NCBI GenBank assembly: GCA_013153715.1
Contig: JAADDW010000012.1
Location: 1-36,166 of the forward strand
Reading direction: 5' to 3'
DNA length: 36,166 bases
Source of the DNA: Campylobacterota bacterium
GTDB taxonomy: Bacteria; Campylobacterota; Campylobacteria; Campylobacterales; Nitratiruptoraceae
Below are positions 1 through 36,166 of the stretch, one piece after another. Positions within the stretch are counted from its first letter, which is position 1. Each line of letters begins with the position of its first letter. Under the pieces are notes generated by a model, which was not told the DNA's origin, did no database searches, and saw nothing but the letters and a program-made list of their open reading frames with translations. Position numbers and translations under genes: made by a program.

Positions 1-457
1 GAGAGATGAGGTCCGCAAGCTCCGCCAAAAAGGGTTCTCCCAACTCCTTGGCGTAGGAGCTGAGCCCCTTGTAGAAGGTGCTGGTGCCGGTCTCCACAAC
101 CATACGGGCCAACATCTCCCGCTCCGGCGAGGGTTGGAGGTTCTCCACCTTACAGAGGGGGAGATAGTACTCTCGGAAGCGGCGGTACCCCTCCTCCCAA
201 TCAAACTGGTCCCAGACCCTCTCCACATAGCTCTTGAGAGCCTCCCCGTGCTGGAGCTCTTCGGCCTCCCACCTCTCCTCCAACCAGTTGACAATCTGGG
301 GAAACTCCCTGTAGAAAAGGGTCAAGTTCCTCCGATAGACATCGGAGGTAATCTCTATGAAGGAGGCTATTGTCACAAGGGTAAAGAGAAACCTATTGTC
401 CTCTACCCTCTCTCCAGCTATCCTGTTGTAGTCTAACTCCCTGTAGTTCCACTCCAT
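1..457 (-). CDS. Ferritin-like diiron protein, acyl-ACP desaturase-like (partial, N-terminal ~152 residues)
   Basis: The gene is read from the ATG at 457 and runs off the left edge of the window, so only the N-terminal part is visible. It shows ferritin-like diiron motifs: E35 in a helix (FIEITSD), an E-E-x-x-H motif at residues 66-70 (WEAEELQHG), and a third helix with E122 followed by TGTSTFY. The W-x-A-E-E-x-x-H-G pattern is like that of plant and bacterial acyl-ACP desaturases. The fourth metal-binding helix (usually D/E-E-x-R-H) would lie outside the window. The start is supported by an AAGGAG overlapping the stop of the upstream hlyD-like gene, six bases away, so it is probably the last visible gene of the topA operon. 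A role in fatty-acid desaturation is inferred; another ferritin-like oxidase is possible. Confidence 0.72.
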   Translation of the reverse strand, partial: MEWNYRELDYNRIAGERVEDNRFLFTLVTIASFIEITSDVYRRNLTLFYREFPQIVNWLEERWEAEELQHGEALKSYVERVWDQFDWEEGYRRFREYYLPLCKVENLQPSPEREMLARMVVETGTSTFYKGLSSYAKELGEPFLAELADLIS

Positions 458-463
458 GCTCTT

Positions 464-1582
464 CTACTCCTTTCGGGCAATGGCGACACTGGCCCCCATA
501 CCGACTCGAAGATCGTCGGTGGGGTCGAGCAGTCTGATCCTCACTGTGAACCGCTGGTCCAGCTTTGTAAACTCGCCGCTGGAAATATCTCTGGGGACAA
601 GGGCGAAGGTGGCGGCAGAGGTGGGGAGAATACTCTCCACAACCCCGTGATAGATCCGATCTGGAAAGGCATCGACCTCTATCTCTACAGGATTACCGAC
701 CCTGACCCCCCTGAGCTTCCGCTCACTGAGGAGGACCTCCAGGTGGAGCTCCTTCGGATCGACCAGGGCGTAGATGGGGCTCCCCTTACCGACGACCCGA
801 TCCCTTCCGACAAACCTTTTGGCCACCCTCCCAGTGAGGGGAGAACGGAGGGTACAGTAGCCGATCTTCCTCTCCACGGCCTCCAACTCCTTCCCGAGGG
901 CCTCCCTCTTCTTCTTCAACCCCTCCAACTCCCTCTCCAGCTCCTGGAGGAGCCCCTTCTCGCTCTCAGCGTAGTCGATGGCGAGCTCCGCCTCCCTGAG
1001 CCCCTTGATCTGGGCCCCTAACTCCTTCTGAAGGGCGGCGATCTCCCTGTCGAGGTACCCCTTTTCGGTGGCAACCTTCTCAAAGTCGCTCCTGGCAATG
1101 AGCCTCTCCCTCCAGAGCCGTCGGAAACGGGCGGTATCCAGCTCCAACTTCCTCCTCCTCTCCTCCAGGGCGGCTATCTTGTTCTTGAGGGCCCCAACCC
1201 TCTCCTTCAGGGCCCCATATCTGCTTCTGCTCATCTCCACCTTGATAGAGAGCTCCCGCTCCAGCCGTCGGGAGCGGGCGGTGACTCCCCCGATCTTCTG
1301 GGAGAGGGCCTCTATCTCCCTCTCTATCCGCTCCCTGGCAATTCTGTAATCCCTATCGTCCAATCGGGCCAGAACCTCCCCCTCCTCCACCTGCTCTCCC
1401 TCCTCTTTCTCCATGGAGAGAACCTTCCCCCCCACTTTGAAGGCCACCATCGTCAGGGAATCGCTCCGTATGAAGGCCGCATCGCTCACGGCATTGGCCC
1501 GGCGGTACTGGATAAAGGAGTAGCCGTAGTAGGTGAGACCGACAATGAGGAGGAGAATGAGAAGGGTACCGACTCTCTTCAT
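464..1582 (-). CDS. HlyD/EmrA-type periplasmic membrane fusion protein
   Basis: This 372-residue protein has one N-terminal membrane anchor (about residues 5-25) followed by the split biotinyl-lipoyl-like domain of membrane fusion proteins. The first half lies around residues 45-80 (KVGGKVLSMEKEEGEQVEEGEVLARLDD). A long Lys/Glu/Arg-rich coiled-coil hairpin covers roughly 80-240, and the second lipoyl half follows (LRSPLTGRVAKRFVGRD). A beta-barrel C-terminal domain completes the protein. Family members link an inner-membrane transporter to an outer-membrane channel. The start ATG overlaps the stop of the antiporter gene as ATGA, so the two are translationally coupled. No ABC, MFS or TolC partner is visible in the window; its transporter may lie further downstream or elsewhere. 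The family is secure, the cargo unknown. Confidence 0.88.
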   Translation of the reverse strand: MKRVGTLLILLLIVGLTYYGYSFIQYRRANAVSDAAFIRSDSLTMVAFKVGGKVLSMEKEEGEQVEEGEVLARLDDRDYRIARERIEREIEALSQKIGGVTARSRRLERELSIKVEMSRSRYGALKERVGALKNKIAALEERRRKLELDTARFRRLWRERLIARSDFEKVATEKGYLDREIAALQKELGAQIKGLREAELAIDYAESEKGLLQELERELEGLKKKREALGKELEAVERKIGYCTLRSPLTGRVAKRFVGRDRVVGKGSPIYALVDPKELHLEVLLSERKLRGVRVGNPVEIEVDAFPDRIYHGVVESILPTSAATFALVPRDISSGEFTKLDQRFTVRIRLLDPTDDLRVGMGASVAIARKE

Positions 1583-2751
1583 GGAGACCTTTCTACTGGA
1601 CTGGTACCCCTCCCCCTGAAATGGAGGAGGGCTTTGATGGCCACCATACCGACTACCACCTCTAGAATGGCCGCCAGAATGAAGGCCATATAGTCAAACT
1701 CATCTATCACCTTGGTATGGTAGGCGATTGTGGAGATGGCCACCAGCAGGGTAAGGGGCATAGAGTGGGAGAGGGCGAAGAGGATCCGTTCCCTCCACTC
1801 CAATATCTGGACCAGGGCCAAAGAGGCGATGATCCTCACGGTGATCATGAGGGCGGTGATGACAAAGGCGCTCAAGACCATTCCGTCGATGAAGAGGGCG
1901 GAGATTTTGAAACTGCTCCCGGTGTAGATGAAGAAGATGGGGACCAGAAAGCCGAAACCGAAGGCCGAGAGTTTGTGGGGGAGGCTCCTCTTGTGCTCGA
2001 AGAAGGTGGCGATCATTATGCCGGCAATGAAGACCCCGAAGGCCACCTCCAGCTGGAGGTAGAGCATGATGGCGATGAAGATGAAGAAGAGGGCCATGGA
2101 GAGCCGAATATCCTGTTCCTCATTGTCTATCTTGGGCATGAGGAGGGTCTTGAGCTCCGGGTTCCACCAGAAGAGGACCTGGAGGAGTCTGAAAAGGAGG
2201 GAGATGATGAGGAGAAAGAGGGTGAGAATCACTATACTCTCCATAAATTTGCTCCCATACCCAAAGCGGAGACCTGCACTGATGACGGTGAGGACTGCGA
2301 TGGAGACCACCTCTCCGAGACTCCCTATGGCGATGGAGAGATTGAGCCAGTTCAGATTCTTCCCATACTCCTTTCGGAGGGCCGCTACCATCCCGACAGA
2401 GATGAGGGGGAAGATGGCGATGAAGACATCGTTAAAGCTGAAGTAGCGGACAATGACAAAGGAGGCCAGATAGAGGAGGACAATGTAGAGGAGCCCCCTC
2501 TTCAAAATTCTCGAATCGATGGAGAGGAGCTTCTTCAGATCCACCTCCAGCCCCGCCAAAAACATGAGGTAGAGGAAACCGAACTCTGCCACCAGCTCGA
2601 AGAGGGCGATATGGTGGAGGAGTCCCATAGCTCCACAGAGGGTACCGAGGACAATCTCTACGACACTGGTCGGGAGGCGGAGGGCCTTGGAGAGGAAGGG
2701 GGAGAAGAAGATGATAAGGGAGAGGGTGACAATGATGGTGATCTCAACCAT
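1579..2751 (-). CDS. CPA2-type Na+(K+)/H+ antiporter (Kef-like membrane domain)
   Basis: This 390-residue protein is strongly hydrophobic with about 11-12 predicted membrane helices. Its N-terminus is typical of monovalent cation/proton antiporter-2 family members (LRLPTSVVEIVLGTLCG, then FLMFLAGLEVDL-like segments). A discontinuous-helix region rich in Gly and Phe (AFGFGFLVPIFFIYTGSSF) is also characteristic. It has no C-terminal TrkA-N/RCK domain, so it is the membrane module only. It starts 8 bases inside the end of bioB without a clear Shine-Dalgarno of its own, suggesting coupling, and overlaps the hlyD-like gene by 4 bases. Exchange of Na+ or K+ for H+ is inferred from the family; the ion cannot be told from sequence. 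Confidence 0.85.
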   Translation of the reverse strand: MVEITIIVTLSLIIFFSPFLSKALRLPTSVVEIVLGTLCGAMGLLHHIALFELVAEFGFLYLMFLAGLEVDLKKLLSIDSRILKRGLLYIVLLYLASFVIVRYFSFNDVFIAIFPLISVGMVAALRKEYGKNLNWLNLSIAIGSLGEVVSIAVLTVISAGLRFGYGSKFMESIVILTLFLLIISLLFRLLQVLFWWNPELKTLLMPKIDNEEQDIRLSMALFFIFIAIMLYLQLEVAFGVFIAGIMIATFFEHKRSLPHKLSAFGFGFLVPIFFIYTGSSFKISALFIDGMVLSAFVITALMITVRIIASLALVQILEWRERILFALSHSMPLTLLVAISTIAYHTKVIDEFDYMAFILAAILEVVVGMVAIKALLHFRGRGTSPVERSP

Positions 2752-3583
2752 GACAGCCAGTGGCTATCTCATAGCCCAGCGCTTCCAACCGCTCTATATC
2801 CCTGTCTGGGTGCTCCCCTTTCGTTGTCAGATAGTCTCCAATGACTATGGCATTGGCGCCGGCCTCCAAAATATCGGTCCATCTCTCTCCGAAGACCAGC
2901 TCCCTCCCTCCGGCCACCATAACCATCGATTGGGGATTGGCCCTCCTCACCTCCGAAATGATGGAGAGGGCCTCCTCCGGATCCATAACTCTCTCGGGGA
3001 GGGGGAGGGCGGGATTGGGATGGTAGAAGTTGATGGGGATACTCATGGGCTCCAGGGAGCTGATCTCCTCAATAAACTCCCTCCTCTGCTGGGGACTCTC
3101 CCCGAGCCCAAATATGCCACCGCAACAGAGGTTAAGCCCCGCCCTCTTCACATTGAGACAGGTCTCATACCGCTCCTCCCAGCTGTGGGTGGTACAGATG
3201 GAGGGGTAGTAGCTCCGTGCTGTCTCCAGATTGTGGTTGTAGTGGTCGATCCCCGCCTCCTTCAGGGCCTCCAACTCCTCTACCGTCGCTGTTCCACTGC
3301 ACCCGATGAGGCTGAGCTCCGGAACCTCCCTCTTGACGGCCCGGGCCGCCTCACAGACAAATTCCAGAATTCTCCCATCGATCCCCTTGCCCGCACTCAC
3401 AAGACAGAAGCCGACGGCCCGAGCCTCCCGGGCCCTCCGAGCCTCCTCCACTATCTTCTCGATAGGTTTATACTTGTATCGGGGAATATCGGCCCTGTAC
3501 TTGGTACTCTGACTGCAGAAGGCACAATCTTCACTACAGACACCGCTACTGATATTGCTGATGGCACAGAGATAGACCCTCAT
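2744..3583 (-). CDS. bioB: Biotin synthase (radical SAM)
   Basis: BioB inserts sulfur into dethiobiotin to make biotin. The protein carries the radical-SAM cluster motif C-x3-C-x2-C at C16, C20 and C23 (GVCSEDCAFCSQS), the YNHNLET segment, the CCGGIFGLGES glycine-rich motif and the C-terminal AIVIGDYLTTKGE. At 279 residues it matches the short Campylobacter/Helicobacter form rather than the ~340-residue E. coli form. I chose the ATG at 3583: its Shine-Dalgarno GGGAGGAGG sits about 8 bases upstream and the product then begins MRVYLCAISN, like the Campylobacter protein. An in-frame GTG at 3607 would place the Shine-Dalgarno inside the gene. The ATG overlaps the stop of the phosphodiesterase gene (ATGA). 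Biotin from this step would serve AccB at 12410. Confidence 0.96.
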   Translation of the reverse strand: MRVYLCAISNISSGVCSEDCAFCSQSTKYRADIPRYKYKPIEKIVEEARRAREARAVGFCLVSAGKGIDGRILEFVCEAARAVKREVPELSLIGCSGTATVEELEALKEAGIDHYNHNLETARSYYPSICTTHSWEERYETCLNVKRAGLNLCCGGIFGLGESPQQRREFIEEISSLEPMSIPINFYHPNPALPLPERVMDPEEALSIISEVRRANPQSMVMVAGGRELVFGERWTDILEAGANAIVIGDYLTTKGEHPDRDIERLEALGYEIATGCHG

Positions 3584-4074
3584 GGACAGACCTCCTCCCT
3601 CCCCCACTCCCCTCTCTCCAGGTCGTACCAGAGGTGGTGGACCGAGAGCTCATCGAGATCGAGGAGAGCCCCCTCCGCCCTCGGCCTCTCCCGACCACAG
3701 ACCTCTCCAGGGTTGAGGTAGAGGGCCCTCCCCCGTTCACACTGGAAGCGGTGGAGATGGCCGTAGATGATGATCTCACTATCCGGAGTGAGGAAATAGG
3801 GCTGGTGCATGAGTTTCACCCTTCTCCCCCCCATCTCGAAGTAGAGGGGCTGGTGGCCGAGAATCAGAGAGCCGCCAGGGGCCTCCAACCCCCTATCACT
3901 ATTGCCATAGACTGCCACACTCTCCATGGGAAGGGAGGCGAGATAGGAGGCCACCTCTGGCCCTATATCCCCTGCATGGATGAGGGAGTGGATCCCCTCC
4001 CTCTCCAGCTCTTCCACAACCAGTCGGGTCAGATCCACCCGATTGTGGGTATCGGAGATCACCCCTACCTTCAC
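3580..4074 (-). CDS. YfcE/MJ0936-type metallophosphoesterase
   Basis: This calcineurin-like phosphodiesterase has 164 residues, and all metal-binding motifs are visible: D8-x-H10 (ISDTHN), G-D-x-G around D36 (HAGDIG), G-N-S-D with N58, H90 (LMHQP) and G-H-L-H at H106/H108. Proteins of this small family hydrolyse phosphodiesters in the cytoplasm; the natural substrate is usually unknown. The start is a GTG at 4074 that overlaps the topA stop as GTGA, with GGGAGG upstream and the product beginning MKVGVISD. Longer upstream starts would intrude into topA. It sits between topA and bioB in a tightly overlapping operon. Confidence 0.9.
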   Translation of the reverse strand: MKVGVISDTHNRVDLTRLVVEELEREGIHSLIHAGDIGPEVASYLASLPMESVAVYGNSDRGLEAPGGSLILGHQPLYFEMGGRRVKLMHQPYFLTPDSEIIIYGHLHRFQCERGRALYLNPGEVCGRERPRAEGALLDLDELSVHHLWYDLERGEWGREEVCP

Positions 4075-6272
4075 TGCCGATCCTCCCGATGTTTGCACTT
4101 GATACACTCATAGACCTCTCTATTCCGATAGCTCCGGGCCGCCATCAGATAGCCACACTCCGGGCATCTCCTATCGACAGGCTCAAATTTGGAGACAAAG
4201 GTGCACTTGGGATAGTTGGAACAGCCGTAGAACCTCCCCCTCCTGCTGAACCGTTCCACAATCTCCCCCCCACACTCGGGACAGGCCACATCGAGTCTCT
4301 TCGCCTCCCGTCTGGAGAGGGGTTTGGTATTTCTACACTCGGGGTAGCCACTGCAGGCCAGAAACTCCCCTTTGGGCCCCCTTTTGACAACCATGGGGGA
4401 GCCACACTTCTCACAGACCTCATCGCTCTTCCGGCCCCCCTCCTCTCCCTCGATCTGTTCGGTATAGCGGCACTTGGGAAAGGCACTGCAGGCGATGAAC
4501 TCCCCGAACCGCCCTCTCCTCTTGAGGAGCTCGCTCCCACACTCGGGACAGCTCCGTCCAATGGGAATGGCCACCTTCTGGCTCTTGATCTCCCTCTTCC
4601 CCCTCTCGATCAACTCTATGAAGGGGCCGTAAAAGTCCCGGAGAACCTTCTGCCAATCCTTCTTGGCTTCGGCGATCTCGTCCAACTCCTCCTCCATCTT
4701 CGCCGTGAAGCCACTATCCACAATATCGGGGAAGTGGCGCTCCAGAGTCTCTATCACCGTGAAGGCTATCTCTGTGGGCTTGAGTTGCCTCCTGTTGAGC
4801 TCCACATAGTTTCGGGCCTGGAGGAGGCTGATTGTGGGAGCGTAGGTGGAGGGGCGGCCTATTCCGAGGCTCTCCAAGGTCTTAATGAGGGAGGCCTCGG
4901 TGTAACGGCTGGGGGGCTCTGTAAAGTGTTGGACCGCCTTGAGCTCCGTCAGCTCCACAGCCTCCCCCTCCTCCAGATCGGGGAGGAGCTTATCCCGATC
5001 CTCCACACCCATAACCTTGTAGAAGCCGTCGAAGATCAATTTCCTCCCCGTCGCTCTAAATTTGGAGTGGGGACTGGCAAAGGTAACCCCGACAACTTCA
5101 AAGAGGGCATCCCGCATCTGGGAGGCGATGAAGCGGTTGTAGATGAGGGTATAGAGCTTCAGCTCATCTGGAGAGAGGTAGCGGACAGCCACTTCGGGGG
5201 TGAATTCCAACATGGTGGGGCGAATGGCCTCATGGGCCTCCTGGGCCCCTTTACTCTTGGTAGTGTACCGCTTGGGCTCGTCGGGGAGGTACTCCTTCCC
5301 AAAATTCTCCTCAATGAGTTGTCGGGCCTTCTCCTGGGCCTCCTGGGCCACATGGAGACTATCGGTCCTCATATAGGTAATCACCCCCGTCACTCCGTTG
5401 GGGGTCTGGACACCTTCATAGAGTTTCTGGGCAATCATCATCGTCTTCTTGGGGCTGAAGCCCAAGGTACTTGAGGCGCTCTGCTGGAGGGTGGAGGTCA
5501 TGAAGGGAGGCGGAGAGCTGGCCTTCCGCTCCCGCCTCTCAATCTTCTCCACAATGAAACTCCCCCGCTCCTTCTCAATCGCCTCCTTGATCTTCTCGGC
5601 CTCCTCCCCGCTCCCAATACTCATCTTCTCTATCTTCTCCCCCCGAAACTCTATTAAACTCCCCTCCACCGTCTTGTTGAAGAGCCCCTCGATGGTCCAG
5701 TACTCCTGGGGGGTGAAATTCTCGATCTCCCGCTCCCGATCGACAATGAGTTTCAGAGCGGCGCTCTGGACCCGCCCTGCACTGAGCCCCCTCTGGATTT
5801 TGCTGGCCAAAAGGGGGCTCAATTTGTAGCCGACTATCCGATCCAAGAGCCTCCGGGCCTGCTGGGCGTTGACCCTGTTCATATCGATGGAGCGAGGATT
5901 TTTGAGGGCCTTTTCAATGGCACTCTTCGTAATCTCATGGAAGACGATCCGGGGGAGCTCCTCAGGCCTCTTTCCTATGGCGTGGGCAATATGGTACCCG
6001 ATGGCCTCTCCCTCCCTATCCTCATCTGTGGCGATATAGATGGTCTCCGCCTTCTTCGCCAGTTCCCGGAGCTGTTTCACCGTCTGGGAGTGGTCCCGAT
6101 CCACCCGATAGAGGGGTTTAAACTCCCCATTCTCTATCTTGATGCCGAAACTGCTCTTAGGGAGGTCCCGAATATGGCCTTTGGAAGCGACAACTTCATA
6201 CTCTCCACCCAGGAAATTCTTGATTGTTCGAGCCTTGGCAGGGGATTCGACGATGATGAGATTTTTAGCCAT
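4071..6272 (-). CDS. topA: DNA topoisomerase I (type IA) with four zinc ribbons
   Basis: TopA relaxes negative supercoils. The 733-residue protein has an N-terminal Toprim domain with E9 (VESPAKA) and the acidic D-x-D-x-E set at D83, D85 and E87 (ATDEDREGEA). The catalytic tyrosine is Y300 in ITYMRTDS. The DNA-binding core includes LSAGRVQSAAL and IGRPSTYAPT. The C-terminus holds four C4-type zinc ribbons: three of the CPECG...CSxxPxC kind and a last, shorter one ending CIKC. It is the first gene of a minus-strand operon; a TAGAAT -10 box lies 27 bases upstream of the ATG. In C. jejuni topA also neighbours bioB, which supports the Campylobacterota assignment. Confidence 0.97.
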   Translation of the reverse strand: MAKNLIIVESPAKARTIKNFLGGEYEVVASKGHIRDLPKSSFGIKIENGEFKPLYRVDRDHSQTVKQLRELAKKAETIYIATDEDREGEAIGYHIAHAIGKRPEELPRIVFHEITKSAIEKALKNPRSIDMNRVNAQQARRLLDRIVGYKLSPLLASKIQRGLSAGRVQSAALKLIVDREREIENFTPQEYWTIEGLFNKTVEGSLIEFRGEKIEKMSIGSGEEAEKIKEAIEKERGSFIVEKIERRERKASSPPPFMTSTLQQSASSTLGFSPKKTMMIAQKLYEGVQTPNGVTGVITYMRTDSLHVAQEAQEKARQLIEENFGKEYLPDEPKRYTTKSKGAQEAHEAIRPTMLEFTPEVAVRYLSPDELKLYTLIYNRFIASQMRDALFEVVGVTFASPHSKFRATGRKLIFDGFYKVMGVEDRDKLLPDLEEGEAVELTELKAVQHFTEPPSRYTEASLIKTLESLGIGRPSTYAPTISLLQARNYVELNRRQLKPTEIAFTVIETLERHFPDIVDSGFTAKMEEELDEIAEAKKDWQKVLRDFYGPFIELIERGKREIKSQKVAIPIGRSCPECGSELLKRRGRFGEFIACSAFPKCRYTEQIEGEEGGRKSDEVCEKCGSPMVVKRGPKGEFLACSGYPECRNTKPLSRREAKRLDVACPECGGEIVERFSRRGRFYGCSNYPKCTFVSKFEPVDRRCPECGYLMAARSYRNREVYECIKCKHREDRQ

Positions 6273-6298
6273 GCTTTACCCAAACTCTTTTTTTCGCT

Positions 6299-6304
6299 AT
6301 TCTA
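6299..6304 (-). promoter_or_regulatory. -10 box of the topA operon promoter
   Basis: On the minus strand this reads TAGAAT (5 of 6 to TATAAT), placing the transcription start near 6291 and giving a leader of about 19 bases to the topA ATG at 6272. No convincing -35 is seen, only a T-rich stretch upstream, as is common for sigma70 promoters of Campylobacterota. The 53-base gap also has to carry a plus-strand promoter for the gene at 6326; TATTCT at 6298-6303 is a possible, weaker -10 on that strand. Confidence 0.5.
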
Positions 6305-6325
6305 ACATAAAAAGAGAGGGGAACG

Positions 6326-7117
6326 ATGGAGCTCTACGCCACCAACCTCCAGATCGCCTATATGGCTGGACTCTACGCCCTCCAGCTGGAGAGGGTCTCC
6401 ATCGGGGCCGTTTCGCCACCATTTCTCGGGACGGTGGCCCGACTCATGGGGATAGAGGTGGAAATTGTCGATATGAGACTCGATCTCAACTCAGAGGCCG
6501 ACCTCCACTACAACCTCTTCGAGACCTTTGTCCCCAAAGGGAGGATCATCTTCCAAGGGGTAGGGGAGACCGTGGGAGATGGAGAGATCATCATCAAGAT
6601 CGGGAGAGAGGGGGGAGTGGAGATAGAGGGGGCAAACAGGGAGATCGAGGAACGCATCGCCCTCTTCCTCAACGGAGGGGTTGTGGAGAGGGGGGAGCTG
6701 AGTTATGACATTCTCTCTGTGGGAATTGAGGAGAGGGGCCTCCCTCCCCGAAAGGAGGGGGAGGTGTTGGAGAGAGAGAGGAGAGTCGTAGAGTATTTCC
6801 AGGAGAGGTTCAGGGGAAATCCCTATTTCGATATTTTGGAGGTGGGGGATCGGACTGTGAAGGAGGGGTACCCTATACTCCTAAAGCCGGGGCTCTACTG
6901 CCCCAAGGAGGAGATATTCAGATCTCTACGGGAGAGGGGAATTCCTGTGCGGTGGGGGTGGAGCCCCCTCTACCGCACCACTCTCTTCCGGGGAGATCTC
7001 CTCCCCGTCAGCGAGGAGCTCTACAAAGCCCTCCTCATCCTCCCCCTGGAGATGGAGGTCGCAGATCCCCTCTTTGAGGTACTCCAGGAGTACCGCTACC
7101 GAGGTTGTAGCTTCTAG
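6326..7117 (+). CDS. Compact DegT/DnrJ/EryC1-like protein (PLP aminotransferase fold, internally shortened)
   Basis: The ends of this 263-residue protein resemble sugar aminotransferases of the DegT/DnrJ/EryC1 family. At the N-terminus, AGLYALQLE, then PPFLGTV and MGIEVEIVDMRLDLN (residues 14-55) match the start of the large domain. At the C-terminus, YPILLKP, a KEEIFRSLRERGIPV helix, WSPLY and LPL match the end. The family is usually about 360-390 residues; here some 90-100 residues between about 57 and 87 are missing, the region that normally holds the E-D-A cofactor-ring contact. K91 in IIIKIGREGG could be the Schiff-base lysine, followed by a GEGG-like loop, but this is inference. It has an AGGGG Shine-Dalgarno and is followed 8 bases later by corA. 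It may be a non-catalytic or altered relative. Confidence 0.6.
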   Translation: MELYATNLQIAYMAGLYALQLERVSIGAVSPPFLGTVARLMGIEVEIVDMRLDLNSEADLHYNLFETFVPKGRIIFQGVGETVGDGEIIIKIGREGGVEIEGANREIEERIALFLNGGVVERGELSYDILSVGIEERGLPPRKEGEVLERERRVVEYFQERFRGNPYFDILEVGDRTVKEGYPILLKPGLYCPKEEIFRSLRERGIPVRWGWSPLYRTTLFRGDLLPVSEELYKALLILPLEMEVADPLFEVLQEYRYRGCSF

Positions 7118-7125
7118 GAGGGAGA

Positions 7126-8055
7126 GTGTACATCGTATCCGACAGTTTCGGAGAGGAGCTCACCCTGGTGGAAGGGGAGCGGCAGGTGGTCTTCAGCTCG
7201 ACCCGTCGCTCTCCCATTATCGAGTGGCTCCTAGCCCACGGCTTCCACGAGAGCTTCGTAGAGGATATTCAGAGCGAGGAGCAGAGCATCACCTACGAAG
7301 ATGGGGAGAACTTCCAATTTATTGTCGTCAAACATTTCCAACCGACAGAGGAGCATCCCCTCCTCTACGATGAGGTCAATATCTTCATCATCATCTCCTC
7401 CAACAAGATATTTTTCCTCTGCGACGACAATGAATTGGTCCAGAGGGTCATTGACCGTTTCCGCCGTCGCTACAGGAGGGGGGATACAATAGAGTACATC
7501 ACCTACACCCTCCTCGATATTCTCATCGATATGACAATGCAGACGGTGGAGCTCATCGACGACAGATTGGAGGAGATAGAAGATAGAATCCTCGAATCCA
7601 ATGTAGATGAGGAGGAGATCCAGAAGAGCCTCTACTTTGCCCGGAGGTCTCTGAGCCGTATCTCCAAGGCCAGCGTTCTGGAACACGATGTGATCAACAA
7701 GCTCTACAACCACTTTCCCACAACCTTGAGGAAGCGGCTCCGATTTGAATTTATCGACCTCAAGGAGCACCTGGCCTACCTCATCAATGAATCCAAATCC
7801 CATCTGGACAGGACGGGTTACCTCCAGAATCTGATGATGGGCTTCATCTCCAACAGAATGAATAGGGCGATGCAGAGGCTCACCGGAATTACCCTCATCT
7901 TTCTCCCCCTCACCTTCATTGTGGGGAACTACGGCATGAACTTCCGATATATGCCTGAACTCCAGTGGCGGTATGGCTACCTCGCCGTCTGGCTTCTCAA
8001 CACGGCCATAGCTCTCGCCATCTATCTCTGGCTCAGGAGGAAGAAATGGATATAG
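7126..8055 (+). CDS. corA: CorA-type Mg2+/divalent cation transporter
   Basis: CorA pentamers admit Mg2+ (also Co2+ or Ni2+) through the inner membrane. The 309-residue protein has the cytoplasmic N-terminal alpha/beta domain, a long helical stalk (about 120-245), and two C-terminal membrane helices. The first helix ends in the signature YGMNF, followed by the periplasmic loop RYMPELQWRYGY, as in true CorA. A basic tail (RRKKW) closes the protein. The start is a GTG at 7126 with TAGGAGGG just upstream, 8 bases after the preceding stop. The next small gene begins inside its last codons. Confidence 0.93.
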   Translation: MYIVSDSFGEELTLVEGERQVVFSSTRRSPIIEWLLAHGFHESFVEDIQSEEQSITYEDGENFQFIVVKHFQPTEEHPLLYDEVNIFIIISSNKIFFLCDDNELVQRVIDRFRRRYRRGDTIEYITYTLLDILIDMTMQTVELIDDRLEEIEDRILESNVDEEEIQKSLYFARRSLSRISKASVLEHDVINKLYNHFPTTLRKRLRFEFIDLKEHLAYLINESKSHLDRTGYLQNLMMGFISNRMNRAMQRLTGITLIFLPLTFIVGNYGMNFRYMPELQWRYGYLAVWLLNTAIALAIYLWLRRKKWI

Positions 8056-8261
8056 AGGGACTCCACAGAGGGTGTCAGGAGAGCGGAAGAGATCTCTATA
8101 GCTATCTGGAACAGCGGTTCCCGGACCTTCCCATCGAGGAGCGGCTCCAGATCATGGCAGAAATTCTCAACGACTACCTGGAAGAGTATGAGTACAATGG
8201 GGAGGAGCGGCTCAAGAGGGAGGAGTACTCCATAGTCCGTTTCAGACCGAAAAAAAAGTAG
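8046..8261 (+). CDS. Small conserved-looking protein of unknown function (71 residues)
   Basis: The ATG at 8046 overlaps the end of corA by 10 bases and is preceded by an excellent Shine-Dalgarno (AGGAGG, 5 bases away), which is why I call this a real gene. The product is mainly helical and charged: an N-terminal segment with LYSYLEQRFPDLPIEERLQ, then MAEILNDYLEEYEYNGEERLK, and a basic end (RFRPKKK). There is no membrane segment or signal peptide. Its stop codon touches the asnB start directly, so it is translationally coupled on both sides. I do not recognise a family and assign no function. Confidence 0.75.
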   Translation: MDIEGLHRGCQESGRDLYSYLEQRFPDLPIEERLQIMAEILNDYLEEYEYNGEERLKREEYSIVRFRPKKK

Positions 8262-9986
8262 ATGTGCGGCATCTTCGGTATCGTTGGAAGGTACGATGAA
8301 GAGCGGGCCCTGAAGGCGGCGGAGACCCTGGCCCACAGGGGTCCCGATCAGAGGGGGATCTCCAAAGGAGAGAACATCTTCCTAGCCCACCAGAGACTGG
8401 CCATTCTCGACCAGACAGCCTCCCAGCCTATGGAGAGGGAGGGGATCCTTCTGGCCTTCAATGGAGAAATCTACAACTACTCCCATTTCGACTCCCCCAA
8501 CGAGGGGGAGACCATTTTGAAGCTCTACTCCCTCATGGGAGAGGAGTTTCCCCGCTACCTGGAGGGAACCTTCGCCATCGCCCTCTGGGAGGGGGGGAGG
8601 CTCCTCCTGATCTCAGACCCCCTGGGGAAGAAACCCCTCTACTACACCGAGAGAGGGGGAGACCTCATCTTCGCCTCGGAGATCAAGGGAATTCTCGCCT
8701 ACACAGGGGGAGCCCCCTTCAACGAGAGGGCCCTCAGCGGCTATCTCTCCTTCGGCTCCCTCCCCAACGGGGAGACCTTCTACAGCGGAATCTTCAGACT
8801 CCCCGCCCGCTCCCTCCTGATCTACCAAGGGGGAAAACTCTCTCTCAAGCGGTACACAACCCTCTTGGAGCGGGAGGAGGGAGATCTCCAGGAGCTCATT
8901 GAGAGGAGTGTGGAAAAGCGGCTCCAAGGGGACCACCCTGTGGCGGCCCTTCTCAGTGGCGGCATAGATAGCTCCCTGGTCAGTGCCATTGCCAAGAGGA
9001 GGCAGGGGGAGCTGACTACCTACTCCATCGGCTACAGGGAGGGGAGGTATAGCGAGCTCCCCTACGCCAGGACGGTAGCCCACCATATCGGGAGCCACCA
9101 CAAAGAGATAATCCTCGATAGGGAGATGTTTCTGGAAGGGTTCGAGAGGATCCTGGACCACTTTGACGAACCTATAGGGGACAGCGCCTCCATCCCCCTC
9201 TGGTTCCTCATGGAGGAGATAGGGAGAGACGGCTTCAAGGTGGTCCTCGGTGGCGAGGGGGGAGACGAACTCTTCCTCGGTTACAGGTACTACTTCGAGA
9301 TGGCAGAACTCCTCAAGGCGAGGGAGTTCAAATACAAAGGGTGGCTCAGAAACTACTTCCGATCCCATTTCAGCCCCAACAGGGAGTGGGAGTGGTACAA
9401 GAGAATCTGGAACGATGAACCCCTCTTTCGGGGGAGCTGTGAGGTCTTCACCGATCTCCAGAAGAACCTGCTCTCCAACAGACCCATCTCCGACGGGGAA
9501 TCCCTGACCTATCTGGAGGAGCTCTTCCAGGAGTGGGAGGAGGCCCAATGGGAAAACCCCTACGATCTCTTCACCTTTATCGACCTGAAGGTACGCCAGG
9601 AGTTCCTCTACCTCCACCGCCTCGATATGGTCGGCATGGCCCACTCTGTCGAAGCCAGAACCCCCCTCCTGGATAGATCCCTCCTTCGGGCTGTCTTCGC
9701 CTCTCCAGATCGGGCGGCAGAACCCAAAGGGCTCTTGAAGAGGGTGGCCGCCCCCTATCTCCCTCCCCAGATCATCAACAGAAAGAAGCGGGGCTTCTCC
9801 TATCCCCACATGGAGTGGCTCAAAAAGAGCGATTATTTGGATAAAATAGCGAAGATAAACGGTGCAACAGGTTTTTTCAGACCGGAGAGGCTCCACTTTC
9901 TCATAGAGGGCGGGAAACGGAATAGATTTTCCCGCCACCTCTGGGTGGTGCTCTCTTTTTTACTCTGGTACGAAAGGAGATTTTGA
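8262..9986 (+). CDS. asnB: Asparagine synthetase (glutamine-hydrolysing)
   Basis: AsnB makes asparagine from aspartate, ATP and glutamine. The 574-residue protein begins MCGIFGIVG, so C2 is the nucleophile of a class II glutamine amidotransferase domain; AHRGPDQRG, AFNGEIYNY and SDPLGKKPLYY are typical of it. The synthetase domain has the pyrophosphate loop SGGIDSS at 232-238 and the downstream GGEGGDELFLGY and VEARTPLLDR motifs. The start codon follows the preceding stop with no gap. Length is typical. Close relatives in polysaccharide or glycopeptide gene clusters also amidate sugars or peptides, but nothing nearby suggests this. Confidence 0.93.
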   Translation: MCGIFGIVGRYDEERALKAAETLAHRGPDQRGISKGENIFLAHQRLAILDQTASQPMEREGILLAFNGEIYNYSHFDSPNEGETILKLYSLMGEEFPRYLEGTFAIALWEGGRLLLISDPLGKKPLYYTERGGDLIFASEIKGILAYTGGAPFNERALSGYLSFGSLPNGETFYSGIFRLPARSLLIYQGGKLSLKRYTTLLEREEGDLQELIERSVEKRLQGDHPVAALLSGGIDSSLVSAIAKRRQGELTTYSIGYREGRYSELPYARTVAHHIGSHHKEIILDREMFLEGFERILDHFDEPIGDSASIPLWFLMEEIGRDGFKVVLGGEGGDELFLGYRYYFEMAELLKAREFKYKGWLRNYFRSHFSPNREWEWYKRIWNDEPLFRGSCEVFTDLQKNLLSNRPISDGESLTYLEELFQEWEEAQWENPYDLFTFIDLKVRQEFLYLHRLDMVGMAHSVEARTPLLDRSLLRAVFASPDRAAEPKGLLKRVAAPYLPPQIINRKKRGFSYPHMEWLKKSDYLDKIAKINGATGFFRPERLHFLIEGGKRNRFSRHLWVVLSFLLWYERRF

Positions 9987-10360
9987 TGCGACTCTTTCTC
10001 TCAATGGTCCCCCTCAATCTCATTCCCATCGCCCTCATCTTTCTCACCCATGTCGGAATAGTTCCCCGTTTCGACGGCTTCAATATGGTCATTGCGGCCC
10101 TCCTCATCTTCACCCTCGCCGTGGAACTCATGAAGTCCAGTATGTTCGCCCTGAGCAGTGGCGCCAGCTGGATCGATTTCTCCATGTCCCTCCTGCTCCT
10201 CCTGGCCCTGGGAGGGTATATGATCTACCTCATCGCCCAGGGGAAGGTGATAGACCCCCTCCTCTGGTTGGGACTGGAGGCCCAGGCCCTCGATGTGATC
10301 GCCGGTTTCTACATAGCTATCACCAACGCCCGGCGGGACATCGGAATGGTGGATAACTGA
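9986..10360 (+). CDS. Small integral membrane protein, four predicted helices
   Basis: The product has 124 residues with four hydrophobic segments: about 3-24 (LFLSMVPLNLIPIALIF), 32-50, 65-88 and 100-115. It ends in a short polar tail (NARRDIGMVDN). The ATG at 9986 shares one base with the asnB stop (TGATG) and has AAAGGAG seven bases upstream; a TTG at 9983 is less likely. The next gene starts with the same kind of junction, so the three genes form one unit. I do not recognise the family; an inner-membrane location is inferred from hydrophobicity only. Confidence 0.78.
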   Translation: MRLFLSMVPLNLIPIALIFLTHVGIVPRFDGFNMVIAALLIFTLAVELMKSSMFALSSGASWIDFSMSLLLLLALGGYMIYLIAQGKVIDPLLWLGLEAQALDVIAGFYIAITNARRDIGMVDN

Positions 10361-11793
10361 TGCGGGCCACCATCTTCACCCTCCTCCTGGCCCTCTCCCT
10401 CTCCGCCTTCCAGCTGGAGAGAGAGGTCACAATAGAGGGGCGCTTCTACTTCACCCCCGCTCTGGCCAACTCCCAGATGGCGGCCTTCGGCTATATCTCC
10501 AAGGTGAGACCGACCCCCGAAGAGGTGGAGAGGGAGCGGAGACTCCTGGAAAGGTTGATCCAGGAAGGGGTAGAACGGGAGTATGGAGGATGGGAGGGGT
10601 TCCGCAAGGAGGTGGAGAGGGGGATAGAAGAGACGGCCCGGGGAGCTCCGTGGTGGCAGAAGATCCTCTTCCCCCCCAAACTGGCGGCCAAAGGGGGATC
10701 CCTCCTCATGGAGGGGCTCCTGAAGGTGGCCCTCACCCATCCCAACTGGTCCAGCCAACCGATAGGAGCTGTAGGGAGAACGGGGATCATTCTCTTTGAC
10801 GAGAAGGGAAATTATACCGACATTCCCCTCGGTATCAACAGCGAGGTTGTCTGGCTCGCCTTCTCCCCAAGGGGCGACTATCTGGCAGTAGAGAGCGATG
10901 CCTCCATAGAGAGGGAGGGGAAGGTGGAGAACGTGGGGAGAATCGACCTCATCGATCTCAGGGAGAAAAGGGTCCTCCACTCCTCCCTCTTCGCCAATTT
11001 GGACCGCCAGATCGCCTTCAGCAGAGATGGAAAGTATCTGGCCTTCATCGCCCACAATCCGAAGAGGTGGTCCCAGAAGGTTCTGAGATTTATAGATGTA
11101 GAGAGGTGGAAGGTCACCGAGAGGGTCCTCCCCTTCGAGAGTCTCAGAATATCGGGGTGGGGACCCGAGGGGAGAAACTACGACCGCCCCTACTTCCTTT
11201 TCACCAAGGAGTCCCATATCTGCCTCCAGACCAAGGACCACTCCATAGAGTGCTACAAAAGGGGCTCCCTCACCCCCTTCTTCCATGTTCGGGGAGGGGG
11301 AGGCTATTTCGACCTCTCCCCAAGGGAGGAGAGACTCTTCGACGACAACGGGAGGGAGTGGAACTACTCGACAGGAGAGCTCCTCCACCGTTACCCCCGC
11401 TTCTCCAAGAACCATCCCCTCTGGCAGGTCCGCTATCTCCAGGATGGGAGACGGGTAGCGGCCGTCGATCTCCTCTACCAGCTCAAACTCTACGGCGACG
11501 GCAAGGTTCTAGCCCAATTCACCAGGCTCTCCTCCCTCAACGGCCCCCAGATCATCTTCCCCGATCCGGAGGACCGCTACATCTACGGCTTTGCCGCCGA
11601 TGGGGATAGGTACATAAGCTACAGAGGGGGACTCCGCCGACAGAAGAAAAGGGTGAGGGTCTATCGGATAGGCGACCTCAAGCCGATCTTCGATGTACGG
11701 TTTGAGAAGGGGAGTGCCGTCGATGGGACAGCAACGGCAGAGAGACTCTTCGTCAGCGGTTTCGATTCCATCAGAATCTACAGGGTCAAGTGA
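10360..11793 (+). CDS. Exported beta-propeller (WD40-like) protein of unknown function
   Basis: This 477-residue protein has a short signal peptide ([15 protein letters not shown]) and so is predicted to be periplasmic or outer-membrane associated. A charged helical stretch follows (about 45-110, [18 protein letters not shown]). From about 130 onward it shows repeated beta strands with propeller-type phrases such as [30 protein letters not shown] and [13 protein letters not shown]. Strict WD40 GH...WD repeats are not seen, so it is a degenerate propeller of about six or seven blades. It is coupled to the preceding membrane protein by TGATG and converges with dcd, overlapping its end by 8 bases. 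No specific function can be assigned. Confidence 0.8.
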
Positions 11794-12346
11794 GGATCCT
11801 GGGGAGGGTAATTCCCCTCTGGTACTGGTACTTCCCCGCCTTATCCCTGTAACTCACCTCGCACTCCTCATCTCCCTCGAAGAAGAGGACTTGGGCGATC
11901 CCCTCGTTGGCGTAGATTTTGGCGGGGAGGGGGGTTGTGTTGGAGATCTCTATTGTGATGTGGCCCTCAAATTCGGGCTCAAAGGGGGTCACATTGACAA
12001 TGATACCGCACCGGGCATAGGTGCTCTTCCCGACACAGATGGCGAGAACATTTCGGGGGATCCTGAAATACTCGACAGTTCGGGCCAGGGTGAAGGAGTT
12101 GGGAGGGACGATACAGACCTCTCCCTTGAAATCGACGACATTCCGCTCGTCGAACCTCTTGGGATCGACCACTTCGGCATTGACATTGGTGAAGATTTTA
12201 AACTCGTCACTCACCCGAATATCATAGCCGTAACTGCTGAGTCCGTAGCTGATGACCCCCTTCCCTACCTGTTCCTCACAGAAAGGCTCTATCATTCTGT
12301 CCCGGAGCGCCCGCTCCCGGATCCACCGATCCCCTTTGAGACCCAT
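11786..12346 (-). CDS. dcd: dCTP deaminase
   Basis: Dcd deaminates dCTP to dUTP, the precursor of dTTP. The 186-residue protein closely follows the Helicobacter/Campylobacter sequence: the start [14 protein letters not shown], the SSYGYDIRV motif, [24 protein letters not shown] with the active-site region, and ISNTT...NEGIAQVLF. The start is given by this conserved beginning; GGGAGGAG lies very close to the ATG. The gene is transcribed from a strong divergent promoter shared with accB and its 3' end overlaps the end of the propeller gene. There is no dUTPase motif in the protein, so it appears monofunctional. Confidence 0.96.
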
Positions 12347-12371
12347 CTCCTCCCTTAAAGAAATTTTTGCT

Positions 12372-12401
12372 ATTATAGCACAAGATATAATTTCTAGTCA
12401 G
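12372..12401 (-). promoter_or_regulatory. dcd promoter (CTGACT - 18 - TATAAT)
   Basis: On the minus strand a perfect TATAAT at 12377-12372 is preceded, after 18 bases, by CTGACT (4 of 6 to TTGACA) at 12401-12396. The transcription start would fall near 12365, about 19 bases before the dcd ATG. The -10 lies within the palindrome GCTATTATAGC (12370-12379 region). The promoter interleaves with the accB -10 on the other strand, so polymerases at the two sites should exclude one another. Confidence 0.65.
12386..12391 (+). promoter_or_regulatory. -10 box of the accB-accC-trkA-trkH promoter
   Basis: A perfect TATAAT lies 18 bases before the accB ATG, predicting a very short leader of about 12 bases that just contains the Shine-Dalgarno AGGAGA. 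The -35 region is only a T-rich run around 12364-12368. It faces away from and overlaps the dcd promoter. Confidence 0.6.
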
Positions 12402-12409
12402 GAGATGCG

Positions 12410-12862
12410 ATGAACCTCAAAGAGATTAAAGAACTGATTCGAGTTTTTGACAAAAGTGGACTCTCTAAACTGAAACTGAAAAAAGATGATTTCGAGATCG
12501 CCATGCAGAAAGGGGAGAGCGCTCCTCTCCCCTCCCCCCAACCCCCCCAGCACTCCCAACCCCTTCCCCCCCAGCCCCTCCCCCAGAATGAAGGGGAGCA
12601 GGAGAAGCGGGAGAGTGTGAAAGGGGAGTATATCACCTCCCCCATGGTCGGCACCTTCTACAGGGCTCCCAGTCCCGACAGCCCTCCCTTCGTCAAAGTG
12701 GGGGATAAGGTCTCCAAAGGGGAGACCCTCTGTATTATTGAGGCCATGAAGATATTCAATGAGATTGAGGCCGAATTTGACTGCAAAATCCTCGAAATTC
12801 TCGTGGAAGATGGGCAACCTGTCGAGTATGACATGCCCCTCTTCCTAGTCGAGAGGTTGTGA
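12410..12862 (+). CDS. accB: Biotin carboxyl carrier protein of acetyl-CoA carboxylase
   Basis: AccB carries biotin for acetyl-CoA carboxylase, the first step of fatty-acid synthesis. The 150-residue protein has the usual N-terminal helix ([21 protein letters not shown]), a proline/glutamine-rich linker (about 37-66), and the biotinyl domain from [20 protein letters not shown] to the end. The biotin-accepting lysine is K114 in the canonical EAMK motif. The linker is encoded by a long C-rich tract. AGGAGA precedes the ATG. accC follows with a one-base overlap, a standard pairing. Biotin could come from the bioB product encoded at 2744-3583. Confidence 0.96.
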
Positions 12863-14205
12863 TGGGGAAGATAGAACGCATTCTCATCGCCAACAGGGGA
12901 GAGATAGCCCTCAGGGCTATTAGAACGATCAAGGAGATGGGGAAGAAGGCGATCGCCGTCTATTCCACAGCCGATCGGGGGGCCCACTACTTGAAACTGG
13001 CCGATGCCGCTATCTGTATTGGAGGGGAGAAGAGTAGCGAGAGCTACCTCAACATTCCCGCCATCATCAGCGCCGCAGAGATCGCCCAGGCCGACGGAAT
13101 ATTTCCGGGTTACGGCTTCCTCAGTGAAAACCAGCAGTTTGTCGAGATCTGCAACCTCCACGGTATCACCTTCATAGGCCCGACCTTGGAGGTGATGCAG
13201 TTGATGAGCGACAAATCCAAGGCCAAGGAGGTGATGAAGGCGGCCGGAGTTCCCGTCGTACCAGGGAGCGATGGAGCCATTAGAGATGTGGAGGAGGCCA
13301 AGAGGATCGCCCGGAAGATTGGTTACCCCGTCATTCTCAAAGCGGCGGCAGGAGGGGGAGGAAAGGGTATGAGGGTTGTCGAAGATGAGAGCTACATCGA
13401 GACCGCCTTCCTGGCCGCCGAGAGTGAGGCCATCAGCTCCTTCGGCGACGGAACGATCTATATGGAAAAGTTCATCAGGAACCCTCGCCATATTGAGGTC
13501 CAGCTCCTGGGAGACTCCTACGGCAATGTGGTCCACCTGGGAGAGCGGGACTGCTCCCTCCAGCGCCGCCACCAGAAGATGGTGGAGGAATCTCCGGCCA
13601 CCCTCTTGAGCCAAGAGAGACGGAGGGAGCTCCTCAAGACGGCGGTCAAGGCGGCGGAAGCCATCGGCTATCAGGGGGCGGGAACCATCGAGTTCCTCGT
13701 CGACTCCCAGCAGAATTTCTATTTTATGGAGATGAATACCCGCCTCCAGGTGGAGCACCCTGTCAGCGAAATGGTGAGCGGTATCGATATTATCCAATGG
13801 ATGATCCGGATAGCCGAGGGCGAGCGGCTCTTCCCCCAGGAGAGCGTGGAGCTCAAGGGGCACGCCATCGAGTGCCGCATCAATGCCGAGGACCCTGTCA
13901 AATTTATTCCGAGCCCCGGAAAGATCCAGAGCTGGATCGCCCCCGGAGGGAAAGATGTCCGGCTCGATACCCATGTCCACTGTAACTATATCGTCCCTCC
14001 CTACTACGACTCGATGATAGCCAAACTGATTGTCTGGGGAAGGGATAGGGAGGAGGCCATCGCCAAGATGAGGAGGGCCCTCCAGGAGTTCGAGGTGGGG
14101 GGGATCAAGACCACCATAGAGTTCCATAGGAAGATGATGGAGAACCCAGACTTCATCTCCAACAGGTTTGATACCAAATATATTGATGAACACTATCTCA
14201 ATTAG
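12862..14205 (+). CDS. accC: Biotin carboxylase subunit of acetyl-CoA carboxylase
   Basis: AccC carboxylates the biotin on AccB using ATP and bicarbonate. The product of about 447 residues starts IERILIANRGEIALRAIRT, has the ATP-grasp glycine loop AAAGGGGKGM, the HIEVQLLGD and ERDCSLQRRHQK motifs, EMNTRLQVEHPVSE in the active site, and RINAEDP in the C-terminal domain. The ATG at 12862 shares one base with the accB stop; a GTG three bases earlier is the alternative. Length is typical for free-standing biotin carboxylase rather than a fused pyruvate carboxylase. Confidence 0.96.
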   Translation: MGKIERILIANRGEIALRAIRTIKEMGKKAIAVYSTADRGAHYLKLADAAICIGGEKSSESYLNIPAIISAAEIAQADGIFPGYGFLSENQQFVEICNLHGITFIGPTLEVMQLMSDKSKAKEVMKAAGVPVVPGSDGAIRDVEEAKRIARKIGYPVILKAAAGGGGKGMRVVEDESYIETAFLAAESEAISSFGDGTIYMEKFIRNPRHIEVQLLGDSYGNVVHLGERDCSLQRRHQKMVEESPATLLSQERRRELLKTAVKAAEAIGYQGAGTIEFLVDSQQNFYFMEMNTRLQVEHPVSEMVSGIDIIQWMIRIAEGERLFPQESVELKGHAIECRINAEDPVKFIPSPGKIQSWIAPGGKDVRLDTHVHCNYIVPPYYDSMIAKLIVWGRDREEAIAKMRRALQEFEVGGIKTTIEFHRKMMENPDFISNRFDTKYIDEHYLN

Positions 14206-14218
14206 TTAGTCGGCGGGG

Positions 14219-15523
14219 ATGGAAATTCTCATTGCAGGGGCGGGGCAGGTAGGCTACAGATTGGCAAAGACCCTCTCCCTCAAAAACAATGTTTACATCA
14301 TCGATAAAAACAGGGAGGCCCTCTCCCACCTCCTGGAGACCATCGATATTCTGACAATTTACGGAGATATTGAGGATCCAGACACCTACAGGGAGCTCAG
14401 AGAGCGGGAGTTCCATATCTTCATAGCCGTCACAGATAGCGACGAGGCCAACATCCTCTCGACCCTCATAGCCACAGACGCCATCCAGATAGGGAAGAAG
14501 ATTATACGGCTCAGAAACCCCTATTTCGCCAAGAGCTCCCTGGCAACCAGGCTAGCCATTACCGAGGCTGTCTTCCCCTTTATCGCCACGGCCGACTCCT
14601 TTCGGCTCCTCCTGGACTTTCCCCTAGCCAACAATGTCAAGGAGATCCCTTTCAGCAACTATCTCCTCCTCTCCGTCCAGGCTTCGGCCCCCCTTATCGA
14701 GAGATATGAGGAGATCCGCTCCTCCCAGGTGGTGGCCGTCGCCTTCGAGAGGGAGAAGGAGCTCCACCTCCCCTCGGGAGAGGTGAGGGAGGGGGATCTC
14801 ATCTACCTCTTCGGCTCTCCATCGGCCCTGAAGACCATCTCAACCCGACTCAACAGCCGCCCCTTCAGCTCCATCAAGAGAGTCGCCCTCTTCGGAGGAG
14901 ACCCTGTCGCCCTGGAGATCGCCCAGAGACTTCTGGCCCGGGGGATTCAGCTCAAACTCATAGAGGAGGACCCCGAACGGTGCAGAAAGGCCCACGAACT
15001 CCTCCAGGGGAGGGCGACAGTCATTAACTCCAAGTATAGCCAACACACCATCTTCCAGGAGGAGAGCCTCCACCACGCAGATATGGTCATCGCCACCAGC
15101 AGTAACGACGAGGAGAATATTATCAAGTGCCTCGAAGCCAAGGAGTACGGGATCGGGAGGACAATCGCCATCAACAACAACCATGAGTACTACGACCTCA
15201 TGCACAAACTCTCCATAGTCCCCATTCGGGGCCCCAAAATGAGCGCCTACTACCAGATATTGGAGAAGATCGCCTCTAGCAAGGTGATCAGTGAGAAGCA
15301 CTACTGCGGAGGGAGGGGGAGCCTCTTTGTCAGAAAGGTCTTTCCCGACTCTCCCCTCATCGGGAGGAGGGTGAAGCCTCCCAAATTTGAGGCCCTCCTC
15401 CTCATCGTTCGGGAGGGGAGAATAGAGGAGCCCTCCCTTCCCCTCCGAGAGGGGGATCTCATTCTCATCTTCACCCGGAGTGACTACGAAGAAGAGGCCC
15501 AAGAGTGGATCTACAATCTCTGA
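14219..15523 (+). CDS. trkA: Trk potassium uptake regulatory subunit
   Basis: TrkA forms the cytoplasmic gating ring of the Trk K+ uptake system. The 434-residue protein contains two RCK units. The first has a proper nucleotide-binding motif (GAGQVGYRLA at 7-16) followed by D34 at the end of the second strand (YIID), which fits NAD(H) binding. The second has a degenerate glycine motif (GGDPVALEIA). Each unit is followed by a TrkA-C-like domain; the last ends at LREGDLILIF. The gene starts 13 bases after accC and its 3' end overlaps trkH, encoding the pore. Linking acc and trk genes in one operon is not a functional statement that I can support. Confidence 0.93.
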   Translation: MEILIAGAGQVGYRLAKTLSLKNNVYIIDKNREALSHLLETIDILTIYGDIEDPDTYRELREREFHIFIAVTDSDEANILSTLIATDAIQIGKKIIRLRNPYFAKSSLATRLAITEAVFPFIATADSFRLLLDFPLANNVKEIPFSNYLLLSVQASAPLIERYEEIRSSQVVAVAFEREKELHLPSGEVREGDLIYLFGSPSALKTISTRLNSRPFSSIKRVALFGGDPVALEIAQRLLARGIQLKLIEEDPERCRKAHELLQGRATVINSKYSQHTIFQEESLHHADMVIATSSNDEENIIKCLEAKEYGIGRTIAINNNHEYYDLMHKLSIVPIRGPKMSAYYQILEKIASSKVISEKHYCGGRGSLFVRKVFPDSPLIGRRVKPPKFEALLLIVREGRIEEPSLPLREGDLILIFTRSDYEEEAQEWIYNL

Positions 15524-16959
15524 AGAGGGTGGTCAAATTCCTCTCCATCATCGGAATCGTCATCTCCCTCTTCCTCCTCCTCCCGACGGCCACAGGCTAT
15601 ATCTACAACGAGGAGGTCCTCCCCTTCGCCCTCTTCAACCTCTCCCTCCTGGCAGGAAACGGCCTCCTCCTCTTCCTCTTGAGGAGCACCCCCCTCACCA
15701 TGACTATTAAGGAGGGTATCCTCGCCGTCAATCTGGTCTGGATCCTCCTCGGCCTTGTGGGAGGGATAGCCTTCTGCCTCGGATCGGAGATAACCCTCGC
15801 CCAGGGCTTCTTCGAGGCGGTCAGCGGTTTCACGACCACAGGGGCCACAATCTATACAGAGATCGAAGCCCTCCCCCACTACCTCCTCCTCTTCCGCTCC
15901 CTCACCCACTGGCTCGGGGGTATGGGGATCGTCGTCCTCGGAGTCGGTCTCCTCAACCTCATCAACCCTACAGGCTCCCTCACCCTCTTCAGATCGGAGT
16001 CGACCGGGATCACTCTGGAGAAGCTGACTCCGAAAATCAGGGATACCGCCCTGCGGCTCTGGGGGATCTATCTCCTCCTGACGGTTGCCGATCTCCTCCT
16101 CCTGAAGGTGGGGGGCATGGACCTCTTCGATGGGATTAACCACGCCTTCAGCACCATCTCTACAGGGGGATTCTCCACAAAGAGTAGCTCCCTGGGCTAC
16201 TGGGAGAAGAACTACTATATCCTCTGGGTCACCACCCTCTTCATGGTGGTCAGCGCCATCAACTTCATCGCCCACCTGAGGGCCCTCAACGGAGATTTTC
16301 GGGGCTACAGGAGCGAGGAGGTGGTCTGGTTCCTCGCCATCTTCTCCCTCCTCTCCCTGATCCTCACGGTAGTCCACATAGTGGAGGGGAGGGATACCCC
16401 ATTCCACTCTCTGACCCACTCCTTCTTCACAATAGCCTCCATTATGACAACAACTGGCTTCGCCTCCACCGATTACTCCCAGTGGTCCAGCCTCGCCATA
16501 GCCACCATCTTTATCCCCATGTTCATCGGAGGGAATGCCGGAAGTACAGCGGGAGGGGTCAAGGTGATACGGTATATTGTCCTCTTCAAAACCCTCTCCT
16601 CCCAGATCAAACAGCTCCTCCACCCCAAGGCGGTAACAGGAATATATATCGACGGCAGTCGGATTCGGGGGAAGATAGTGGCCAGCGTCACAGGTCTCTT
16701 CTTCCTCTTCACCATGACCCTCTTCCTCCTCACCCTCTACCTCTTTGCAGAGGGTTACGACTTCCTCACCTCCTTCAGCGCCTCCCTGGCAGTGGTGGGG
16801 AATATCGGCCCCGGCTTCGGCCATGTGGGACCTGCCGATAACTTCTCCCTCTTCACCGATACCCAAAAGGTCATTTTGGCAATAGCGATGATCATCGGTC
16901 GGCTGGAGTTCTACACCTTCATACTCCTCTTCAGCAGGGAGTTCTGGAAGAGATTCTAG
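15505..16959 (+). CDS. trkH: Trk potassium uptake membrane subunit
   Basis: TrkH is the K+-conducting membrane protein. Four pore segments can be seen, each with its filter motif: TTTGATIYTE, STISTGGFSTK, TTTGFASTDYSQW and NIGPGFGHV. The membrane helices between them fill the 484-residue sequence. The start used is a GTG at 15505, overlapping the end of trkA by 19 bases; GTG at 15529 (VVKFLS) is a serious alternative because it lies closer to the first helix and is preceded by GAAGAGG. The gene converges with the receiver gene on the other strand and their ends overlap by 4 bases, leaving no room for a terminator. Confidence 0.93.
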   Translation: MDLQSLKRVVKFLSIIGIVISLFLLLPTATGYIYNEEVLPFALFNLSLLAGNGLLLFLLRSTPLTMTIKEGILAVNLVWILLGLVGGIAFCLGSEITLAQGFFEAVSGFTTTGATIYTEIEALPHYLLLFRSLTHWLGGMGIVVLGVGLLNLINPTGSLTLFRSESTGITLEKLTPKIRDTALRLWGIYLLLTVADLLLLKVGGMDLFDGINHAFSTISTGGFSTKSSSLGYWEKNYYILWVTTLFMVVSAINFIAHLRALNGDFRGYRSEEVVWFLAIFSLLSLILTVVHIVEGRDTPFHSLTHSFFTIASIMTTTGFASTDYSQWSSLAIATIFIPMFIGGNAGSTAGGVKVIRYIVLFKTLSSQIKQLLHPKAVTGIYIDGSRIRGKIVASVTGLFFLFTMTLFLLTLYLFAEGYDFLTSFSASLAVVGNIGPGFGHVGPADNFSLFTDTQKVILAIAMIIGRLEFYTFILLFSREFWKRF

Positions 16960-17330
16960 AGCCCCCCATACTTCTCTATCTTCTCGAAGATCTTCTCCTC
17001 GGTGATGGGTTTGTTGATGAAATCATTGGCCCCCGCCTCAATGGCTTTGATCTTCTGGGTATCGTCGGTACTGAAAACGATGATCGGAATACTCTTGAAC
17101 CGGGGATCCCTCTTCATAAACTCCACCATCTGGATCCCATCGACCTTGGGCATGATTATATCGAGGAAGACCATATCCACATCGGGATCTCTCCCAAGGA
17201 CCTCCAGGGCCTCCTCCCCATCTTTTGCCCCTATCGCCTCATAGACAGCCGGATGTTTTTCGAGAATTTTCTTCAAGAGTGTCCTGCTCACCCCATCGTC
17301 ATCGACATAGAGAACTTTCAACTCTTTCAT
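16956..17330 (-). CDS. Single-domain CheY-like response regulator
   Basis: The 124-residue protein consists of one receiver domain. The acidic pair D10/D11 (YVDDDG), phospho-acceptor D57 (VFLDIIMP), switch S87 (VFSTDD) and K107 (INKPI) are all present, so it should be phosphorylatable. There is no output domain. Its start overlaps the end of the hybrid kinase gene by 4 bases, so the kinase is its likely partner. Nothing here resembles chemotaxis genes, so I do not call it cheY; it may act as a phosphate acceptor or as an output through protein contact. Confidence 0.93.
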
Positions 17331-20300
17331 CTCTCTCCTATCAGCTTCTCGATCTTCTCTTTGAAAAACTCTTTCTGGATAATATTCTGGATCACATCAT
17401 CGTAATAGTTTCGCTCCGTTGAGGGGAGCTCTGCCAGAGGGAATTCGGGCTCTATGAGGAGGACCAGCTTCATATGGGGATACCGCTCCTTCAGCTGGTA
17501 GATTTTGTGGAAGTTGTAGTGGTCCGAATCTCTGTCGATAAAGAGGAGACGGTACTTTCTCTTCTCCAGTCGGGAGAGCATATCTTCCAGATCGAGGGCC
17601 ATATCGACCCTGTATCCCAGGGAGCGGAGGACATTGGCGAAGAGTTTATTCTCCAGGGGGCTCTTCTTCAGCAGGAGAATATCGTAGTCATACTCCTCAT
17701 CTTTCGGGCCCTCCTGGAGCTTCTCCACGATCTCCTTTTCGGGATCGCTGTAGTAGATCTTGTCTGGGAGGAAGGCCTTGAGAATTGTAACAATATCACT
17801 CCTGTTGATCGGCTTCGTAATGTACTCGTCGAACCCCTTCTGCATGAACCGCTCCCGATCCCCCTTGAGGGCGTGGGCGGTCAAGGCGATGATGGGCGTC
17901 GGAACCAGATGCATCTCCTTCTCGTAGAGATGGATCTCCTGCATCGCTTCGACCCCATCCTTGACGGGCATCTGAATATCCATGAAGACAATATCATACC
18001 TCCCCTGTTTGAACTTCTCAATGGCCTCCTGTCCATCGTCGGCTATATCGACCTCCAGGCCCAGATCCTCCAGGGTCTTCTTGATCAGCTTCTGGTTGAT
18101 GGAGTTGTCCTCCACTACCAGGGCCTTCGCCTTGAATTTGGGGTTTCGGGTGCTGGCCAGTATGGTCACCTTCTTCTCGATGGACTGAACATTCTGGAGG
18201 TAGAATTCGAGGAGCTGGATCAACTTCGTATAGTTGACGGGCTCATAGATATTTTTGATGATCTTGCTCAGGAGCTCCTCGATCCTCTTCTTGTAGGTCA
18301 CCTTGCAGATGAGGGCTACAGCGATCTTGTTGATGTAGAAGCTCTTGATCTGGGGCTCCTTGACATAGTCGTAATCCAAGAGGAGGAAGTTGAACTCCTT
18401 GGCCCGCTTGGAGAGTCTCTCCGGATCGCTCTCCACCTCCAATCGGACTCCGAAGAACTCCATATACTCCTTCAGAAAGCCGTTCTGCCTCTTGGGGTGG
18501 TCCGGATTCTCATAGAAGAGGACCGAAATTCCGCTGAAGCGGTCTCTATAGCTCTCTGTGAGGGCAGGGATCTCCTCCAGCTCCAGGGTGAAGTAGAAGT
18601 GGCTTCCCTTCCCCTCCTCACTCTCCATCTGGAGCCTCCCTCCCATCAATTTGATGAACTCACTGGAGATGGTCAGGCCGAGACCTGTCCCCCCATACTT
18701 TCGGGTCACCGAAATATCGGCCTGGCTGAAGGCCTCAAATATCTTCTCCTGCTTATCCTCCGGAATACCTATCCCCGTGTCCCGGACATGGAACTCCACA
18801 ATGGCGTAGGATCCCTTATTCCCCTTCTTCCTAATTTCGACGACAACCTCTCCGCCCTTGTTGGTGAATTTGATGGCGTTGGAGATAAGGTTGATGAGGA
18901 CCTCTTTGATCTTGGTCGGATCCCCCTTGAGGGGCTTCTCCAGATTGGGATCGACGAAGAGGGCCAGATCGATATTCTTCTCGGCGGCCTTGGGAGCATA
19001 GACCTCAACGGCGTTCTCAAAGGTCTCAATAGGCTCAAAGACAACACTCTCCAACTCGATCTTGTTGCTCTCTATCTTGGCTATATCCAAGATGTTGTTG
19101 ATAATCTCCATCAGGTTCTCGGAGCTCTTCTCGATGATCTGGACAAACTCCCTCTGCTCCTCGTTGAGGTCCGTATGTTTCAGGAGATCTGTAAAGCCCA
19201 TGATCCCGTTGAGGGGGGTCCTGATCTCATGGCTCATATTGGCCAGGAACATACTCTTGGCTTTGTTGGCCTCTTCAGCCGCCTCTTTGGACTCCTCAAT
19301 CCGCTCCAAGGCCTTTTGGAGGAGTTCATAGGCCCTGTTAATCCCCTCAATAGTGTCGAAGTTGATCGATCTGATCATGAGCTGATCATCTTCCTCCAGG
19401 GCCACCTTCTTGAAGATCTCCTCCAACTTTCCTATTGTGAGCTCAAACTCCTTTCTGAAGAGGTAGCTGTAGATCAAGAGGATCAGGGAGACGAGGAGGA
19501 GGGAGCCAAAGAGGGAGAGGGCCACCAGGTTGAAGTGGCTCCTCTCCCTGTCCAGGGCGATAATCTCCCTGATAACCTTGGGGGCCGCCGAGGAGAGCTC
19601 CTCTATCTTCCTATCATTCACCTTGAGCCAGAGATCGAGGGGAACCCTCTTCCCCTCGGCTATCTGACTCCTGAGGGAGCGGAGCTCCTCATAGGTCTTC
19701 ACAAACCCCTTACTCCCACGGAGCCCCTCGACAAAGGTCTGCCACTTGGGGGAGAGGGGAGGCATATCGAGGATTATGTCCGACTTGGAGAGGTAGGAGA
19801 GCCAGATCCCTTTGGCCTCCCTGGAGAGTTCCTTCCCCTTGGCAAGGAAGGGGGCGATGAAGCCCTCCTCTAGAGAGCTATACTCCATACTCTCTACAAT
19901 CCCCAGGTGGAGGGTGTGGTATCTGAGGAGTTCCCCCTCCTTCACCTTCTGGGCCAGCCTCTCCAGGAGGCTTAGGAGAGAGGAAGTGGCGGCATTTGTA
20001 TAGAGACCGTAGGCTATATTTTTGAGGCTATCATTCCTTTTGATGCTCTTGTCCCTGGCAATACGGATAATGGAGAGGTTACTCACAAGGGTTGGATACT
20101 CTTTGGAGAACTGCTCCTTGATCTGGCGGAGATGGAGGTCGCTCTTCTCGAAGGCCCGCTCCAACTCCTTTCGGTCCACAACTCCGCTGAGATGGAGAAT
20201 AGCCAGAGTCCGCTCCCGACCCAGAGCCTTAATGGCCCGATCCACCAGAGCCATTTTGGTATCGATCTTCAGAGCCTCCTGACTCCGGAGATACTCTGTG

Positions 20301-20383
20301 AGAAAGTGGTAGAGCCCCAAGCCGCTCAAAAGGGTGAGGAGGAGTATGGGGAGGAGGGTTGTGAGGGCTAACTTCCTTTTCAT
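17327..20383 (-). CDS. Hybrid sensor histidine kinase: NIT-like sensor, HisKA-HATPase, three receiver-like modules
   Basis: This 1018-residue membrane kinase has a helix at about 7-29, a large periplasmic all-helical region (30-285) that resembles nitrate/nitrite-type NIT sensor domains, and a second helix at about 286-308. A linker coiled coil leads to HisKA with H385 ([12 protein letters not shown]) and HATPase_c with N502, DTGIGI at 535-540 and GGTGLGL. Then come a receiver-like module (about 617-730, D670 in LLLDYD but no acidic pair), a complete receiver (751-870: E758/D759, D802, T835, K857), and a third receiver-like module (about 900-1015, D950 but Lys-Lys where the acidic pair should be). 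The gene lies 3 bases after the PAS-Hpt gene. NIT-like is my reading of helix pattern and RERT/IR motifs; the ligand is unknown. Confidence 0.9.
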
Positions 20384-20386
20384 CTA

Positions 20387-21865
20387 CTATCCTTGTATCT
20401 CTTTCAAGCTATTTTCCAAGGAGAGAATGGCCTCATCGAGTTGCTGGGCAAGATAGTTGTCCAGGGGGTAGTTGGTGATGAGATTGTTGAGGAGGAGGAC
20501 AAGGTTGCTCAGCCGCATACTCTCGGCGACACTCTTGAGCTGTCTCGCCTTTTTCAGGAACTGCTCCCTCTTCATCTTCACAGAGCGGAGGGTCTTCAAC
20601 TCGATGAGGAGATCCTCCAGTATCTCGATAAAATCCCTCTTATCGATCTGAATGAGGTCCAGAGCCTCCCTCAAATCCTGGGCTGTGACCAGAAAGGGGT
20701 TGGGTTCCCGCTTCAGCTCCTCCAGATCCTGGAGACACCGCTTCACAAGATCGGGATTCTGGTTGATGCTCACCTCATCGAGATATTTGGCACACTCCTG
20801 GAGGTAGAGATTTCTTGCGAAGGAGGCCAACTTATGGAGCTCCGCATAGTTGTTATAGGCGAGGTTGATCTTAATCTCGTTGATGAGCTCCCTCAAATAG
20901 CTCTGGTACTCTTCAAAGGAGAGCCCCAACTCCTTGGTAGCCCTCTCAATATATTGGGGTTTGACAACTTTGGTGGAGGGATCGATGGGGGAGCAGTGGC
21001 TCGGGAGTTCTCCATCGCCTCCCAAGGATGGAGGGGGGCTCTTGAGTTCCACCTTCCCCTTCACCTCGACCCCCAACTCCTGGGCCAAAAAGAGGATATA
21101 GCTGTAAAACTCCTTCAATATCTCTACCAGCTCCTCCAACCTCTCCTTCCCCGTACTCCGTGAGAGTATCTCCTGGGCAGGTTTGAGGCGGAGGTTGGTA
21201 CTCACCCCCCTCAGGGTGTGGATAATGTTCTTAATGGTCTTTATATCTCCGGCTTCAATGGCCCCATTGAGTTGGTCCAGACTCTCAAGGGCGTGCTGGA
21301 TATACTCCTGGACAAACTCCTTGACTATCTTCTCCTCAAGATCCAGCTCCTCTCCGATCTGGGCCAGATTGGGTCTCTCAAACTCCTTGGGCTCTATGGT
21401 AATCGAGGAACATGGGGGAGGCGGAGCTCCACCCCCCTCTACCTCCTCCCTCCTCTCCCGGTAGGGAGAGGGTGGAGGGGTGGTCCGCTCTTCGTCGGCG
21501 GGGAAGAGACACTCATTGAATGTGTTGGGCTCCAAGGTGATGAGGTAGTAGCTTCTCCCCTCTATCCCGTTGAGAATACTGATATTGACAAAGACCTCTA
21601 TCTCCCCCCCATCCCGTCTCTGGACGATGGCTCGGTGGGTCACTGTCGAATTGGTGAGGCAGTAATCGATCCAGTGGAAGCTCTTGAACTCATGGACATA
21701 GCCGGACCGCTTCACAAAGAGTTGGGCGATGTCGTAGTACCCCCTCTTGAACTCCTCGATGGAGCGAAACCCCAACATCTCTAGGGTCTTGTCACTGATA
21801 GCTATTAACCGCTTGTGCTCATCGTAGAGAACCACCGATCCACCTTCCTCGCTTTCTTCATTCAC
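20387..21865 (-). CDS. PAS domain protein with two Hpt-like phosphotransfer domains
   Basis: The 492-residue protein begins with a PAS-like domain (about 11-112: LYDEHKRLIAISDKTLEMLGF through YYLITLEPN). A Pro/Gly-rich linker (127-152) leads to an Hpt-like helical bundle with H216 (IIHTLRGVSTNLRL). A second Pro-rich linker (about 277-297) is followed by another bundle with a candidate H344 (ELHKLASFARNL). The C-terminus is helical. No kinase or receiver domain is present, so it is a candidate phosphorelay intermediate for the kinase encoded 3 bases downstream. The start is uncertain: GTG at 21865 has no Shine-Dalgarno and follows an AT-rich -10-like stretch, while GTG at 21835 has GAGGAAGG upstream and starts just before the PAS domain. 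The second Hpt is less certain than the first. Confidence 0.8.
   Translation of the reverse strand: MNEESEEGGSVVLYDEHKRLIAISDKTLEMLGFRSIEEFKRGYYDIAQLFVKRSGYVHEFKSFHWIDYCLTNSTVTHRAIVQRRDGGEIEVFVNISILNGIEGRSYYLITLEPNTFNECLFPADEERTTPPPSPYRERREEVEGGGAPPPPCSSITIEPKEFERPNLAQIGEELDLEEKIVKEFVQEYIQHALESLDQLNGAIEAGDIKTIKNIIHTLRGVSTNLRLKPAQEILSRSTGKERLEELVEILKEFYSYILFLAQELGVEVKGKVELKSPPPSLGGDGELPSHCSPIDPSTKVVKPQYIERATKELGLSFEEYQSYLRELINEIKINLAYNNYAELHKLASFARNLYLQECAKYLDEVSINQNPDLVKRCLQDLEELKREPNPFLVTAQDLREALDLIQIDKRDFIEILEDLLIELKTLRSVKMKREQFLKKARQLKSVAESMRLSNLVLLLNNLITNYPLDNYLAQQLDEAILSLENSLKEIQG
21010..21033. repeat. Palindrome within the second Pro-rich linker of the PAS-Hpt gene
   Basis: CTCCATC (21010-21016) and GATGGAG (21027-21033) form a 7-bp stem with a 10-base loop, flanked by further C/G-rich bases. 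In the coding frame this is the linker read as SPPPSLGGDGELPS, between the two Hpt-like domains. It resembles short REP-like palindromes in composition only; no copy number can be judged from one window. Confidence 0.45.
21452..21471. repeat. REP-like palindrome within the first Pro-rich linker of the PAS-Hpt gene
   Basis: CCTCTCCC (21452-21459) and GGGAGAGG (21464-21471) pair perfectly around a GGTA loop. The stem can extend through flanking C/G-rich bases: about 21430-21441 can pair with about 21473-21484, since one side carries a CCACCCC-type run and the other GGGGTGG. It encodes the linker around TPPPSPYRERREEVEGGG between the PAS and the first Hpt domain. The composition and C-rich/G-rich arms are those of repetitive extragenic palindromes, but here it is inside a gene and in frame. 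Confidence 0.5.
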
Positions 21866-21934
21866 AAAATAATATTATTACATAAAAAATCTAAAGCTTT
21901 TTTAAACCAGAGAGGGGACTCTCCTCAGAAACGG

Positions 21935-22396
21935 TCAGTGGCGGCGGATCTCTCTCCTCCCCCCTTCGCCCCTATTTCTCCTAATCGCCTCCTTGATCTT
22001 CTCAAAGAGTTCTGGAAAGTTCTCTGAACTGGGGAAATTTCCTGTGGCCCACTCTTCATAACTCTCCTCCCACCTCTCTCTCCCACTCTTCTCCTCTGGA
22101 GGGAGAAATTTGGCGTAGGCCCTGATCTGCTCTATTTCGATATGGCGACACACTTTGTACCGCTCTCTCAGGAGGGTTAAAAGATCTTTTATCAGTTTTT
22201 TATTATAATTGATTTCCATTACGAAACCGGGGTGCTTGAAGACAAAGTAGAGCGTCCTGTTCCGTCGGTAGAGGTAGAGGGTCATCTCCTGGAAGATGGG
22301 GGGGAGGAGTTTCAGGAGTTTATGGAAACATCTCTGTTCAAAGAAAGGGGAAGGATCTTTAAAAAGATGGGTAAATATGGTCTTTGGGTGTTTCAT
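21935..22396 (-). CDS. DciA/DUF721 family protein (replicative helicase operator)
   Basis: The 153-residue protein has the DciA (DUF721) pattern: an N-terminal helix, then LLPPIFQEMTLYLYRRNRTLYFVFKHPGFVMEINYNKKLIKDLL, which corresponds to the conserved beta-sheet/helix core in Campylobacterota homologues. The C-terminus is charged and probably disordered. DciA proteins load or regulate DnaB helicase in bacteria without DnaC. The only in-frame start is the ATG at 22396, because a stop (TGA) lies 12 bases upstream. It has no Shine-Dalgarno; instead an extended -10 promoter sits 6 bases upstream, so the mRNA is probably leaderless. The first 30 bases overlap the opposing lipoprotein gene. Confidence 0.82.
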   Translation of the reverse strand: MKHPKTIFTHLFKDPSPFFEQRCFHKLLKLLPPIFQEMTLYLYRRNRTLYFVFKHPGFVMEINYNKKLIKDLLTLLRERYKVCRHIEIEQIRAYAKFLPPEEKSGRERWEESYEEWATGNFPSSENFPELFEKIKEAIRRNRGEGGRREIRRH

Positions 22397-22477
22397 ATCG
22401 TAATTATATCAATTTTTCTCACTGGGTGCGGGTACAAGGCAGATCCGTACTATGAGAAGAGAGAGGTCCGAAAGTGA
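22367..22477 (+). CDS. Small lipoprotein (36 residues), LptM-like
   Basis: The predicted product has a hydrophobic signal (LWVFHIVIISIFLTG) ending in the lipobox L-T-G-C, then CGYKADPYYEKREVRK as a very short mature lipoprotein. The CGxKxxxY pattern right after the lipidated cysteine recalls LptM/YifL-type peptides that assist LptD; an LptD gene lies at 28895, though not adjacent. Its stop overlaps the nadB GTG start as GTGA, which supports translation. The ATG at 22367 has only a distant AAGGA; a GTG at 22388 would leave too short a signal. The 5' end overlaps dciA on the other strand. LptM homology is a suggestion only. Confidence 0.6.
   Translation: MGKYGLWVFHIVIISIFLTGCGYKADPYYEKREVRK
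22403..22411 (-). promoter_or_regulatory. Extended -10 promoter of dciA, giving a leaderless transcript
   Basis: On the minus strand the bases read TGATATAAT, a TGn extension joined to a perfect TATAAT. Only six bases (TACGAT) separate it from the dciA ATG, so initiation at the usual 6-8 bases downstream would start on the A of the ATG. No -35 is evident, as expected for extended -10 promoters. The site lies inside the coding region of the opposing lipoprotein gene. Confidence 0.6.
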
Positions 22478-23910
22478 TCTACGACTATCTCATAGTCGGT
22501 TCAGGTGTGGCCGGGCTCTATGCCAGCCTCAATATTCCTCCCTCCTACTCTGTCCTCATTCTCTCCAAGGAGCCGATCTGGGAGTGCAATACCTTCTTTG
22601 CCCAGGGGGGGATCAGTACGGCTGTCGATGAGGACGACATCCCCCTCCATATCGCCGACACAATGAGGGCCGGCGCCGGCCTCTGCGATCCGGAGGCTGT
22701 CGAAATTCTCTCCCGCAACTCCATACTGGTCATCAACGATCTCATGGAGAGAGGGTTCCAATTTGACCGAGACGAAGAAGGAAATCTCCTCTTCACCAAA
22801 GAGGCCGCCCACTCCAGGGCCCGAATTCTCCACGCTGGAGGAGATGCGACAGGGAGGGAGCTCCACCGCTTCCTCCTCTCCCAGAGCCACGGAACTCTCA
22901 TAGATGGAGTGACCGTTGTCGACCTGCTGGTGGAGGGGGAGTACTGCCACGGCGTCACAATCCAGCGGGGCTCCACCAGGGAGAACATCTACGGGAGGAA
23001 GATCCTCCTGGCCTCTGGAGGGGTCGGCTCCATCTACGAATACCATACCAACTCCAAAAAGATCAGCGCCGATATTCAGGGGATCGCCCTCCTCAGGGGG
23101 CTCCCCTTGAGGGATATGGAGTTCACCCAGTTCCACCCCACCGTCTTCGTCCACAGCAAACGGGCCCGGAAATATCTCCTCACCGAAGCCCTTCGGGGAG
23201 AGGGGGCGACGGTCATCGACGAGAGGGGGAGGCGGTTCCTCTTCGACTACGATCCCCAGGGAGAGCTGGCCCCTCGGGACATTGTGGCCAGGGCCATCTA
23301 CCGCCACCAGAGGGAGGGCCACAAGGTCTATCTCTCCTTCGAGAACTTCAGTGAAGAGTTCTTCAAGAAGCGGTTCCCCACAATCTACATGGTCTTCAGA
23401 AATCTAGGCTTCAGGGTCCCCCAGGAACGGGTCCCCATCTCCCCAGCCTTCCACTTCATGATGGGGGGAATTGAGGTGGACACCTTCTCACGGGTCAAGG
23501 GGTTCGCCAACCTCTACGCCATCGGTGAACTGGCCTGTACAGGGGTCCACGGAGCCAACAGGTTGGCCTCCAACTCCCTCCTGGAGGGGCTGGTCTTCTC
23601 CAAGAGGGCCATCGAGGATACCCTCTTTCGGGAGCTCCACTTCCAGCCCAAGGAGTTCCCCCTTCCCGATCTCCACCTCGTCCAAGAGGGAGATGACCAG
23701 AGGAAGAGGGAGCTCCGCCACACAATGTGGCAGAAGGTCGGAATTATCAGGAACAGGAGGGAGCTGGAGGAGGCAAAAGAGGAGGTCCAGGCAATGCTGG
23801 ATCGGCCCGTGGGCCACCTCCTCAAACTGAGGGCCCTCACGGCACAATCCATTATCGAAGGGGCGTTGGCCCGGAGAGAATCGATAGGTGCACACTACAT
23901 CGAAGCGTAA
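22474..23910 (+). CDS. nadB: L-aspartate oxidase
   Basis: NadB oxidises aspartate to iminoaspartate for NAD synthesis. The 478-residue flavoprotein has the FAD motif VGSGVAGLYASL near the N-terminus, the NTFFAQGGISTAV motif, the ATGREL and LASGGVGSIYEYHTN stretches, FTQFHPT, and the C-terminal CTGVHGANRLASNSLLEGLVF signature. Length is a little short of the ~530 residues of E. coli NadB, with a reduced helical C-terminal part. It starts at a GTG overlapping the lipoprotein stop, with GAGAGG upstream. No nadA or nadC is in the window. Confidence 0.95.
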   Translation: MIYDYLIVGSGVAGLYASLNIPPSYSVLILSKEPIWECNTFFAQGGISTAVDEDDIPLHIADTMRAGAGLCDPEAVEILSRNSILVINDLMERGFQFDRDEEGNLLFTKEAAHSRARILHAGGDATGRELHRFLLSQSHGTLIDGVTVVDLLVEGEYCHGVTIQRGSTRENIYGRKILLASGGVGSIYEYHTNSKKISADIQGIALLRGLPLRDMEFTQFHPTVFVHSKRARKYLLTEALRGEGATVIDERGRRFLFDYDPQGELAPRDIVARAIYRHQREGHKVYLSFENFSEEFFKKRFPTIYMVFRNLGFRVPQERVPISPAFHFMMGGIEVDTFSRVKGFANLYAIGELACTGVHGANRLASNSLLEGLVFSKRAIEDTLFRELHFQPKEFPLPDLHLVQEGDDQRKRELRHTMWQKVGIIRNRRELEEAKEEVQAMLDRPVGHLLKLRALTAQSIIEGALARRESIGAHYIEA

Positions 23911-23919
23911 GGAGTCTAA

Positions 23920-25218
23920 ATGCACGGAGATTTGACAACAACTTGGGTCGGGATCGTCGATCTCATTATCTTCATCATAGGGTACTACTTCATAGCGGCC
24001 GAAGAGAAGTTCCATATGAACAAGGCCAAACCGGCCCTCCTCATCGGTACCCTCATGTTCATGCTCCTCGGAGTCTACTACGCCATCAATGGTCTCGATC
24101 CGGAACCTCTCCACAACGAGATGGAGCACCTGATCCTGGAGATCGCCGAGATCTTCTTCTTCCTCTTCGTGGCTATGACCTATATCGAGACCCTCATCGA
24201 GCGCCATGTCTTCGATGTTCTCAAATACAAACTGGTCTCCAGAGGGTATAGCTACAAGAAGCTCTTCTGGATCACAGGGGCCATCGCCTTCTGGCTCTCC
24301 CCTGTAGCCGACAACTTGACGACGGCCCTCATCCTCTCGACGGTTCTCTTCACTATCGACAAGACCAACAACCAATTTCTGGTCCCTGGAGCCATCAATA
24401 TTGTCGTTGCCGCCAACGCAGGTGGTGCCTGGTCCCCCTTCGGCGATATTACAACCCTCATGGCTTGGACTGCCGGTAAGGGAGAGTTTATCGACTTCCT
24501 CTACCTCTTCATTCCTGCCGCCGCAGGGTGGGTCTTGACAGCGTGGCTCCTGGCCCGCTTCGTCCCAGACGGAGAACCCCACTTCGACGCCACCCTCCCC
24601 CCTGCCGAACTGAAACCGGGGGCCAAAGTGGTCATCTGGCTCGGAGTCTTCACCATCTTCATCGCCGTCGTGGGACACCAGTTCTTCCACTTCCCAGCTA
24701 TGTGGGGCATGATGTTCGGTCTCGCCCTCCTCAAAATGTACTCCTACTTCCACCGCCGCAAAAACCAACATGACCATTTCGATGTCTATGTCAATATGAA
24801 GAATGTGGAGAACGATACCCTCCTCTTCTTCTTCGGGATATTGAGTGCCGTCGGTGCCCTCCACTATCTGGGCTATCTGGAGTACATCGTCAAACTCTAC
24901 GACATCATCGGCCCCACCGCAGGAAATATCGGAGTTGGATTTATCTCTGCCATTGTTGACAATGTCCCCGTCATGAGCGCCATTTTGAAGGCCAACCCGC
25001 CCATGGGCCTCGACCAGTGGCTCCTCGTCACTCTCACAGCCGGAATTGGAGGGAGCCTCATCAGCTTTGGGAGTGCCGCCGGTGTCGGTGTCATGGGGCG
25101 GCTCCGAGGGATCTACACCTTCGGCGCCCATATGCGGTATGCGTGGACCGTCCTGGCAGGCTATATCCTCTCCATCATCCTATGGTATATTCAATTTGAG
25201 ATCTTGGGTCTCTACTAA
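23920..25218 (+). CDS. nhaD: NhaD-type Na+/H+ antiporter
   Basis: The 432-residue membrane protein has about 11-12 hydrophobic helices and belongs to the ion transporter superfamily as NhaD. Typical segments are FWLSPVADNLTTALILSTVL, the AANAGGAWSPFGDITTLMAW region, and near the C-terminus VGFISAIVDNVPVMSAI and GSLISFGSAAGVGVMG. The paired DN motifs (ADNLTT and VDNVPV) are the charged sites for cation exchange. The start has TAAGGAG upstream. It would expel Na+ using the proton gradient. Its neighbours nadB and guaA suggest no specific link. Confidence 0.93.
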   Translation: MHGDLTTTWVGIVDLIIFIIGYYFIAAEEKFHMNKAKPALLIGTLMFMLLGVYYAINGLDPEPLHNEMEHLILEIAEIFFFLFVAMTYIETLIERHVFDVLKYKLVSRGYSYKKLFWITGAIAFWLSPVADNLTTALILSTVLFTIDKTNNQFLVPGAINIVVAANAGGAWSPFGDITTLMAWTAGKGEFIDFLYLFIPAAAGWVLTAWLLARFVPDGEPHFDATLPPAELKPGAKVVIWLGVFTIFIAVVGHQFFHFPAMWGMMFGLALLKMYSYFHRRKNQHDHFDVYVNMKNVENDTLLFFFGILSAVGALHYLGYLEYIVKLYDIIGPTAGNIGVGFISAIVDNVPVMSAILKANPPMGLDQWLLVTLTAGIGGSLISFGSAAGVGVMGRLRGIYTFGAHMRYAWTVLAGYILSIILWYIQFEILGLY

Positions 25219-25229
25219 AAAGGAGATAG

Positions 25230-26768
25230 ATGGAGCAGGTTCCCATTGTCATTCTCGATTTCGGTAGCCAATATACCCAGCTCATAGCCAGGAGGCTCAG
25301 AGAGGCTGGGGTTTACTGTGAGATCTACCCCTACTTCGAGGAGATCGAGAGAATCGAGGCCAAAAGGCCCCAGGGTATCATTTTCAGCGGTGGTCCCGCC
25401 AGCGTCTATGATCCCGACGCTCCAAGGGTCGATAGGAGGATCTACGACCTGGGACTCCCCATTCTCGGCATCTGCTACGGCATGCAACTCATTACCACCG
25501 ATTTTGGAGGGGAGGTCATTCGGGCCCTGGAACATGAATATGGAAAGGCTCGGCTCCACATAGACCGCCCCTCCAAACTCTTCAAGGGGACGAAGGAGGG
25601 ACAGATTGTCTGGATGAGCCACGGCGACAAGGTGGAACAGCTCCCCAAGGGCTTCCTCCAGCTGGCCCATACCGACAACTCCCCCTACGCCGCCATAGCC
25701 CATGGGGAGCGGGAGATCTACGCCCTCCAATTCCACCCTGAGGTCTCCCATTCGGAAGAGGGGGAGAAGATACTCCGAAACTTTGCCAGAGAGGTCTGCG
25801 GCATCACCTCCCAGTGGGACATGGGCCATTTTGCCAAGGAGCAGATCGAGAAGATTCGGAGAGAGGTGGGGAGAGATAAGGTCCTCTGCGCCCTGAGCGG
25901 AGGGGTTGACAGCTCTGTTGTGACAGCCCTCCTCTACGAAGCCATCGGCGACCAGCTTATTCCGGTCTTCGTCGATAACGGCCTCCTGAGGGCAGGGGAG
26001 CGGGAGAAGGTGGAGCATGTCTTCAAGAATATTCTCCAGGTCCCCCTCATCGTCATCGACGGGAGGGAGCGGTTCCTCCAGGCCCTCAAAGGGGTCACCG
26101 ATCCCGAGGAGAAGCGGAAGATCATCGGCCACACCTTCATCGAACTCTTCGAGGAGGAGGCCAAGAGACACAAGGGGGTTAAATATCTGGCCCAGGGGAC
26201 CCTCTATCCCGATGTCATCGAGTCTGTCAGCGTCAAAGGGCCCAGCGAGACCATCAAATCCCACCACAATGTGGGGGGATTGCCGGAGTGGATGGAGTTC
26301 AAACTGATAGAACCTCTCCGGGAGCTCTTCAAAGATGAGGTGAGAAAGTTGGGATTGGAGTTGGGGCTCCCTAGGGAGATGGTTTACCGCCACCCCTTCC
26401 CGGGCCCGGGGCTGGCCATACGGATTTTAGGGGAGGTGACACCCGAAGCCCTCGACCTCGTCAGAAGGGCCGATACAATCCTGCTGGAGGAGATCAAGGC
26501 CCACGGACTCTACGAGAAGCTCTGGCAGAGCTTCGCAGTCCTCCTCAATGTCAAGAGCGTCGGTGTCATGGGAGACAAACGGACCTACGAGAATACGGTA
26601 GCCCTCAGAATTGTCGAGTCCAGCGACGGCATGACGGCTACCTTCGCCCACATTCCCCACGACCTCCTGGAGCTCATCTCCAACAGGATCATCAACGAGG
26701 TCGATGGGATCAATCGAGTTGTCTTCGACATCACCTCCAAACCCCCAGGAACGATTGAGTGGGAGTGA
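25230..26768 (+). CDS. guaA: GMP synthase (glutamine-hydrolysing)
   Basis: GuaA converts XMP to GMP. The 512-residue protein has an N-terminal class I glutamine amidotransferase domain with catalytic C82 (GICYGMQL), H169 and E171 (FHPEVSHS). The ATP pyrophosphatase domain follows with [10 protein letters not shown] (223-229), and the C-terminal dimerisation domain carries [16 protein letters not shown] and [11 protein letters not shown]. Length and all motifs are standard. AAAGGAG precedes the ATG. The stop shares a base with the hemD start. Confidence 0.97.
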
Positions 26769-27391
26769 TGATCTACATTCTCTCCAACAGAGAGGTGGAA
26801 GGGGCCATCTCCCTCCCCCTCATAGAGCAGTACTTCCTCACCCCTCCCATCAATGTGGAGGGGTACGACTACCTCATCTTCACCTCCAAAAATGGGGTTG
26901 TGGGGATAGATCGTATCGACAGAAGGTGGAGGGGGATACCGGCCCTGGTCATCGGAGCCGGAACAGCCGCCAAAGTTCGGGAGTTGGGGGGAGAGGTGGC
27001 CTACCAAGCCAGAAACTCCTATGGAGATCTCTTTGCCCAGGAGATCGGAGAGCGGTTCGATCCCACAAAGAGCTATCTCTACCCCCGGGGACGGAAGGTC
27101 CTCTCCAACCTGGTCCCCTTCCTCCGGGAACGGGGATTTTCCATAGATGAGGCCATTGTCTATGAGACCCGCTGTCTCCCCTGCGGCCACCGACCCCCTC
27201 CCCCTCCAGGGTCGGTCATCATCTTCTCTTCCCCCTCTACGATCCAATGTTTCTTCCGCTGTTTTGACTGGGACAAGAGCTATAGAGCGGTGGCCATTGG
27301 AGAGAAGACAGCCGCCTACTTTCCCTATTCCATCGCCGTCAGTCCCTCCCAAACCCTCCGAGGTGCAGTTGAGTTTGCTCGACAGTTGTAG
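26768..27391 (+). CDS. hemD: Uroporphyrinogen-III synthase
   Basis: HemD cyclises hydroxymethylbilane to uroporphyrinogen III in heme synthesis. The protein of 207 residues is weakly conserved, as the family always is. It shows the two-lobed pattern: YDYLIFTSKNGVVGI, ALVIGAGTAAKVRELGG, then YLYPRGRKVLSNL with a REGRGFSIDEAIVYET-like crossover and IIFSSPSTIQCFF...YRAVAIGEKTAAYF at the end. The ATG at 26768 shares one base with the guaA stop. An unusual run of five prolines (around residue 140) is coded by a palindromic C-rich stretch. The -35 of the downstream RNA promoter lies in its last codons. Confidence 0.85.
   Translation: MIYILSNREVEGAISLPLIEQYFLTPPINVEGYDYLIFTSKNGVVGIDRIDRRWRGIPALVIGAGTAAKVRELGGEVAYQARNSYGDLFAQEIGERFDPTKSYLYPRGRKVLSNLVPFLRERGFSIDEAIVYETRCLPCGHRPPPPPGSVIIFSSPSTIQCFFRCFDWDKSYRAVAIGEKTAAYFPYSIAVSPSQTLRGAVEFARQL
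27189..27216. repeat. Palindrome encoding the poly-proline stretch of hemD
   Basis: ACCGACCC (27189-27196) and GGGTCGGT (27209-27216) form a perfect 8-bp stem with a C-rich 12-base loop. It codes HRPPPPPGS at the hinge just before the strand VIIFSSPS. The position in an inter-lobe loop suggests a tolerated insertion. Confidence 0.45.
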
Positions 27392-27397
27392 TATAAT
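27369..27397 (+). promoter_or_regulatory. Promoter of the purD-upstream RNA (TTGAGT - 17 - TATAAT)
   Basis: A TTGAGT (27369-27374, 4 of 6) and a perfect TATAAT (27392-27397) are separated by 17 bases. The -35 lies within the last codons of hemD and the -10 begins 1 base after its stop. The predicted start is near 27404, exactly where the closing stem of the RNA begins. Confidence 0.75.
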
Positions 27398-27403
27398 ACT
27401 TCT

Positions 27404-27605
27404 AAAGCCTAAGCGGTGCGCTACCCGCAGTATGGGGGTCCGACACAACACTCCTGAGAGAGGTCGGTAGTCTTGGCTGTGTGTCGGTGGCTCCGCTGGA
27501 GCCGGAGGGATCCGGCGAGGAGTTGCCGCCTAAGGCCAAGCTCGCTCTCTCCTCTTTGGGTCTTTTGGGACCGTCGCATAGCGTGAACGCCCGCTTGGGC
27601 TTTTT
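27404..27605 (+). ncRNA. ssrS: 6S-type regulatory RNA (purD RNA motif)
   Basis: The hemD-purD gap is the longest non-coding stretch in the window (about 230 bases). It holds its own sigma70 promoter, then about 200 bases able to form a long rod. The ends pair over 13 bp: AAAGCCTAAGCGG (27404-27416) with 27591-27603, with one G-U pair. CGCTA (27419-27423) pairs with TAGCG (27579-27583). Inside are further hairpins, such as CCGACACA with TGTGTCGG and GGCTCC/GGAGCC. A U-run ends it. In epsilonproteobacteria a conserved structured RNA upstream of purD has been described and is regarded as the local 6S RNA; position, size, end pairing and promoter fit this. Identification rests on context and folding by eye, not on a covariance model. 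Confidence 0.68.
27589..27605 (+). terminator. Short intrinsic terminator at the 3' end of the purD-upstream RNA
   Basis: GCCC (27589-27592), loop GCTT, GGGC (27597-27600) and five T residues form a compact terminator hairpin. The same bases form the 3' arm of the closing stem with the 5' end of the RNA, so the two structures exclude each other. Read-through would enter purD 18 bases later. Confidence 0.5.
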
Positions 27606-27622
27606 CCTTATAAAGGGCGGCC

Positions 27623-28894
27623 ATGCGTGTATTAGTTGTCGGGAGTGGAGGGAGAGAGTACGCCATCGGATTGGCGCTCCGAAAAGATGAGAATGTAGAG
27701 AAGATCTATTTCGCTCCGGGTAACGGGGCAACCCTGGAGCTGGGGGAGAATGTCGATATTCCAGATTACAGAGAGCTTGCCGCCTTTGCCAAAGAGCGGG
27801 GGATCGATCTCACTATTGTCGGCCCCGAAGCTCCTCTAGTCGATGGAATTGTCGATATTTTTCGAGAAGAGGGGCTCACCATCTTTGGTCCCACCCAGAA
27901 AGCGGCCCTGCTGGAGGGATCCAAAATCTACATGAAGAACTTCCTCAAACGCCACAACATCCCGACGGCCCGCTATATCGAAACAGAGGTGATGGAGGAG
28001 GCCTCCCAATTCATCGACGAGCTGGAACCGCCCATAGTGATCAAGGCAGATGGACTCTGTGCCGGGAAGGGGGTCATCATCGCCGAGAGCCGAGAGGAGG
28101 CCAAAGAGGCGACAGCCGAGATGCTCAGTGGGAGGGCCTTTGGACCGGCTGGACAGAGGGTAGTCATTGAGGAGTACCTGGACGGATATGAGTTGAGCAT
28201 ATTCGCCGTAAGCGACGGAGATCGCTTTATCCTCTTTCCAGCCGCTCAAGACCATAAACGGCTCCTCGACGGAGATCGGGGACCCAATACAGGAGGTATG
28301 GGAGCCTACGCCCCGACCCCCCTCATCGATGATCAACTCTACGCCAAGATCAGGGAGAGAATTATCGCCCCGACCATCAACGGCATGAGGGAGGAGGGGA
28401 CACCCTTTGAAGGAGTCCTCTTTGCCGGGCTGATGATTGTCGACGGGGAGCCCTATGTCCTCGAATTCAATGTCCGTTTTGGCGATCCGGAGTGTGAGGT
28501 CCTCATGCCCCTTCTGGAGACCCCCCCCAGCCAGCTCTTCTACAGGGCGGCCACGAAGCAGATGGACAACCTGGAGGTGACCTTCTCCGACAGATATGCT
28601 GTCGGTGTGGTCCTCGCCAGTGAGAATTACCCCTACGGAAAGAGTAAACCTAGTGAGATCATCATCGATGAGATCGTCCATGAGGAGCTGGCCCAGCACG
28701 CTCACATCTGCTATGCCGGAGTCTCCCTCATAGAGGGGAAACTCTTTGCCACAGGGGGACGGGTTCTGGTCTGTGTCGGTCTCGGGGAGACCCTGGAGGA
28801 GGCCCGCCACTACGCCTACATGTTGGCGGGTCAGGTCCACTTTGCGGGAAAGAAGTTCCGCAGAGACATTGCATACCAAGCGTTAAAAAAATAG
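27623..28894 (+). CDS. purD: Phosphoribosylamine-glycine ligase (GAR synthetase)
   Basis: PurD joins phosphoribosylamine and glycine in purine synthesis. The 423-residue protein starts [18 protein letters not shown], then [33 protein letters not shown], and has the ATP-grasp features [38 protein letters not shown] and [18 protein letters not shown]. Length is standard and there is no fused PurN or PurM. AAAGGG precedes the ATG. Expression is likely influenced by the structured RNA immediately upstream, either by read-through or as an independent neighbour. lptD follows with no gap. Confidence 0.97.
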
Positions 28895-30958
28895 ATGCGT
28901 CCACTCGTACTCCTTTTACTGCTGGCAGGATTGGCAGGGGCTCGGGATTCGACAGTTATCCTCCATGGGACAAGTGCCCAGGTGGGAAGGGAGAAGGTCA
29001 CCATAGATGGACCCTTTACCCTGGACTACGACAGGTTCCATCTGGAATCGGAGAGGGCCCTCTACGACCACAACAGCTCCCGCCTGCGGCTCCTGGGTTC
29101 CTTTGAAGCCATCGACCAGAACGGCTCCGTCCTCCATGCCCACTCTGGGACCTTCAAACTGGACAAGGAGAGTTTTAGGCTGGAACAGTTCTTCCTGGGC
29201 GAGAGCGGCTCCCAGCTCTGGATAGAGGGGCGAGAGGTAGAGGGGAACAGGACAAGGCTCGATCTCGCCTCCTCCTTTATCTCCAGCTGTCCCGTCCACT
29301 GCAGTGACTGGAAGATCTACTTTGGATCGGGAGACTACAACAGGGAGAACCACTGGGTCAATCTCTATAATATAGCCTTCTATGTCAGAGACATTCCGGT
29401 CTTCTACTTCCCCTATATCGGTTTCTCCACATTGAGAAAGCGGCACAGCGGCCTCCTCAGACCGACTGTGGGACTCTCCAATCGGGAGGGGTTGGTCTAT
29501 ATCCAGCCCATCTACTACGCCCCTACCAACTGGTGGGATCTGGAGTTTGATCCCCAGATTAGAACCAACAGGGGAGCGGGACTCTACACCACCTTCCGTT
29601 TTGTTGACTCCCCCCGATCCTACGGAGAGGTCCGGACAGGATATTTCCATGAGAAGAGCTCCTACCGCCGCGACCACAACATCAGAAACTCCAAACATTA
29701 CGGCCTGGAGCTCTACTACTGGAGGGAGAAGCTCCTCAGCGGAGATGATGGAGATGACGGAGTCTATCTAGATGCCAAGAGCTATAATGATGTGGACTAC
29801 TTCTATCTCCAGAAACATAGTGCCCTCTCCAACATTAGCTCCATCATCATCTCCCGACTCAACTACTTCTTTCAGAAAGAGCGAAACTACTTCGGGATCT
29901 ACGGCAAATACTTTAAGGACAATAGGAAGGTGGATAACGACGATACCCTCCAAATCCTTCCGGCCCTCCAATACCACCGCTATCTCCAATCGATCTTCGG
30001 CCACAACATCTCCTACCTCATCAACGCCGAGATCTACCACTACTATCGGAAGGAGGGCCTCAACGCCATCGAGTATCGGTTCGATATGCCCATCACCCTC
30101 TACACCTTCCTCTTCGACGACTGGCTCGGCTTCTCCTTCAGCGAGAATTTGAGCGCCCGCTACGCAGATTACAACTTTGTCGATAAACATCTGAACAAGA
30201 AGTGGAAGAACTACCACAGCTATCGGAACTCCCACCGGATCTCTCTCTACAGCGATCTCTTCAAAAACTACCCCTCCTTCTCCCACGCCCTCCATTTCGA
30301 TGCGACCCTCAATATCCCCAGTGTCGAACGGGAGGGAGGGGATAAGGCCCCCTTCATCGACGCTGTGAGCAACGAGAAGAGCCTCTACCTCACAATGAAG
30401 CAGTACTTCTACGGAAAAGATGGGGAGGAGCTCTTCTACCACCGTCTCACCCAACCCTTCCTCTACGACTACCCCCACAAGGCAAAGGAGTTAGAAAATG
30501 AGATAGGTTTCGAGCGGGGAGGGTTGAAGTTCAACCTCGATACCTTCTACTCCCATCAGAGGAGCAAGATTGTCAGCATCGTCACCCAGGCCAGCTACAA
30601 CGACGATCTCAACCATCTCTACCTCTCCCACTTCTACAGAGATAGGATCTACGGCCAGCGGGACTCCAACTACTTACGATTTGACTATAGTCGATTTTTA
30701 TCAAAAACATATAAACTATTTGCTACAATAGATTATGACTTTGTGGGAGAGCGGACGAAGAGCTGGAGTGTAGGCTGGGAGAAACGGTCTCGATGTTGGG
30801 CTTACACAGTCAGCTACAAGCAGGATGTCATTCCTGTCCTCACCTCAACGGGGAGCAACTCCTACAACAACAATGTCATCTATTTTCGAGTCGAGCTCTA
30901 CCCGTTGGGAGGAATTGCCCGCTCCCTCTCCCAGACCAACGAGCAAAGGACCTTTTAA
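28895..30958 (+). CDS. lptD: LPS-assembly protein LptD (outer-membrane translocon)
   Basis: LptD is the outer-membrane barrel that inserts lipopolysaccharide. The 687-residue protein has a signal peptide (PLVLLLLLAGLAGA), an OstA-like jellyroll domain (about 20-125: VTIDGPFTLDYDRFHLES, LLGSFEAIDQNGSVLHA), and a C-terminal barrel rich in alternating aromatic strands (SGLLRPTVGLSNREGLVYIQPIYY). C132 and C136 (SSCPVHCSDW) sit where disulfide-forming cysteines occur; one more Cys lies near residue 634. The ATG directly follows the purD stop and has no clear Shine-Dalgarno, so translation probably depends on purD. A purD-lptD pairing fits Campylobacterota. Confidence 0.94.
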   Translation: MRPLVLLLLLAGLAGARDSTVILHGTSAQVGREKVTIDGPFTLDYDRFHLESERALYDHNSSRLRLLGSFEAIDQNGSVLHAHSGTFKLDKESFRLEQFFLGESGSQLWIEGREVEGNRTRLDLASSFISSCPVHCSDWKIYFGSGDYNRENHWVNLYNIAFYVRDIPVFYFPYIGFSTLRKRHSGLLRPTVGLSNREGLVYIQPIYYAPTNWWDLEFDPQIRTNRGAGLYTTFRFVDSPRSYGEVRTGYFHEKSSYRRDHNIRNSKHYGLELYYWREKLLSGDDGDDGVYLDAKSYNDVDYFYLQKHSALSNISSIIISRLNYFFQKERNYFGIYGKYFKDNRKVDNDDTLQILPALQYHRYLQSIFGHNISYLINAEIYHYYRKEGLNAIEYRFDMPITLYTFLFDDWLGFSFSENLSARYADYNFVDKHLNKKWKNYHSYRNSHRISLYSDLFKNYPSFSHALHFDATLNIPSVEREGGDKAPFIDAVSNEKSLYLTMKQYFYGKDGEELFYHRLTQPFLYDYPHKAKELENEIGFERGGLKFNLDTFYSHQRSKIVSIVTQASYNDDLNHLYLSHFYRDRIYGQRDSNYLRFDYSRFLSKTYKLFATIDYDFVGERTKSWSVGWEKRSRCWAYTVSYKQDVIPVLTSTGSNSYNNNVIYFRVELYPLGGIARSLSQTNEQRTF

Positions 30959-30961
30959 ACT

Positions 30962-32428
30962 ATGAAGACTGAAGCCAAAGTGGGACTCTTCGTCGCCCTT
31001 GGTCTCCTCTTCCTCTTCCTCCTGAGCACCCAGGTCAACCGTTTTGCCAACATGGGGAAGAAGGGGTATGAGATCTATGCCCTCCTGGAGGATGCATCGG
31101 GGCTAGATAAAAATGCCAAAGTAAAAATCAAGGGGGTCGATGTCGGTTTCGTCAAGGATATAGGTCTGGAAGGGAGAAAGGTAAAGGCGGTTCTCTTCAT
31201 CTACGACGGAGTGAAGATACCGAAAGACTCCATAGTGACTCTCCAACAAGAGAGTCTCCTCGGAACCAAATATCTGGCCATCGAACCTGGGAAATCGGAG
31301 GAGTACCTGGGAGCTGGGGAGGCTTTGACCAAGGAGAAACTCTATGTCTCCTTTGACCAGACCAGCACGACCATCAATGAGGCGGCCCAGGAGTTCAAAG
31401 CCTTCATCTCCGAGCTGAGGGAGTCCATCAAAGGGGCCAGCGGCGAAGATCTGAAGAAGAGCGTCGAAAATCTCCAGAGAATTACAGAACATCTGCGGGA
31501 GCTCATTGAACAGAACAGGGAGAATATCGCCCAATCCATCGAGAATATCAAGGAGATGGGCCTCAAATTGAGTGAAGCGGGAGAGAAGTTTGGGCGGATG
31601 AGCGACAAATTCGCCCTCACAGCAGACAACATCAACCAGAGGCTCCCCTCCATTATGAGACGGATCGATGAGATCACCCTCTATCTCCGAGATGTGGGAA
31701 AAGATCTGAAGGTGAAACTGCCTGAGGTTCTCGACCGCTTCGCCAAGATCGAGGCGGAGTTGGAGGGGGTTGTCAAGGAGAATAGGAAACCTCTCCATAA
31801 GACAATTCTCTCGGCTAACAAATTTTTCCAGAAGGGGGGGGACTCTTTCCAGAAGCTGGACAAATTCTTTGAATCGATGGGAAAGAGCCAGATCGAGCTA
31901 GAGTTTAGCGGACAGTACATGAGTAAAGATGACTATGTGAAGAATATGGTCGCCCTCAACTACATCCCCTCCCCCAACAAGTACTATATGCTGGAGGTTG
32001 TCTCTCGGGATGACTACTCCCGCCTCGATGAGAAAGGAGACATTATCCTCCCCAGGAAACATGAAGATTCCCAATTCCTGGTCTCTGCCATGTATGGACG
32101 CCGTTACGGCGACCTTCGGTTCAGACTGGGACTCATCGAGAATACAGGAGGGGTCGGAGTTGACTACTTCTTCGACAACGATCGAGGGAAATTGAGGACC
32201 GACCTCTACGACTTCAACGCCGTCAATGATGTCCGTGGGAAGAGTGCCCATCTGGACATGACCCTCCGCTACAGGTTCCTCAAACATCTGGATACCTATA
32301 TCGGCGTTGACAATATCCTCAACAGCAAAGCGAGAAACCTCACCTTCGGTTTCGGCCTCAACTTCATAGATCAAGATATGAAGTACCTCCTCGGTACGGT
32401 AAGTGGGGCCGGAACCTATCTCAAATGA
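30962..32428 (+). CDS. MlaD/MCE-family lipid transport protein with barrel-like C-terminal domain
   Basis: The N-terminus has one membrane anchor (KVGLFVALGLLFLFLLS, 6-22) and one MCE domain (about 37-112: YALLEDASGLDKNAKVKIKGVDVG, then SLLGTKYLAIEPG). MCE proteins form hexameric rings carrying lipids between membranes. A long coiled-coil region (about 135-305) follows. The last 180 residues (311-488) are a series of about ten amphipathic beta strands, such as LRFRLGLIENTGGVGVDYFF and NLTFGFGLNF, which look like an outer-membrane barrel or a half barrel. Typical MlaD is about 160-300 residues, so the barrel-like tail (488 total) is unusual. It lies directly after lptD; no mlaE or mlaF is nearby. 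Confidence 0.85.
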   Translation: MKTEAKVGLFVALGLLFLFLLSTQVNRFANMGKKGYEIYALLEDASGLDKNAKVKIKGVDVGFVKDIGLEGRKVKAVLFIYDGVKIPKDSIVTLQQESLLGTKYLAIEPGKSEEYLGAGEALTKEKLYVSFDQTSTTINEAAQEFKAFISELRESIKGASGEDLKKSVENLQRITEHLRELIEQNRENIAQSIENIKEMGLKLSEAGEKFGRMSDKFALTADNINQRLPSIMRRIDEITLYLRDVGKDLKVKLPEVLDRFAKIEAELEGVVKENRKPLHKTILSANKFFQKGGDSFQKLDKFFESMGKSQIELEFSGQYMSKDDYVKNMVALNYIPSPNKYYMLEVVSRDDYSRLDEKGDIILPRKHEDSQFLVSAMYGRRYGDLRFRLGLIENTGGVGVDYFFDNDRGKLRTDLYDFNAVNDVRGKSAHLDMTLRYRFLKHLDTYIGVDNILNSKARNLTFGFGLNFIDQDMKYLLGTVSGAGTYLK

Positions 32429-32697
32429 TGGACGATCCCGTAAAGAGTATCCAGCAGGCTCTGGAGGTCTTGGGGCTCCCCCCCATGATCTCCCAGAAGG
32501 AGCTGAAGGAGAGGTATAGGGAGCTCTCCAAGAGATACCACCCCGATCGGGGAGGGAGCCATGAAGAGATGGCCCAGATCAACAGGGCCTACAAGATACT
32601 CCAGAGCTATATGGAGAATTACCGGTTCACTTTCAGCGACGAGGAGATTTTGAAGCAGTTCCCCCTGAAGGAGCACCAGGAGAGATTTAGATTTTGA
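32425..32697 (+). CDS. Short J-domain protein
   Basis: The 90-residue protein is essentially a J domain: ALEVLGLPPMISQKELKERYRELSKRYHPDRGG contains helices II and III with the HPD motif (H38-P-D). EEMAQINRAYKILQSYM forms the last helix, followed by a short tail. There is no G/F region or zinc domain, so it is not DnaJ itself; such proteins stimulate Hsp70 ATPase for a particular client. It overlaps the end of the MCE gene (ATGATG), so either of two adjacent ATGs may be used. Client unknown. Confidence 0.88.
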   Translation: MMDDPVKSIQQALEVLGLPPMISQKELKERYRELSKRYHPDRGGSHEEMAQINRAYKILQSYMENYRFTFSDEEILKQFPLKEHQERFRF

Positions 32698-32711
32698 AAG
32701 GAAATAGATAG

Positions 32712-34919
32712 ATGGTGTGCAGATTTGAGTTTGATATGAACAATCTCAAAGAGATCTTTGAGTTCGGAAAGGTTGCCCGCCAAGCCAACGGCTCCGTTAT
32801 GCTCAAGAGCGGTAAAACTGTTATGCTGGCGACGGTCTGTATCGATGAGGAGAACCCTGTAGAGGAGGATTTTCTCCCTCTCACCGTCCAGTACATCGAG
32901 AAGAGCTACGCCGCCGGAAAGATCCCTGGAGGATTTGTTAAGAGGGAGCAGAAACCCGGAGATTTCGAGACCCTCACCAGCCGCATCGTTGACAGGGCCC
33001 TCCGCCCCCTCTTCCCCAAGGGCTTCCTCTACCCCGTGGTCATCACCGTCCTCGTCCTCAGTGCCGATCCCCAGAGCGACCTCCAGGTCCTCGCCCTCAA
33101 TGCCGCCAGCGCCGCCCTCTATGTCTCGGACATCCCCATTAGGCGGGCTGTGGCCGGACTTCGGGTAGCCAAGGTCGATGGGGAGCTCATCTTCAACCCT
33201 ACACTCCAGGAGCTGAAAAACTCCACCCTCGACCTCTATCTGGCGGGAACCCGAGACGACCTCCTCATGATAGAGATGGCGGCCATAGGGACCTACAGAA
33301 CAGAAGTAGTCCCGACAGCAGTCGACCCCCTAACAGATCCTGCACTGACAGAGGAGGTCATCACAATCAAAGAGCCCAACGCCATGAAGGAGGAGGAGCT
33401 GGCCGAGATTATCTCCCAGGGAAAGGAGGCCATCAGAGTCGCCGCCGCAGAATATGAGAAGTACTTTATTGAAGTGGCCAAGGAGCAGAAGGAGCTCCCC
33501 CTCCAGAGTGAGGAGATCGACAAGGACCTCTGGGTCTATATCGATGAGTTCTACAAGGAGGAGATCGAAGAGGCGATCCAGGCCATGGCGAAGAGTGAGA
33601 GATTTGAGCTCCTCAGGGCCATCGCCAAGAAGATCGCCCAAGATGAGATAGCAGAGGAGCAGGGGTGGGATCTCGACACCATCTATAGAGTTGTGGACCG
33701 CTACAAGCGGCAGATCCTCCGCTCCATGATCTTGGAGAAGGGGGTCCGGGCCGACGGAAGGGGGCTCACCGACATACGCCCCATCTCCATCGAGACCAAT
33801 ATCCTCCCATCGGCCCACGGCTCCACACTCTTCACCAGGGGAGAGACCCAAGCCCTCGTGGTCTGTACCATTGGAGAGAAGACAGACGCCCAGATGTTCG
33901 AGATGCTGACCAGCAGGGGCCCCGAATATGAACATTTCATGGTCCACTACAACTTCCCCCCCTTCAGCGTGGGAGAGGCCCGACCGATCAGCGCCCCAGG
34001 GCGGCGGGAGTTGGGACATGGAAACCTGGCCCGGAGGGCTCTGGAACCTGTAGTCGATGTGACGGAGGATAAGACAATCCGTCTGGTCTCCGAAATACTG
34101 GAATCCAACGGCTCCTCCTCCATGGCCACGGTCTGCGGCGGCGCCCTCGCCATGAGGGCGGCAGATATAGAGTTGGCCGATCTCGTTGCAGGGGTCGCCA
34201 TGGGACTCATCGTCGAAGGGGATCGGTACGCCATTCTGACCGACATCATGGGGTTGGAAGACCACGATGGAGATATGGATTTCAAAGTGGCCGGAACCCA
34301 TGACGGCGTTACAGCGATGCAGATGGACATCAAATTGGGAGGAGTCCGGGAAGAGCTTTTGAGGGAGGCCCTCCAGCAGGCCAGAGATGCCCGCCTCAAG
34401 ATTTTGAAGATTATGAAGGAGGCCGAGGAGAAGATTGAGGTCAATGAGGAGAACCTCCCCACCTCCCGAACGGTGACTGTCCACCCCAGCAGAATTGTCG
34501 ACATCATCGGTCAAGCGGGCAAGACTATCAAGGAGATTATCGAGAAGTTTGAGGTGAGTATCGACATCGATAGGGAGCGAGGAAAGGTTCGGGTAACAGG
34601 GAAAAACAAGCCCAAGGTGATCGCCGCCTGCGACCATATCGAATCGATCGCCAAGAGACCCACCCCCCAACAGGTGAAATTTACTCCGGGCCAGATTGTA
34701 CGGGGGAGGGTGAAGCGGACCACAGCCTTTGGGGCCTTCGTCACCCTGCCTGGAGGGGTCGATGGACTCCTCCATATCTCCAAACTCGCCCAAGGCCATG
34801 TCCATCGGGTCGAAGATGTGGTAGGCGAGGGGGATGAGGTGGAGGTAGAGGTCCTCTCCCAACAGGGGCATAAGATAGAGCTCGCCCTCCGCCAGGTTGT
34901 CAAACGGAAACATGTTTAG
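32712..34919 (+). CDS. pnp: Polyribonucleotide nucleotidyltransferase (PNPase)
   Basis: PNPase degrades RNA phosphorolytically from the 3' end. The 735-residue protein has two RNase PH-like domains: the first with FVKREQKPGDFETLTSRIVDRALRPLF, the second with the catalytic stretch MGLEDHDGDMDFKVAGT and MQMDIK. A helical linker joins them. The KH domain (about 586-645) has the loop GQAGKTI at 600-606, and the S1 domain follows (about 658-730, GQIVRGRVKRTTAFGAFV). A Shine-Dalgarno AAAGGA is 10 bases before the ATG; a second possible start is the ATG at residue 9 (MNNLKEIFEFG). All expected domains are present. Confidence 0.96.
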   Translation: MVCRFEFDMNNLKEIFEFGKVARQANGSVMLKSGKTVMLATVCIDEENPVEEDFLPLTVQYIEKSYAAGKIPGGFVKREQKPGDFETLTSRIVDRALRPLFPKGFLYPVVITVLVLSADPQSDLQVLALNAASAALYVSDIPIRRAVAGLRVAKVDGELIFNPTLQELKNSTLDLYLAGTRDDLLMIEMAAIGTYRTEVVPTAVDPLTDPALTEEVITIKEPNAMKEEELAEIISQGKEAIRVAAAEYEKYFIEVAKEQKELPLQSEEIDKDLWVYIDEFYKEEIEEAIQAMAKSERFELLRAIAKKIAQDEIAEEQGWDLDTIYRVVDRYKRQILRSMILEKGVRADGRGLTDIRPISIETNILPSAHGSTLFTRGETQALVVCTIGEKTDAQMFEMLTSRGPEYEHFMVHYNFPPFSVGEARPISAPGRRELGHGNLARRALEPVVDVTEDKTIRLVSEILESNGSSSMATVCGGALAMRAADIELADLVAGVAMGLIVEGDRYAILTDIMGLEDHDGDMDFKVAGTHDGVTAMQMDIKLGGVREELLREALQQARDARLKILKIMKEAEEKIEVNEENLPTSRTVTVHPSRIVDIIGQAGKTIKEIIEKFEVSIDIDRERGKVRVTGKNKPKVIAACDHIESIAKRPTPQQVKFTPGQIVRGRVKRTTAFGAFVTLPGGVDGLLHISKLAQGHVHRVEDVVGEGDEVEVEVLSQQGHKIELALRQVVKRKHV

Positions 34920-35622
34920 GTGGCTCCTTCCCCTCTTCATGGCCCTCTCCCTCTCCGCTATCGAGGGGGTTCTCATCCCCTTCTACCACTATCCAACCTT
35001 CGGGGATCGAGAGATCGAGAGGCTGATCCAGCTGAAACGGCAATACCCCTCTGTCCGATTTCTCGTCATCATCAACCCCAATAACGGCCACTTTCGGAGG
35101 AGGGAGCGGAACTTCGCCCGGATGATAGAACTCCTCTCCCGAGAGGGGATAGAGCCGATAGGGTACATCTACAGCAGTTACGGAAAACGGCCTCTGGAAG
35201 AGGTCGTAGAGGACATCGAGAGCTGGGCGAAGTTCTACAAACCCTTCGGAATTGAGGGGATCTTCATAGATGAGGTCGATTGCACCAAGGAAGAGTATTA
35301 CCGCCAGCTCCAAGAGCGGATCAAGAGAGACTTCTCCCTTGTAGTGGCCAATCCAGGGATCCCCTGTCGGACCGAATGGAGCGATATTGGAGTTGTCCAC
35401 GAAAACAGCAACTACTCCATAGAGCCCCCCCAGTGGGAGGGAGAGAAGGCGGTCCTCATCCACTCCATCGACAGAGTGGAATTTGATCAGGTAAAGGGGT
35501 ACGACTTTATCTATATCACCCCCCTCTCGGGAACCAACCCGTGGGAGAGGCTCTCCCCCTTTCTTCCAGAGCTCCTCTCCTCCATAGAGAGAGAATTTCA
35601 AAGAGGTTTAAACAAGAAATGA
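34912..35622 (+). CDS. Secreted spherulin-4-like protein (putative glycoside hydrolase)
   Basis: The 236-residue product has a signal peptide (FRWLLPLFMALSLSA) and the spherulin-4 pattern: GVLIPFYHYPTFGD, VRFLVIINPNNGH, IEPIGYIYSSYGKRPLEEVVEDIESW, and IEGIFIDEVDCTKEEYY. Members such as fungal Sph3 hydrolyse galactosamine-containing polysaccharides, with a conserved Asp-Glu pair and a further Glu. Here D120-E121 and E164 (VVHENSNY) are candidates; this is recalled from the family, not proven. The ATG at 34912 overlaps the pnp end by 8 bases. The product would be periplasmic or exported. Polysaccharide substrate unknown. Confidence 0.78.
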   Translation: MFRWLLPLFMALSLSAIEGVLIPFYHYPTFGDREIERLIQLKRQYPSVRFLVIINPNNGHFRRRERNFARMIELLSREGIEPIGYIYSSYGKRPLEEVVEDIESWAKFYKPFGIEGIFIDEVDCTKEEYYRQLQERIKRDFSLVVANPGIPCRTEWSDIGVVHENSNYSIEPPQWEGEKAVLIHSIDRVEFDQVKGYDFIYITPLSGTNPWERLSPFLPELLSSIEREFQRGLNKK

Positions 35623-35623
35623 G

Positions 35624-35629
35624 TACAAT
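35624..35629 (+). promoter_or_regulatory. Candidate -10 box of the atpE promoter
   Basis: TACAAT (5 of 6 to TATAAT) starts 2 bases after the stop of the spherulin-like gene and predicts a leader of roughly 65 bases for atpE. No good -35 is found at 16-18 bases upstream, which is usual for this lineage. Confidence 0.4.
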
Positions 35630-35636
35630 TGCGTAA

Positions 35637-35678
35637 GCGAAATCACGAGTAGGGACACGCAAGCCGAAAGGGTTTCGC
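35637..35678 (+). other. Hairpin in the atpE leader
   Basis: GCGAAATC (35637-35644) can pair with GGTTTCGC (35671-35678) over 8 bp with one G-U pair and a 26-base loop. It lies in the only non-coding stretch before atpE, downstream of a TACAAT -10-like box at 35624-35629, and ends about 15 bases before the AGGAGG Shine-Dalgarno. It may stabilise the mRNA of a highly expressed gene or take part in control. Confidence 0.4.
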
Positions 35679-35701
35679 AAAAAAGAATAGGAGGAGTCTC
35701 T

Positions 35702-36007
35702 ATGAAGAAGTTGATGCTACTCTTAGTAGCCTTCGTCGGTTTCGCCTTTGCTGGAGAGGGTGAGAGTATGATCCAAGCCTATAGCGTCCTCGCCGCAGGT
35801 GTCGGCCTCGGAATTGCGGCGGCAGGTGGCGGTATCGGTATGGGACACACAGCCGCGGCTACTATCGCAGGAACTGCCAGAAACCCTGGATTGGGTGGAA
35901 AATTGATGACAACAATGTTCATCGCCCTAGCGATGATCGAAGCACAGGTTATCTATACCCTGGTTATCGCTCTTATCGCACTCTACGCAAATCCATTCTT
36001 GGGATAA
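35702..36007 (+). CDS. atpE: ATP synthase F0 subunit c
   Basis: The 101-residue proteolipid has the two helices of subunit c joined by a polar loop (ARNPG), with the ion-binding carboxylate E80 (MIEAQVIYTLVIAL) in the second helix and the end LYANPF. At the positions that hold Gln and Ser/Thr in Na+-type c subunits, here there is Met and Ala, so H+ coupling is likely. The first 18 residues (KKLMLLLVAFVGFAFA) form a hydrophobic signal-like extension ending at AGEG. AGGAGG lies 7 bases before the ATG. The other ATP synthase genes are not adjacent, as in other Campylobacterota. A strong hairpin terminator follows. Confidence 0.96.
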   Translation: MKKLMLLLVAFVGFAFAGEGESMIQAYSVLAAGVGLGIAAAGGGIGMGHTAAATIAGTARNPGLGGKLMTTMFIALAMIEAQVIYTLVIALIALYANPFLG

Positions 36008-36016
36008 AATAGGGAG

Positions 36017-36042
36017 AAACTCTTGCCTTTTGGCAAGAGTTT
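36017..36042 (+). terminator. Intrinsic terminator after atpE
   Basis: AAACTCTTGCC (36017-36027), a TTTT loop and GGCAAGAGTTT (36032-36042) make a perfect 11-bp stem. Only three T residues end the stem on the plus strand, and the flanking A/T bases make it symmetric. It separates atpE from the tRNA gene. It also contains the -35 of the tRNA promoter. Confidence 0.8.
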
Positions 36043-36051
36043 CGATATAAT
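36023..36051 (+). promoter_or_regulatory. tRNA-Leu promoter overlapping the atpE terminator (TTGCCT - 17 - TATAAT)
   Basis: TTGCCT (36023-36028) lies in the terminator stem, and a perfect TATAAT is at 36046-36051, 17 bases further on. The tRNA starts at 36078, so the primary transcript would carry a leader of about 20 bases to be trimmed by RNase P. Confidence 0.6.
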
Positions 36052-36077
36052 TTCACTCACACCAGCCACATCACGAA

Positions 36078-36164
<87 letters not shown>

Positions 36165-36166
36165 TA

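Follow-up and report, generated by a model that had tools for sequence, protein, structure and literature searches.

It is an open question by which route phospholipids pass through the periplasm and which arrangement is the more ancient, the shuttle formed by MlaC and MlaA or a bridge between the two membranes. It is raised by a gene of a Nitratiruptor-like Campylobacterota bacterium of hydrothermal-vent type (family Nitratiruptoraceae, assembly GCA_013153715.1), which lies behind lptD in a 36,166-nucleotide stretch of DNA, the whole of which is referred to below as the window. An initial annotation had suggested, from the letters of this stretch, that the MCE protein encoded by the gene might link both membranes as one polypeptide, without separate MlaC or MlaA proteins, by means of an inner-membrane anchor, one MCE domain, a long helical stretch and a barrel-like C-terminal tail of 180 residues.

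These parts were recovered in the same order, namely an N-terminal anchor, a single MlaD/MCE domain, about 175 helical residues (modelled with low confidence) and a ten-stranded all-beta tail (Table 1). Residues 6-25 of the anchor are hydrophobic in the sequence, and the helix is extended at both ends in the model. The MCE domain scored 71.6 bits against the Pfam family MlaD (PF02470; curated cut-off 25.1), and the entire protein 93 bits against the NCBIfam MlaD equivalog, for which the cut-off is 135. Assignment to PqiB or LetB was rejected, as the protein has one MCE domain and not several in tandem. Searches with the tail alone yielded no match in Pfam or NCBIfam, and comparison of the tail profile with the sequences of the PDB retrieved nothing relevant, the best hit being to an antifreeze protein (E 0.26). 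When genome contigs were searched with the protein sequence alone, three close relatives were found, none of them from Veillonella; the closest named relative, from a Nitratiruptor sp. MAG, is 80% identical across the whole protein. Since the architecture is kept throughout 32 aligned homologues (40-82% identity in the tail) and the tail profile matched 46 of the 397 genomes of the phylum (E below 1e-66), the 488-aa reading frame with its beta tail is, judging from sequence conservation, not a chance one. Each strong match formed the terminal part of an open frame ~450-525 aa long, and one further, weak match was in a frame of 699 aa. No relative was detected among viral contigs using the full-length profile, and the plasmid search returned matches to the MCE region and the helix, none to the tail.

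Table 1. Features of the mlaD gene and its neighbourhood, in positions of the window.
Feature	Position	Strand	Evidence
lptD, directly upstream, conserved neighbour	28895..30958	+	NCBIfam LptD E 5e-23, below curated cut-off
Barrel-bearing MlaD (MCE) protein, 488 aa	30962..32428	+	ORF, Pfam, homologue alignment
N-terminal inner-membrane anchor helix, residues 3-29	30968..31048	+	hydrophobic stretch; helix in model
Single MCE domain, residues 34-110	31061..31291	+	Pfam MlaD E 6.4e-20; 75.4 bits here
Long helical region, residues 131-304	31352..31873	+	low-confidence model; weak Pfam match to Mce4_CUP1
Ten-stranded beta-barrel domain (predicted), residues 310-469	31889..32368	+	model, fold search, strand statistics
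Last strand TFGFGLNF, BAM beta-signal-like	32342..32365	+	homologue alignment
Short C-terminal helix past the barrel, residues 474-482, low confidence	32381..32407	+	model
Small DnaJ-domain protein, 90 aa, overlapping downstream neighbour	32425..32697	+	Pfam DnaJ E 5e-12
pnp (polynucleotide phosphorylase, presumed), closing the conserved block on the right	32712..34919	+	translation; homologous neighbour in other loci

The tail was modelled by itself as a single chain with AlphaFold2, using an alignment of 32 sequences, and the resulting model consisted of ten strands (mean pLDDT 86.8, pTM 0.77). The helical region had a pLDDT below 40 in the full-length model and, as this part is unreliable, the fold search was confined to the tail. 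The all-beta, barrel-like character assigned to the tail therefore holds, its extent less so: of the 178 residues of the tail, the barrel proper takes up about 160 (310-469), and a short, poorly predicted helix follows it. Among solved structures the best fold in the PDB was that of a designed 10-strand transmembrane barrel, TMB10_163 (8uzl; Foldseek E 8e-4, TM 0.54/0.68, rmsd 3.8), which was the sole match under E 1e-3 and was followed in the ranking by OmpG, OprF, porins and OmpA. The same search against viral proteins led to uncharacterised phage proteins and phage barrels of outer-membrane type, a resemblance of fold only.

The model might alternatively be read as a soluble periplasmic barrel, similar to nitrobindin or the lipocalins, which would take lipid from the MCE conduit and never enter the outer membrane. 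Two soluble 10-strand barrels, nitrobindin (2a13) and Rv0813, were indeed matched by Foldseek with probability 1.00, but they ranked lower and superposed less well (TM ~0.46, rmsd 7-8) than the transmembrane design. Of the criteria available here, the best discriminator between a membrane and a soluble barrel is the comparison of conservation on the two faces of the strands. The strands alternate in hydrophobicity between in and out (2.06 against a mean of 0.96 in shuffled strands, p 5e-5), as had been noted from the sequence. Variability within the tail is higher on the hydrophobic face than on the polar one (entropy 1.77 vs 1.39 bits, p 0.04), whereas in the MCE domain of the same protein the relation is reversed (1.32 vs 1.94 bits, p 0.03). 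Most of the invariant residues of the tail (Arg388, Gly390 and Asp401 among them) are on the polar, charged face, while the hydrophobic face drifts, which is the opposite of what is seen in a soluble core. This inverted conservation is strong in strands 5, 6, 7 and 9 and absent in strands 1, 2 and 8, where the polar face is variable, as a soluble barrel would have it; strand 3 is barely amphipathic. A soluble receiver would in addition still need MlaA, which the genomes with the tail lack (see below). A soluble location is therefore improbable in our judgement, and structure prediction of the monomer gave no soluble fold for residues 311-488 but ten strands whose physico-chemical character is that of a transmembrane barrel.

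We thus predict from the model that the tail inserts into the outer membrane. The beta-signal recognised by BAM has the consensus polar-x-Gly-x-x-hydrophobic-x-aromatic. In the last strand of the tail Gly463, Gly465 and Phe468 are invariant in the alignment, and the polar position is not conserved. An even number of strands would place both ends of the barrel in the periplasm, as the anchoring of the protein in the inner membrane demands.

The plan of the protein is not new, as a publication of 2023 had already described it in Veillonella and in numerous further diderms. MlaD of Veillonella parvula consists of an anchor, an MCE domain, a helix and a C-terminal 10-strand barrel, and operates in a cell without MlaA and MlaC; its isolated barrel was recovered in the outer-membrane fraction and its anchor-MCE part in the inner-membrane fraction (Grasekamp et al. 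2023, PMC10665443). In the same study the barrel was inferred in 103 MlaD proteins across Bacteria, an anticorrelation of the barrel with MlaA and MlaC was reported, and the three-part system was argued to be ancestral (PMC10665443). The protein described here has the same inner-membrane helix, single MCE domain, long helix and (predicted) C-terminal 10-strand barrel, and its genome has MlaE and a candidate MlaF but neither MlaA nor MlaC. A helical extension past the barrel occurs in some homologues of the Veillonella type and is short and of low confidence here. The proteins differ in length (488 vs 419 aa), and the present gene is located behind lptD, unlinked to mlaE and mlaF; the published phylogeny, by contrast, used clustered MlaDE(F) only (PMC10665443). 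By architecture and gene content the protein accordingly fits the transenvelope MlaD of the Veillonella type in all features tested except clustering, a trait of the set behind that phylogeny more than a strict part of the definition. With MlaD of the six-component Mla system of Escherichia coli it shares the MCE domain, the inner-membrane anchor and the MlaE and MlaF partners; the E. coli protein, however, is only 183 aa long, lacks both the barrel and the long helix, and depends on MlaC and MlaA as further components. The Mpc system of Brucella (mpcEFDA, PMC12436622) and PqiABC likewise have a needle-like MCE protein that is supposed to bridge the periplasm with no need of MlaC, but they reach the outer membrane via a separate PqiC-like lipoprotein instead of a fused barrel.

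In order to see which partners accompany the tail, 249 Campylobacterota genomes were surveyed. The tail was present in 30 genomes belonging to 15 genera, MlaC in 133 and MlaA in 139. Neither MlaC nor MlaA was found in any of the 30 genomes with the tail, and there was no overlap in any of the 15 genera; both are also missing from the genome of the window, which is 98% complete. The idea of one polypeptide dispensing with MlaC and MlaA fits this gene content in Campylobacterota, although with a predicted barrel and after its publication for other bacteria. When relatives are treated as independent, the p of these zero overlaps is at most ~1e-11 if genomes are counted and at most 5e-5 if genera are. 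The genomes are not independent, and the pattern could simply reflect common ancestry, with no functional relation between the shuttle and the tail protein. On a tree of 47 genomes built from PurD, LptD and the N-terminus of Pnp, 7 changes are needed for the tail and 6 for MlaC (counts are unpolarised), and supported branches alone force at least 6. Along these branches tail and MlaC went in opposite directions in ~4.7 of 6 (about 5) independent pairs and in the same direction in none; the corresponding sign test gave a median p of just 0.06 (range 0.03-0.125). Given the repeated changes, the complete lack of overlap and the same anticorrelation across Bacteria (PMC10665443), we regard mere common descent as an unlikely source of the pattern.

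Taken as a whole, the data make it likely that the protein is the MlaD of a minimal MlaEFD transporter, a transenvelope protein with an outer-membrane barrel that replaces MlaC and MlaA. The N-terminal helix would hold it to the MlaE-MlaF ABC transporter of the inner membrane, six MCE domains would form a ring, as in solved MCE proteins, and the long helices may pack together as a hydrophobic conduit that crosses the periplasm. An alpha helix rises by 1.5 angstrom per residue, so that ~174 residues, if fully helical, would reach ~26 nm, which suffices to cross a periplasm of ordinary width. MlaE-MlaF would drive lipid through the MCE ring and the helical conduit, and the 10-stranded barrel, predicted to insert in the outer membrane through BAM, would fix the far end of the bridge, so that neither MlaC as shuttle nor MlaA as outer-membrane lipoprotein would be required. 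Because a phospholipid does not fit through a barrel of ten strands, as was pointed out for Veillonella, the barrel is probably an anchor or docking device and not a lipid pore; the same authors considered six such barrels around a six-fold conduit sterically odd (PMC10665443). Phospholipid most likely moves from the outer to the inner membrane, if the direction is that of the Mla systems studied so far.

The gene begins 3 nt past the end of lptD, as close behind it as first described, and its stop codon is overlapped by the DnaJ-domain ORF (ATGA). The order purD, lptD, tail gene, pnp was found in every tail locus read, with lptD upstream, often within ~15 nt, and with small genes that vary. 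In tail-less genomes of several families (20 of 20) the order of lptD and pnp is kept without an MCE gene between them, and lptD is followed by the DnaJ-domain gene, a phosphoribosyltransferase-like gene or pnp. The constant place behind lptD could be explained if the barrel docked to LptD or aided LPS export rather than phospholipid transport, but this is the least probable of the alternatives, as lptD keeps the same neighbours in all 20 genomes without the gene, and so does not need it, and as MlaA and MlaC are what varies with the gene. The suggestion that LPS and phospholipid traffic share one operon is true of the gene order with lptD only, because the ABC subunits MlaE and MlaF are encoded elsewhere in the genome.

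As regards the locus itself, a phosphoribosyltransferase-like gene (~220 aa) replaces or adjoins the small DnaJ-domain gene in other genomes. In the window purD and lptD abut (28894/28895), while in many relatives a gene of ~150 aa (RDD-like) is situated between them, which seems to have been lost in Nitratiruptor.

The fixed place behind lptD and the lack of co-occurrence with MlaA and MlaC in Campylobacterota are what is new here. The tree of the tail gene has 18 of 24 splits in common with that of PurD, LptD and Pnp, and the families tested hold together. A single ancestral position followed by several losses would be simpler than repeated insertion at one point. There is about an even chance that in Campylobacterota the bridge was ancestral behind lptD and was several times exchanged for the MlaA-MlaC shuttle, with one solution per lineage. 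The pattern agrees with the claim of 2023 that the bridge came first and, if the scenario is true, Campylobacterota would be a natural test bed for the change from bridge to shuttle: close relatives with either solution, the same locus being filled or empty, make a direct comparison possible.

MlaE is encoded in each of the 30 surveyed genomes with the tail. The genome of the window has one, of 297 aa, on contig 12 among unrelated neighbours; it consists of the MlaE domain only, for which reason a STAS-fused MlaE was rejected as the partner, and similar short MlaE proteins are found in the other tail genomes examined. The best candidate for MlaF, on contig 38, adjoins ftsZ and has MlaF as its top NCBIfam model, below the cut-off. 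The genes for MlaD, MlaE and MlaF are thus not clustered but lie on three different contigs with differing neighbours. In another family it is mlaE that is beside ftsZ, and the two adjacencies (L089 3472-5373; L071 4501-6393; L066 5225-7113; L072 5662-7556) may both go back to a single ancient cluster.

At least one genome with the tail has, as a second system, an operon (L077 2712-6293) in which a STAS-fused MlaE and MlaF are combined with a short MlaD and with a PqiC-like lipoprotein (ABC_trans_aux), similar in make-up to Mpc of Brucella (PMC12436622). Several other tail genomes also contain a second gene for MlaE and a second, shorter gene for an MCE protein. On contig 37 of the genome of the window (L040 3785-7065) there is also a complete-looking pqi operon, which includes a small gene, lipoprotein-like and unmatched in Pfam, a gene for PqiB with three MCE domains (540 aa) and the two halves of PqiA as separate ORFs.
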